The position numbers were made by a program, and so were the translations under genes. Shown here one piece after another: positions 1 through 44,651 of a DNA stretch of 44,651 bases. Source of the DNA: Planktothricoides sp. SR001. GTDB taxonomy: Bacteria; Cyanobacteriota; Cyanobacteriia; Cyanobacteriales; Laspinemataceae. The number at the start of each line of letters is the position of its first letter. The first letter of the stretch is position 1. The stretch covers positions 7,314 to 51,964 of the forward strand of contig NZ_LIUQ01000048.1 of assembly GCF_001276715.1 (NCBI RefSeq). Reading direction: 5' to 3'. The notes below the pieces were generated by a model that saw nothing but the letters and a program-made list of their open reading frames with translations, ran no database searches and was not told the origin of the DNA.

Positions 1-35
1 TCTCAAACCCCTACACCCTCTCTTCCCCCGCACTC

Positions 36-605
36 TTACTGCGGTTTATCCAAGCGACGCATTAAATAAGCGACGCCAAAATCCCCGTTGGGATGTTGTT
101 CTAAGATTTCTGCGAGGGCAAAAATTTTTCCGGCGATTTCTGGACCGAGTTTATCAACGATCGCCTGACGCGCATTTTCCAGATATTGTCTGGAGCGAAT
201 CAGGGATTGCCATTCCCCAGAAAATACTTGTTCTAGGTTATAGCTGAGGGCTAATTCTACCAAAGCTTCCCATTCGCCGCGATCGCACCAAAAGCCGCCG
301 CAAGCGGAACAACGTTCCACATAAAAGGGAGTTTTGATCTGAACTTTGCTCCGAGACAGATAGCGATCGCACTTAGGACACAAACCCGCACGGTTATCGG
401 AGGGTGAGACTTCCACCATAATCTCCCCTGGAGTCGAGGTAGCGCCCCGTTGTCGTAACCATTGGGGTTGTTGGCTGCGCCATTCCTCATAAGTATCCAG
501 GGAAATCCAATTTCCCTGACAGTCTGGACAACAATGAACCGCTAAATCCTCACTTAACCAGCCGTCTACCAACTCAACTTTTCTATCTTTTGGACATTTC
601 ATCAC
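36..605 (-). CDS. Zinc-ribbon (zf-TFIIB-type) protein
   Basis: A 189-residue soluble protein with two Cys-rich modules. The N-terminal one has CPKD near residue 4 and CCPDC near residue 25. The second has CPKC near residue 76 and CSACGGFWCDRGE near residue 99. The CxxCxGxWxDxGE pattern is typical of the zf-TFIIB Pfam family, common in cyanobacteria and without a settled function. The C-terminal half is helical and has no recognised domain. Two adjacent ATG codons open the frame. It is separated from the next leftward gene by about 115 bp, so it is probably its own transcription unit. Zinc binding is inferred from the cysteine spacing; no enzymatic role can be assigned. Confidence 0.8.
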   Translation of the reverse strand: MMKCPKDRKVELVDGWLSEDLAVHCCPDCQGNWISLDTYEEWRSQQPQWLRQRGATSTPGEIMVEVSPSDNRAGLCPKCDRYLSRSKVQIKTPFYVERCSACGGFWCDRGEWEALVELALSYNLEQVFSGEWQSLIRSRQYLENARQAIVDKLGPEIAGKIFALAEILEQHPNGDFGVAYLMRRLDKPQ

Positions 606-721
606 GGTATCTCTCCGAAGGCGATATTTAGTTAATCATTAGTTAATCAATCGCGAGGGTTCACCTCCCTCTTGACAAAAATCTTGACAAAAATTTTTTA
701 AGTTGCCACAACCAGCAGATT

Positions 722-1087
722 TTATTCTAAAAGGACATCACAGTAACGAATCAAAATCCCTAGGCGATCGCTAATTTGTGCCAAACGTTGTTGCTTGGTA
801 GTGGGTTGTCGAGCGGTTTGGAAAAACATGACATCGGTGGTCAACAAACTCAGATGCTTGTGCATTTCTGTCCGATATGACTGGACTAAAGAGATGCGTT
901 CCTTGGGCAATTCATCCAAGTTTATGGTGAGAATTTCTTGCTTAAATAATTCTTGGACTTGGGATAGTGCCGCTAACAAGGCAGTTTGATTTAACTCAGA
1001 CTGAGAGTTGAACTGAGCGATCGTGTTATGGATTTCTTCGAGAGATTGTTGAAAGCTTAGATATTGCGGGTAATGAATCTCTGACAT
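722..1087 (-). CDS. PatD-like protein (heterocyst frequency control family)
   Basis: About 121 residues when read from the ATG at 1087 (starts MSEIHYPQ). The frame stays open to 1144, but the extra residues do not look conserved. It is all-helical: a YLSFQQSLEEI opening and a central LVQSYRTEMHKHLSLLTTDVMFFQTARQ segment. This resembles the small cyanobacterial family annotated as heterocyst frequency control protein PatD. In Anabaena PatD limits heterocyst frequency and has been linked to FtsZ. The family also occurs in filamentous strains without heterocysts, so the match does not show that this organism differentiates. It diverges from rel across about 300 bp. Family assignment is from memory of the motif. 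Confidence 0.6.
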   Translation of the reverse strand: MSEIHYPQYLSFQQSLEEIHNTIAQFNSQSELNQTALLAALSQVQELFKQEILTINLDELPKERISLVQSYRTEMHKHLSLLTTDVMFFQTARQPTTKQQRLAQISDRLGILIRYCDVLLE

Positions 1088-1389
1088 CGTTGATTTCTGC
1101 CTAAAAATTTGGTTTATATAATAGAAAGCAAGAGTTTTACACAAACCTATAAAGCTGGAGTAGTGCTGGATTCAGGGGCGATCGCCCTTGAAAGCAGCCC
1201 AATTTATATTCTCTGAATCGACTCTAGCGGCACAATGCCCTGAACCAGAGAAAATGGTGGGACTTTCTGTTCTCTCCACTGGGTAAAATGTATCTATAGA
1301 TACAGACATCCTTTACAATTAACCAATTATCGACCATCATTCACCGCTCGCTCCTCCCTAAATCCTTTCACTGTACTCATACCATCCTT

Positions 1390-3660
1390 ATGAACACTGC
1401 TGCGCCCACCTGTACTTTTAATGTTGAATTACCCGATTGGCTTAACAATTGTCTAATAGCCGAAACCCAAGGTAAATCAGCTTTTCCAGAAATATCTCCC
1501 GCCGACAATGCCTTGATTTGTCGAGCATTTGAATTTGCCTATCACCTCCATGAATGTCAGCGAAGAGCATCGGGAGAGCCCTATATCTGTCACCCGATCG
1601 CCGTAGCGGGGTTACTCCGGGATCTCGGTGGCAGCAGCGCCATGATTGCTGCCGGTTTTCTCCATGACATTGTAGAAGATACCGATGTCACCGTAGCAGA
1701 TTTAGAGCAACGCTTTGGCCCCGAAGTTGCCAGCTTAGTCGAAGGAGTCACCAAACTTTCTAAATTTAACTTTTCTAGCAAAACTGAACGCCAGGCAGAA
1801 AACTTTCGGCGAATGTTTTTGGCAATGGCTCAAGATATTCGGGTCATTGTGGTAAAATTAGCCGATCGCCTGCATAACATGAGAACTTTAGAGTCTCTAG
1901 CGGATGCCAAACGCCGCCGAATTGCCAGCGAAACTTTAGAAATTTTTGCCCCATTAGCTAATCGTTTAGGGATTGGCCGATTTAAATGGGAATTAGAAGA
2001 TTTATCCTTTAAATATCTCGATCCAGAAGCTTATCGGGAAACGCAATTGTTAGTCGCCGAAAAACGCACGGAAAGAGAAGCCCGGTTAGCCACTCTGACT
2101 CAGACTTTAAGACAGCGTTTAGAAAAAGCTCATATTAACTGTATCGATATTAATGGTCGTCCCAAACACCTCTATGGGATTTACCAGAAAATGCAGCGAC
2201 AACAAAAGCAATTTCACGAAATATACGATGTCGCCGCCATGCGAATTATTGTAGAAAATAATGAAGAATGTTATCGGGCTTTGGCCGTAGTTCACGACCT
2301 ATTTCGGCCAATTCCAGGTCGTTTTAAAGACTATATTGGTCTGCCCAAACCCAACCGCTACCAGTCTTTACATACGGGAGTGATTGGGCCAACAGGTCGT
2401 CCGATTGAAGTGCAAATTAGAACCCAAGAAATGCACCATATTGCTGAGTATGGAATTGCCGCGCATTGGAAATATAAAGAAACGGGGTCTTCTGATGCTC
2501 AATTAACCAATGACGATGAAAAATTTACTTGGTTACGTCAATTGTTGGATTGGCAAAGTGACCTGAAAGATGCTCAGGAATATCTGGAAAATATCAAAGA
2601 TAATCTATTTGATGATGATGTCTATGTGTTTACCCCACGGGGCGATGTAGTTTCCCTGAAACGAGGGGCAACCCCCATTGATTTTGCCTATCGCATTCAT
2701 ACAGAAATAGGCAATCATTGTTGCGGGGCACGGGTGAACGATCGCATGGTGACGTTAGATACGCTGCTGAAGAACGGGGATATTGTGGAAGTGATGACCC
2801 AGAAAAATAGTCATCCTTCTTTAGATTGGTTGAATTTTGTCGTCACTACTACGGCCAAAACTCGGATTCGCCAATGGTATAAGCGATCGCACCGGGATGA
2901 CAACATTGATCGCGGTCGAGATATGTTGGAAAAAGAAATGGGTAAAAATGGCTTTGAAGCCTTACTCAAATCAGAACCCATGCAGATGGTTGCCCAACGA
3001 TCTAATTACCAAACCGTCGATGATTTGTTAGCGGGTCTGGGATATGGCGAAATCACTTTGAATCAAGTGGTACATCGTCTGCAAGATTATGTCAAAGCCA
3101 ATACCCCTCAAGCCACAGAAATTGAGTCGGTTCAACCCACGGCGATCGCTTCCACTCGGCTATTGCGAGAATCCCCGTCGATCCTACCAGGGAAAAAATC
3201 TCCGATCGCCGGTGTGGAAGGTTTACTTTATCAAATTGCTGGCTGTTGTAATCCCGTTCCTGGAGAAGACATTATTGGGGTAGTGACTCGTGGCGCCCGG
3301 GGCATTTCCATTCACCGGCAAGGTTGTCCCAATGTGGATAGCATTCCTGGCGATCGCCTAGTCCCGGTGAATTGGAACCCCACCAGTGAAGACGAAGCGC
3401 GCCCCCAAACCTATCCGATTGATATTTCTATTGAAGTGATCGACCGCGTGGGGGTTCTCAATGACATTCTTTCTCGCTTAAAGGATAATCATGTAAATGT
3501 CCGCAGTGCCAACGTCAAAACCTACATGGATCGCCCAGCGGTGATTGACTTAGGCATTGAAATCCGCGATCGGGTTCAGCTTGACCGCACCTTCACTCAA
3601 ATCAAACAAATGAGTGATGTCTTAAATCTGCGCCGTGTCAGTCATGTAGACAATAATTAA
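1390..3660 (+). CDS. Bifunctional (p)ppGpp synthetase/hydrolase (RelA/SpoT family)
   Basis: The 756-residue protein has the full long-RSH architecture. An HD hydrolase domain (about 45-190) keeps its metal ligands H68, H92-D93 and D159, with the HDIVEDTD motif. A synthetase domain (about 250-365) contains IYDVAAMRIIV with D280, RFKDYIGLPKPNRYQSLHT, and E339 in IEVQIRT. A TGS domain (about 405-470, VYVFTPRGDVVSLKRGAT) follows, then a zinc-finger/CC-type segment (about 620-655, AGCCNPVPGE) and a C-terminal ACT domain (about 680-755). With both catalytic sets intact it should make and degrade (p)ppGpp, the stringent alarmone, in the cytosol. No clear Shine-Dalgarno precedes the ATG at 1390. It stands alone, divergent from the PatD-like gene. 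Confidence 0.96.
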   Translation: MNTAAPTCTFNVELPDWLNNCLIAETQGKSAFPEISPADNALICRAFEFAYHLHECQRRASGEPYICHPIAVAGLLRDLGGSSAMIAAGFLHDIVEDTDVTVADLEQRFGPEVASLVEGVTKLSKFNFSSKTERQAENFRRMFLAMAQDIRVIVVKLADRLHNMRTLESLADAKRRRIASETLEIFAPLANRLGIGRFKWELEDLSFKYLDPEAYRETQLLVAEKRTEREARLATLTQTLRQRLEKAHINCIDINGRPKHLYGIYQKMQRQQKQFHEIYDVAAMRIIVENNEECYRALAVVHDLFRPIPGRFKDYIGLPKPNRYQSLHTGVIGPTGRPIEVQIRTQEMHHIAEYGIAAHWKYKETGSSDAQLTNDDEKFTWLRQLLDWQSDLKDAQEYLENIKDNLFDDDVYVFTPRGDVVSLKRGATPIDFAYRIHTEIGNHCCGARVNDRMVTLDTLLKNGDIVEVMTQKNSHPSLDWLNFVVTTTAKTRIRQWYKRSHRDDNIDRGRDMLEKEMGKNGFEALLKSEPMQMVAQRSNYQTVDDLLAGLGYGEITLNQVVHRLQDYVKANTPQATEIESVQPTAIASTRLLRESPSILPGKKSPIAGVEGLLYQIAGCCNPVPGEDIIGVVTRGARGISIHRQGCPNVDSIPGDRLVPVNWNPTSEDEARPQTYPIDISIEVIDRVGVLNDILSRLKDNHVNVRSANVKTYMDRPAVIDLGIEIRDRVQLDRTFTQIKQMSDVLNLRRVSHVDNN

Positions 3661-3699
3661 AAGTGCGATCAAAAGCAAGAAATCGGGTAACTGCCGGCA

Positions 3700-3761
3700 A
3701 TTTTTGCCGAAAAACATAGATTTAATTCAGAAACCGGGTTTCTTGAAGAAACCCGGTTTCT
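3700..3761. repeat. Dispersed repeat with AAACCGGGTTTCT palindrome, copy upstream of Uma2 gene
   Basis: Contains the segment TTTTTGCCGAAAAACATAG followed by ATTTAATT, then AAACCGGGTTTCTT and its inverse AAGAAACCCGGTTT, which can pair as a strong hairpin. The same leader and core recur twice at 4675-4852, just downstream of the Uma2 gene. The core also recurs at 35.8-36.0 kb. Confidence 0.85.
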
Positions 3762-3821
3762 ACGCCCAGGATGGGGCGATCGCCTATACTCAGAATAAGT
3801 CCCCTAGCTGGGAGGATATCC

Positions 3822-4649
3822 ATGACCCAAGCATCCCTAAAAACCCCGATATTTTATCCCGAACCAGACGGCGCACCTATGGCAGAAAGTGACCCCACTC
3901 GTGATTATTTAGTTTATGGAGTAGAAGCCCTAAAACTATATTTTCAAAAGCGATCGGATGTTTATGTTTCCGGTAATTTGTGGCTATGTTACCAGCAAGG
4001 AGTCCCTGATGCGGTAGTTGCTCCGGATGTATTTGTGGTTTTTGGGGTAGAAAACCGTCAACGCCGCAGTTATAAAATCTGGGAAGAAAATGACAAAGCG
4101 CCTTCCTGGGTTCTAGAAATAACTTCCCGGAGCACAAGACATCAGGATGAACAAGAAAAACCCCGCACTTATGCTCAAATGGGTGTAACGGAATATTTCC
4201 AATATGACCCAACGGGGGATTATCTGAACCCTCCACTCAAGGGCAGAAGGTTAGAGGGCAATACTTACTCGCCGATCGCACCCACTGCGTTGGCAGATGG
4301 CACCCTTTGTTTCCCTTCTGAAGTATTGGGATTAGAAATGCATCTCCTAATTGATGGTCAGTTGCGTTTTTTCCATCGTCAGACCGGCGAGTATTTACGC
4401 ACTTATGGCGAAGAACGAGAGAGAGGCGATCGCGAACAACTGCGAGCCGAGCGCGAACGTCTGGAAAAGGAACAAGAACGTCTGCGGGCTGAACAAGAAA
4501 GCCAACGGGCGGAACAAGAACGTCTGCGGGCTGAACAAGAAAGCCAACGGGCGGAACAAGAACGGCAGGAAAAGGAACGGCAACAACAACGGGCCGCGAA
4601 ATTAGCCGCACGGTTGCGAGAACTGGGAATCGATCCTGATGCTGATTAA
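3822..4649 (+). CDS. Uma2-family (DUF820) restriction-like endonuclease with coiled-coil tail
   Basis: Read from the ATG at 3822, which has GGGAGGAT just upstream; an in-frame ATG at 3771 has no such site. The product is about 275 residues. The first 175 form a Uma2/DUF820 domain of the PD-(D/E)xK fold. Visible motifs are FYPEPDGAPMAES, the PD of VVAPDVFVVFG, the E of PSWVLEITSRST and the downstream YAQMGVTEYFQYDP. The last 85 residues are a charged E/Q/R coiled coil. It contains an exact 42-bp tandem duplication (4470-4511 and 4512-4553). Cyanobacteria carry many Uma2 paralogues with no proven role; nuclease activity is inferred from the fold. Both flanks carry the same dispersed palindromic repeat. 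Confidence 0.9.
   Translation: MTQASLKTPIFYPEPDGAPMAESDPTRDYLVYGVEALKLYFQKRSDVYVSGNLWLCYQQGVPDAVVAPDVFVVFGVENRQRRSYKIWEENDKAPSWVLEITSRSTRHQDEQEKPRTYAQMGVTEYFQYDPTGDYLNPPLKGRRLEGNTYSPIAPTALADGTLCFPSEVLGLEMHLLIDGQLRFFHRQTGEYLRTYGEERERGDREQLRAERERLEKEQERLRAEQESQRAEQERLRAEQESQRAEQERQEKERQQQRAAKLAARLRELGIDPDAD
4470..4553. repeat. Exact 42-bp tandem duplication inside the Uma2 gene
   Basis: Two consecutive identical 42-bp units (4470-4511, 4512-4553) plus an 11-bp start of a third unit. The length is a multiple of three, so the effect is to add 14 residues (EQERLRAEQESQRA) of coiled coil. Confidence 0.95.
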
Positions 4650-4674
4650 CCCAAAAAAATCGGGTTGAGTGCGG

Positions 4675-4852
4675 GAAACCAAAAGAAACCGGGTTTCTGC
4701 GATAATTTTTGCCGAAAAACATAGATTTAATTAAGAAACCCGGTTTCTGAATCCGGTTTATCAACCCCTGTGCGGGAGAAACCAAAAGAAACCGGGTTTC
4801 TGCGATAATTTTTGCCGAAAAACATAGATTTAATTAAGAAACCCGGTTTCTG
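4675..4852. repeat. Two direct 75-bp copies of the AAACCGGGTTTCT repeat
   Basis: 4675-4749 and 4778-4852 are identical or nearly so. Each begins GAAACCAAAAG, carries AAACCGGGTTTCTGCG, the GCCGAAAAACATAG leader, then the inverse AAGAAACCCGGTTTCTG. Each copy can fold as a hairpin closed by the two inverse cores. The element lies in the 220-bp gap between the convergent Uma2 and PPOX genes and could act as a bidirectional terminator. Confidence 0.9.
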
Positions 4853-4869
4853 CATCCCTGCGGCGAATT

Positions 4870-5451
4870 TTAAGGATTAATTTCTTGGATTGACCACCCA
4901 TCATTTTGACGCTGGTATAAGCGACGGTTTTGTGGGTCGCCCCGCAGTTCTAAATGATCGACGGAGAGAGGATCAAGTAATAGTAAACAAAAATGAGAAA
5001 GGGGTCGATCCGCTGCGGTCGGTGGGGGATTAAACCCATCGCCATTTTCTCTGGGATGTCCGGGATGTGGCCATGCAAATTGCGATCGCGCCGCGTCTGA
5101 AAGTTCTGCCCAGGCTTTTTCGCGAGCAACGGCTAACACCGGATCGAGATGGGTATCGGTGACTAAAGTTAAACGACCCTGCAAGCGAAATTGTTCGCGA
5201 GTTTTGGGAAAATACCAACAAACTTCAGCCCAAGGACAACGGTCAATTTGATCCGGTTTTTCACTGCGAAAATCGGTGACAAATTTTAACTGATTTGTCT
5301 GGTCTAAAAATCCGCGAAAAACTACTGTTCGGTTCGCCGGTCGGCCATTGGGACGAACAGTGGCTAACTGAACATAACGAGCATTGGGCAAACTGCGATT
5401 GCGATGTTGGGCGCGACCAAGAGGCGATCGCCAAGGAGCCAAATCATTCAT
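4870..5451 (-). CDS. FMN-dependent PPOX-type flavoprotein (Npun_F5749/alr4036-like)
   Basis: A 193-residue split-barrel flavoprotein. The N-terminal region reads APWRSPLGRA, then YVQLATVRPNGRPANRTVVFRG, the FMN-binding strand pattern of pyridoxamine-phosphate-oxidase-like proteins. Next come VTDFRSEKPDQI and AEVCWYFPKTREQFRLQGR. The tail (DHLELRG, then QNRRLY and DGW) is typical of the cyanobacterial/plant subgroup of this family. FMN binding is expected; the substrate is unknown and true pyridoxamine phosphate oxidase activity should not be assumed. It is convergent with the Uma2 gene and lies downstream of the decayed pentapeptide gene on the same strand. Confidence 0.85.
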   Translation of the reverse strand: MNDLAPWRSPLGRAQHRNRSLPNARYVQLATVRPNGRPANRTVVFRGFLDQTNQLKFVTDFRSEKPDQIDRCPWAEVCWYFPKTREQFRLQGRLTLVTDTHLDPVLAVAREKAWAELSDAARSQFAWPHPGHPRENGDGFNPPPTAADRPLSHFCLLLLDPLSVDHLELRGDPQNRRLYQRQNDGWSIQEINP

Positions 5452-5522
5452 CGGTCATCGATTAAAAACTATATGGAATATTAAATCGTGATTTGATAGG
5501 CATCATATCATCTTGGGCTAGA

Positions 5523-6525
5523 TCATCTTGGGCTGGAATAAAGCTGACCATCAGGCATCCGAGTATCCCGCAAAATCGCTTTATGCATATCTACGTTGGC
5601 AATCATCGCATCACGCAAACTCGCTCCCAGGAAATTGGCTTGCTCCAAATCCGTTTCATACAGATCAGCACCCAAAGGTAAGCATCAGATAAATCAGCGC
5701 CACTGAGATTAGTCCGCAACAAACAAGCTAAATTCAGTTTCGCGCCGGTCAAATCTGCCTCTTGTAAATTCGCATCAGTCAAATCTGCCCTAGTCAAATT
5801 CGCTTGACTTAAAGACGCTCGACTCAACACCGCTTCAGTTAAATCTGCCCCTTGCAAGTTTGCCCCCGCCAACATAGCCCCCCGAAGGGACGCTGCCATC
5901 AAACTACTGGCAATCAGATTCGCCTGACTTAAATTCGCTCCATTGAGTTTAGCCTCGGAAAAGTCCACCCCCTCCAACTCCAACCCACTCAAATCCACCC
6001 CATTAAGATATGCTTGAGCAAATTTCACCCCATTGAGCAGCGCCCCCTGTAATCGCGCACCACTTAATCGGGCTCCACTCAGATTTGCCCAACTCAAATT
6101 AGCCTTAGTCAAATTTGCACCGCGCAGATTAATTCCCCGCAAATCCGCACCACAAAGATTCACCCCTTCTAGGTTCGCTACCGCCAGGTTCACCGCAGTA
6201 AGTAAAGTGCCACTGAGTTTAGTTTCAATGAGTTTTGATTTCACCACCCAGGCGGATCTTAAATTAGTTTTTGTCAGGTCTGCTTCGATTAAACTAGCGT
6301 AGCGGATTGAAGTTTGGCAAAACTTAGATCCGCCCGATAAAGAAAAGCGCCATTCAAGTTGGCCTGATTTAAGACTGCCCGACTGAGGTTAGCACCTGTG
6401 AGAAAGGAGCCTTCGAGGTTGACCCCAGTTAAGTTAACATTGTTCATATCCGCACCAATCAAGTTGGCTTTGGCAAAATTTCTTTCCCCGGCCTGATAGC
6501 GGCTGAGTAATTCATAGAGTTTTAT
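5523..6525 (-). pseudogene. Decayed pentapeptide-repeat protein gene
   Basis: Three reading frames together rebuild one pentapeptide-repeat protein of about 330 residues. The 5' part starts KLYELLSRYQAGERNF, the usual opening of such proteins, but the codon where ATG is expected is ATA (6523-6525) and no ATG, GTG or TTG precedes it in frame. This frame (ADLSFAKLQSATLV) runs into TAA near 6290. Repeats resume in a second frame (ASLIEADLTKTNL) without a break in pattern. That frame is open down to about 5676, where AAA (5674-5676) appears where four As would keep the frame. The last part (GADLYETDLEQANFLGASLRD to MPDGQLYSSPR) is in a third frame and stops at 5523. A longer frame opened by GTG at 6247 is only the middle third. 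An intact paralogue lies at 24388-25383. Confidence 0.8.
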
Positions 6526-6608
6526 GGTATAAGATTTTAGTGATTTATTTAGCCATTCATTTTATATTGTTATAACGATCAACCCTGATATGTAAATTTA
6601 TTAACAAT

Positions 6609-6644
6609 AATACCTCTTACTAGACAGTAAGAGGTATTTTTTTT
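6609..6644. terminator. Hairpin terminator downstream of map
   Basis: A perfect 13-bp stem (AATACCTCTTACT, 6609-6621, with AGTAAGAGGTATT, 6626-6638) around a 4-base loop AGAC. On the plus strand it runs into a continuous T tract. On the minus strand it is followed by a weaker TATTATTGTT. It lies 25 bp beyond the map stop codon, so it most likely ends map transcription. Confidence 0.7.
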
Positions 6645-6669
6645 CACACCAAAAAAATTAATAAACTAA

Positions 6670-7503
6670 TTAAACTTTAGTGCGATCGCTTAAAATTTCA
6701 TAGCCATTTTCGGTGACTAATACTGTATGTTCAAACTGAGCGGATAGGGCATTATCCACCGTTACCGCTGTCCATTTATCCGCTAAAATGCGGGTATATT
6801 TGGAGCCTTGATTGAGAATCGGCTCGATCGCCAAAGTCATCCCAGCGCGTAATTTCACATTGGGCATTTCACGAGTGCGGAAGTTGAACACCGAAGGTTC
6901 TTCATGGAGGTTCCGACCCACACCATGACCCGTGAAATCTTCGACCACACTAAAACCATTGGCTTTCACATGGTCTTCAATTGCTCCGGCAATATCTAAT
7001 AGATAATTGCCCGCTTTGACTTGTTCAATTCCTTTATATAAAGATTCTTCGGCAACCCGAATTAATTTGGCGGCTTCTGGGGTGACTTCTCCCACTGCAA
7101 TAGTAATGCAAGAATCCCCGTGGAATCCTTCATAATAAGCGCCTGTGTCTACCTTGAGGACATCCCCGGCGCATAAGACTTTTTTCTTGTTAGGAATTCC
7201 ATGCACCACTTCATTGTTAACGCTGGCACAAATCGAAGCGGGAAAGCCATGATAGCCTTTAAAACTAGGGGTGGCTCCCATTTCCCGAATCCGTTTTTCC
7301 GCGTGAGCATCCAGGTCTGCGGTGGTCATGCCCGGCTGAACCATTTCAGAAATTTCTTTGAGCACCGTGGCCACAATTTTCGCAGACTGACGCATGATGT
7401 CAATCTCGCGGGGAGATTTCAGTTCAATAGTGCGGCGACGCTGTTGGTTTTTGACGCTGGGTTTCTGGGCAGGTTGTTGCAGGAGGTTGGCAAGAATGTT
7501 CAT
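6670..7503 (-). CDS. map: Methionine aminopeptidase, type I
   Basis: 277 residues. It removes the initiator methionine from nascent proteins. All five metal ligands are present: D119 (VDTGAYYEG), D130 (FHGDSC), H193 (TGHGVG), E227 (LAIEPIL) and E258 (QFEHTVLV). The substrate-side H101 is in EVVHGIPN. The first 25 residues are a polar, basic extension ([14 protein letters not shown]) ahead of the conserved [15 protein letters not shown]; the core is the usual 250 residues. The extension lacks the zinc fingers of eukaryotic enzymes. The gene is monocistronic, with a hairpin terminator after it. Confidence 0.96.
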
Positions 7504-7721
7504 GTAGTCAGTAGTGATGATATTTGCTTGAATAGGAGAACAGCGATCGCGCCCGATCCCATTTTTCTAAAATAAAGAAATTGATTTCAGGCGATCGAGG
7601 ATCCGATATTCACTTTAGCTGGATAAATTAACCGTCTTTAACTAACTTAACAGATTCCACAAAAATTCCCCACAGACAATGTAGGGAACTTTTGCGTGGA
7701 AATCAGCCGGATAACCGAGGA

Positions 7722-8213
7722 TTAAACCTGCGCCGCAGGTTTAATGGTAATGGTGCCAATCATTCCCGCTTCGGTGTGACCGGGAATAGTGCAACGCAGT
7801 TGATAGGTTCCGGATCTTACCGGGACAAACACCCATTCCGCTTCCGCGTTGGGTCTGAGTTCTAGTTCGTGGATCGCCCCTTTGATTTCCACGTTACCGG
7901 CGTCTACTTTTTGACTCCAGGAAGCATCGGCAAAATCTTTGGCAGTGAAATAATGTTTTTGGGGACTGGGATTTGTCAATACCAGCTTGTAACGACGACC
8001 ACCCTCAAATTCAAAGTTATTGGGGAAAAATTTTAGTTCATTGGCTGTATTGCCTAAACTCACTGCCACCTCGATCGCCGGTTGACGGGCTAAATCACCC
8101 GTAGGTGCCGCGATCGCCGAGACCGACCCCAGCAGGCTGAACCATAGCACTAATGGCAGCAGCATCCAACGGGTTAAAAGTTTATGTGATGAGGAAACAA
8201 ACTGTTTAATCAT
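7722..8213 (-). CDS. Secreted cupredoxin-domain (plastocyanin-like) copper protein
   Basis: Start taken at the ATG at 8213; the frame is open to 8273 but that extension lies inside tnpB. The 163-residue product has a twin-segment signal peptide (MLLPLVLWFSLLGSVSAIAA, residues 17-36), then a single cupredoxin domain. Type-1 copper ligands are visible: H87 (PQKHYFTAKDF), C141 (LRCTIPGH), H146 and M151 (GHTEAGM). The C-x4-H-x4-M spacing matches plastocyanin and related proteins. The rest does not look like classic photosynthetic PetE, so the role is probably periplasmic or lumenal copper binding or electron transfer. An IS607-type element ends 47 bp upstream of the ATG and separates it from a TauE/SafE-like gene. 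Confidence 0.85.
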   Translation of the reverse strand: MIKQFVSSSHKLLTRWMLLPLVLWFSLLGSVSAIAAPTGDLARQPAIEVAVSLGNTANELKFFPNNFEFEGGRRYKLVLTNPSPQKHYFTAKDFADASWSQKVDAGNVEIKGAIHELELRPNAEAEWVFVPVRSGTYQLRCTIPGHTEAGMIGTITIKPAAQV

Positions 8214-8260
8214 GGGAGATAAGTTTAAATCTGGCTGAATATTTTGTTTGTCTGATTCAT

Positions 8261-9499
8261 TTAAGCTGAACATTCCTGAACATTGATTTCCAATGCTCGG
8301 ACTGTAACTATAGCAATACCATCATTACTGACAGTAAAAAAGGAATCCCTCAAAGCACGTAACATTATATTACGTGCGCCATTTGCATCTCTAGGAGTTT
8401 GACTGCCACAGGGAGGACACTTGTGTATTTTCGCACCACCTAGTTTGGTATGGCGATGTCCACACACTCCACAGGTTTTAGATGTATGACTTTCGCCCAC
8501 ATCAAGCACCACGCAACCACGCTTTGCTGCTTGATGTTTCAGAATTAACTTAAAGTGATAATGCGACGCCAGTTGCTCCACTTGGGGAAACCCCAAGACC
8601 GCACAGGCTCCCCAAGTCAGCATACTTCTGACTGTTTTAGACCTAATTTTTCTTCTTGACTTGGCTACCATGTGGGAAGACTCAAAGCGAGGTAGAAAAA
8701 TTAATCCATAGTTATTAGTCAGGTAATGGGCTGCTTTTTTGTGTACTTCGTCAATTAAGTTCCGAATCTTTTCTCGAATCCGATTAGCCGCTTTTCTCAT
8801 GGAACGGCGTCGTTTGGCATTTACCTTAGTTGAACGACTAATTAAATCATATTCGTGTTGACATAATCTCACGATTCGACCCATGTCCCCGTTGCCAATT
8901 TCAATGACTCGATCGCCGTCATACCCAGTCAAAAAAGTTCTGACTCCAGGATCTAAGGCAATTATTTTCCTTGAAGATGTATGACTTTTAATTACAGGTT
9001 CAGGAAAAACAGCGAACCATTTACCACGCCGATAAGTCAATTGAGTACCATAATCCCATTGCTCTGGTATAGGTTCACTTGCCTTAAACTTAAGTGTTTT
9101 TGTTAATTGACTGTACCATGTTCCTTTGGTGAAATTGGAATTATTAAATTTGATTGTTTGGCGGGGGTCACGGATACTTCGGAATTTGGCATCACAACTC
9201 GCACTTATTGCTTGATGTGCGTCAAAGATAGCATTTTGTCTGATATGGCAAGGCGTTTCTTTCACCCATTGAGGTAAATCGGATTGCATGACCAGATTTC
9301 GCAATTTCAGCTTACTAATCCGAGTCGTTGATTGACGCTGCATGGCGATCGCTTGGTTAAAACAATAACGGCAAGCCGCCCGCCATTTTTTCCAAATTTT
9401 TTCCAGTTCAGGACTGGGATAAATCCGGATATTCTTTGATTGCAGACTTATATTTTGTAAGTCTGTAGAGTTGGCGACTGAAGATGTGAACAATGGCAA
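8261..9499 (-). CDS. tnpB: TnpB, IS607-type RNA-guided nuclease of an insertion sequence
   Basis: The open frame reaches 9871, but its first 124 codons are an out-of-frame reading of tnpA. I place the start at the TTG at 9499, which has GAGGA five bases upstream and gives 412 residues, the usual TnpB size. Key RuvC residues are present: D183 (IALDPGVRTF), E273 (FLPRFESSH) and D371 (RDANGARN). The zinc finger CGVCGHRH then KCPPCG is complete. TnpB proteins are transposon-encoded, omega-RNA-guided DNases, so this copy may be active. It overlaps tnpA, as in other IS607 elements, and its guide RNA would be expected near the 3' end, toward the cupredoxin leader. The start codon is uncertain; the product assignment is not. 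Confidence 0.9.
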   Translation of the reverse strand: MPLFTSSVANSTDLQNISLQSKNIRIYPSPELEKIWKKWRAACRYCFNQAIAMQRQSTTRISKLKLRNLVMQSDLPQWVKETPCHIRQNAIFDAHQAISASCDAKFRSIRDPRQTIKFNNSNFTKGTWYSQLTKTLKFKASEPIPEQWDYGTQLTYRRGKWFAVFPEPVIKSHTSSRKIIALDPGVRTFLTGYDGDRVIEIGNGDMGRIVRLCQHEYDLISRSTKVNAKRRRSMRKAANRIREKIRNLIDEVHKKAAHYLTNNYGLIFLPRFESSHMVAKSRRKIRSKTVRSMLTWGACAVLGFPQVEQLASHYHFKLILKHQAAKRGCVVLDVGESHTSKTCGVCGHRHTKLGGAKIHKCPPCGSQTPRDANGARNIMLRALRDSFFTVSNDGIAIVTVRALEINVQECSA

Positions 9500-9991
9500 G
9501 GATGTCCTCAACCAATTCTCGTTCTGGGGATAAACTGTCTTGGTTGAGAACCACGATTTTTGTTTTGTCGAGTTCGCACAACCAGGTTCGGAGGTCAAAC
9601 CCGAAACGAACAAGTCTGTCTCTGTGGGCAACCACAATAAATCCGACATCCCCTTGACGGACTCGCTCCAAAATGGCTCTAAGTCCTTTTCTTTTGAAAT
9701 TAAGACCACTGGCGATATCAGTGACGAGCTCGGCGTTAGGGTAGAGTTCGAGTAATTTTGCAGCTTGGCGATCGAGGTCTGCTTTTTGTCCACGGCTGGA
9801 AACGCGGGCATAAGCGATAATTGCCCGTTGCGTTCTCTTGTTGGAAATTCCCGTGTAGGATGCAATATCATATCGCCTCTGCCCTGATGGTGTCCTGATC
9901 GCTTGAATCTTGCCGTCTCTTTCCCATCTTCTTAGGGTATGTAAGCATACACCTATTGAGATGTTTCACTTGGTGATGTATATTTCGGCAG
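9408..9991 (-). pseudogene. tnpA: tnpA, IS607-type serine recombinase, frameshifted near its N terminus
   Basis: From about 9957 down to 9408 one frame encodes a nearly complete IS607 transposase. It reads a MerR-like helix-turn-helix (LHTLRRWERDGKIQAIRTPSG), then the resolvase core with the nucleophile Ser in AYARVSSRGQKADLDRQ, then IVVAHRDRLVRFG and the C-terminal ILAIVHIFS. The first dozen residues (PKYTSPSETSQ) are in another frame and run into TAG at 9953-9955; one extra base there would join them. The codon before PKY is CTG with a stop just upstream, so the normal ATG also seems lost. Unless rescued by recoding, TnpA should not be made full length. Confidence 0.75.
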
Positions 9992-10021
9992 TTAGCTCGC
10001 TTGCTGTGTACGAAATCCTCT

Positions 10022-10050
10022 AGCTTAACGCAATTGTTCACCTTTGTCAA
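10022..10050 (-). promoter_or_regulatory. Sigma-70-type promoter of the IS element
   Basis: Minus strand: TTGACA (10050-10045), 17-bp spacer, TAAGCT (10027-10022), about 30 bp ahead of the tnpA reading frame. The -35 is consensus and the -10 has four of six consensus bases. Confidence 0.5.
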
Positions 10051-10117
10051 TCGTTGTTCAGTGAATTGCCTAACAAGAAGAGACTCTTCTCATCTTAAAG
10101 CGGACTCGTTCCTTTTT

Positions 10118-10855
10118 TTAATGATGATGGTGGGGCATTTCCGGGGCAGGATTAGAGCGATCGATGTTTTGCATGGGTACGGTGGTGGGATGCAAGCGCA
10201 TCAGTAAGGCACTTTGAGGCGGTTTGGGCATCCATCCTAAACGATGCAGTCCCATCCATAAGGTTAAAAAACCCAGAAATGCCATCAGTCCAGCCATGTA
10301 GCGTTCCAGTTTGGGTAGTTTGAGTCGTTGCAACAATAGACCAAAGCCAACCATTGCGGGCATGGTTCCTAAGCCAAAGATAAACATACCGGCGGTGGCG
10401 ATCGCCACGGGCTGAGTTATGGTCAAACTCAGGGCGATCGCGGTTAAGCCACAAGGGATAAATCCGAGAAAAACCCCCAAAGGATAAGTGCGATACCAAC
10501 TATTGCTGGCATATAACCGTCCCACAGTCTTTTGATAAAATCGCCAATGTTGGAGTGAGGGAAGTTTTCGGGGAAAAAGCTTCAACTGACCTAATGCCAT
10601 ATAAAGCATCACCAGTCCCGCGATTACCAGAATACTGGCCCGAAAACCCAGAAAATTTTGCAATCCATGACCAAAGCTACTGGTGAGAAATCCTAAAAAG
10701 GCATAAGTGGTAGAACGACCCAGACCATAGAGCACATGAGAATACCAGGGGTTACGGTTCCACTGGGTATAGCTGACCACAAACGGGCCGCACATTCCCA
10801 CGCAATGGCCACTGCCGATAAAACCCAGTGCTAAAAATATATATAAACTCAGCAT
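10118..10855 (-). CDS. TauE/SafE-like (DsbD_2 type) six-helix membrane protein
   Basis: 245 residues with about six hydrophobic segments. The opening GFIGSGHCVGMCGPFVVSY is the signature of the DsbD_2/UreH-like family usually annotated as sulfite exporter TauE/SafE. Relatives such as CcoH/RdxS-region proteins occur beside copper-handling and cytochrome-assembly genes. A second helix-break motif is GVFLGFIPCGLTAIALS near residue 130, whose Cys resembles CcdA-type proteins. The C terminus ends MPHHHH, a possible metal-binding tail. Apart from the IS element, the next gene downstream is a secreted cupredoxin, so a copper-related role is plausible (inference). No Shine-Dalgarno is visible: a TTGTTGG repeat array abuts the start codon. 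Confidence 0.75.
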   Translation of the reverse strand: MLSLYIFLALGFIGSGHCVGMCGPFVVSYTQWNRNPWYSHVLYGLGRSTTYAFLGFLTSSFGHGLQNFLGFRASILVIAGLVMLYMALGQLKLFPRKLPSLQHWRFYQKTVGRLYASNSWYRTYPLGVFLGFIPCGLTAIALSLTITQPVAIATAGMFIFGLGTMPAMVGFGLLLQRLKLPKLERYMAGLMAFLGFLTLWMGLHRLGWMPKPPQSALLMRLHPTTVPMQNIDRSNPAPEMPHHHH

Positions 10856-10903
10856 TTGTTGTTGGTTGTTGGTTGTTGGTTGTTGGTTGTTGGTTGTTGG
10901 TTG
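10856..10903. repeat. TTGTTGG heptanucleotide tandem array
   Basis: About six copies of GGTTGTT directly adjoining the ATG of the TauE/SafE-like gene (10853-10855). This is a short tandemly repeated repetitive (STRR) sequence of the type common in filamentous cyanobacteria. Confidence 0.9.
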
Positions 10904-10982
10904 GGGAAAGGGGAACAGTTATCAGGAGCCACTGCGATCTTGGGGTCTCCCCAAGTCTAGCAAGTGGCGTGGAACGGCGAAA

Positions 10983-11010
10983 GTGAATAGTGAATAGTGA
11001 ATAGTGAATA
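10983..11010. repeat. GTGAATA heptanucleotide array, four copies
   Basis: Four exact tandem copies of GTGAATA followed by GTGATG. The adjacent 11036-11100 is a pyrimidine-rich run of CTCTTT/CCTCTTT variants ending in another short TTGTTGG stretch. Confidence 0.9.
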
Positions 11011-11107
11011 GTGATGCATTTCAATGAAATACCACTTTTCCTCTTTTCTCTTTCCTATTTCCTCTTTTCTCTTTGCTCTTTCCTCTTTGCTGTTGGTTGT
11101 TGGTTAT

Positions 11108-11542
11108 TTAGCAAAGGACGCGGATAAATTCTAGGGGCAGCCCGTCGCTATCGGCAATAAAAGTAATTTCATAAACACGGTCGCCTATCATCTGTTGGGT
11201 CGGTGCCAACAGCACTTTCAACGGTTGAAACATGGCCTGGTCTGATGCCGCCGCATCAGCAAAACTTTGCTGTAAATCCCTTAACCAGCTTGGTAAGTCG
11301 CTGGTTTGGTCGGTTAAATCAAAGGATAAATGATAATAGCCCGTATAATGCTCATCCCCAAAAGCATCGGGCGCAGGACGGGGTTCGGGAATTTGGATTA
11401 ATTCAATTCGTCCCAAGTCCCCGACCAGCCAACAAGCTAAGGTAATTCCAGCGGTAAACCGCTCGCTGACCGTAAACCCCAGTTTTTCATAAAAGGCGAT
11501 CGCTCGGTGAATATTCGCAGTTCTAATCGAGGCATGGTGCAT
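11108..11542 (-). CDS. VOC-superfamily (glyoxalase/dioxygenase fold) protein
   Basis: 144 residues. HHASIRTANIHRAIAFYEKLGFTVSERF is the standard VOC opening, with the H near residue 3 as a first metal ligand. IELIQIPEP supplies an E, YYHLSFDLTD a mid-protein H, and YEITFIADSDGLPLEFIRV the terminal E. The set fits the beta-alpha-beta-beta-beta metal-binding fold of glyoxalase I and extradiol dioxygenases; the substrate cannot be told. It starts two bases after the stop of the upstream TIGR02652 gene, so the two are co-transcribed and possibly translationally coupled. Confidence 0.85.
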   Translation of the reverse strand: MHHASIRTANIHRAIAFYEKLGFTVSERFTAGITLACWLVGDLGRIELIQIPEPRPAPDAFGDEHYTGYYHLSFDLTDQTSDLPSWLRDLQQSFADAAASDQAMFQPLKVLLAPTQQMIGDRVYEITFIADSDGLPLEFIRVLC

Positions 11543-11544
11543 AA

Positions 11545-12051
11545 CTACTCAAATAAGCGAAAATAAGGATAGCGACTGGGGACTCCAGGTTCTTGTTCTA
11601 AAGTAAAATTAATCACCTGCCATTGGGGGTCTTCCTGGGGATCCGGGCTAAACTCCACGGGTAAGCCATAAAGTTTGGGCAGCAGAGCATCAGACTGACC
11701 TCCCCAAGGGGCGCTACGTTCTAAATAAGAATTCAGGAGTTGTTCATAGCGTTTGGCAATAATCACGCGAGTGGCGCGATATCCCTTAGTATAAAGACGA
11801 TCCAAGGCTTCATGGATTTCAAAGCGAATCCCATCGGGATGGGTATGTTGTCGATACCATTCACCCTCCCACTGACGCCAATGACGCCCCGATTGTAAAT
11901 GAATCAGTTCTTTTGTGTCAGGGTTTGCCTCAAAAGCACCATGCCGTTGACAAAGATAACTATCTGTCAACGTCAGCGCTTGAATTGTCTGACGACAATG
12001 AGGACATTGAATCTCTGGACCGAAAATGGGATATTGCAATACTAGATTCAT
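11545..12051 (-). CDS. TIGR02652-family conserved cyanobacterial protein
   Basis: 168 residues. A short zinc-ribbon-like start (IQCPHCRQTI, then YLCQRHGAFEANP) leads to a conserved body with WRQWEGEWYRQHTHPDGIRFEIHEALDRL and KGYRATRVIIAKRYEQLL. This matches my memory of the cyanobacteria-restricted TIGR02652 family, which has no known function. The C terminus SRYPYFRLFE is also characteristic. First gene of a two-gene unit with the VOC protein; divergent from the gamma carbonic anhydrase gene. Confidence 0.8.
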   Translation of the reverse strand: MNLVLQYPIFGPEIQCPHCRQTIQALTLTDSYLCQRHGAFEANPDTKELIHLQSGRHWRQWEGEWYRQHTHPDGIRFEIHEALDRLYTKGYRATRVIIAKRYEQLLNSYLERSAPWGGQSDALLPKLYGLPVEFSPDPQEDPQWQVINFTLEQEPGVPSRYPYFRLFE

Positions 12052-12213
12052 AATTGAGGCAGGTTATCGGCAAAAATATTAATTAGGATTGGCGCCAGCA
12101 CTCGTGGTTTTATTATACCTAGAGATATTGACCACTTCACGATTCTTATTCTGGGGCGCCGGTAGGCGCAACCTCGCGAGTGTTTCTGATTAAAGGACGG
12201 ATTAAAGGACGGA

Positions 12214-12780
12214 ATGATTGTGAACCATATTAACCAATCCATGACTAACTTACCTAATTATTGGCCGATCCCGGACGTTTCGGCGGCGGCATTTGTGGCC
12301 CCTACCGCTACCGTGGTCGGTTGGGTGAAATTGGGGGCTGGTGCGAGTGTCTGGTATGGGGCGGTGATCCGAGGAGATGTAGAAAAAATTATTATTGGCG
12401 ATCGCACCAATATTCAAGATGGGGCAATTCTCCACGGAGATCCTGGTCAGGTGACATTATTAGAAGATTGTGTCACCGTCGGGCACCGGGCGGTGATTCA
12501 TGCGGCAACCATTGAACGAGGCAGTTTAATTGGCATTGGGGCGGTGGTGATGGATGGCGTCCGGGTTGGCGCTGGCAGTATTATTGGCGCTGGGGCAATT
12601 GTCACCAAAGATGTGGAGGCGCGATCGCTCATGGTGGGAATTCCCGCCAAACGAGTTCGGACAGTGACAGACGACGAAGCAGCGGAACTCATCGAACACG
12701 CCCACCGTTATGAAAAACTTGCCTTAGTTCATGCAAACAAAGGTGACAATCCTGGGTTTCCTCAACCCACATCATGGTAA
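12214..12780 (+). CDS. Gamma-type carbonic anhydrase family protein (left-handed beta helix)
   Basis: 188 residues built of hexapeptide repeats forming a left-handed parallel beta helix. The zinc ligands of the gamma-CA family are present: H74 (GAILHGD), H91 and H96 (VTVGHRAVIHAA). GAVIRGDVEKIIIGDRTNIQDG and the tail GIPAKRVR are typical of the Paa/YrdA/CamH branch rather than of CcmM. Activity as a carbonic anhydrase is possible but many members lack proof. AAGGA lies five bases before the ATG at 12214; an in-frame ATG at 12241 is the alternative start. Monocistronic, upstream of psbY. Confidence 0.9.
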   Translation: MIVNHINQSMTNLPNYWPIPDVSAAAFVAPTATVVGWVKLGAGASVWYGAVIRGDVEKIIIGDRTNIQDGAILHGDPGQVTLLEDCVTVGHRAVIHAATIERGSLIGIGAVVMDGVRVGAGSIIGAGAIVTKDVEARSLMVGIPAKRVRTVTDDEAAELIEHAHRYEKLALVHANKGDNPGFPQPTSW

Positions 12781-12906
12781 ATTTACTCATCGCAAATTGG
12801 AGAAAATGAAATTTTTTTGTCAAAGGACTGGAAAATAAATACCTTTGATTGCAAAATAGAAAAAATGAGAACCTGATACAAATCTTTAAAGAGGAGAGGC
12901 AACATT

Positions 12907-13026
12907 ATGGATTGGCGTATCATCGTTGTTTTACTTCCGATTATTTTGGCCGGTAGCTGGGCTGTGTTCAATATCCTGGCTGCTGCTTTAACCCAGATCC
13001 AGGACTGGTGGAATAAGCAAACCTAA
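12907..13026 (+). CDS. psbY: Photosystem II protein Y (PsbY)
   Basis: A 39-residue single-helix protein, MDWRIIVVLLPIILAGSWAV then FNILAAALTQIQDWWNKQT. The MDWR start, the central hydrophobic helix with WAVFNI and the short polar tail match cyanobacterial PsbY, a low-mass thylakoid subunit at the edge of photosystem II near cytochrome b559. A strong Shine-Dalgarno, AGGAGAGG, lies 5-12 bases before the ATG. A 15-bp-stem hairpin follows 20 bp after the stop. The opposite-strand frame over its start is an artefact. Confidence 0.93.
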   Translation: MDWRIIVVLLPIILAGSWAVFNILAAALTQIQDWWNKQT

Positions 13027-13046
13027 ATGCATCTCCCGATTTAGCT

Positions 13047-13090
13047 AAGTAACCGACTGTCTTCTAGTTGGTATGGACAGTCGGTTACTT
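13047..13090 (+). terminator. Hairpin after psbY
   Basis: Perfect 15-bp inverted repeat (AAGTAACCGACTGTC at 13047-13061 with GACAGTCGGTTACTT at 13076-13090) around a 14-base loop. There is no T tract, so it may protect the psbY mRNA 3' end or terminate weakly. Confidence 0.6.
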
Positions 13091-13210
13091 GGCTTACCAG
13101 AGAAATGGGCTGATTTTTCTGACAGAAAACTTTTATTTTTGGCCACAAAAAATAATCAAATTACTGACTCGTAATAACTCGTCAAATTTCCCCTGGAAAA
13201 CTCCAGAAAA

Positions 13211-13351
13211 CTTGACTTAACAGTGGAACTCTAAAAACTTGTTTTGCGTCCATCTGGTCATCTAGCTTGGACTGCCCCTTCGCAAGGGAACACTCAACCA
13301 AGTGAAATGCACCCTATTAAATGCCCCTAGTCTCTGGCAGGGGCTTTTTTT
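13211..13351 (+). ncRNA. Possible small RNA ending in a Rho-independent terminator
   Basis: No coding frame, yet the segment is structured. CTTGG (13266-13270) pairs with CCAAG (13298-13302), enclosing CCCTT-CGC-AAGGG (13276-13288). A terminator stem GCCCCT/AGGGGC (13323-13328 with 13339-13344) is followed by seven Ts. A TTGACT at 13212 could be a -35 element but a good -10 is not evident. I could not match it to a known cyanobacterial RNA family. It may instead be the distal end of the psbY transcript. Confidence 0.35.
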
Positions 13352-13509
13352 GATCCGTAAGTGACTAAGTTGCGAATTATCAGGATTTTTAGGATAGCTG
13401 GACTAAATCTACGGATGATTTCGCAGAGCAGCTTAATCGCAGCTTAATCATTGATATCCGCAGATTTTTAGTCCGCATTAACTTGGCATATGGATTGAGT
13501 AGCGATTGA

Positions 13510-13902
13510 TTATTTTAAAGATTCAAATTGTTCATTTTTTGCTTGGATTTGATCCACGATAATCTCACACACCAAGTCACAAATTTGAAACAAAAAAGGA
13601 TTAGCAATTTGATAAAAAACGTTGACCCCTTGAGGCTCTCTTTTGACAATGCCTGCTTGGGTCAAAATCTTTAAGTGTTTGGAAACATTTGCTTGCCCCA
13701 GGCCGGTTTCCGCAATAATCTCTGTGACATTTTTTGGGCTTTTTTTTAAACAACATAAAATCTGAATTCGACTGATTTCTGAAAGCACTTTAAAGAAATC
13801 AGCCACCATTCCTAGAGCGGTAGGCGGTAGTTGGGATATTTTAGCATCATCCAGGTTTAATGTTGCCAAAGAATCGGTAATTACGGGTATTTTGGTCGGC
13901 AT
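13510..13902 (-). CDS. ArsR-family repressor, candidate persulfide/dithiol sensor (BigR/SqrR-like)
   Basis: Start taken at the ATG at 13902 (MPTKIPVITDS). The frame is open to 13950, but a 14-bp palindrome lies in that stretch. The 130-residue protein is a winged-helix ArsR regulator: FFKVLSEISRIQILCCL, then the recognition region LGQANVSKHLKILTQAGIV and the wing REPQGVNVFYQI. Cysteines C50/C51 (ILCCLKK) and C108/C112 (QICDLVCEII) fall where BigR and SqrR carry the pair that forms a polysulfide bridge. Classic metal-site motifs such as the ArsR CVCDL box are absent. It diverges from genes for an ETHE1-like enzyme, a rhodanese and a SulP transporter, supporting a reactive-sulfur role. The ligand is inferred. 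Confidence 0.85.
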   Translation of the reverse strand: MPTKIPVITDSLATLNLDDAKISQLPPTALGMVADFFKVLSEISRIQILCCLKKSPKNVTEIIAETGLGQANVSKHLKILTQAGIVKREPQGVNVFYQIANPFLFQICDLVCEIIVDQIQAKNEQFESLK

Positions 13903-13919
13903 AAGGAAAAATATCCTCG

Positions 13920-13933
13920 ATATATCGATATAT
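13920..13933. promoter_or_regulatory. Candidate operator palindrome ATATATCGATATAT
   Basis: A perfect 14-bp palindrome centred about 24 bp upstream of the preferred ArsR start codon. ArsR proteins bind such AT-rich dyads and usually repress their own gene. Assignment is by position and symmetry only. Confidence 0.5.
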
Positions 13934-14239
13934 AGACTCAATTCGCTCACTGGCTTATTTTAATTTAAATAAGCAAATCAGGATCCGTTCATTGTGAACC
14001 AGGGGTCATCACTTCTATGGCAAGAATTGATCGCCAAGGGGAAAATTTATCGAAACAAATGGTCAGCCTCCAAGGGATCAGGAAGAATTATCTGGCATGA
14101 CATAATTAAATCAATATTGTTTGGCCAGCAACATAAGTCAAACGATCAGAATATTACCACATAGCTTTATAGTAAATCAATAGGTAGAGTAATTTTTTCT
14201 AAAATTACTGGTTACTGGTTACTTGTTATTTGTTAAATA

Positions 14240-14276
14240 ACTAGGGACTAGGGACTGGGGACTGGGGACTGGGGAC
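14240..14276. repeat. GGGACTA/GGGACTG heptanucleotide array
   Basis: About five tandem copies of a 7-bp unit, varying between ACTAGGG and ACTGGGG, in the 540-bp divergent region upstream of the sulfur operon promoter. The remainder of 13951-14240 is AT-rich with no coding frame or clear structure. Confidence 0.85.
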
Positions 14277-14301
14277 AAAAAAATTTGGCGATCGCTCTCC
14301 C

Positions 14302-14330
14302 TTGACATATCTACTATATTACTATATAAT
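14302..14330 (+). promoter_or_regulatory. Consensus sigma-70 promoter of the persulfide operon
   Basis: TTGACA (14302-14307), exactly 17 bp, TATAAT (14325-14330). Transcription would begin near 14337, leaving a leader of about 108 bases before the ATG at 14445. The spacer holds a tandem direct repeat TACTATAT (14312-14319 and 14320-14327), the second copy running into the -10. This is a natural place for a repressor to block polymerase. A perfect promoter suggests strong expression when not repressed. Confidence 0.75.
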
Positions 14331-14444
14331 TATAATAAGATAAATTAAATAAGAACGCGATCCAGTAGATACGACTGGTAGCGGACTATATTTTTTCTGC
14401 ATTTTTTCTGCTTATCCCAATGTACAACTACCCGGAAGTCAGCC

Positions 14445-15140
14445 ATGTTATTTAGACAACTGTTTGATCAAGAATCCTGCACCTATACTTATCTGATCGC
14501 CGATCGCACCACCAAAGAAGCGGTTTTGGTCGATCCAGTGATCGAACAAGTCGAACGTGACTATAAGTTAATTCAAGAACTGGGTTTGACCCTGCGTTAT
14601 TGTCTGGAAACTCATGTCCATGCGGATCATATTACGGGAACGGGGAAGCTGCGCGAACTGACTGGCTGTTCCGGTATCGTCCCTGAAGGTGCTCAGGTGA
14701 GTTGTGCCGATCGCCATATTGCCGATGGAGAAACTTTAAAAGTGGGTGAGATCGAAATCGAGGCGATCGCCACTTTGGGTCACACAGATAGCCACCATGC
14801 TTATCTAGTCAATCGGCAGATGGTACTGACTGGAGATGCCTTGTTTATTCGGGGATGTGGACGCACGGATTTCCAAAGTGGGGATGCGGGAACCTTGTAT
14901 GATGCAGTCACCCAAAGATTGTTTACTTTACCCGATGAAACCTTGGTTTATCCCGGTCACGACTACAAAGGTATGATGGTTTCTACCATTGGCGAAGAAA
15001 AACAACTGAATCCCAGATTTGTGGGGCGCGATCGCGACAATTTCATTCAATTTATGAGTTCTCTGAATCTGCCCAACCCGAAAAAAATCATGGAAGCCGT
15101 CCCCGCCAACCAAAGTTGTGGTCAAGTTGCCTCCGTTTGA
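14445..15140 (+). CDS. ETHE1/Blh-like MBL-fold persulfide dioxygenase
   Basis: 231 residues. The metallo-beta-lactamase motif is THVHADHITG, with H57, H59, D61 and H62. The mononuclear iron site expected for persulfide dioxygenases is H57, H113 (LGHTDSHH) and D131 (LTGDALFIRGCGRTDFQ). H172 is in YPGHDYKG. The RGCGRTDFQSGD segment is characteristic of the ETHE1/SdoA/Blh group, which oxidises glutathione persulfide to sulfite and glutathione. The second metal site used by glyoxalase II is therefore not expected to be functional. First gene of an operon with a rhodanese 74 bp downstream and a SulP transporter. GGAAG precedes the ATG by about 9 bases. Confidence 0.9.
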   Translation: MLFRQLFDQESCTYTYLIADRTTKEAVLVDPVIEQVERDYKLIQELGLTLRYCLETHVHADHITGTGKLRELTGCSGIVPEGAQVSCADRHIADGETLKVGEIEIEAIATLGHTDSHHAYLVNRQMVLTGDALFIRGCGRTDFQSGDAGTLYDAVTQRLFTLPDETLVYPGHDYKGMMVSTIGEEKQLNPRFVGRDRDNFIQFMSSLNLPNPKKIMEAVPANQSCGQVASV

Positions 15141-15214
15141 TAAATTGGCCCGCTAAAATCTAAGAAATATCATTGACAAAATTATCACATCAAATCAACC
15201 AAGGATCAATTTCT

Positions 15215-15745
15215 ATGACTATCTCAGCTAACGGACAAATTCAAACTGTCAATGCCGAAACCCTCAAACAATTAATTGACCAAAACCTTGTCCAACTGAT
15301 TGATGTCCGCGAACCTTCGGAGTTTGCCGGAGAACATATTGCCGGGGCAACTCTACTTCCTTTGTCCAGTTTTGATGCCAATAAAGTACCCCGTCAAACC
15401 TCTCCCCAAGTAGTTTTATATTGCCAAAGTAGCAATCGTTCGGGACAAGCGGCGAAAAAACTATTAGAGGCTGGCTTTGAAAAAGTAGTTCATATGGAAG
15501 GGGGGCTCAATGCTTGGAAACAAGCCGGTTATCCCACAAAAGTGAATAAAAATGCCCCCATTAGCATTATGCGCCAAGTGCAAATTGTCGCTGGTTCCTT
15601 AGTCTTAACTGGAACTATTCTGGGGGCGAATTATCCCAAATTTTTGTTTTTGAGTGGTTTTGTTGGTGCCGGTTTAGTCTTTTCGGGGGCGACCAATACT
15701 TGTATGATGGCGAAGTTATTGGCCAAGTTACCCTATAACCAATAA
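15215..15745 (+). CDS. Rhodanese domain protein with C-terminal DUF2892-type membrane tail
   Basis: Read from the ATG at 15215, which has AAGGA nine bases upstream; the longer frame opens with a TTG at 15173. 176 residues. The rhodanese domain (about 8-107) has IDVREPSEFAGEHIAGA and the active-site loop CQSSNRSG with C70 and R75, then HMEGGLNAWKQAGYP. Residues 118-170 form two transmembrane helices of the DUF2892 type, tethering the domain to the membrane. Rhodaneses move sulfane sulfur between thiols; beside a persulfide dioxygenase this one probably presents or regenerates glutathione persulfide or thiosulfate. A conserved-looking C163 sits in the second helix end (NTCMMAKLL). Confidence 0.92.
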   Translation: MTISANGQIQTVNAETLKQLIDQNLVQLIDVREPSEFAGEHIAGATLLPLSSFDANKVPRQTSPQVVLYCQSSNRSGQAAKKLLEAGFEKVVHMEGGLNAWKQAGYPTKVNKNAPISIMRQVQIVAGSLVLTGTILGANYPKFLFLSGFVGAGLVFSGATNTCMMAKLLAKLPYNQ

Positions 15746-15765
15746 CCTTATAACCAGTAACAATG

Positions 15766-15788
15766 TAGGGTGGGCAATGCCCACCCTA
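15766..15788. repeat. Palindrome TAGGGTGGGCA/TGCCCACCCTA
   Basis: Two 11-bp arms around a single central A, between the rhodanese and SulP genes. It resembles small dispersed hairpin repeats of cyanobacteria and could partly terminate or stabilise the upstream mRNA, tuning SulP expression. No T tract follows. Confidence 0.7.
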
Positions 15789-15846
15789 TTCATTTAAAAT
15801 ATAAACATGGCCAAATTAAGAAAAACACTATTATAAATATTCAGAA

Positions 15847-17595
15847 ATGACTAATAAATTAGATCGCTCAAAATTTTGTGCTACTTTGAGCGAATATTTG
15901 CCAATTATAGACTGGGGTTTAAATTATCGGCGGCAAGATTTATCTGGAGATATCACGGCAGGAATTATCGTTGCTAGTTTGTTAATTCCTCAAGGGATGG
16001 CTTATGCAATGTTGGCCGGTTTGCCGCCCCAAGTGGGACTTTATGCCAGTATTTTACCCCAGGTAATTTACGCTTTTTTGGGCACTGCGAGAATGCTATC
16101 CGTTGCCCCGGTTGCGGTGGATTCTTTGATGGTGGCAACGGCAATTAGTGCCTTAGCCCCCGATGAGTCAAACTATTTGGCTTATGCGCTTACCTTGGCT
16201 TTTTTGGTGGGGGCAATCGAGATTTTTATGGGGGTTTTTCGCCTAGGATTTCTGGTGAATTTTCTCAGTCAAGCGGTGATTTCCGGCTTTATTACGGCGG
16301 CAGCAATTATCATCGGCTTTAGCCAAGTTAAGCATTTGTTTGGCTTGAAAATTACCCAGACAGAATCATTTTTAATGACTTTGAATTATCTAGGGCAGCA
16401 ACTTAGCAATACTAATGGGATTACCCTCGGTTTAGGAGTAGTATGCTTACTGAGTTTATTATATTTTAAAAAAGGGTTGGGAGAACAACTGAAAAAATGG
16501 GGCGTTAATCCAAATGCGATCGCCTTTATCAGTAAAACAGGCCCGCTGGTTGTGGTGATCGTCAGTTCTTTAGTCGTTTGGGGATTACAATTAGATCGAG
16601 TAGCGGCAGTTAAAGTGGTGGGCAATATTCCCCAAGGTTTGCCACCGCTAACTGTACCCTTATTTGACATTAATATTATTAAATCTTTGAGTACCCCGGC
16701 TTTAGCTATTAGCTTCGTCGGATTTATGGAAGCCTTTGCGGTGGGTAAATTTTTAGCCAGTAAAAAAGGCCAAAAAGTCGATGCGAATCAGGAATTTATT
16801 GCGTTGGGAGGCGCAAATATAGCTGCCGCATTTACTGGAGGTTATCCGATTACCGGGGGTTTAAGTCGTTCGGTGGTGAATTTTTCTGCGGGGGCAAATA
16901 CGGCACTTGCGGGAATGATTACCGCCGTAATTTTAGCCCTAACCGTGTTATTTTTAACCCCGTTATTTTATTTTCTGCCCCAAACCAGTTTAGCGGCGAT
17001 TATTTTAGTGGCTGTGGGCAATTTACTGGATTTTGCTACATTGAAACGTTTATGGAATTATGATAAAGCTGATGCGATCGCGTGGTTAGCGGCTTTTGTG
17101 GCGGTATTACTCACCAGTGTAGAAAAAGGAATTATGCTCGGTGCAGTAATTTCTTTATTATTACACTTATGGCGAACCAGTAAACCCCATATAGCGATTG
17201 TGGGACGGGTAGAAGATACAGAACATTTTAGAAATATTTTACGCCATCCGGTGAAAACTTGCCCCCATGTTTTAGCCGTCCGCGTGGATGAAAGCTTATA
17301 TTTTGTGAATACAAAGTATCTGGAAAATTATGTCATGCAAGCGGTGCGACGGAATCCAGAGGTGAAGTCTTTATTATTGGTTTGCAGTGCGATTAATTTA
17401 ATTGACGGTAGTGCTTTGGAAACTTTACAAAGCTTGATTTTGGATTTAGAGAACATGGGGATCGAGTTTTATATGTCAGAGGTGAAAAGCCCGGTGATGG
17501 ATAAGTTAGAAAAGGTCGGTTTTGTGGAAAAATTAGGGCGTGATCGCATCTTTTTAACCACGGATCGGGCGATGAAATTCCTGGAATGTCGTTAA
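15847..17595 (+). CDS. SulP-family inorganic anion transporter with STAS domain
   Basis: 582 residues: an N-terminal domain of about 11-14 membrane spans and a cytoplasmic STAS domain (about 465-570). SulP landmarks include DITAGIIVASLLIPQGMAYA near residue 36, GLPPQVGLYASILPQVIYAFLGTAR and GGYPITGGLSRSVVNFSAGA near residue 330. The STAS domain has VDESLYFVNTKYLE and SAINLIDGSALETL. SulP proteins carry sulfate, bicarbonate or other anions, often with sodium or protons. Here the neighbours handle persulfide, so export or import of sulfite, sulfate or thiosulfate is the likely job, though a BicA-like bicarbonate role cannot be excluded from sequence. Last gene of the operon, 101 bp after the rhodanese. 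Confidence 0.92.
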   Translation: MTNKLDRSKFCATLSEYLPIIDWGLNYRRQDLSGDITAGIIVASLLIPQGMAYAMLAGLPPQVGLYASILPQVIYAFLGTARMLSVAPVAVDSLMVATAISALAPDESNYLAYALTLAFLVGAIEIFMGVFRLGFLVNFLSQAVISGFITAAAIIIGFSQVKHLFGLKITQTESFLMTLNYLGQQLSNTNGITLGLGVVCLLSLLYFKKGLGEQLKKWGVNPNAIAFISKTGPLVVVIVSSLVVWGLQLDRVAAVKVVGNIPQGLPPLTVPLFDINIIKSLSTPALAISFVGFMEAFAVGKFLASKKGQKVDANQEFIALGGANIAAAFTGGYPITGGLSRSVVNFSAGANTALAGMITAVILALTVLFLTPLFYFLPQTSLAAIILVAVGNLLDFATLKRLWNYDKADAIAWLAAFVAVLLTSVEKGIMLGAVISLLLHLWRTSKPHIAIVGRVEDTEHFRNILRHPVKTCPHVLAVRVDESLYFVNTKYLENYVMQAVRRNPEVKSLLLVCSAINLIDGSALETLQSLILDLENMGIEFYMSEVKSPVMDKLEKVGFVEKLGRDRIFLTTDRAMKFLECR

Positions 17596-17684
17596 TTTTG
17601 CTCGGATTTACTCTCCTGGGGAACATTCACAGGTCTTTTTGAGTTACCGATCTAGGTTAAATGATTCTTAGGCCCGGTGTAACG

Positions 17685-18461
17685 ATGAAATTAACAAAAT
17701 CAAAATACTGGATAGTAATTTTTCTGGGAATTTTGGGCGAGATCGGCGCGCTCGGCGCGCTCGGCACAAAATTAAGTTTTGCCCATCTTTCATCCTTTAA
17801 TAATTCGCCCTCCGCACCATCGGTAAACCTTGACCTAGATCAATCTAATGAAATGGCTTTGTTAACGGCGATGCCGAATTCTCGGATTAATATTCGCAGT
17901 GGAGCGGGGACAGAATTTAGCTCGGTTCACTATGGTCTGGCAGGCGATCGCGTGACTATTTTAGAGTCAGCATTGGCAAATTCCTCCGATCCTATGAGTC
18001 CTCGGTGGTATCGAGTTCGCTTTCAGCAATCCAGGGCAGAAGGTTGGGTAAGAGGAGATTTTTTGATTCAAACCACAGAATCGGTAAGTAATCGTTGCCA
18101 TGAAAGTTTAGCCCAAGCCAGAACGGAGTTAAACAACGTGAGAAATGGTTTTCTGAACAGAATTATTTTAAGAAGAGATTCCCTTTCGCCGCTCCGAGAA
18201 AGACCGAATAAGTTAATTTTGGGGCTGGGTGGATCGGGAGAAGATGAGGTGCTTTCCTCCGAACCATTGATGAAACCAATTAGCGATCGCCTAATTCAGA
18301 GTTGTGGGAATGCCAGTTCCGTTCAGTTTAGTTCTGGTTATTCTGGCTGGCATCATGTTTATGGTTTGATCGATGGTCGCGTTAGCCTCTTTGAATGCGC
18401 TGATTTTGATCCTTCCAGTGGGCTGCAGCTAAGATGGGGGGAATACAATTGTGATATTTAA
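17685..18461 (+). CDS. Secreted SH3b-domain protein
   Basis: Start chosen at the ATG at 17685 (MKLTKSKYW), giving 258 residues; an ATG at 17661 is in frame but less likely. Residues 7-35 are a signal peptide or anchor (WIVIFLGILGEIGALGALG). A bacterial SH3 domain spans about 58-118: SRINIRSGAGTEFSSVHYGL, then a W-Y-R-V-R-F strand and GWVRGDFL. The remaining 140 residues hold four cysteines and end ECADFDPSSGLQLRW; no family recognised. Bacterial SH3 domains often bind peptidoglycan or other surface ligands. The first 89 codons and the upstream region are duplicated 1007 bp downstream as a broken copy. The signal region contains a small GGCGCGCTC duplication. Confidence 0.8.
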   Translation: MKLTKSKYWIVIFLGILGEIGALGALGTKLSFAHLSSFNNSPSAPSVNLDLDQSNEMALLTAMPNSRINIRSGAGTEFSSVHYGLAGDRVTILESALANSSDPMSPRWYRVRFQQSRAEGWVRGDFLIQTTESVSNRCHESLAQARTELNNVRNGFLNRIILRRDSLSPLRERPNKLILGLGGSGEDEVLSSEPLMKPISDRLIQSCGNASSVQFSSGYSGWHHVYGLIDGRVSLFECADFDPSSGLQLRWGEYNCDI

Positions 18462-18490
18462 GGCTCTATTTATCTGAGTTTTTTTCTTTG

Positions 18491-18549
18491 TGTGCTTCGT
18501 GTCTTTGTGGTTTATTTTTTCACCACAAAGACACAAAGGACACAAAGGA
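18491..18549. repeat. Inverted repeat CTTTGTGTC / GACACAAAG hairpin
   Basis: CTTTGTGTGCTTCGTGTCTT with GTGGT can pair, across an AT-rich loop, with ACCACAAAGACACAAAGGA in the second arm. A related ACCACAGAGACACAAAGG segment occurs at 21564-21590, so this is a dispersed repeat; here it can act as a hairpin after the SH3b gene. The stretch 18462-18614 holds nothing else recognised. Confidence 0.75.
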
Positions 18550-18614
18550 TTTTGCTATTAGATTGTTGTGGTGTCTGGCGTAGGTTTCGCCTACTATCGG
18601 ATCTTTGTACATGA

Positions 18615-18958
18615 TTACTCTCCTAGGGAACATTCACAGGTCTTTTTGAGTTACCGATCTAGGTTAAATGATTCTTAGGCCCGGTGTAACGATGAAATTA
18701 ACAAAATCAAAATACTGGATAGTAATTTTTCTGGGAATTTTGAGCGAGATCGGCACAATCGGCGCGCTCGGCACAAAATTAAGTTTTGCCCATCTTTCAT
18801 CCTTTAATAATTCGCCCTCCGCACCATCGGTAAACCTTGACCTAGATCAATCTAATGAAATGGCTTTGTTAACGGCGATGCCGAATTCTCGGATTAATAT
18901 TCGCAGTGGAGCGGGGACAGAATTTAGCTCGGTTCACTATGGTCTGGCAGGCGATCGC
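18615..18958 (+). pseudogene. Truncated duplicate of the SH3b-protein gene
   Basis: A 344-bp direct copy of 17608-17951 with about five mismatches, including the leader, the start codon (18692 by the same reasoning) and the coding part up to HYGLAGDR. It breaks exactly after GCGATCGC at 18951-18958. The open frame then closes within four codons. Downstream DNA belongs to a COP23-type gene on the opposite strand. Confidence 0.9.
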
Positions 18959-19646
18959 TTTTCTGCATAATAATCCCATCAATCAAACTTTCTATGAGAA
19001 TTGAGGTAATCTCTAAATCATCTTCACTTTCCAAAATTAAGCCAGTACCAGCTTCTCCTTTTAAAGCACTTAAAAGTTGAGCAATAATTCGGCCATTAGT
19101 ATCGCGATTTTCTGTTTTCAATGTCCATAAAGTATTATTAGGACTACACTCTACTTCCGCAGCGGCACAAATTACGGGCATTCCATTCACCACTCCTTCA
19201 CTTAATGGCGGCAAGGTCGGTTGAGCGCTTTGCCGCAAACAATACTGATTAAACCTCTTTCTCACAGCGCGGCAACGTTCTGAAGCGGTCAAATTTTCCC
19301 CAAACTCTTGGGCGCCTTCTTCGGTCCATTGAATTATTTGCCGTTCTCCAGCCCGATGCCAAGAAACCCTGCTACTGCTGCGGCTGCGTATCCGTTTATA
19401 TAATGCCAGAATGGTTTGGTTGTCGCTGTTGCATTAAAATCGATATTTCACGTCTTGACGCCGACTGCGCCCAGTTTCTTGGGGTTGATTATGGCTGGGG
19501 TTGCTGTCACTGTTTGGGGTGGTTTTTTGGGCTAAAAATGTGCCTGATGGCAATGGTGTTTTGGCATTAAAGATAAAGTTTATTTCGGTAATTTGAACGG
19601 CAATTATTCCTCCAATTGTAAATAAAAATATTGGTTTGAGATTCAT
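18959..19646 (-). pseudogene. COP23-domain protein gene with premature stop and lost 3' end
   Basis: From the ATG at 19646 (MNLKPIFLF, AGGGA nine bases upstream) one frame encodes a signal peptide, a polar linker (TTPNSDSNPSHNQPQETG) and QDVKYRF, then TAA at 19434-19436. It continues in the same frame with CNSDNQTILALYKR and the COP23-like core: SWHRAGERQIIQW, ERCRAVRKRFNQYC, VVNGMPVICAAAE, LWTLK and AQLLSALKG. COP23 proteins usually have an aromatic residue at that spot, so one base change (TAT or TAC to TAA) explains the stop. The 3' end fuses at 18958 to the duplicated SH3b fragment and reads 11 foreign residues to a stop at 18924. COP23 was described as a membrane-linked circadian oscillating protein in Cyanothece-type cells; function unknown. 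Confidence 0.75.
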
Positions 19647-19846
19647 AGTTGACATTCCCTGAATTTTCAGTCGATCTATTCTTATTTTATCTTTTTCATT
19701 TAAGGTTTATATGCTGATACCCCCAGGATGTAACAAATCTTTAAGAAAAAATCAGGGATGCGATCGCGTGAGCTTTTGTCCTGTATTGGGAAAGTAGGTA
19801 GGCTTTTGCCCTACCTACGAGGCTTGATTTTGGCAGCAGATGAAAC

Positions 19847-21493
19847 TTAGGATGAATATTCGATCGCTAAATTAGTCGGATATTCTGTACTGGATTGGTA
19901 AGCTATCTCTTGGCGAGATTCTGGTTGGGATTTCGGGGCTAACACTAATAACCATTCTAAGGTTCCCATTTCTCCTTCGAGAATTTCTGGTTGAGTCCGC
20001 AACAAGCGAACTTTAATTCGTTCATCCCGACTGACGGGCAATTGTTCAATTACTCGGATTTTGGTTTCCTCAGCGCGTAAATTGCTCAGGCGAATTCGGT
20101 AACTGTAATTAATCCGGCGATAAGTGCCGATTGATTCAACTTCTCGTTTAACTAAGTCCCGACTGACTTTGATACTTTCATCAATACCTAAATAAACTTT
20201 AAAGGATTGACCGGGAGAAATATGCTCTAACTCGGTGGTTCCGACTAGGGTATTATCCCGGAAAATATTCGCTTTACCGGGGAGTAAGGTTGCACCATCG
20301 GCGGGATTTATAGCTTGAGTTTCTAGATAAGCACAACTATCTAACCGAGGTACGGTAATATGTTGCGGTTGACCAGCATAATGAGTCTGATAGAGCATGA
20401 CTTTATGGGCTTGGTCGTCACTGGGAATTGTGGAATTTCGCTCTAAAGAAAATGTGACAATTCCTCCGACTTGAGTCGTTTCAGCGATCGCTTGTTCCGC
20501 TTCTATTTTTACCTCAGCACTTAAATCCATTGATGGAACTGGTTCTTCTAATAGTGCGTCTAATTCAAAAAATTCAGCGGGATAAGACCTTGGTCTTCCA
20601 GCCAATTCATCGGCGGATTCACGGGTACGAAAACCGCCACTTTGAATAAAGAAAGGTTTTAATTTATTGGGCAGTTTTCCCAGGGAAGGTTTTGCCGTGG
20701 ATAAAGTTAAGTTAATTCCGATCCAATCTTCGCCGGTTTTTTGTTTTACTTCCGCCAAATAAGTTAAATGCAGTTGATCCCCTGTGGTATTGCTGCGAAT
20801 ATCATAAAGTGGACTCCAACTGGCATAGTTGACTAAATAAGAAATTTCCAGTTCAAAAGTTCCGGCGCTTTCCGGTTCAATGGCTAGGAGAATGCGATAA
20901 TGACTGTAGCGATCGCGGTTGGTTTTGGTTTGGACTTGTTTCAGGCGATCGCGCAAAACCTCTAATTGATTTTCCCGGTTAGCTTTTTCTTGTTTATACT
21001 GAGTAATTTGACCGGCTAATGATTGGTCTTGGCTGCCAATAAATCCTAATAACCGGCTAATTTCGTCTAAATTCACTTCATTAGGAGGTTGCAAGCTGGA
21101 AAATCGTTCTAGATATTTACTTCCCAAATCTTGCACAAAATTGCGCTGTAAATTAATCCCGACGATTTGATCTTCAAGTTTTTGTATTTCCGCTGCGATC
21201 GCCTGAATTTCCTGGTTAATTTCGGCAGTCCGTTGTTCAATGGGTTCTGAAGAAAAAACTTGCTCAGTTTGTACACCTAATATTTTCACCGGCACATTGC
21301 CAACCCCCCGACTTCTCACCGAATCTTGTTGCAAACTCAGGGGCAATCCTTCAATAATTAACTCCTGTTCTGCTCCGGTCAATTCAAGTTGGGACTGGCG
21401 CACGACTAAAGCTTGATTGGTGTAAACCGTAGCCGCTTTAATCCGACTTTCAATAATTCTGCTGGCCGCATTTTCTAAGTTAGATGAAGTCAT
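19847..21493 (-). CDS. MuiA-family protein (DUF4140/DUF4139)
   Basis: 548 residues, matching the family annotated as mucoidy inhibitor MuiA. DUF4140 occupies about residues 17-115 (SRIKAATVYTNQALVVRQ, then LIIEGLPLSLQQDSVRSRG). A coiled coil follows (about 88-195). DUF4139 covers about 200-545, with YLVNYASWSPLYDIRS, LTYLAEVKQKTGEDWIGINL and TLSTAKPSLG, all typical, and a beta-rich end (VIEQLPVSRDERIKVRL). No signal peptide is seen. The mucoidy phenotype behind the name comes from work in other bacteria; the biochemical function is not known. It follows an exported-protein gene and a hairpin, so it is probably transcribed separately. Confidence 0.9.
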   Translation of the reverse strand: MTSSNLENAASRIIESRIKAATVYTNQALVVRQSQLELTGAEQELIIEGLPLSLQQDSVRSRGVGNVPVKILGVQTEQVFSSEPIEQRTAEINQEIQAIAAEIQKLEDQIVGINLQRNFVQDLGSKYLERFSSLQPPNEVNLDEISRLLGFIGSQDQSLAGQITQYKQEKANRENQLEVLRDRLKQVQTKTNRDRYSHYRILLAIEPESAGTFELEISYLVNYASWSPLYDIRSNTTGDQLHLTYLAEVKQKTGEDWIGINLTLSTAKPSLGKLPNKLKPFFIQSGGFRTRESADELAGRPRSYPAEFFELDALLEEPVPSMDLSAEVKIEAEQAIAETTQVGGIVTFSLERNSTIPSDDQAHKVMLYQTHYAGQPQHITVPRLDSCAYLETQAINPADGATLLPGKANIFRDNTLVGTTELEHISPGQSFKVYLGIDESIKVSRDLVKREVESIGTYRRINYSYRIRLSNLRAEETKIRVIEQLPVSRDERIKVRLLRTQPEILEGEMGTLEWLLVLAPKSQPESRQEIAYQSSTEYPTNLAIEYSS

Positions 21494-21633
21494 AATATTA
21501 TATTGTGAATAGTTTTAATTAGAGGTATAGGATTTCGGGAAGATTTCTAAACCGGATAATTTGAACCACAGAGACACAAAGGACACAGAGAAATCAGAAC
21601 ACAGAGAAATTTGGTTCAAAAACCGGGTTTTTT

Positions 21634-21662
21634 AATCCCTATCCTAATTTGGGATAGGGATT
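21634..21662 (-). terminator. Hairpin between the exported-protein gene and muiA
   Basis: AATCCCTATCC (21634-21644) pairs with GGATAGGGATT (21652-21662), loop about 7 bases. On the minus strand it is followed by a run of As rather than Ts (the plus strand has TTTTTT before it, i.e. AAAAAA after it on the minus strand), so termination would be hairpin-dependent. Adjacent copies of the CAGAGACACAAAGG and AAACCGGGTTT repeats make up the rest of 21494-21680. Confidence 0.45.
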
Positions 21663-21680
21663 TCTGGTCAGGGCAAAAAA

Positions 21681-22403
21681 TTAGCGATCGCTCGGTAAAC
21701 CAATGGATAAACTTGCCCGACCGGAGACGACATCATCATCATCATTTAGGTCATTTGCCCCTTCAACAGTCGTGCGCGGCAGTTGAATAAAAATTGACCG
21801 ACTCGGATCGTTGGGATCGACAATTAAGAATACCGCACTGACATCATTTCCTTTATTACTAAAACCAGCGTTATATTGTCTGACTTCGTTGTTAAAAGTC
21901 AAAGTTCCGCTGCCACTGCTGACCGTTCCATTGACGGTAATGGTGCCGGTGCGTTGGTCGGAATTTGGTTGACTATTGGTGAAGCTTAAATTCACCCCTT
22001 CGCCAATCAAAGTGGTGTTCAAAAATGTGCCGATATTGTTATCTTTAAAGTCACTGACCGTTAAAGTTCCAGCGATTCCTTGTAACACGGGAATGGATAT
22101 GGTATCAAAGGCAATGCCTTGAATGATTTGGGTGGTATCATCGGCACCAAAGGCATTTTCGACGCCATTTAAGGCGGAGTCGAGAAAGTCACCAAAGCCA
22201 AATTTTGGTCTTCTTTCTTCTTCAAAAAAAGAAGGTTTGATGCGACGGCGCGGGGCTGCTTGGCTGTCCGTTGCTTGGGCAATTATTTGCTCTGATGGTT
22301 CAGAGGATTGGGCATGAGCAGCCCCTATTCCTGATAAGTTCAGGTTTAAACCCAGACAGGCCGAAAATATGAAAATTGCGGGAATTTGTTTTAGTAGCCA
22401 CAT
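21681..22403 (-). CDS. Exported protein of unknown function, downstream of the porin
   Basis: 240 residues. Residues 1-31 are a signal peptide ending AAHAQ. A proline/arginine-rich segment (APRRRIKPSFFEEERRPKFG) leads to a Thr/Asn/Gly-rich, probably beta-sheet region (SIPVLQGIAGTLTVSDFKDNN, TITVNGTVSSGSGTLTF) and an acidic stretch NDLNDDDDVVSG near the end. I do not recognise a family. The start lies 29 bp after the porin stop codon on the same strand, so the pair is probably an operon and the protein may work at the outer membrane or in the periplasm with the porin. Confidence 0.75.
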   Translation of the reverse strand: MWLLKQIPAIFIFSACLGLNLNLSGIGAAHAQSSEPSEQIIAQATDSQAAPRRRIKPSFFEEERRPKFGFGDFLDSALNGVENAFGADDTTQIIQGIAFDTISIPVLQGIAGTLTVSDFKDNNIGTFLNTTLIGEGVNLSFTNSQPNSDQRTGTITVNGTVSSGSGTLTFNNEVRQYNAGFSNKGNDVSAVFLIVDPNDPSRSIFIQLPRTTVEGANDLNDDDDVVSGRASLSIGLPSDR

Positions 22404-22432
22404 ATTATTTACCGAAGGATTGGGCAGAAAAA

Positions 22433-24328
22433 TTAAAAGCGAAATGTGGTACGAAGGGCGCCCACATAGATATTGTTATTATCTTCGATATTTCCTGGGT
22501 TTGTCACCATGAAGAAGCCCGGAGTAATGGTCACTTTGTCATTGATTTTGAAGCGATAAAAGGCTTCAATGTGATAAGATTGCCCTTGATCCGCTAACCC
22601 TGATGAAATATCAAAGTCATCATATTCGACTAATTTCGGTGGTTGACCAAACATGACCGCGAGTAAGTCCCCATCTCGGCCAAAGGTATCGGACAAACCC
22701 AAGGCAAACATATAATTAGTGCTGACGGCATAAGCATCAGTTTCCATGCCGTGAGTGCCCACGATACCGCCCCAGGTGGAGAAAGTCAGGTCGTCTAATA
22801 CCCGCCATTGTAAGGTGCCACTGGCGGCATAAATGCGCGATCGCTGATTGATAAAGCCCGAAGCATCGGCGATCGCACTGCCGGTAAAGGTATTTAATCG
22901 CCCATCTTCAGAATACCCATAAACAAAAGTCAGACCAGTGAGTACCCGGTCAAAGGGTAAGAGTAAAAACTGCAATCCTAGGGCATTACTATCCGCATTA
23001 CCAAAACCTTTCAGGGGATTGCCCGTTCCTTGGGTGCCGTAAGCCATTTGCAAGCGAAATCGCTGACTGATCAACCAGTCAAATCCCACCCCAGCATCTA
23101 AATCGCCAATTTTAAACACGGGGTTGGCTTCCCCAAAGCGGGAAATTGCCCCCCGTCCATTGTCAAAATAAGGGGAGTTGGTGGTTAAAACCGTGGCAAG
23201 GCTAAACCCTACGGGTCTAAAAGTGGTAACAAAGCGATCGCCCAAAGCCATACGATATTCCACCATTGACAACTGAATATTTTTATCCGTATCTGCTTGA
23301 TAAGACAGCAACGCGGGGGCAGTATTTAACACTTGAGGACTGGCAAAACCCAAGTCATCAAAGTTGCCAGCGGCCATTTCTACCCGTAAGCGGTCTTTGC
23401 CGCTAAACGTCGAAACCGTTTGCAAGCGGACTAAGCTATGAAAAGCCGTTTGTGCATCTCCCGTCCCCGGAGGGTCGCCCCCAAAGGCGCTTGCTAGACC
23501 AAAAATCGCCTCACCACCAAACACCGTCACCGACTGATTGACTTTATTTGCTTCTAATTCAGCGGTGCGAACTTCCAAATTATCGATGCGAGCTCGCAAT
23601 TGGCCTAATTCTGTGGCAAATTCCGTCTGTAAACGCTGTAATTGGGCTAAATCTTCGCCGGTGATATCGGATTTTTTAGCTTCGATTTGTTGTTGAATTG
23701 CGGTTAAACAAGCATCTAAACTGGCAGCAAATTCATAACGAGTCATGGCGCGATCGCCCCGATAAGTGCGATCGCCATAAGCCAACAAACAATCGTAACG
23801 TTCCGCCAAAGATTCCAAAGCACTATAAGCCCAATCATTCGGGAAAACATCCGCCAAATCAAACACTGAATTCACCTTTTCCAAAGGTTCTGACTCTTGC
23901 AGAGATTGATTAATGGGGCTGTATTCCTCGATTTGCTGCAAAACCTCATTGACGTTAGTTGTTGGTTGTTGGTTGTTGGTTGTTGGGGTTGTTGGGGTTG
24001 TTGGGGTTGCGGGGGTGACGGAAATGGGACTGGGGTTAATGGACTCTACCCGGTTTTTGGGGATGCCCGCATCAATCCGATCAATTTCCAGGGGTGGTTG
24101 ATTCGTGGGGCTGGAGGGATTTTGGGAAATTAATCCCAATTCTAATCCCCATTCGCTAAATGAAGCCGGATCGAACTGTGGCTTATGGCGATCGGCAACA
24201 TCTCGATCCCCCCTAGCCCCCCTTAAAAAGGGGGAGACCGGATCGCTTTCTGCCGCATTCACGAATCCCCCATAAAGCATTAACACAGAAAGGCCACACA
24301 AAAAATACTTGGCATAATTGGCCAACAT
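22433..24328 (-). CDS. Cyanobacterial iron-uptake-type porin (SLH plus OprB-like barrel)
   Basis: Start at the ATG at 24328, preceded by GAGGA at 8 bases; the frame also has a GTG at 24343. About 631 residues. Signal peptide (YFLCGLSVLMLYGGFVNAA), then a low-complexity linker, an SLH domain (about 155-215: LADVFPNDWAYSALESLAERYDC and the following YEFAASLDACL), a coiled coil (about 215-265) and a C-terminal beta barrel of about 360 residues of the OprB type ending in FRF. This is the layout of the SomA/iron-uptake porin group, which spans the outer membrane and holds the peptidoglycan via SLH. The linker contains a stretch encoded by a TTGTTGG/TTGTTGGGG array (TPTTPTTPTTNNQQPTTN) and one encoded by a dispersed CCCCTTAAAAAGGGG palindrome (SPFLRGARGD). 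Followed at 29 bp by an exported protein gene. Confidence 0.92.
   Translation of the reverse strand: MLANYAKYFLCGLSVLMLYGGFVNAAESDPVSPFLRGARGDRDVADRHKPQFDPASFSEWGLELGLISQNPSSPTNQPPLEIDRIDAGIPKNRVESINPSPISVTPATPTTPTTPTTNNQQPTTNVNEVLQQIEEYSPINQSLQESEPLEKVNSVFDLADVFPNDWAYSALESLAERYDCLLAYGDRTYRGDRAMTRYEFAASLDACLTAIQQQIEAKKSDITGEDLAQLQRLQTEFATELGQLRARIDNLEVRTAELEANKVNQSVTVFGGEAIFGLASAFGGDPPGTGDAQTAFHSLVRLQTVSTFSGKDRLRVEMAAGNFDDLGFASPQVLNTAPALLSYQADTDKNIQLSMVEYRMALGDRFVTTFRPVGFSLATVLTTNSPYFDNGRGAISRFGEANPVFKIGDLDAGVGFDWLISQRFRLQMAYGTQGTGNPLKGFGNADSNALGLQFLLLPFDRVLTGLTFVYGYSEDGRLNTFTGSAIADASGFINQRSRIYAASGTLQWRVLDDLTFSTWGGIVGTHGMETDAYAVSTNYMFALGLSDTFGRDGDLLAVMFGQPPKLVEYDDFDISSGLADQGQSYHIEAFYRFKINDKVTITPGFFMVTNPGNIEDNNNIYVGALRTTFRF
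23957..24010. repeat. TTGTTGG-type array inside the porin gene
   Basis: Tandem TTGTTGG units followed by three TTGTTGGGG (9-bp) units, read in frame as Thr/Pro/Asn/Gln residues in the porin linker. The same heptamer is found outside genes at 10.86 kb and 25.4 kb. Confidence 0.9.
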
Positions 24329-24387
24329 AATACTTATCCTCACACAATATTCGTGATGGAAAAGGCTATTGACAACTCGAAAATGTT

Positions 24388-25383
24388 TTAATCATTCATA
24401 TCCCCATTAGGCATCATGGCACCTTCAAGGTTTGCACCTGTTAAATTGGCCATACTGAGTTCTGCTCTTAACAGAGTGGCTTTCCTTAAATTTGCGTCAC
24501 TAAGGTTGGTTTTGGCAAAATAAACTTCTAGTAGATCCGCCTCAGTGAGATTCGCTCCCGTCAAATTGGTTCGAGTTAAGTTAGCCCGAGTTAAATTAGC
24601 CTTAGTTAAATTTGCGCCTACCAAAGTTGCTTTGTCAAGTTTCGCATCTGGTAATATTGACCCACTGAGATTCGCCCTGGTCAGGTCGGACTCCGTAAGG
24701 ATCGCCCGTTCCATCTGCACTTCAATCATCAACGCATCAAAGGCGATCGCGTGAGTTAAATTCGTTTCCGTTAGCAATGCCCGCGTTAAATTAGCCTCTT
24801 GGATTTTCACCTGAGTCAGGTTTGCCCCTCGCAGGTTTGTTTCCATCAAATTTGCCCCGCGCAAATCCGCCCTGGTGAGGTCAGCCCCCGCCAAATTCAC
24901 CCCCCGCAGGTCTGCCCCGCGCAAGTCTGCCCCGCGTAAGTCTGCGGCAGCATAAGCGCGTCGTTCATAACGCAGATTTGCCCCACGCAAGCAAGCCCCG
25001 CGCAAGCAAGCCCCACTCAAATTTACATTGCGTAAATCTGCCCCAATCAAATTAGTATCCAACAACACCGCCAAAGACAGATTCGCCTTGCGTAAATCTG
25101 CCCCTTGCAACGTCGCCCCATGCAAATCCGCATCACTTAAATTGGCATTGCGTAAATCCGCCTGATTCAGATTCGCCCCAGCCATTTTTGTATGGGTTAA
25201 ATTTGCCCCATACAAATTCACCCGACTTAAATATCCGAAAATCAGATTTGCCGCATTCAAGTCTGCTTGACTCAAATTCACCCCAATTAAATCAGCCCCT
25301 TGCAAGTGGGCATTCCGTAGAGAAACTCCTTTAAAGTCAGTTTCTCCCGCTTGATATCGTCTCAGAATTTCATTTCCTTCCAT
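24388..25383 (-). CDS. Pentapeptide-repeat protein, intact
   Basis: 331 residues. The opening EILRRYQAGETDFKGVSLRN is the usual cyanobacterial pentapeptide N-cap. About 55 consecutive A(D/N)LXX units follow, interrupted by LRYERRAYAA near residue 140. The units predict a right-handed four-sided beta helix. No signal peptide, membrane span or other domain. Repeats ADLRGADLRGADLRG and LTKANLTRANLTRTNLT suggest recent unit duplication. Function of such proteins in cyanobacteria is mostly unknown. A decayed relative is at 5523-6525. Confidence 0.92.
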   Translation of the reverse strand: MEGNEILRRYQAGETDFKGVSLRNAHLQGADLIGVNLSQADLNAANLIFGYLSRVNLYGANLTHTKMAGANLNQADLRNANLSDADLHGATLQGADLRKANLSLAVLLDTNLIGADLRNVNLSGACLRGACLRGANLRYERRAYAAADLRGADLRGADLRGVNLAGADLTRADLRGANLMETNLRGANLTQVKIQEANLTRALLTETNLTHAIAFDALMIEVQMERAILTESDLTRANLSGSILPDAKLDKATLVGANLTKANLTRANLTRTNLTGANLTEADLLEVYFAKTNLSDANLRKATLLRAELSMANLTGANLEGAMMPNGDMND

Positions 25384-25605
25384 ATTAGTTATTTGTTGTT
25401 AGTTGGTGGTTGGTGGTTGGTGGTTATTGGTTGGTGGCTAAGGATTCTTTTGTTGTTGGTTGTTGGTTGGTGGTTGGTGGTTATTGGTTGGTGGTTAATT
25501 CTTGACAAACGGCCAACATTAAGAACAAACAACAACCAACAAACCAAGAATCCCTACCCAAAAAATCCCTACCCAAAGAATCCCTACCCAAAGAATCCCT
25601 ACCCA
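25384..25605. repeat. Cluster of TTGGTGG/TTGTTGG arrays and a four-copy 15-bp tandem repeat
   Basis: 25390-25500 holds many variants of GTTGGTGG and TTGTTGG with an interspersed GGTTATTGGTTGG. 25546-25605 is four tandem 15-bp units of AAGAATCCCTACCCA, the second with one substitution. It occupies the gap between two minus-strand genes, and the 604-codon frame ends 15 bp beyond it. No coding potential. Confidence 0.92.
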
Positions 25606-25619
25606 ACAACAACCAACAA

Positions 25620-27410
25620 TCATCCATCAACAATATAATTAAATTCGTGACTCCAAACCAGAGATTTACTGCCAGTTTGTCGCCAGTGGACTTTTACCTT
25701 ATTAATAGATGTAATCTCCAAAGGCGATAAATGTTTTTGTACCAAATTAATGCTGGCTTTTTGGTTGGGTTCTTTTTCTGATTCCAAAACAATGTGCAGA
25801 CAATCCTGTTTAATCGCAGCCAACGTATGAATCCCCCGACCTTTAAGGGTCTGATTCATCAAAACCGCGATCGCTTTAGTATTTCCTTCTTTTGCTAATT
25901 GGATTGTCTTCTCTAGGGCCGCATCGTGACTATCCGCACTATCCGCTAAATTAGCTTCGCGATCGCCGATTCGCGGTTGGCTGGTGGTGGGGGCTGACGG
26001 AGTTAAATCGGGCATTTCTCCCTGCTGCATTTGACTCAGTAAATCCAGATACTTAAAGGTTTTTTCTTGGATTTGCACAATCATATTTTTGAGGCTATTA
26101 TACTTTAAGGATGAAGCGGTAAAAACTGGTTGATCTTGTAAGCGATCTTCTAAGAAATTTTCCAATTCACTTAAGCTATTTTCCATCTCTTCTCCTAACC
26201 GATGGACTTGACTATTTACTAAAGCGGTAATTTCTTCTTCTAAACTCAGACGACGCTTGAGAGATTCCGTGATTTTTGCCGTGTTTTTACTGGCAAAAAT
26301 GGGGGCATTTGCTTCAGCATAATGCCTCAATTGCTCACCATAATTTTTTTCTGCCAAATCACCTACAAAATCCCTCTTACCGGACAAATGATCAGAAATA
26401 CTGGTGTGCAATTCAGGAATTGTGATCTCATCTTCCGAAGCATAAACTTGTCCGATATGGTGGTAATCTAACTCCGGAAATTCACCCATTGAAGCAAAAG
26501 ATTCAATCGGTTTTTCGGGAAAAATTGACCCGTTATTTAAGGTATTTAAGGATGCGATGTCTTGCTCATTTTCGGGTTGAATAAACTCAACCATATTTAA
26601 TGATTTGTGATTCTCTTTTGCAGGATATTCCGGCAGATAATTAGTCACGTTTACCGTTAATTGTTCACTTCCCTGAGTCTGAAAAAATTGTGAAGCATTT
26701 TTTTCATAAAGCGGACTCAGATACTTAACGATCGCACTAGCTACTTGGATATTTTCATTCTTATTCTCAAAATTTTTAGCGGTTTTATAAAGCTGATTTT
26801 CTAAATCTTTTTGGCGGGTACACTGCCGCAAAAGTTTCTCCAGCAACTCATCTAACCGATACTTTTTCAACGCTAACCAGTCGGACTCACTAAAAGTAAA
26901 TACATGATGAATTGCTGAAAAAATCAAAATTTTTACTCGCAGAGGATTAGTCCGTTGCACCAATTTCAACCGCACTTCAAACAAATCCTGCTTAACTTGC
27001 TTTTTATCCTCCACATCATATTTAGTCAAAATCTTAGGCTGATGACTGCCTAATCCATTATCCGTGGAGGAATCACTATTGAAAGAATTGCCCGTATTTG
27101 ACAAAATTTCTGATGAGTTTAAATAAAGCGGAGCGATTTTTTGAATAATCTCACCAGAAACCGCTAAATACTCGACTTGCTTATTAATTTTACTACAAAT
27201 ATCTTTCAGTAAAGATTCTAACTGATATAAGTTATAATTTAACCCAAGAATTTCGCGAATCAATTCTTTCAGGTCTAACTCAGTTAATTTATTTTCATTA
27301 ACTTCCCAATTGCCATACACCACGAAATAAAGTAGCTTTTTCATACGGGTAATATTCACGCTACTTTCTAAGTCTGCGGTAACTCGATCTAGATGAGATA
27401 AAGCATTCAT
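25620..27410 (-). CDS. Cyanobacterial protein of unknown function with a conserved C-terminal module
   Basis: Start at the ATG at 27410, with GGGAG about 10 bases upstream; the longer frame begins with TTG at 27434. About 596 residues, no signal peptide. Mostly helical, with charged coiled-coil-like segments (for example SLKRRLSLEEEITALVNSQV near 395). The last 100 residues (TIQLAKEGNTKAIAVLMNQTL, then CLHIVLESEKEPNQ, KVHWRQTGSKSLVWSHEF) match a module I recall recurring at the end of otherwise unrelated cyanobacterial proteins (LAxxGxxxAIAxLxNxxL ... GRQTGxxxPxWxxEF). Its role is unknown. The middle has low-complexity Ser/Asn-rich linkers. It may be a scaffold or regulator; no catalytic motif seen. 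Confidence 0.75.
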   Translation of the reverse strand: MNALSHLDRVTADLESSVNITRMKKLLYFVVYGNWEVNENKLTELDLKELIREILGLNYNLYQLESLLKDICSKINKQVEYLAVSGEIIQKIAPLYLNSSEILSNTGNSFNSDSSTDNGLGSHQPKILTKYDVEDKKQVKQDLFEVRLKLVQRTNPLRVKILIFSAIHHVFTFSESDWLALKKYRLDELLEKLLRQCTRQKDLENQLYKTAKNFENKNENIQVASAIVKYLSPLYEKNASQFFQTQGSEQLTVNVTNYLPEYPAKENHKSLNMVEFIQPENEQDIASLNTLNNGSIFPEKPIESFASMGEFPELDYHHIGQVYASEDEITIPELHTSISDHLSGKRDFVGDLAEKNYGEQLRHYAEANAPIFASKNTAKITESLKRRLSLEEEITALVNSQVHRLGEEMENSLSELENFLEDRLQDQPVFTASSLKYNSLKNMIVQIQEKTFKYLDLLSQMQQGEMPDLTPSAPTTSQPRIGDREANLADSADSHDAALEKTIQLAKEGNTKAIAVLMNQTLKGRGIHTLAAIKQDCLHIVLESEKEPNQKASINLVQKHLSPLEITSINKVKVHWRQTGSKSLVWSHEFNYIVDG

Positions 27411-28349
27411 TATACGATTCTCCCGAATCAACAAAATCCATCAGGTTTAATTTCGCGATTACCTTATTGGCATTGGCGAAGCCTTTGCTCATTCATATAT
27501 CGGCGGGTTAACCTAAGTTCTGCCAGATTATGCTTCGCCATTACTCTTAATTTGGTTCAGCTTTGCCAATCTCCCATCACCTATTTTTATAATAGTAAAT
27601 TGGCAATGAGCGAAATAGTTTTTTCAATAAATTCCAAGGAATAAGAGTGAAACCACACCAATTAAAATCTGGCAATTTTAATTTCACTTTAATTGAATAT
27701 TTAACTTTAATTCGACAAGTAAAATTTACTTAAATTTTAATTAATTAATTAAGTGATTAAGGGGTTTTCCTCAATTTATTTTCATCTCCTGGCTTGGCTT
27801 AATTACAGGGTTAGACTTGTTTGGATCCGCTAAGTCAATTTTATTGCCAATTTCCGGCAAGGTTGGCAGGTTGGCCAGCCCCTACAGGACTCCCGCAGCG
27901 CGGCAAATCTCATCGAAGTTTCATAAAATAACTTTAACAAAATTTAACCACTCATTAACTGTTTGAAATAGTAAATTTATCATGGTACTGACTCTAGTAT
28001 AGTTCACAAATTAACCGAAAGTCGAGAAATTGAAATCTTAAGAATTTTATCAGAGATTCATCGGCACAAAATCAGGTATATGACCCCTCTTTCTGCCAGT
28101 ATCACCCTGCCAGGATCACCCTGCCCGCATCACCATTACTCCCAGGACTAACGCGATGCGGATATTCGGTCGCTTTCCTAGAGGAAAGGTCAATCGATCA
28201 ATTCCTCCGGGATCATAGATCGAAGCTGCGTCAGTCCAGATTAGACAATTCTGGCTTTCCCAAGCTAAAAAGCCCCCCGCCCCCCCTTAAAAAGGGGGGC
28301 TGGGAGGATCCCCCATCTCGGTCTTTTGCAAGAAGTTTAATCTTGTTAA
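27411..28349. other. Gene-poor interval of about 940 bp
   Basis: No convincing coding frame on either strand. 27650-27780 is very AT-rich with TTAATTAATTAATTAA. 28075-28150 contains a short CACCCTGCC-type triplication (CAGTATCACCCTGCC, CAGGATCACCCTGCC). 28262-28312 is a copy of the CCCCTTAAAAAGGGG dispersed palindrome (GCCCCCC ... CCCCCCTTAAAAAGGGGGG). The remaining sequence has no feature I can name; promoters for the 604-codon frame presumably lie at its left edge. Confidence 0.6.
28272..28306. repeat. Dispersed palindrome CCCCCCTTAAAAAGGGGGG
   Basis: Self-complementary C-run/TTAA/G-run element downstream of the PAP/fibrillin gene; it could terminate that gene. A shorter copy is embedded in the porin gene (24209-24238). 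Confidence 0.8.
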
Positions 28350-28934
28350 TTAATCTTTTGTCAAAACAAATAAGTTACCGCGATGTCCCCGTCCGATGCG
28401 TAAATCTTCATCTAAATAGGTAATATCTAGCCAGTTGTCCTGATTTCGTTCATCAATAGGTAAATCCAGGGCAGTGATGGGATTACCAGACTCTATTTTA
28501 TCGATAAGTTCTTCAGGAGATTGATAATCCAGCAAGTTTTGTAATCCAATAATCCACCGTTGGAATTTTACATCAACCCGCTTGTCGGAAACCGCCGTAA
28601 ATTTGGCACTGACACAGATTAATCCAGATAAACCGGGTAATCCAGAAACCACTTCCGCAATATTATATAATTTGCCCGTTGCGGGACGAACAGATTGATA
28701 AATTTGACCCAACCGCACCAAAGGCGGCAGGTCAATAAATAATAAATTACTATTGGTGGTATAAATTAGCCGCCAGTCTCCGGCTAAAAGGTTACTTTCT
28801 ATGGGTTGCGGGGTGGGATTTTCATCTTCTAAGTGGTCGATCGCATCTAAAATAATCTGTCGATCGCTCGATTGCGCGAGTAATCCCCGATTTCTGCCGG
28901 CGATCGCTTTTAAGAGTTGTGTTTTTGCACTCAT
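28350..28934 (-). CDS. PAP/fibrillin family protein (plastid lipid-associated)
   Basis: 194 residues forming one PAP/fibrillin lipocalin-like domain. Signature segments are KTQLLKAIAGRNRGLLA, then LLAGDWRLIYTTNSNLL (the GxWxLxYTT strand), LPPLVRLGQIYQSV and the C-terminal DITYLDEDLRIGRGHRGNLF with the terminal LxIxRGxxGxxFVL pattern. In cyanobacteria and plastids these proteins bind lipids at thylakoid membranes and lipid droplets and contribute to photoprotection; the exact ligand is unknown. No signal peptide, so it is likely cytoplasmic or peripheral to thylakoids. Monocistronic. Confidence 0.9.
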   Translation of the reverse strand: MSAKTQLLKAIAGRNRGLLAQSSDRQIILDAIDHLEDENPTPQPIESNLLAGDWRLIYTTNSNLLFIDLPPLVRLGQIYQSVRPATGKLYNIAEVVSGLPGLSGLICVSAKFTAVSDKRVDVKFQRWIIGLQNLLDYQSPEELIDKIESGNPITALDLPIDERNQDNWLDITYLDEDLRIGRGHRGNLFVLTKD

Positions 28935-29077
28935 TTTCGGTAGTTCCTTTACTGGTTGATTGTTACTGGTGGTTCGTTATTAGTTATTGGTTATTCGGGA
29001 TAATCGCTCATCACAAATAACCAATAATTTTCCTCTGACTTACAGCAATTTTAAGAGTGAATAAACCACAAATATCT

Positions 29078-29156
29078 GTAGGGGCGAAGCATTCCGGCAG
29101 ATAATCTATTGCTTAGAATATTAAATTGAGTACCGGAATGCTTCGCCCTGCCCTAC
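29078..29156. repeat. Palindromic hairpin element, GTAGGGGCGAAGCATTCCGG type
   Basis: The left arm GTAGGGGCGAAGCATTCCGG (29078-29097) matches CCGGAATGCTTCGCCCTGCC-CTAC (29133-29156), with a loop of about 35 bases that is AT-rich. Same outer sequence as the element at 32276-32345 but a different inner stem. It lies between the PAP/fibrillin and GMC genes, 30 bp past the GMC stop. Confidence 0.85.
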
Positions 29157-29187
29157 CGTGGTTCAGTAATCTGAAAACCCCTATATG

Positions 29188-30795
29188 TCAAGAATTCAGA
29201 ATCAAATCCGCTGCTTTTTCAGCGATCGCGATCGTGGGAGCATTCGTATTTCCACCGATAATTGTGGGCATAATCGAAGCATCCACCACCCGCAATCCTT
29301 CAATTCCTCGGACTTGTAATCGCGAATTGACCACAGCCATTGTGTCGTTTCCCATTTTACAAGTTCCAACGGGATGATACACAGTTTGTGTCGTTTCCCG
29401 AATATAATCACGAATTTGCTGATGATATTCCTGGGTAGACTCAAGTTTTGGCAGGGGAACTTTACTGGGAAAAATTGCTGAACCTCGCCAAGGCTCAAAT
29501 GCGGATGCTTGGAATATTTTATCAGCAAGTTGCAGCCCACGGATCATCACCTGCCAATCCGCTTCAACGCTTAAATAATTCGGTTCAATGAGCGGTGGTT
29601 GCAAAGGATTGGGCGATCGCAACTGAATATAACCCCGACTGTGGGGACGCAGTTGTGTCACCCCCAAAGTTAAGGCGTGATTTTCCCATTTAGTAAACCC
29701 ATGATTGCAAAAAAATGCCGGGGCAAAATGAAATTGTAAATCAGGAATCGCCAAATCAGCTTGACTTTTGACAAAACCACCTGCCTCCGCCACACTTGAG
29801 GTCAAAGACCCGGTTTTGAACCATAAATACTTGAGTAAATTTACCAAGTTATTGGCACCTTTTAACGTCACTGGTTTCCGGCATTCATAGAAAACCCCGG
29901 TAATTAAATGGTCTTGCAAATTTTGGCCAACTCCTGGTAAATCTAGCACCACAGGAATGCCTAAATTTTGCAAATGATTGCCGGGGCCAATTCCCGATAA
30001 CATGAGTAACTGAGGCGAGTTAATCGATCCCCCAGATAAAATTACTTCTTTGCCACTTTTTACCTGACGTTTTTCTTGTCCATTGGCTAAATATTCTAAT
30101 CCGACAATGCGCCGGTATTCAAATAATAACCGAGTCACCGTTGCCTCTAGGCAAATGGTTAAATTAGTTCGCGATAAATAAGGCTTTAAATAAGGCTTTA
30201 AATAAGCCGATGCCGCACTATGTCGTTGGCCATTTTTTTGGGTAACTTGATAAAACCCAAACCCTTCAGGTTCGGCAACATTAAAATCTTCAATAATTGG
30301 CCATCCGCTTTCTTTTCCGGCTTGGATAAAAACATGAGAAAGACGATTAATGGTGCGTAAATTAGCCACATTCAGATGCCCGCCTATGCCATGATATTCT
30401 GATGCTCCATTTTCTTGGTTTTCGGCTTTTTTGAAATAGGGCAATAAGTCGCTGTAACCCCAACCAGGATTGCCTAATTTTTGCCAGCGATCGTAGTCAT
30501 CCCGATGACCTCGAATATACAGCATGGCATTGAGAGAACTACAACCCCCCAGGACTTTTCCCCGAGGCCAAAATAAAGGGCGGTGGTTAAGTTGGGCTTG
30601 GGGTTCGGTTTCATAAGCCCAATCTAATGGGCTTTTAAATAGTTTAGCAAAAGCTGCCGGAATTTGAATTACGGATAGGCGATCGCTCATTCCCGCTTCT
30701 AGTAAAAGTACCTGATTCTTGGGGTTAGCACTGAGACGGTTTGCCAATACACAACCAGCAGAACCAGCCCCAACAATTATGTAGTCATAAATCAT
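29188..30795 (-). CDS. GMC-family FAD oxidoreductase (choline dehydrogenase-like)
   Basis: Start at the ATG at 30795 ([15 protein letters not shown]), giving 535 residues, the usual length; the open frame runs on to 30876. FAD-binding [14 protein letters not shown] opens the protein. The GMC signature 1 is [19 protein letters not shown] near residue 80 and signature 2 is [18 protein letters not shown] near residue 255. The C-terminal catalytic region has [10 protein letters not shown], with the active-site His, and GGNTNAPT, with the partner Asn. It should oxidise an alcohol with FAD; the substrate is not clear (choline-type or long-chain alcohol). Possible aldehyde/alkane-pathway roles are speculation. 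Divergent from xdhC-like. Confidence 0.92.
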
Positions 30796-30950
30796 AAAAA
30801 TTGTTTTCCCACAATTTTGCTGCTTTTTCCGATATACTGGAAAATCAATATCTATTTTAATAACAAAAAGTGGCAAATATTGTTCAAAAATTTCTAATTT
30901 TTATCGATTAAATATTTATCAGCAATCAAGGCTAAGTATGGCGCAGTAAA

Positions 30951-32075
30951 ATGAAAGAGGTGATTCAAGAGATTCAGCATTGGTTTGCCCAAGGGCATGA
31001 AGTGGCGATCGCTACAGTGGTGGCAAAGGAAGGTTCCAGCCCCAGGGAACTCGGCGCGGTTTTGGTGGTGAATGATGCCGGTGAAGTGGCGGGATCCGTG
31101 AGTGGCGGCTGTGTGGAGTCCGCAGTGGTGGATGAGGCGATCGCCTGTCTCGCAGATGGTATTCCGCGACTATTGAATTATGGCATTACCGATGAATTGG
31201 GTTTAGCGGTGGGGTTGACCTGCGGGGGAACGACTGATATTTTTGTCGATCGCCTCAAACCGGGGTTATTTTTTGACCGCTTAGTGGCAGCTATCCAAAA
31301 TCAGTCCGCTTTTGCCCTTTGTACGGCGGTCAGCGGCCCAAATATCGGGGCAAAAATGTTGATTTTTGGTGACTCCAGCCAACCGCCAATCGCTTCTTTG
31401 GGCAATTCCGCCTGGGATTTTTTGGTTTCTCAGGACGCCAAAGTATTTTTAACCAAAGGACTGACTCAGTTGCGTGATTACGGCAACTTAGAAGAATGCG
31501 ATCCAGGAGAAACCCCATCTACACAAGCTACACAAGTTTTTATTCAAAGTTTTCTCCCCCCACCGCGTCTAATTATTATTGGGGCGATCGACTTTAGCAG
31601 CGCCTTATGTCAGGTGGGCAAATTGTTGGGCTATCATGTCACCATTTGCGACGCCCGATCGCGCTTTGCCACCGTTGCCCGGTTTCCCCAAGCTGACCAA
31701 GTAGAAATCGAATGGCCGCATCATTATATAGAAAGCATAGAAAGCACGGCGATTGATTCCCGCACCGCGATCGTGGTTTTAACCCATGACCCCAAATTTG
31801 ATATTCCCGCCCTGCGAGCAGCAGTCCGCACCAATGCCGGATATATTGGGGCGATCGGCAGCCGTCGCACTCACAGCGATCGCGTCCGGCGCCTTCAGGA
31901 AATCGGCATGGATCCGGCTGATATGGCTCGGATTAGTTCCCCCATTGGCTTAGACATTGGGGCAAATACTCCAGAAGAAACGGCCATTTCTATTTTTGCC
32001 GAAATCATTGCCTTACGTTCTGGTCGTGAAGGGGGAAGACTCACCGGAGGAAATCAGCCGATTCATCCCCGGTAA
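30951..32075 (+). CDS. XdhC/CoxI-family molybdenum-cofactor chaperone-like protein
   Basis: 374 residues. The N-terminal XdhC_CoxI domain has VAIATVVAKEGSSPRELGAVLVV and GSVSGGCVESAVVDEA. The C-terminal Rossmann-like half has LIIIGAIDFSSALCQVGKLL, then VTICDARSRFATVARFPQAD, VVLTHDPKFDIPAL and GYIGAIGSRRTHSDRV. XdhC proteins bind the molybdenum cofactor and help sulfurate and insert it in xanthine-dehydrogenase-type enzymes. No such enzyme is in the window, so the client lies elsewhere. Genes are divergent from the GMC oxidoreductase with 155 bp between start codons. A Cys in GGC near residue 54 is typical. Confidence 0.92.
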   Translation: MKEVIQEIQHWFAQGHEVAIATVVAKEGSSPRELGAVLVVNDAGEVAGSVSGGCVESAVVDEAIACLADGIPRLLNYGITDELGLAVGLTCGGTTDIFVDRLKPGLFFDRLVAAIQNQSAFALCTAVSGPNIGAKMLIFGDSSQPPIASLGNSAWDFLVSQDAKVFLTKGLTQLRDYGNLEECDPGETPSTQATQVFIQSFLPPPRLIIIGAIDFSSALCQVGKLLGYHVTICDARSRFATVARFPQADQVEIEWPHHYIESIESTAIDSRTAIVVLTHDPKFDIPALRAAVRTNAGYIGAIGSRRTHSDRVRRLQEIGMDPADMARISSPIGLDIGANTPEETAISIFAEIIALRSGREGGRLTGGNQPIHPR

Positions 32076-32184
32076 TTTTTGATTTATTTAAACGGAAATA
32101 AATCTAGAAATTGGGTTTCGTTCCAAGGGTCCAACCTACAGATTGCACTACAGATTGCACCCACCGCACTTATTCATGTGAGAA

Positions 32185-32256
32185 GGGCCCGCGCATTCCG
32201 GTAATGGGTTATGGCTTAAAAGCGATAAACCCTTAGCCGTAATGCGCGGGCCCCTA
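32185..32256. repeat. Palindromic hairpin element, GGGCCCGCGCATTCCGG type
   Basis: GGGCCCGCGCATTCCGG (32185-32201) pairs with CCGTAATGCGCGGGCCC (32237-32253). It is followed by CCTAC like the ends of the GTAGGGGC elements. Loop of about 35 bases. Confidence 0.8.
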
Positions 32257-32275
32257 CGTGATTCATATAAACCCT

Positions 32276-32345
32276 GTAGGGGCGAAGCAAAAGCGCCCAA
32301 ATCTCTCAATGAAACGGAAAGACTGGTACGCTTTTGCTTCGCCCT
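32276..32345. repeat. Palindromic hairpin element, GTAGGGGCGAAGCAAAAGCG type
   Basis: GTAGGGGCGAAGCAAAAGCG (32276-32295) pairs with CGCTTTTGCTTCGCCC (32329-32344). The GGGGCGAAGC/GCTTCGCCC outer stem equals that of the 29078 element, and the inner AAAAGCG/CGCTTTT replaces ATTCCGG/CCGGAAT. It lies just past the stop of the large propeller gene and may also serve as its terminator. Confidence 0.85.
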
Positions 32346-32365
32346 TTATCGCAGGATAGCACTAA

Positions 32366-35300
32366 TCAGAAGATTTTATCTTCCTGAGTAATCAAACTGG
32401 CATCAATGCCGGTGAGAGTGGCTAACAAATTAGCGCCCAGATTGATTAAAGTTCCGTCGGTGCCGGGGAGAATGGTTAATTGCTCGAAAGTCAAATCACC
32501 GGCTAACTGGAGCATATCGGTGCCATCGACAAAATCCGTAATTACATCGCTGCCGGAACCGGAAGCCAAAACGAAAACATCGCTGCCATTGACACCTGTG
32601 AGGGTATCATTACCGCCATTGCCATTGAGGGTGTCGTTGCCCTCGTAGCCCAATAAAACCTCATTGCCAATCCCTCCAGTGAGGCGATCGTCCGCTTCGC
32701 TACCCGAAATTTCCACAGGTGCCTGGAGTTTATCTTGGCTCAGTTTGGCTACCCAAGCGTCATATAGACCAGCATTTGGGCCGCCCAAATTGCCCCTGGT
32801 GCTTCCCTTCAGATAGAGGTTGCCCGTGTCATCTAACGCCAAATCTGTGGAGCGATTCCCAATCCCATTGTCTAACTGCAATTGATGTAACCAAATTTGG
32901 TTGCCTTCTGAGTCGTACTTGGCCACCCAGCCGTCATTAGTCCAACTAGCAGAGCCACCTAAATACTTGTCGGTGTTTCCAGTTAAGTAGACATTGCCCG
33001 CCGCATCTACCCTCACGTCATTGGAGTAGTCGTCAGTATTAGTCCCGAACTGCTGCAACCATAGCTGATTGCCCTGTGGGTCGTACTTAGCTACCCAGGC
33101 GTCATCGCTATCAGCACTGGCGTCGCTCAAATCGCTCCAGGTGTCTCCCGTCAAATAGATGTTGCCGGTGCTATCTACCGCCACGCCATTGGAGACGTCG
33201 TAACTATTAGTCCCGAACTGCTGCAACCATAGCTGATTGCCCTGTGGGTCGTATTTGGCTACCCAGGCGTCATAGCTACCAGCATTAGCGCCGCCCAAAT
33301 CGTCATAGGTGCTTCCCGTCAAATAGATGTTGCCGGTGCTATCTACTGCTATGCCATTGGAGTAGTCTTCATTATTACTCCCGAACTGCTGCAACCATAG
33401 CTGATTGCCCTGTGGGTCGTATTTGGCTACCCAGGCGTCAAAGCTACCAGCATTAATGCCGCCCAAATCGTCATAGGTGCTTCCCGTCAAATAGATGTTG
33501 CCGGTGCTATCTACTGTCACGCCATTGGAGTAGTCGTCAGTATTAGTCCCGAACTGCTGCAACCATAGCTGATTGCCCTGTGGGTCGTACTTGGCTACCC
33601 AGGCGTCAAAGAAACCAGCACTGGCGCCGCCTAAATTGCTCCAGGTGTATCCAGTCAAATAGATGTTGCCGGTGCTATCTACTGCTATGCCATTGGAGTA
33701 GTCTTCATTATTACTCCCGAACTGCTGCAACCATAGCTGATTACCCTGTGAGTCGTATTTGGCTACCCAGATGTCAGGGATACCAGCATTAGCGCCGCCC
33801 AAATCGCCTTCTGTGCCTCCCGTCAGGTAAATATTGCCGGTGCTATCTACTGCTATGCCATGAGAGAAGTCGTCATTATTACTCCCGAACTGGCGAATCC
33901 ATTCGACGCTTTGATTATCTTTGAAGCCAGGGCTTACAGTCAGGTTGGCGGTGGCTGGAGTGGCGGCATAGTTCATCCCGTCATAGCCATTCCAGGTGAA
34001 ACTGGTTTGGCCGGTGAAACCGAATGTGGGGATAAATTTCAGGTTTTCTAATTGGCTGGTTTCAATTTCTTGATTTTCCGTGACGGGACTGCCGTTGAGG
34101 GTTAAACTGCCGTTTTCTGGTAGGGAGGTGATTTGCACTTTTACCAGGCTGTCGCCGTTGCTGTCGGTAAAGGCTTGAAGAAAATTTTCTGCGGTGAACG
34201 TTATTTGGGGATTTTCTTTTCCTTCTACGCTGATATCGGACAGTTCGGGGGCATTGTTCGGTAGCAGTTGCGCTAACCAAGCATCAGTCCCCCCAGAGTT
34301 TTGGCTAAAAGCGCCATCAGTCCATCCGCCTATATATAGTTTCCCCGGTTCGCCTACGGCTACCCCAAAGGCTAGATCCTCCCCGGCGCTGCCTAACTGT
34401 CGTTTCCACAGGAGGTTGCCGTCGCTGTTGTATTCGGCGGCCCAGGCGTCATTGTTTCCCGCATTCGGGCTGGCTAAGTCTCCCCAGGTGTTGCCAGTCA
34501 GGTAGATGCGGTCTTCGCTGTCGATGGTTAGGTCTAGGGCGCCTTCGGAACCGGCAGAACCTAGCTGTTGTATCCAAAGTTGGTTGCCGTTGGGGTCGTA
34601 TTTGGCCATCCAAGCATCAAAAGACCCTTGGTTTTCTGACATTGCCCCCTCGGTCCATCCGGTGAGGTAAATGTTGCCTTGGCTGTCTGTGGCGATGCCT
34701 TTGGCTTGGTCTTCGCTGGGGGTGCCGATTTGTTGTGCCCAAATTTGATTGCCGTTGCGGTCATATTTGGCAATCCAAGCGTCCCAGTTGCCTGCGTTGG
34801 GGGCGAATAAGTTGCCTTGGGTGTATCCGGCAAGATAGGCGTTGCCTTGGTTGTCAACGGCGATCGCATAGCTGTGGTCTTCTTCCGGGGTGCCGATTTG
34901 TTTTGCCCAGACTTGATTGCCATTGCTGTCGTATTGGGCGATCCAAGCGTCCCATTTCCCGGCGTTACTGCCCGCTAGGTTGCCCCAGGTGGAACCAGTG
35001 AGGTAAATGTTGCCTGCGTTGTCTGTGGCGGTGCTGCGGCTGAAGTCGGTGGTGGCGGAACCGAGTTGCTGGATCCAGAGTTGGTTGCCGTTGTTGTCGT
35101 ATTTGCCAATCCAAGCGTCCCAGTCTCCGGCAGAGTTTTTGCCTAATATGCCTTTGGTGGTGCCGGTGAGGTAGATGTTGCCTGCGCTGTCTGTGTTCAT
35201 TTTGTAGGCGCGATCGCCCTCACTGGTTCCTAGCTGTTTGGTCCAGAGTTGGTTGCCGCTGGTGTCGTATTTCGCTAACCAAGCGTCATCGATTCCGGCG

Positions 35301-35449
35301 TTGCTGCTGCCCAGGTCGCCGAAGGTTAGTCCAGCCATATAAATCCCACCGAGGCGATCGGCGGCAATGCTAAAAGCGTAGTCATCCCCTTGGCTGCCTA
35401 GTTGTTGCGTCCATTGGGTTCGATAGTTTCCACCCTGTTGATCTGGCAT
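32366..35449 (-). CDS. Twin seven-bladed beta-propeller (SBBP) protein with Ig-like linker and RTX-type tail
   Basis: 1027 residues. Blades of about 56 residues start WxxQ(L/I/F)G and end AWxAKYDxxGNQLW; they match SBBP beta-propeller repeats. Seven precede residue 400, an Ig/cadherin-like domain of about 110 residues (NNAPELSDISV to ATANLTVSPG) separates them from seven more (about 520-900). The end holds two or three RTX-type units (GGIGNEVLLGYEGNDTLNGN, GGNDTLTG) and the DVITDFVDGTDML segment, typical of type I secretion substrates. No signal peptide, consistent with that route. Blades of the second propeller are nearly identical in DNA; those of the first are diverged. Expected to be an exported, calcium-binding adhesion or cell-surface protein. 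No enzyme motif seen. Confidence 0.88.
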   Translation of the reverse strand: MPDQQGGNYRTQWTQQLGSQGDDYAFSIAADRLGGIYMAGLTFGDLGSSNAGIDDAWLAKYDTSGNQLWTKQLGTSEGDRAYKMNTDSAGNIYLTGTTKGILGKNSAGDWDAWIGKYDNNGNQLWIQQLGSATTDFSRSTATDNAGNIYLTGSTWGNLAGSNAGKWDAWIAQYDSNGNQVWAKQIGTPEEDHSYAIAVDNQGNAYLAGYTQGNLFAPNAGNWDAWIAKYDRNGNQIWAQQIGTPSEDQAKGIATDSQGNIYLTGWTEGAMSENQGSFDAWMAKYDPNGNQLWIQQLGSAGSEGALDLTIDSEDRIYLTGNTWGDLASPNAGNNDAWAAEYNSDGNLLWKRQLGSAGEDLAFGVAVGEPGKLYIGGWTDGAFSQNSGGTDAWLAQLLPNNAPELSDISVEGKENPQITFTAENFLQAFTDSNGDSLVKVQITSLPENGSLTLNGSPVTENQEIETSQLENLKFIPTFGFTGQTSFTWNGYDGMNYAATPATANLTVSPGFKDNQSVEWIRQFGSNNDDFSHGIAVDSTGNIYLTGGTEGDLGGANAGIPDIWVAKYDSQGNQLWLQQFGSNNEDYSNGIAVDSTGNIYLTGYTWSNLGGASAGFFDAWVAKYDPQGNQLWLQQFGTNTDDYSNGVTVDSTGNIYLTGSTYDDLGGINAGSFDAWVAKYDPQGNQLWLQQFGSNNEDYSNGIAVDSTGNIYLTGSTYDDLGGANAGSYDAWVAKYDPQGNQLWLQQFGTNSYDVSNGVAVDSTGNIYLTGDTWSDLSDASADSDDAWVAKYDPQGNQLWLQQFGTNTDDYSNDVRVDAAGNVYLTGNTDKYLGGSASWTNDGWVAKYDSEGNQIWLHQLQLDNGIGNRSTDLALDDTGNLYLKGSTRGNLGGPNAGLYDAWVAKLSQDKLQAPVEISGSEADDRLTGGIGNEVLLGYEGNDTLNGNGGNDTLTGVNGSDVFVLASGSGSDVITDFVDGTDMLQLAGDLTFEQLTILPGTDGTLINLGANLLATLTGIDASLITQEDKIF
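33040..33870. repeat. 168-bp near-identical tandem repeats in the second propeller
   Basis: About five consecutive 168-bp units, each encoding one blade with segments such as GATTGCCCTGTGGGTCGTA and ATAGATGTTGCCGGTGCTAT repeated at the same spacing. They differ mainly in the sequence for the variable turn (for example SNNEDYSNG versus TNTDDYSNG, and the loop residues after NLGG). Confidence 0.9.
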
Positions 35450-36136
35450 AAGTTTTATCCTGAAATATCAAAACAGCACGCTTCAGGGTCACAGATGTAT
35501 CGATGAGCGTTACTGAGTATGTATATTCAATTATTGGCAAAATTTTTTGGCTTTGTGTAGCGATCGCGCCTTGGTTGTTTGCCTTTGGTGACATGGGTTT
35601 GGGCAATGAATGGGATCACCGAATTCAGTCAAATAATCTATGAAAAATAGATCATAAATCTATCATAAATTTATTGGTAATCTATCATAAATATATGATA
35701 AATTGATCGTAAATCAAAAAAATCTGACCTTAATGCATTCATCGGTTCTTATAACCTTCAATGTACTCGCAATGTTTAATTAACAAAAGTTAACCCAGAA
35801 ACCGGGTTTCTTAATTAAAGTTCTGCCCGGATGCAAAAGCCTGCCCCCGTGAAGACGGGGGTTAACTCAGAAACTCGGTTTCTTACTTAACAAAAGTTAA
35901 CCCAGAAACCCGTTTTCTTGCTTGCATTCAGAAGTTAACCCACAGGTCGCGGTTTCTTCTTGACTGCTTTCTGGGTTGGCAGAAACCCGGTTTCTTACTT
36001 AAATTATTCTAAAAGGATGTACCTTGGTCTTTAAAGCGTCTCACCAAGCGTCATCCGTCATCTTATGATTGACCACCGGACTGAATCGCCAATCAAGAAT
36101 ATTCTTGATTAGCCCTGACCATGAGACGTTTAGCCG
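35450..36136. repeat. Repeat-rich interval with AAACCGGGTTTCT cores and ATCATAAAT units
   Basis: 687 bp with no supported gene. 35640-35718 has several ATCTATCATAAAT-type units. 35780-36000 contains four or five copies of CAGAAACCGGGTTTCTT or slight variants (near 35798, 35868, 35902 and 35979), two preceded by TTAACAAAAGTTAACC. The core is that of the repeats around the Uma2 gene at 3.7-4.85 kb. The minus-strand propeller gene and the plus-strand antiporter gene both start away from this region, so it also holds their promoters, which I cannot place. Confidence 0.8.
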
Positions 36137-36166
36137 GTGTGCGATCGCCCTAAACAAACCTCGCCT

Positions 36167-38263
36167 ATGGAAATGCCTTTTAACATTACCCTGCTGATGG
36201 TGATTACCGTCATGGCAGGCATTACAGCCCAAGTGTTCGGTGACTACCTGAAAGTTCCGAGCATTGTTTTTCTATTGTTGTTTGGGATTTTGCTCGGCCC
36301 CGATGGTTTTGGCTGGCTGAATCCTCACCTGTTGGGAAATGGCCTAGAAGTAATTGTCTCTCTTTCCGTGGCCTTAATCCTCTTTGAAGGTGGACTCAAC
36401 CTGGAATTACGGGAACTGGGAAAAGTTTCTGGCAGTTTGCGAAATTTGGTCAGTATCGGCACCTTAATCAGCTTAATCGGTGGGGGCTTTGCCGCCTATA
36501 CCTTTGGGGAATTTCCCTGGCCATTAGCCTTTCTCTATGCTGCCTTAGTGGTGGTTACAGGGCCAACGGTAATTGGGCCATTACTCAAACAAGTTCAGGT
36601 CGATCGCCAAGTTGCCGCCTTGTTAGAAGGAGAAGGAGTTCTCATCGACCCAGTGGGGGCAATTCTCGCGGTCTTAGTGTTTGATGTCATCCTCAATGGC
36701 GATGCCGATCCCATTCGCTTGATTAGTGGGTTAACCATTCGCCTGGGTATTGGCAGTATCATCGGCGGTTTGGGCGGTTGGTTTCTCGGCTGGTTTCTCA
36801 AAAAGGCCAGTAATCTCTCGGAAGACCTGAAAAATTTAGTAGTCTTAGCCGGGTTATGGGGGCTTTATGGCTTGTCCCAATCCATTCGTGGCGAATCCGG
36901 GCTGATGGCTACGGTGATCGCGGGCATGGTGTTGAGTTCTGCCGATATCCCGGAAGTGCGGGCTTTACGGCGGTTTAAAGGACAATTGACCATCTTAGCG
37001 GTTTCGGTACTATTTATTTTGCTGGCGGCAGATTTGTCGTTAGAGAGTATCGTGGCTTTGGGTTGGGGCAGTGTGGTCACGGTCTTATTTTTGATGTTTG
37101 TAGTCAGACCAATTAATGTTTGGATTTGTACCATTAATAGTGGATTGAATTGGCGACAAAAGCTGTTTGTCAGTTGGATTGCCCCGAAAGGGATTGTTTC
37201 CGCATCCGTAGCTTCGTTGTTTTCCATTTTGCTGACCCAAAAAGGAATTAATGGCGGCGATGCGATTAAAGCTTTAGTCTTTTTAACCATTATTTTCACG
37301 GTGGTTTCTCAAGGACTAACGGCGCAGTTAGTAGCGAATTGGTTACAGTTAACTTCTACAAAAGCCAAGGGTGCGGTGATTGTCGGATCTAATCCCGTGA
37401 GTCGTTTAATTGCCCGGTTGTTTAAAGAACGCAATGAGTCCGTGGTGCTAATTGATACTAATCCAGAAGCCTATCAGGAGGCAAAACAGGAGGAGTTACG
37501 GGTATTGTTGAGCAGTGCTCTGGATGTTAAGGTGCTAGAAGAAGCGGGATTGGGTTCAATGGGCACTTTTCTGGCAATGACCAGTAATGCGGAGGTGAAT
37601 TTGGTGTTAGCTCAAAGGGCTGTTGAAGAATTTCAGCCGCCGCGAGTTTTGGCGGTATTTCCCCAAAATAGCCCAAATAGCCCAAATAACCAAAATAGCC
37701 CAAATAGCCCAAATAGCCCAAATAGCCCAAATAGCCAAAATAACCCAAATAGCCAAAGTAGTCCAAATAATAAGAAGAGTTCCACCAATGGGAATAGCAA
37801 AATTCAACAGCCTTTTACAAATAATTTGTCTTTGAAGCTGTGGAATAAGTATTTAAGTAATGGTGAGGTGAAGTTGGGGGAAACGACCATGAAAGACCCC
37901 GGATTTGCGTTTCAGCAAGCGCATATGCAGGCGTTGATTCGCTCTGAGGAGTTGTTGCCGTTGTTGCGGGAACGGGAAGGACAGTTGCAGGTACATCCCG
38001 CTGCCGCATCTTGGCAAGTGGGCGATCGCATTATTTATTTATTGCATTCACCAAAACCAACACTGCTGCAACGGCTTTCTGGGGGTGTCCCCAACCAATC
38101 TCAGTCTAAGTTGACTATAGAAAAACTGCCGAAAGTGGAAGAAGTGCCGATGCCTTCTTCTGTATTACTAGAACTGGAGATTGCCGAAAAAACCAAAGAA
38201 GAAAAAGCCGCAAGTGAAAGTAATATTAACCCCCTGGATGAATTCAATTCTCTTAATGTTTGA
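36167..38263 (+). CDS. CPA-type cation/proton antiporter with TrkA-N (RCK) domain
   Basis: Start at the ATG at 36167 or the next ATG at 36173; a GTG at 36137 is in frame but unlikely. About 698 residues. Residues 5-390 form 12-13 membrane spans with the Na/H exchanger motifs GILLGPDGFGWL, ILFEGGLNLELRELGK and EGEGVLIDPVGAILAVLVFD (D161 is the probable ion-binding acid). A Rossmann RCK domain follows (about 401-497: GAVIVGSNPVSRLIARLF, then VVLIDTNPEAYQEAKQEE), as in NhaP/KefC-like proteins. An Asn/Ser/Pro-rich stretch (about 499-545) encoded by a 9-bp tandem repeat separates it from a second small domain ending in a charged tail. It should exchange Na+ or K+ for H+ under nucleotide or ligand control. 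Confidence 0.9.
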   Translation: MEMPFNITLLMVITVMAGITAQVFGDYLKVPSIVFLLLFGILLGPDGFGWLNPHLLGNGLEVIVSLSVALILFEGGLNLELRELGKVSGSLRNLVSIGTLISLIGGGFAAYTFGEFPWPLAFLYAALVVVTGPTVIGPLLKQVQVDRQVAALLEGEGVLIDPVGAILAVLVFDVILNGDADPIRLISGLTIRLGIGSIIGGLGGWFLGWFLKKASNLSEDLKNLVVLAGLWGLYGLSQSIRGESGLMATVIAGMVLSSADIPEVRALRRFKGQLTILAVSVLFILLAADLSLESIVALGWGSVVTVLFLMFVVRPINVWICTINSGLNWRQKLFVSWIAPKGIVSASVASLFSILLTQKGINGGDAIKALVFLTIIFTVVSQGLTAQLVANWLQLTSTKAKGAVIVGSNPVSRLIARLFKERNESVVLIDTNPEAYQEAKQEELRVLLSSALDVKVLEEAGLGSMGTFLAMTSNAEVNLVLAQRAVEEFQPPRVLAVFPQNSPNSPNNQNSPNSPNSPNSPNSQNNPNSQSSPNNKKSSTNGNSKIQQPFTNNLSLKLWNKYLSNGEVKLGETTMKDPGFAFQQAHMQALIRSEELLPLLREREGQLQVHPAAASWQVGDRIIYLLHSPKPTLLQRLSGGVPNQSQSKLTIEKLPKVEEVPMPSSVLLELEIAEKTKEEKAASESNINPLDEFNSLNV
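37663..37770. repeat. 9-bp tandem repeat in the antiporter gene
   Basis: About eleven units of AATAGCCCA or AATAACCAA variants, in frame, coding NSP, NNQ, NSQ and similar triplets. Being a multiple of three it lengthens the loop without breaking the frame. Confidence 0.95.
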
Positions 38264-38527
38264 TCATTTGATCATTTGATTAAATGTCTAGCCTTTAGGG
38301 AATTTGTTGTCGGATAATCCTGAAAAATTAGCCGTAATTATGCTTCGATATTGTATTGGTGCCTTATTGGTGTGTTAAGAACGTCACCCCACTGGATTTG
38401 TTGGTTTGGCATTTTCATAATTGTAGCAAAATTAATTGAAGTTAAGATAAGATTTTTAAATTAAAATTATGATATTTTTATTTGATAATTTTAATTATTA
38501 TTAAACTTATTTAAATTACCCAAATAT

Positions 38528-39352
38528 ATGGATTTATTGACCATTTTATTATCAAGTTTTCTGACTATAGCTACTGCCCCTGGTTTGGTTGTGGATACGG
38601 TGGCGGAAAAGAATATTACCGAAAAACTTTATACCGTTGAAGAGTTGCAAGTCCGCGTTGATAATACCCCCAGTTATCAATTAATCCAAGGCCAAATCGA
38701 TCGCGTGCGAATTGCCGCCCGAGGATTATATCCCATTCCGGCTATGCGGATTGATACTTTTGAGTTAGAAATGGATCCGATAGACGTGGATTTGGCTAAT
38801 TTGCAGTTGGATGAGCCACAACGCCAGATTAAAGGGTTGCGTCGTCCTTTATTAGTGGCAATGCGATTTGTTTTCACTCAAGAGGATATTAACCAAGCCC
38901 TGAGTTCTCCTGAATTGGCGGATTATCTGGAAATTCTGACTTTAAGTTTATTTAATTCGGCGACTTTGCAAAGGGCAGCCTATCGATATCAATTGGTGAA
39001 TCCACAAGTGGAGTTTTTAGGTAATAATCGGGTGAGATTTGAGACGGAACTCGCCGAACGCGGTTACAATGATCGGTTGAAACTGACGGTGGAAACAGGG
39101 GTGGAAATTGGCCAAGCATCGCAGCGAGTTCGTTTGATTTCTCCAGAAGTCAGAGTCAACGATCGCCCCGCCCCAGGGCAGTTTGTCAAAGGCTTAATCG
39201 CTGCGAGCGATCGCTTTAATCTAAGTCGCTTAGAAGACAATGGCATTCAATCACGGGTTTTACAATTGAAAGTAGATGGCGATCGCGTAGAAATGGCGCT
39301 ATTTGTCAGGGTTGCCCCTGCTTCAGTGGGTTCGGAAGTTCCCGGTCGATAG
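38528..39352 (+). CDS. DUF2993 / LmeA-like lipid-binding family protein
   Basis: 274 residues. The N-terminal hydrophobic segment (LLTILLSSFLTIATAPGLVV) may be a signal peptide or anchor. The body has the DUF2993 pattern: LQVRVDNTPSYQLIQGQIDRV, then GLYPIPAMRIDTFELEMDPI and FTQEDINQALSSPEL, with a second half of beta strands (VRFETELAERGYNDRLKLTV). Actinobacterial LmeA of this family binds phospholipid and acts in mannan maturation. Cyanobacterial members are uncharacterised. Probably periplasmic or at the inner membrane. It is about 265 bp after the antiporter, with an AT-rich leader and no clear SD. Confidence 0.82.
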   Translation: MDLLTILLSSFLTIATAPGLVVDTVAEKNITEKLYTVEELQVRVDNTPSYQLIQGQIDRVRIAARGLYPIPAMRIDTFELEMDPIDVDLANLQLDEPQRQIKGLRRPLLVAMRFVFTQEDINQALSSPELADYLEILTLSLFNSATLQRAAYRYQLVNPQVEFLGNNRVRFETELAERGYNDRLKLTVETGVEIGQASQRVRLISPEVRVNDRPAPGQFVKGLIAASDRFNLSRLEDNGIQSRVLQLKVDGDRVEMALFVRVAPASVGSEVPGR

Positions 39353-39384
39353 AGTCATAGCGGATATCCTGACTGATGTCCTGA

Positions 39385-39426
39385 CCGAATTGCCAGCGAA
39401 TTGCCACCGAATTGCCACCGAATTGC
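39385..39426. repeat. CGAATTGCCAC tandem units
   Basis: Four copies of an 11-bp unit (CGAATTGCCAG, CGAATTGCCAC twice, CGAATTGCGG) in the gap upstream of the HEAT-repeat gene. Confidence 0.85.
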
Positions 39427-39542
39427 GGACTTAGCCGCACAAAGATGATCTGCTTGAGTGAATGATTTTATAGAAGTCCCTTGATGAATTAGATCATCCA
39501 AGCCTTAGAGTAAAGTTGATGATCGGAGTTGATTAACGAGCT

Positions 39543-41717
39543 ATGGTGAAAATCACGAGCGTTTTTGGGTTTGCTTTCCAGCCAATTTTGCCAGAATTGA
39601 CCACAGACCGAGACCCAGACTGGGTAAAAGCAATGGTCGGGTCAAAGGATGGTCAGGAGAGTGCCGCATTAAATGTGGCAGCGAGTTTGGCGATCGCGGA
39701 TTTTTTATATCTAGTCCAGCAGGAGTTAGAAGCCACGGGTTTATCGGCCAAAGATTTATCCCAGTTCGCCCCATCCTTAAAAAAATTTATTCACAACCCA
39801 TCGGTGCAAGCAACGTTAGGACATATTTTTACTCAAAATCCGCCAGAAATTGACCCTTTTCTATTAGCGAGTACCTGGGATAGTCTGGAACTTGTATCAT
39901 TACCAGAAGAGTTTAACTGGGAACAATTGGCTAAAGTATATTTAGAGAAAGCCAAAGATATCGCATTTGCCGGAGAATTTGTGAAACGTTTAGGAAAACC
40001 AGAATCCGCCAATGGTTTAACCTTGGAGCAGTTGAAAGATCAAGTGTTTGGTCAGCATTGGTATTATGAATCTTGGCATGGGGTATTTCGGGCGATTGCC
40101 GCGATGCTTGAACCCGCTGCGGTTGGCGAAATTATTGACTATTTAATTCACTTGGATCACCAAGGGAATTCGATGAACTTATTTGTGGCCGCTGATTGCC
40201 TCGGACAAGTGACAGATCCCAGCATTATTCAAGTTTCATCCCGCCAACTGCTGACGCAACTTAAGAACTTAACGGAAAAAAAAGAGTTAGATGAAAAAAT
40301 AATGATGCGGATGCAGGCAATTACTAAAATTGCTACTATTTGGCATCAAGATCCAGAGATTATTGATTGGCTAAAAGCGATCGCAGAATCTGATTTATAT
40401 GATTCTATTCGCATGGCCGCTGTGGACGAGTTAGCGAAAATGGGCAAACACGATCCAGTGACGATTCAATGGTTGAAAAAATTGGCCACAGCGGAAAGTT
40501 TTGAAATTACCCGTCCCAGTGCGGTTAGAGGTTTAGCGAACTACTGTTCAAGCGATCGAGAACTGTTAATGATGCTCACCACTTTAGCCCGATCCGATAG
40601 TTATTGGTTAGTGCGAGAAGCGGCGATTCAAGAAATCGCTAGAGTTTGGCCAGAGGAACCAGAAACGGTGGCAATTTTACAAACCAGTGCTAGTTTAGAT
40701 GATGATTCTGATGTGCGAATTGCCGCGTTAGCAGAATTGGCTCGTGGCTGGTCTAATGAACCGGAAACTTTATTAATTTTGCAAAAAAGTGCCGATGCTG
40801 ATGAAGATGCGGATGTGCGAATTGCGGCCTTAGCTGAACTCGCCCGAGGCTGGTCAAATGATTTGAAAACTTTGCAGGTACTTAAAGACCGTGCCAACTG
40901 CGATCCAGATACCGATGTGCGGATTGCGGCGTTGGAAGAATTGGCTAGTGGCTGGTGCGATCGCCCGGATACTTTGGATTGTTTAAAAGCTAAAGCCAGT
41001 TCCGATCCGGATTGGCGAGTTCGCATTGCCGCCCTGAAAATTCTCTCTCGCGGTTGGTTTGATGAACCCGAAACTTTAAACTTATTAAAAAATAGCATAA
41101 ATGCCGATGTGGTTTCTGACGTGCGGATTGCCTCATTACGCTCCTTAGTGCTTGGCTGGTTTGAAAACGAGGAAACTATTTTTTTACTGAAAAACCGGGT
41201 AAAAAATGATGAAAATTGGGACGTAAGAATTGTGGCTTTACAAGAATTAGCCACCGGCTGGTTTGAAGATCCAGAAACGTTAGAGATTCTCAAAAACTGT
41301 GCCACTAATGATGAACATTGGGCGGTACGATTAGCAGCGGCTCAAGAATTGGCCAAAGGTTGGCGCGATGTTCCCGAAACTTTAGATATCTTAAAAACCG
41401 GGGCAACTGCCGATCAAGATTCTTTTGTCCGTCAAGCGATTTTGCAACAAATTGCTAAAGGCTGGTTCGCCGAATCTAACCTGTGGGATTTTTTACGCGA
41501 TCGCGCCTTAAACGATCCATTTAGTGGGTCTGAAGATGGTTCGATTAATCCTCGACAAACTGCCTTAGAAATTTTGTTGGATCAATATGCAGATCATCCA
41601 GAAATGATATCTCTATTGCGCGATCGCCGCCAGCATGACGGCGATGAAAAACTCCGCGCTTTTGCTAAAAAGCAACTGGAGCAATTAGAAATGAGACAAT
41701 ATGAGACAATAGGATAA
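39543..41717 (+). CDS. HEAT-repeat protein
   Basis: 724 residues, no signal peptide. Residues 1-230 contain an unrecognised N-terminal part (ITSVFGFAFQPILPELTTDR). From about 235 on, helical repeats of 31-33 residues follow, the clearest between 345 and 660: DVRIAALAELARGWSNEPETL then LLxxxAxxDxD. At least nine are visible, with the DVRIA motif on the second helix. The highly regular units point to expansion by tandem duplication. HEAT solenoids bind proteins or act as sensor or scaffold domains; such repeats in cyanobacteria often occur beside or fused to NACHT/STAND proteins, but none is present here. No enzymatic motif. Monocistronic. Confidence 0.85.
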   Translation: MVKITSVFGFAFQPILPELTTDRDPDWVKAMVGSKDGQESAALNVAASLAIADFLYLVQQELEATGLSAKDLSQFAPSLKKFIHNPSVQATLGHIFTQNPPEIDPFLLASTWDSLELVSLPEEFNWEQLAKVYLEKAKDIAFAGEFVKRLGKPESANGLTLEQLKDQVFGQHWYYESWHGVFRAIAAMLEPAAVGEIIDYLIHLDHQGNSMNLFVAADCLGQVTDPSIIQVSSRQLLTQLKNLTEKKELDEKIMMRMQAITKIATIWHQDPEIIDWLKAIAESDLYDSIRMAAVDELAKMGKHDPVTIQWLKKLATAESFEITRPSAVRGLANYCSSDRELLMMLTTLARSDSYWLVREAAIQEIARVWPEEPETVAILQTSASLDDDSDVRIAALAELARGWSNEPETLLILQKSADADEDADVRIAALAELARGWSNDLKTLQVLKDRANCDPDTDVRIAALEELASGWCDRPDTLDCLKAKASSDPDWRVRIAALKILSRGWFDEPETLNLLKNSINADVVSDVRIASLRSLVLGWFENEETIFLLKNRVKNDENWDVRIVALQELATGWFEDPETLEILKNCATNDEHWAVRLAAAQELAKGWRDVPETLDILKTGATADQDSFVRQAILQQIAKGWFAESNLWDFLRDRALNDPFSGSEDGSINPRQTALEILLDQYADHPEMISLLRDRRQHDGDEKLRAFAKKQLEQLEMRQYETIG

Positions 41718-41899
41718 TTTAATTTTTTACCCCTGGTTTTACTCCGGGAAAAATTTCCCTGGTGGATGAGTCAAACCTGGTAGAGATGTAGAGGCGCGAT
41801 CGGGAAATCCTAAATCGTGTCTCTCTCTATTGTATCCTCAATGTATCCTCAATTGCTCAAACAAAAAATAGTCATTATTCATTCGATCAGGAGTTGAAA

Positions 41900-42721
41900 A
41901 TGATTAAGCAACTGAGTAAATCTTTAATTACTTTTTTGATGACTTCTTTTTTGGTAGGTTGTTTGATGCGGCAACAAGTCAAAGCCGGTCAGCCATTAAA
42001 AATTATGATTCCTCTGTATTCTTATCCAACTTGGTACAATCCAGAAAATTATATTTGGCCACAGGTTGCGGCGGCATCTATTCAGGTGCCAATTGTGGCC
42101 GTGATTAATCCCAATAATGGCCCTAGTGGTGGGTCACCTAATCGAGATTATGCCAGAGGCATAAATGATTTACGTCAAGGAAATGTGACGATTCTGGGGT
42201 ATGTGGCAACCACTTATGGCGATCGCCCCTTAGAGGAGGTGAAAACCGAGATCGATTTATACGATCGTCACTATAGTATAGACGGGATTTTTCTTGATGA
42301 AGCCGCCAGTGGATCTGATAAACTTGACTACTATCAAGAAATTTATCGCTATATCAAAGCCAAGCAAAATTTAAACATGGTTGTGCTAAATCAAGGTACT
42401 CAAACTGATGAGGGTTATTTGAACCGACCGGCGGGGGATATTTCCATTATCTTTGAAAATTATTCTAGCGCTTGGCCTGAGTATGAATCACGACCGTATA
42501 TGAATAATTATCCGGGCGATCGCTTCTCTTGTTTAATTCATACTGTACCGGATACCGCCACGATGAAAGGTCATATCGATCGAGCAATTCAGCGGAATAT
42601 TGGCTATATTTACATCACCGATGATAGCCCAGACAGTGTCGATAGAAATCCTTGGAATAGTTTACCATCTTATTGGCAAGAACAGGTGAATTATATTCAA
42701 TCGCTCAATGATTCATTATAA
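41900..42721 (+). CDS. Spherulin-4-like lipoprotein
   Basis: Start at the ATG at 41900, with AGGAG six bases upstream; an in-frame TTG at 41894 is less likely. 273 residues. A signal peptide with lipobox LVGC (C21) predicts a lipoprotein. The mature part matches spherulation-specific family 4: PLYSYPTWYNPENYIWPQV, then AVINPNNGPSGGSPNRDYARGI and the conserved GYVATTYGDR, YDRHYSIDGIFLDEA and YIYITDDSPDSVDRNPW. Related proteins have a TIM-barrel-like glycoside-hydrolase fold; family members act on galactosaminogalactan, so an extracellular polysaccharide substrate is plausible. DGIFLDE carries a likely catalytic acid pair. Convergent with a polytopic membrane protein gene only 7 bp away. Confidence 0.85.
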   Translation: MIKQLSKSLITFLMTSFLVGCLMRQQVKAGQPLKIMIPLYSYPTWYNPENYIWPQVAAASIQVPIVAVINPNNGPSGGSPNRDYARGINDLRQGNVTILGYVATTYGDRPLEEVKTEIDLYDRHYSIDGIFLDEAASGSDKLDYYQEIYRYIKAKQNLNMVVLNQGTQTDEGYLNRPAGDISIIFENYSSAWPEYESRPYMNNYPGDRFSCLIHTVPDTATMKGHIDRAIQRNIGYIYITDDSPDSVDRNPWNSLPSYWQEQVNYIQSLNDSL

Positions 42722-42728
42722 TCCCCGA

Positions 42729-44570
42729 TTAATTAATGCTTGATTTAGGCTGATTATTAGAAAGATTATCCATCAAATAATGATAAATTATTAGATCATT
42801 ATCTTCATAATAAACCAAAGTTTCTGGGTGATGGCGCCGATAAGTTTCGCACATTTGCCAAGCTTGAAACTGTAAACTCGCCCGTCCCGCTAATGAGCGA
42901 TAGTTGCGATAACTTGGATCGAGTAAAACCTCATTAGGAAATGCTTGATTTTCATTGGTTAAAGTAACAAAAGGTAATTTTTCTACAAAAATAAGTAGAT
43001 GTTTGACCGCAACAGGAAATGTAAAATCTGGATTTTCCACTTGATGCTTATATCGATCTACAAATGTCGCTAAGTCGCCATACCAACCTGCCCCATAAAT
43101 TGCCCCAAGCTGTTCGGGCGGGGCAATTACTATCAAATCTTTGAAAGGGAATTGCTGCCGTAACTCTAAAGTTTTTCGGGCGGTTATTTCATATTCAAAA
43201 TAGCCAATCTGGGGCGGCAAAGGCAATAAGAAGTTAACCGCCAGCGCCCAGACTAAAATTAAACAAAATATCCCTGACCATTGGCCGAAAAAATAAGTCA
43301 GGCAAGTCGCGATGAGTAAAAATAAGAGCGAGCAGAAAATGCTGAGTCCCACGGGTAATGTGAGCAAAAAACTGCGGAAAAAGTCGAATTCATTGCCCGG
43401 AAAAGCAGCGCAACCTCCGAGGAATAACCAAGTGATGCAGAGAAAGATTAAGCTAAACTGTTGCCGACCAAATAATCCCCATAGTCCGACTAAGGCTAAT
43501 CCGACGAACATTGGTTGCGCGATCGCCATAATCGCGAAGCAACAAACTGTATCGATTAAAGTGGTTTTTCTTTGTGTCGGTTGATAGAAATCGCTGCTGC
43601 GACCCAATCCCAACAGCAGAAAAATTACGGCAATTTCTAACTCTGCCCCAGCCCATTGGTGAATCAGAGATGAGTTCAGATTTCCGGTTAAAAGGCTCAA
43701 CCATTGTTGATCCCATTGGGGTAGTTCTGGCGGAATTTCCCAGTCCCCAGTGAACAAATAAGCCCCAAGGGTCAACATGGCTACTAATGCGGCAGGGCTA
43801 TTTTTACTTAAATTGTTCACACAATAACCCAGGGCAAGTACCAAAATAAATCCCAAAATCGGGCTGAGAAATCGCACCACCTGCATGGCATCGATCGCAC
43901 TAATTAGAGATAACATGGCCGCCCAAGCTGAAAAGATGGGCAAATAATTGAGGCGATCGATTGCTGGCCATTCACCGGCGAGTAATTGCCGAGTCAGCAG
44001 CAAACTATAATAGCGATCGGGATGACTGAAGCGTAATTGCTGCAAAGGATATTCAAAACGCAGCAACAAAGAAAAACTACAAATTCCGGTCAAGAAAACT
44101 CCCAGGATAATTTCCTGTGGGTTAGCGATTTTCCAGCTATTCATTTTTTTTGCTAATGTTTTCATGCCGTTTTGGGCGGCGATCGCTATCCCGCTCAGGA
44201 AATTTGACCAGGAAAATTCCCAATCTAACGCATCAAATATGGCAAAACTGAAAGATTTCGCCATCAATTCGGCATATTTTTTGATTCGGCAATGATGATG
44301 ATGCAGCCAGCACCCCAGGAGATAACCACTGTAAAGGAATACCAATGTCACCCAGCGAAATAAATGCAAGGCACTTAAAGCCAAAACCCCCGTGGTCATT
44401 ACCAATGTAATTCTGGTAAAGCAGCCTACCACCCAACTAGACCAAGATATCTCTGGATTTTTCGGCAAACTTTTCGTCGGTAGCCAAAAAAACAGCATAA
44501 TCAAGACTGTGGCTAACCAAAGGAGCGTGATTAAATCTAATACCCAGGTTTGATTACTCAACATAAGCAT
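42729..44570 (-). CDS. Polytopic membrane protein of unknown function
   Basis: 613 residues with about 12 predicted membrane helices (from TWVLDLITLLWLATVLIMLF to FFGQWSGIFCLILVWALAV) and a soluble C-terminal part of about 150 residues (EITARKTLELRQQFPFKDL, RYKHQVENPDFTFPVAVKHL). The loop HPDRYYSLLLTRQLLAGEWP and the overall layout suggest a GT-C-type glycosyltransferase or O-antigen/exopolysaccharide polymerase-like protein, but the key acidic loop motif is not convincing, so I do not assign one. A HHHH cluster (CWLHHHHCRIKK) lies in an early cytoplasmic or periplasmic loop. Convergent with the spherulin-4-like lipoprotein gene, which might also act on a surface polysaccharide. Confidence 0.7.
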   Translation of the reverse strand: MLMLSNQTWVLDLITLLWLATVLIMLFFWLPTKSLPKNPEISWSSWVVGCFTRITLVMTTGVLALSALHLFRWVTLVFLYSGYLLGCWLHHHHCRIKKYAELMAKSFSFAIFDALDWEFSWSNFLSGIAIAAQNGMKTLAKKMNSWKIANPQEIILGVFLTGICSFSLLLRFEYPLQQLRFSHPDRYYSLLLTRQLLAGEWPAIDRLNYLPIFSAWAAMLSLISAIDAMQVVRFLSPILGFILVLALGYCVNNLSKNSPAALVAMLTLGAYLFTGDWEIPPELPQWDQQWLSLLTGNLNSSLIHQWAGAELEIAVIFLLLGLGRSSDFYQPTQRKTTLIDTVCCFAIMAIAQPMFVGLALVGLWGLFGRQQFSLIFLCITWLFLGGCAAFPGNEFDFFRSFLLTLPVGLSIFCSLLFLLIATCLTYFFGQWSGIFCLILVWALAVNFLLPLPPQIGYFEYEITARKTLELRQQFPFKDLIVIAPPEQLGAIYGAGWYGDLATFVDRYKHQVENPDFTFPVAVKHLLIFVEKLPFVTLTNENQAFPNEVLLDPSYRNYRSLAGRASLQFQAWQMCETYRRHHPETLVYYEDNDLIIYHYLMDNLSNNQPKSSIN

Positions 44571-44651
44571 TGTCTCAGCAAGTATCAGGAATGGATCGGA
44601 TAATGAATGTTTGTGGCGTCATAGTTTTAATTTAGGGCGTGTCATCAATTG

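Follow-up and report, generated by a model that had tools for sequence, protein, structure and literature searches.

The closest described counterparts of the locus considered here, a divergent arsR-PDO-rhodanese-SulP cluster in a 44,651-nucleotide stretch of the Planktothricoides sp. SR001 genome (the window), are the persulfide-sensing ArsR repressors BigR, SqrR, YgaV, SoxR and sHdrR. Like these, the window ArsR has the ArsR fold and a cysteine in the same column of helix α2, and it lies near genes for sulfur oxidation, which it is likely to control. It differs from them in the spacing of its α5 cysteines (C108 and C112 follow C50 by 58 and 62 residues, against 66-67 in the known sensors), in having V116 at the distal position and in its three conserved thiols, and it falls below the curated cut-off of the BigR family (37.6 bits against 155 with the NCBIfam model). 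In Escherichia coli ygaV likewise adjoins a rhodanese gene, ygaP, whose product has the type of transmembrane domain found in the window rhodanese; there, however, both genes run in the same direction, no PDO, SQR or SulP gene is annotated in the 6 kb inspected and the cysteine spacing is different.

Among cyanobacteria, Synechocystis SuoR is an ArsR protein encoded next to the SQR gene suoS on pSYSM, but it is only 40% identical to the window protein, has tryptophan at position 50, no cysteine at 112 and other cysteines, and comes from an arsenic context (PMC4307280). ArsR-like genes are already known to be frequent near cyanobacterial sqr, and SqrR/BigR homologues to occur in cyanobacteria (PMC5061849, PMC9774250); in Geitlerinema and other cyanobacteria 27 sqr genes lie near arsR-like genes, and the available text neither gives an operator for these nor analyses their cysteines or links them to PDO (PMC5061849). 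In Synechococcus PCC 7002, whose SQR is of type I (PMC7042703), polysulfide raises pdo, rhod and tauE, and the available text names no regulator for them (PMC12466478). Full-text searches, covering few subscription journals, turned up no prior description of the operator or of the C50/C108/C112 set reported below.

The arsR-PDO-rhodanese-SulP locus

An ORF check of the window found all four genes open at the positions given by the initial annotation, with arsR divergent from the other three (Table 1), and bore out its description of their products. The ArsR protein has C50/C51 and C108/C112 when numbered from its ATG (the reading frame opens at a GTG, 13510-13950 on the minus strand, 146 aa); the MBL protein has the H57/H113/D131 iron site and RGCGRTDFQ; the rhodanese has C70, within CQSSNRS, and a C-terminal membrane part matching YgaP-like_TM; and the SulP-STAS gene is recovered by both TIGR00815 and PF01740.

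By its Fe ligands and closest relatives the MBL protein is an ETHE1/PDO protein with predicted dioxygenase activity. Its best solved chains are 4ysb (2.7e-82) and ETHE1 (4chl, 1.1e-71), and the residues checked, the Fe ligands among them, are invariant in 46 of the 49 cluster members, the 46 being those of at least 200 aa. The rhodanese, whose frame opens at TTG 15173 with the tabulated ATG as the likelier start, is of the YgaP type, as both family models score above cut-off and the catalytic C70 is present, being kept in all 41 cluster members. The BicA model gives the SulP protein 149 bits against a cut-off of 880. The hairpin that precedes its gene is predicted to resemble a terminator solely on the minus strand, and SulP may or may not share the rhodanese transcript. 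The PDO-rhodanese-SulP order was found again on two plasmids. No RNA family at gathering threshold and no tRNA was found within the window.

Table 1. Genes and predicted regulatory features of the locus (window coordinates)
Feature	Position	Strand	Basis or remarks
arsR	13510..13902	-	130 aa from ATG 13902; C50, C51, C108, C112; HTH_5 49.8 bits
Operator-like site 1, arsR side (AATATTACCACATAGCTTTATA)	14150..14171		18.8 bits, inside training region; genome rank 2 by R1
PDO promoter TTGACA-17-TATAAT	14302..14330	+	12/12 sigma-70 consensus match
Operator-like site 2 (TATATTACTATATAATTATAAT)	14315..14336		18.7 bits, outside training region; genome rank 1 by R1
PDO, persulfide dioxygenase (ETHE1/PDO type)	14445..15140	+	residues and closest solved chains
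Rhodanese with YgaP-like membrane helices	15215..15745	+	PF00581 74.7 bits, PF11127 36.2 bits
GC-rich hairpin	15766..15788		rhodanese/SulP gap
SulP-STAS anion transporter	15847..17595	+	TIGR00815 504 bits (cut-off 380); PF01740

Conserved thiols of the ArsR protein

The HTH_5 match and the structure model assign the window ArsR a winged-helix fold, for which Foldseek ranks Rv0081 best, SqrR (6o8k) 22nd, BigR (3pqj) 35th and the antimony sensor AntR 50th. It matches HTH_5 and ArsR-type models and is not a member of the CstR group, which has the CsoR fold. We collected orthologue loci as the best 80 of 388 relatives together with the 30 best loci among 189 genomes that gave a match, and taking 13 duplicates out of these 110 left 97 unique loci. 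The window protein was aligned with 54 of 70 non-redundant loci (alignment A1) and with 43 loci (A2). Across the unique loci C50 and C108 are both kept in 97/97, C112 in 95/97 and C51 in 36/97, values which apply to this close set, as only the top-scoring orthologue loci were taken. Conservation thus singles out C50 and C108-x3-C112, and the tandem CC is incidental. The initial annotation had suggested that this tandem pair, with the extra C108, could allow a different sulfur bridge; the poor conservation of C51 rules out the pair as the key feature and makes a CC bridge unlikely as a family mechanism.

The same count bears on a possible RexT-like peroxide or disulfide sensor acting through a vicinal C50-C51 pair, which we consider very improbable. 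RexT of Nostoc PCC 7120 is likewise a cyanobacterial thiol-based ArsR, with a CC pair, an H2O2 signal and a thioredoxin gene as target, but its pair lies on α3 (PMC8960804), whereas C50 and C51 fall in the second helix of our model (residues 43-54), a position that rules out kinship with RexT.

The initial annotation had staked its comparison on the cysteines occupying the BigR/SqrR columns. This holds for C50, which takes the α2 column and aligns with C31 of YgaV. It does not hold for C108 and C112, which precede the α5 column by two helical turns and one turn, respectively; the canonical distal position, counted from the common FY/LY motif, is the valine already mentioned and has no cysteine. 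The misplacement that the annotation would have counted against its reading is thus half present. Three conserved cysteines could instead form a trigonal As(III)/Sb(III) site, the protein then being a thiol metalloid or metal sensor, with AntR among its fold matches. We regard this as unlikely, as the window ArsR has no cysteine at positions 52-107 and hence no CxC on α3, and further evidence on it comes from the neighbourhoods and the operator.

Gene neighbourhoods and the predicted operator

Within 6.5 kb of arsR the 97 unique loci contain PDO in 46, TauE in 40, rhodanese in 38, SQR in 15 and SulP in 4 cases, with at least one sulfur gene in 59. PDO, TauE, rhodanese, SQR, YeeE and SulP are all absent within this distance from the other 38, many of which are on short stretches; among the 55 loci with 4.5 kb on both sides, 20 likewise lack every one of these genes. 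The linkage of arsR to sulfur genes exceeds chance. In a survey of 194 genomes ArsR is present in 50 of the 67 that have SQR and in 61 of the 127 that lack it (Fisher p 4e-4), a weak association given the hand-made thresholds and lists, the related species and the inclusion of the species studied here. The conserved neighbour clusters inspected (ten representatives family-searched or named) included no recognisable arsenic gene, which speaks against a metalloid sensor, though such a sensor might have sulfur genes as targets because arsenite and sulfide stress overlap.

From arsR upstreams alone (76 of the 110 served for training) we derived a palindromic operator, TATATTAC-TATATA-GTAATATA, with a motif score of 503.9 against 44.3-56.1 in four shuffled controls, these having been given 15 starts against 40 for the real motif and fewer iterations as well. 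A model (R1) built from 44 of 60 sites scoring at least 14 bits was used for genome scans, in each of which 150 candidates were scored. In the 7.07 Mb genome studied here (150 of 2052 candidates scored) the top two sites both fall in the arsR-PDO gap, and site 2 overlaps the spacer and -10 of the PDO promoter. Two regions had been put forward for repressor binding in the initial annotation: none of the 25 top-scoring operator positions of the window falls in 13900-13960, whereas 14280-14360 contains site 2, and site 1 lies outside both. Promoter-like sites across the region number 12, not above the shuffle mean of 11.0. The strong half-site could in part be a -10 box.

Held-out promoters carry the operator at 18 of 23 PDO, 13 of 15 SQR and 2 of 61 control genes, the merged count being 23 of 29 because PDO and SQR often have one gap in common. 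A permutation test, performed before duplicates were taken out, gave 31/43 for the real matrix and at most 5/43 in 300 permuted ones. Nineteen genomes were scanned, and in 11 of the 15 with a hit the best site is at PDO, SQR or ArsR; a Pseudanabaena galeata plasmid has PDO-rhodanese-SulP with a 26.3-bit site. No operator was found at the PDO of two Acaryochloris plasmids, one of them with the PDO-rhodanese-SulP order, at one Chroococcidiopsis PDO place, at one SQR of Calothrix or at the flavoprotein gene of pAQ7 that we took to be sqr of PCC 7002 (a strain covered by pAQ7 only), and 10 of 30 SQR loci, a set overlapping the training genomes, score below 12 bits. Two places in the genome studied here (C46 and C133, E up to 10) were discarded as lying inside long coding frames; a third site (C138), upstream of a frame resembling NAD kinase by eye, is a lead only.

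The marking of PDO and SQR promoters by the predicted operator likewise argues against a metalloid sensor. In favour of one, SuoR has been described as part of a system for arsenic resistance and as binding to the suo promoter region (PMC4307280), where the suoS/suoC gap holds a 19.2-bit match to our operator, and an arsR next to type II sqr has been read as arsenic control (PMC11304991). Our results suggest that such arsR genes, beside type II sqr and tauE, possibly encode sulfur sensors.

A further alternative, quite unlikely in our estimate, is that the operator is real but serves chiefly a paralogue, for instance the ArsR whose gene follows efp- and accB-like genes, the window ArsR having a narrower or different role. 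The QANVSKHLK recognition helix of this paralogue is identical to that of the window ArsR, and C108/C112 are present too; its copy in the genome studied here has a 10.3-bit site upstream (L119:5424), and another Calothrix ArsR-family gene has one of 13.6 bits. In four genomes (G060, G130, G170 and G113) no ArsR matches better than this paralogue, at 40-41% identity; as these genomes nevertheless have sites at PDO or SQR, the regulator acting in them may be a paralogue. However, the motif came from window-type arsR upstreams, which hold the strongest sites (median 19.6 bits; at least 10 bits in 66 of 76), while at five paralogue loci examined the upstream sites reach just 7.8 bits in four and none was seen in the fifth.

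A proposed dispersed sulfur-responsive regulon

The initial annotation's proposal of a reactive-sulfur response is the best reading of the gene neighbourhood and of the operator common to PDO and SQR promoters. Its view that the response is self-contained fails, because an SQR candidate sits on another contig (L118:6584-7900), with a 13.8-bit operator-like site, weaker than those of the arsR-PDO gap, in its own upstream gap. The product is a putative SQR, probably of type II: it is 48-50% identical to the products of plasmid genes annotated as type II SQR, and 66% identical to an SQR-like neighbour whose best model is the type III selenoprotein SQR, below cut-off.

We propose that the window ArsR is probably a repressor of a dispersed regulon, with predicted DNA binding and a predicted sulfane-sulfur (persulfide or polysulfide) inducer, the system being most likely BigR/SqrR-like with a different cysteine geometry. 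As the predicted operator recurs at sulfide-oxidising genes in this genome and in relatives, the repressor probably switches on a sulfur-defence programme. The reduced dimer would occupy the operators and so keep arsR itself, PDO with its consensus-strength promoter and the sqr/hdr promoters elsewhere in the genome silent; once persulfide or polysulfide builds up, through SQR activity or from external sulfide, sulfur would bridge thiols of the C50/C108/C112 set and ArsR would leave the DNA. Judging from the known SQR-PDO pathway, release would yield PDO, converting persulfide to sulfite, the membrane rhodanese, acting in the direction of thiosulfate, and a transporter of the SulP or TauE kind. 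Against this proposal, sqr of PCC 7002 falls under polysulfide (PMC12466478), although it encodes a type I SQR (PMC7042703). The way of life of cyanobacteria that have SQR and PDO lies between oxygenic photosynthesis and photosynthesis driven by sulfide, and our analysis offers a candidate regulator for genes such as pdo, rhod and tauE, with a predicted operator and a list of targets.

Within the thiol set the sensor core is more likely to be C108/C112, with C50 as a partner particular to this lineage, because the α5 pair alone is common to the accB-linked paralogue and a Rubrobacter relative. The third thiol is on α2 (C50) in the window clade and on α3 (C58) in the paralogue, and the Rubrobacter relative has neither. 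This raises the possibility, which we put forward only tentatively, of a new repressor type with a C-x3-C dithiol core in α5, a third thiol moving between lineages and one operator code linking regulators to PDO/SQR promoters across cyanobacteria and perhaps beyond. The Rubrobacter gene precedes a sulfurtransferase-TauE-PDO operon, and a 14-bit site starts 46 bp upstream.

Cluster genes and the cysteines of ArsR

The four genes that the initial annotation had proposed as a persulfide-handling cluster, and the residues it had named in them, were all found in the window sequence, with family matches to HTH_5 (ArsR), metallo-beta-lactamase (the persulfide dioxygenase, PDO), rhodanese plus YgaP-like_TM, and Sulfate_transp plus STAS (SulP). 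The solved chains nearest to the PDO are of the PDO/ETHE1 type; of the 49 PDO cluster members, the 46 that reach 200 aa all keep its checked residues, and C70 of the rhodanese is kept in 41/41. ArsR orthologues were drawn from species genomes (best 80 of 388) and, for 30 loci, from whole genomes within the same order, and 97 unique loci were left once 13 duplicates were dropped. Within 6.5 kb of arsR these loci contain PDO (46), TauE/SafE (40), rhodanese (38), sulfide:quinone reductase-type SQR (15), SulP (4) and the YeeE halves (7 and 6); at least one listed sulfur gene occurs in 59 and none in 38, many loci being short, while the 55 loci flanked on both sides by 4.5 kb or more divide into 35 and 20. 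The PDO-rhodanese-SulP order is seen again on a Pseudanabaena galeata plasmid and on one of Acaryochloris 'Moss Beach', marking SulP as a recurrent partner. Reduced cyanobacterial endosymbionts of diatoms (L020, L029, L030) retain an arsR with C50, C108 and C112, and listed sulfur genes are absent from its scanned neighborhood.

C50 and C108 are conserved in all 97 loci, C112 in 95 and C51 in 36. In the predicted structure (mean pLDDT 81.8; residues 1-18 below 50), helix two (43-54) carries C50 and C51, and the final helix (102-129) carries C108 and C112. The excerpts available of PMC9774590, PMC9774250 and PMC12423496 give persulfide sensors a cysteine pair 66-67 residues apart (SqrR 41/107, BigR 42/108, YgaV 31/98, sHdrR 50/116). 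C50 aligns with C31 of E. coli YgaV; as MAFFT gapped the C-terminus, alpha5 positions were counted from the shared FY/LY motif, whereby YgaV C98 falls on V116, with C112 and C108 four and eight residues before it. Thus the suggested BigR/SqrR-type arrangement holds at C50 but not at the second position, and ArsR shares only one of the two positions defining these sensors, its alpha5 cysteines lying earlier. One paralogue, whose gene follows efp- and accB-like genes (by reading), has C108 and C112, an alpha3 cysteine replacing C50, and a recognition helix closely similar to that of the window ArsR; a Rubrobacter relative preceding sulfurtransferase-TauE-PDO has only C108 and C112 of the set. 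This comparison of sequences favors the alpha5 pair as sensor core and also leaves room for cross-binding of the paralogue to the operator. The main chemical rival is a sensor of arsenic or antimony. The best-supported reading is that ArsR is a sulfane-sulfur-responsive repressor, whose sensor chemistry we infer, of a dispersed SQR/PDO/rhodanese/transporter regulon.

A putative operator at PDO and SQR promoters

A palindromic motif search of 76 arsR upstream regions yielded TATATTACtATATaGTAATATA with a log-likelihood of 503.9; four Markov-resampled control sets, given fewer starts, reached 44.3-56.1. After the two window sites (table), the third-best window position scores only 9.1 bits. Site 2 overlaps the PDO promoter TTGACA-17-TATAAT (12/12 promoter match). 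The motif's strong half-site could in part also be a -10 box, conserved for another reason. Regarding the motif as an operator, held-out upstream regions outside the training set (duplicates removed) had sites of at least 12 bits at PDO (18/23), SQR (13/15), merged PDO/SQR gaps (23/29), a flavoprotein cluster (3/4) and a HetL-like pentapeptide gene (2/9), few at rhodanese (1/39), and none at TauE (0/39), SulP (0/5) or YeeE (0/8). Eight other conserved neighbor families, taken as controls, had such sites in 2/61. With the duplicates still included, sites occurred in 9/514 control frames (length 200 aa or more) and in 31/43 PDO/SQR promoters, versus at most 5/43 of these promoters with 300 permuted matrices.

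Operator-like sites and associated features (G000, genome of the window; C, its contigs; L, DNA stretches examined)
Feature	Location	Remarks
Operator-like site 1	window 14150-14171	18.8 bits, within training region
Operator-like site 2	window 14315-14336	18.7 bits, outside training region
Short repeat of GGGACTGGGGAC type	window 14243-14277	between both sites
Probable SQR	G000:C17:12586-13899	divergent from Hdr-like cluster
Hdr-like cluster	L118:8230-12723 (C17)	4Fe-4S and CCG domain proteins; second flavoprotein on SQR side
HdrB-like gene	L118:8969-9439, 9439-9861	split over two frames
Operator-like site	L168:2603-2624 (C138)	19.1 bits; ~200 bp upstream of NAD kinase-like frame (by reading)
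DUF2892-petC pair with operator-like site, pAQ7 (PCC 7002)	L193:28193-29062	site of 11.9 bits, ~105 bp upstream of the pair
Tandem SH3-domain frames	window 17661-18461, 18668-18970	near-identical, second short
IS605 OrfB/TnpB-type gene	window 8261-9871 (-)	Cas12f1-like TNB domain

Genome-wide distribution and SQR loci

A sequence model built from 44/60 sites and run over the whole of G000 (150/2052 candidates scored) ranked the two window sites first and second (E 0.37 and 0.47); the remaining places at E<=10 were two within coding frames and one, matched on both strands, upstream of the NAD kinase-like frame. Among 19 genomes scanned (G000 and relatives), 15 had a match at E<=2 and four none, and in 11 of the 15 the top match lay at PDO, SQR or ArsR (same 3 kb locus): G000 (by coordinates), G183, G008, G096, G194, G004, G170, G002 (PDO start ~700 bp away), G130, G060 and G156. 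In G183, of the same genus, the sqr-hdrC gap carries the top site and the arsR-PDO gap ranks second. The G003 top match is near sulfurtransferase-like and Rieske-like frames (by reading), with PDO at a weaker match ~2 kb away; in G006 too PDO is at a weaker match, and at the G079 and G005 matches no PDO, SQR or ArsR gene was seen. The initial annotation had left the persulfide source open for want of an SQR gene; the window indeed has none, yet a probable one is present on contig C17 of the same genome. Its gap to the Hdr-like cluster has a 13.8-bit operator-like site, and the corresponding gap in G037, of the same species, one of 19.8 bits. Of 30 SQR loci across the order, 20 reach 12 bits and 10 do not; some of their genomes had also contributed to motif training. 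The HdrB-like split is perhaps a frameshift or assembly error.

Family f13 (11 genomes) shows no arsR near PDO in the stretches examined; of its eight separate PDO genes, seven carry sites of 17 bits or more and one scores 5.2 bits, a PDO fragment in a ninth place (L183) has the same site, and the three PDO that are fused to a preceding flavoprotein-like domain lack one. In these last (L180-L182, three genomes of one genus) the domain is FAD/NAD(P)-binding-like, of ~490 aa, and the PDO matches of two Nostoc plasmids are likewise annotated as FAD/NAD(P)-binding protein. Plasmid sites occur at Pseudanabaena PDO (26.3 bits), Nostoc arsR/DUF442-PDO (22.0) and Chroococcidiopsis arsR/DUF442 (23.8), and further ones at Synechocystis suoS/suoC (19.2), where binding of SuoR to the suo promoter region has been reported (PMC4307280, in part), and in Rubrobacter (14.0). 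In the plasmid scan, sites were absent from the PDO genes on two Acaryochloris plasmids, from one PDO place in Chroococcidiopsis and from a Calothrix SQR; the pAQ7 flavoprotein taken as PCC 7002 sqr, a type I enzyme according to an excerpt of PMC7042703, likewise had none. In PCC 7002 under polysulfide, the accessible portion of PMC12466478 has pdo, rhod, tauE and cysK2 up and sqr down by its text, unlike a figure legend that counts sqr among the responding genes; that portion also has a petC copy up.
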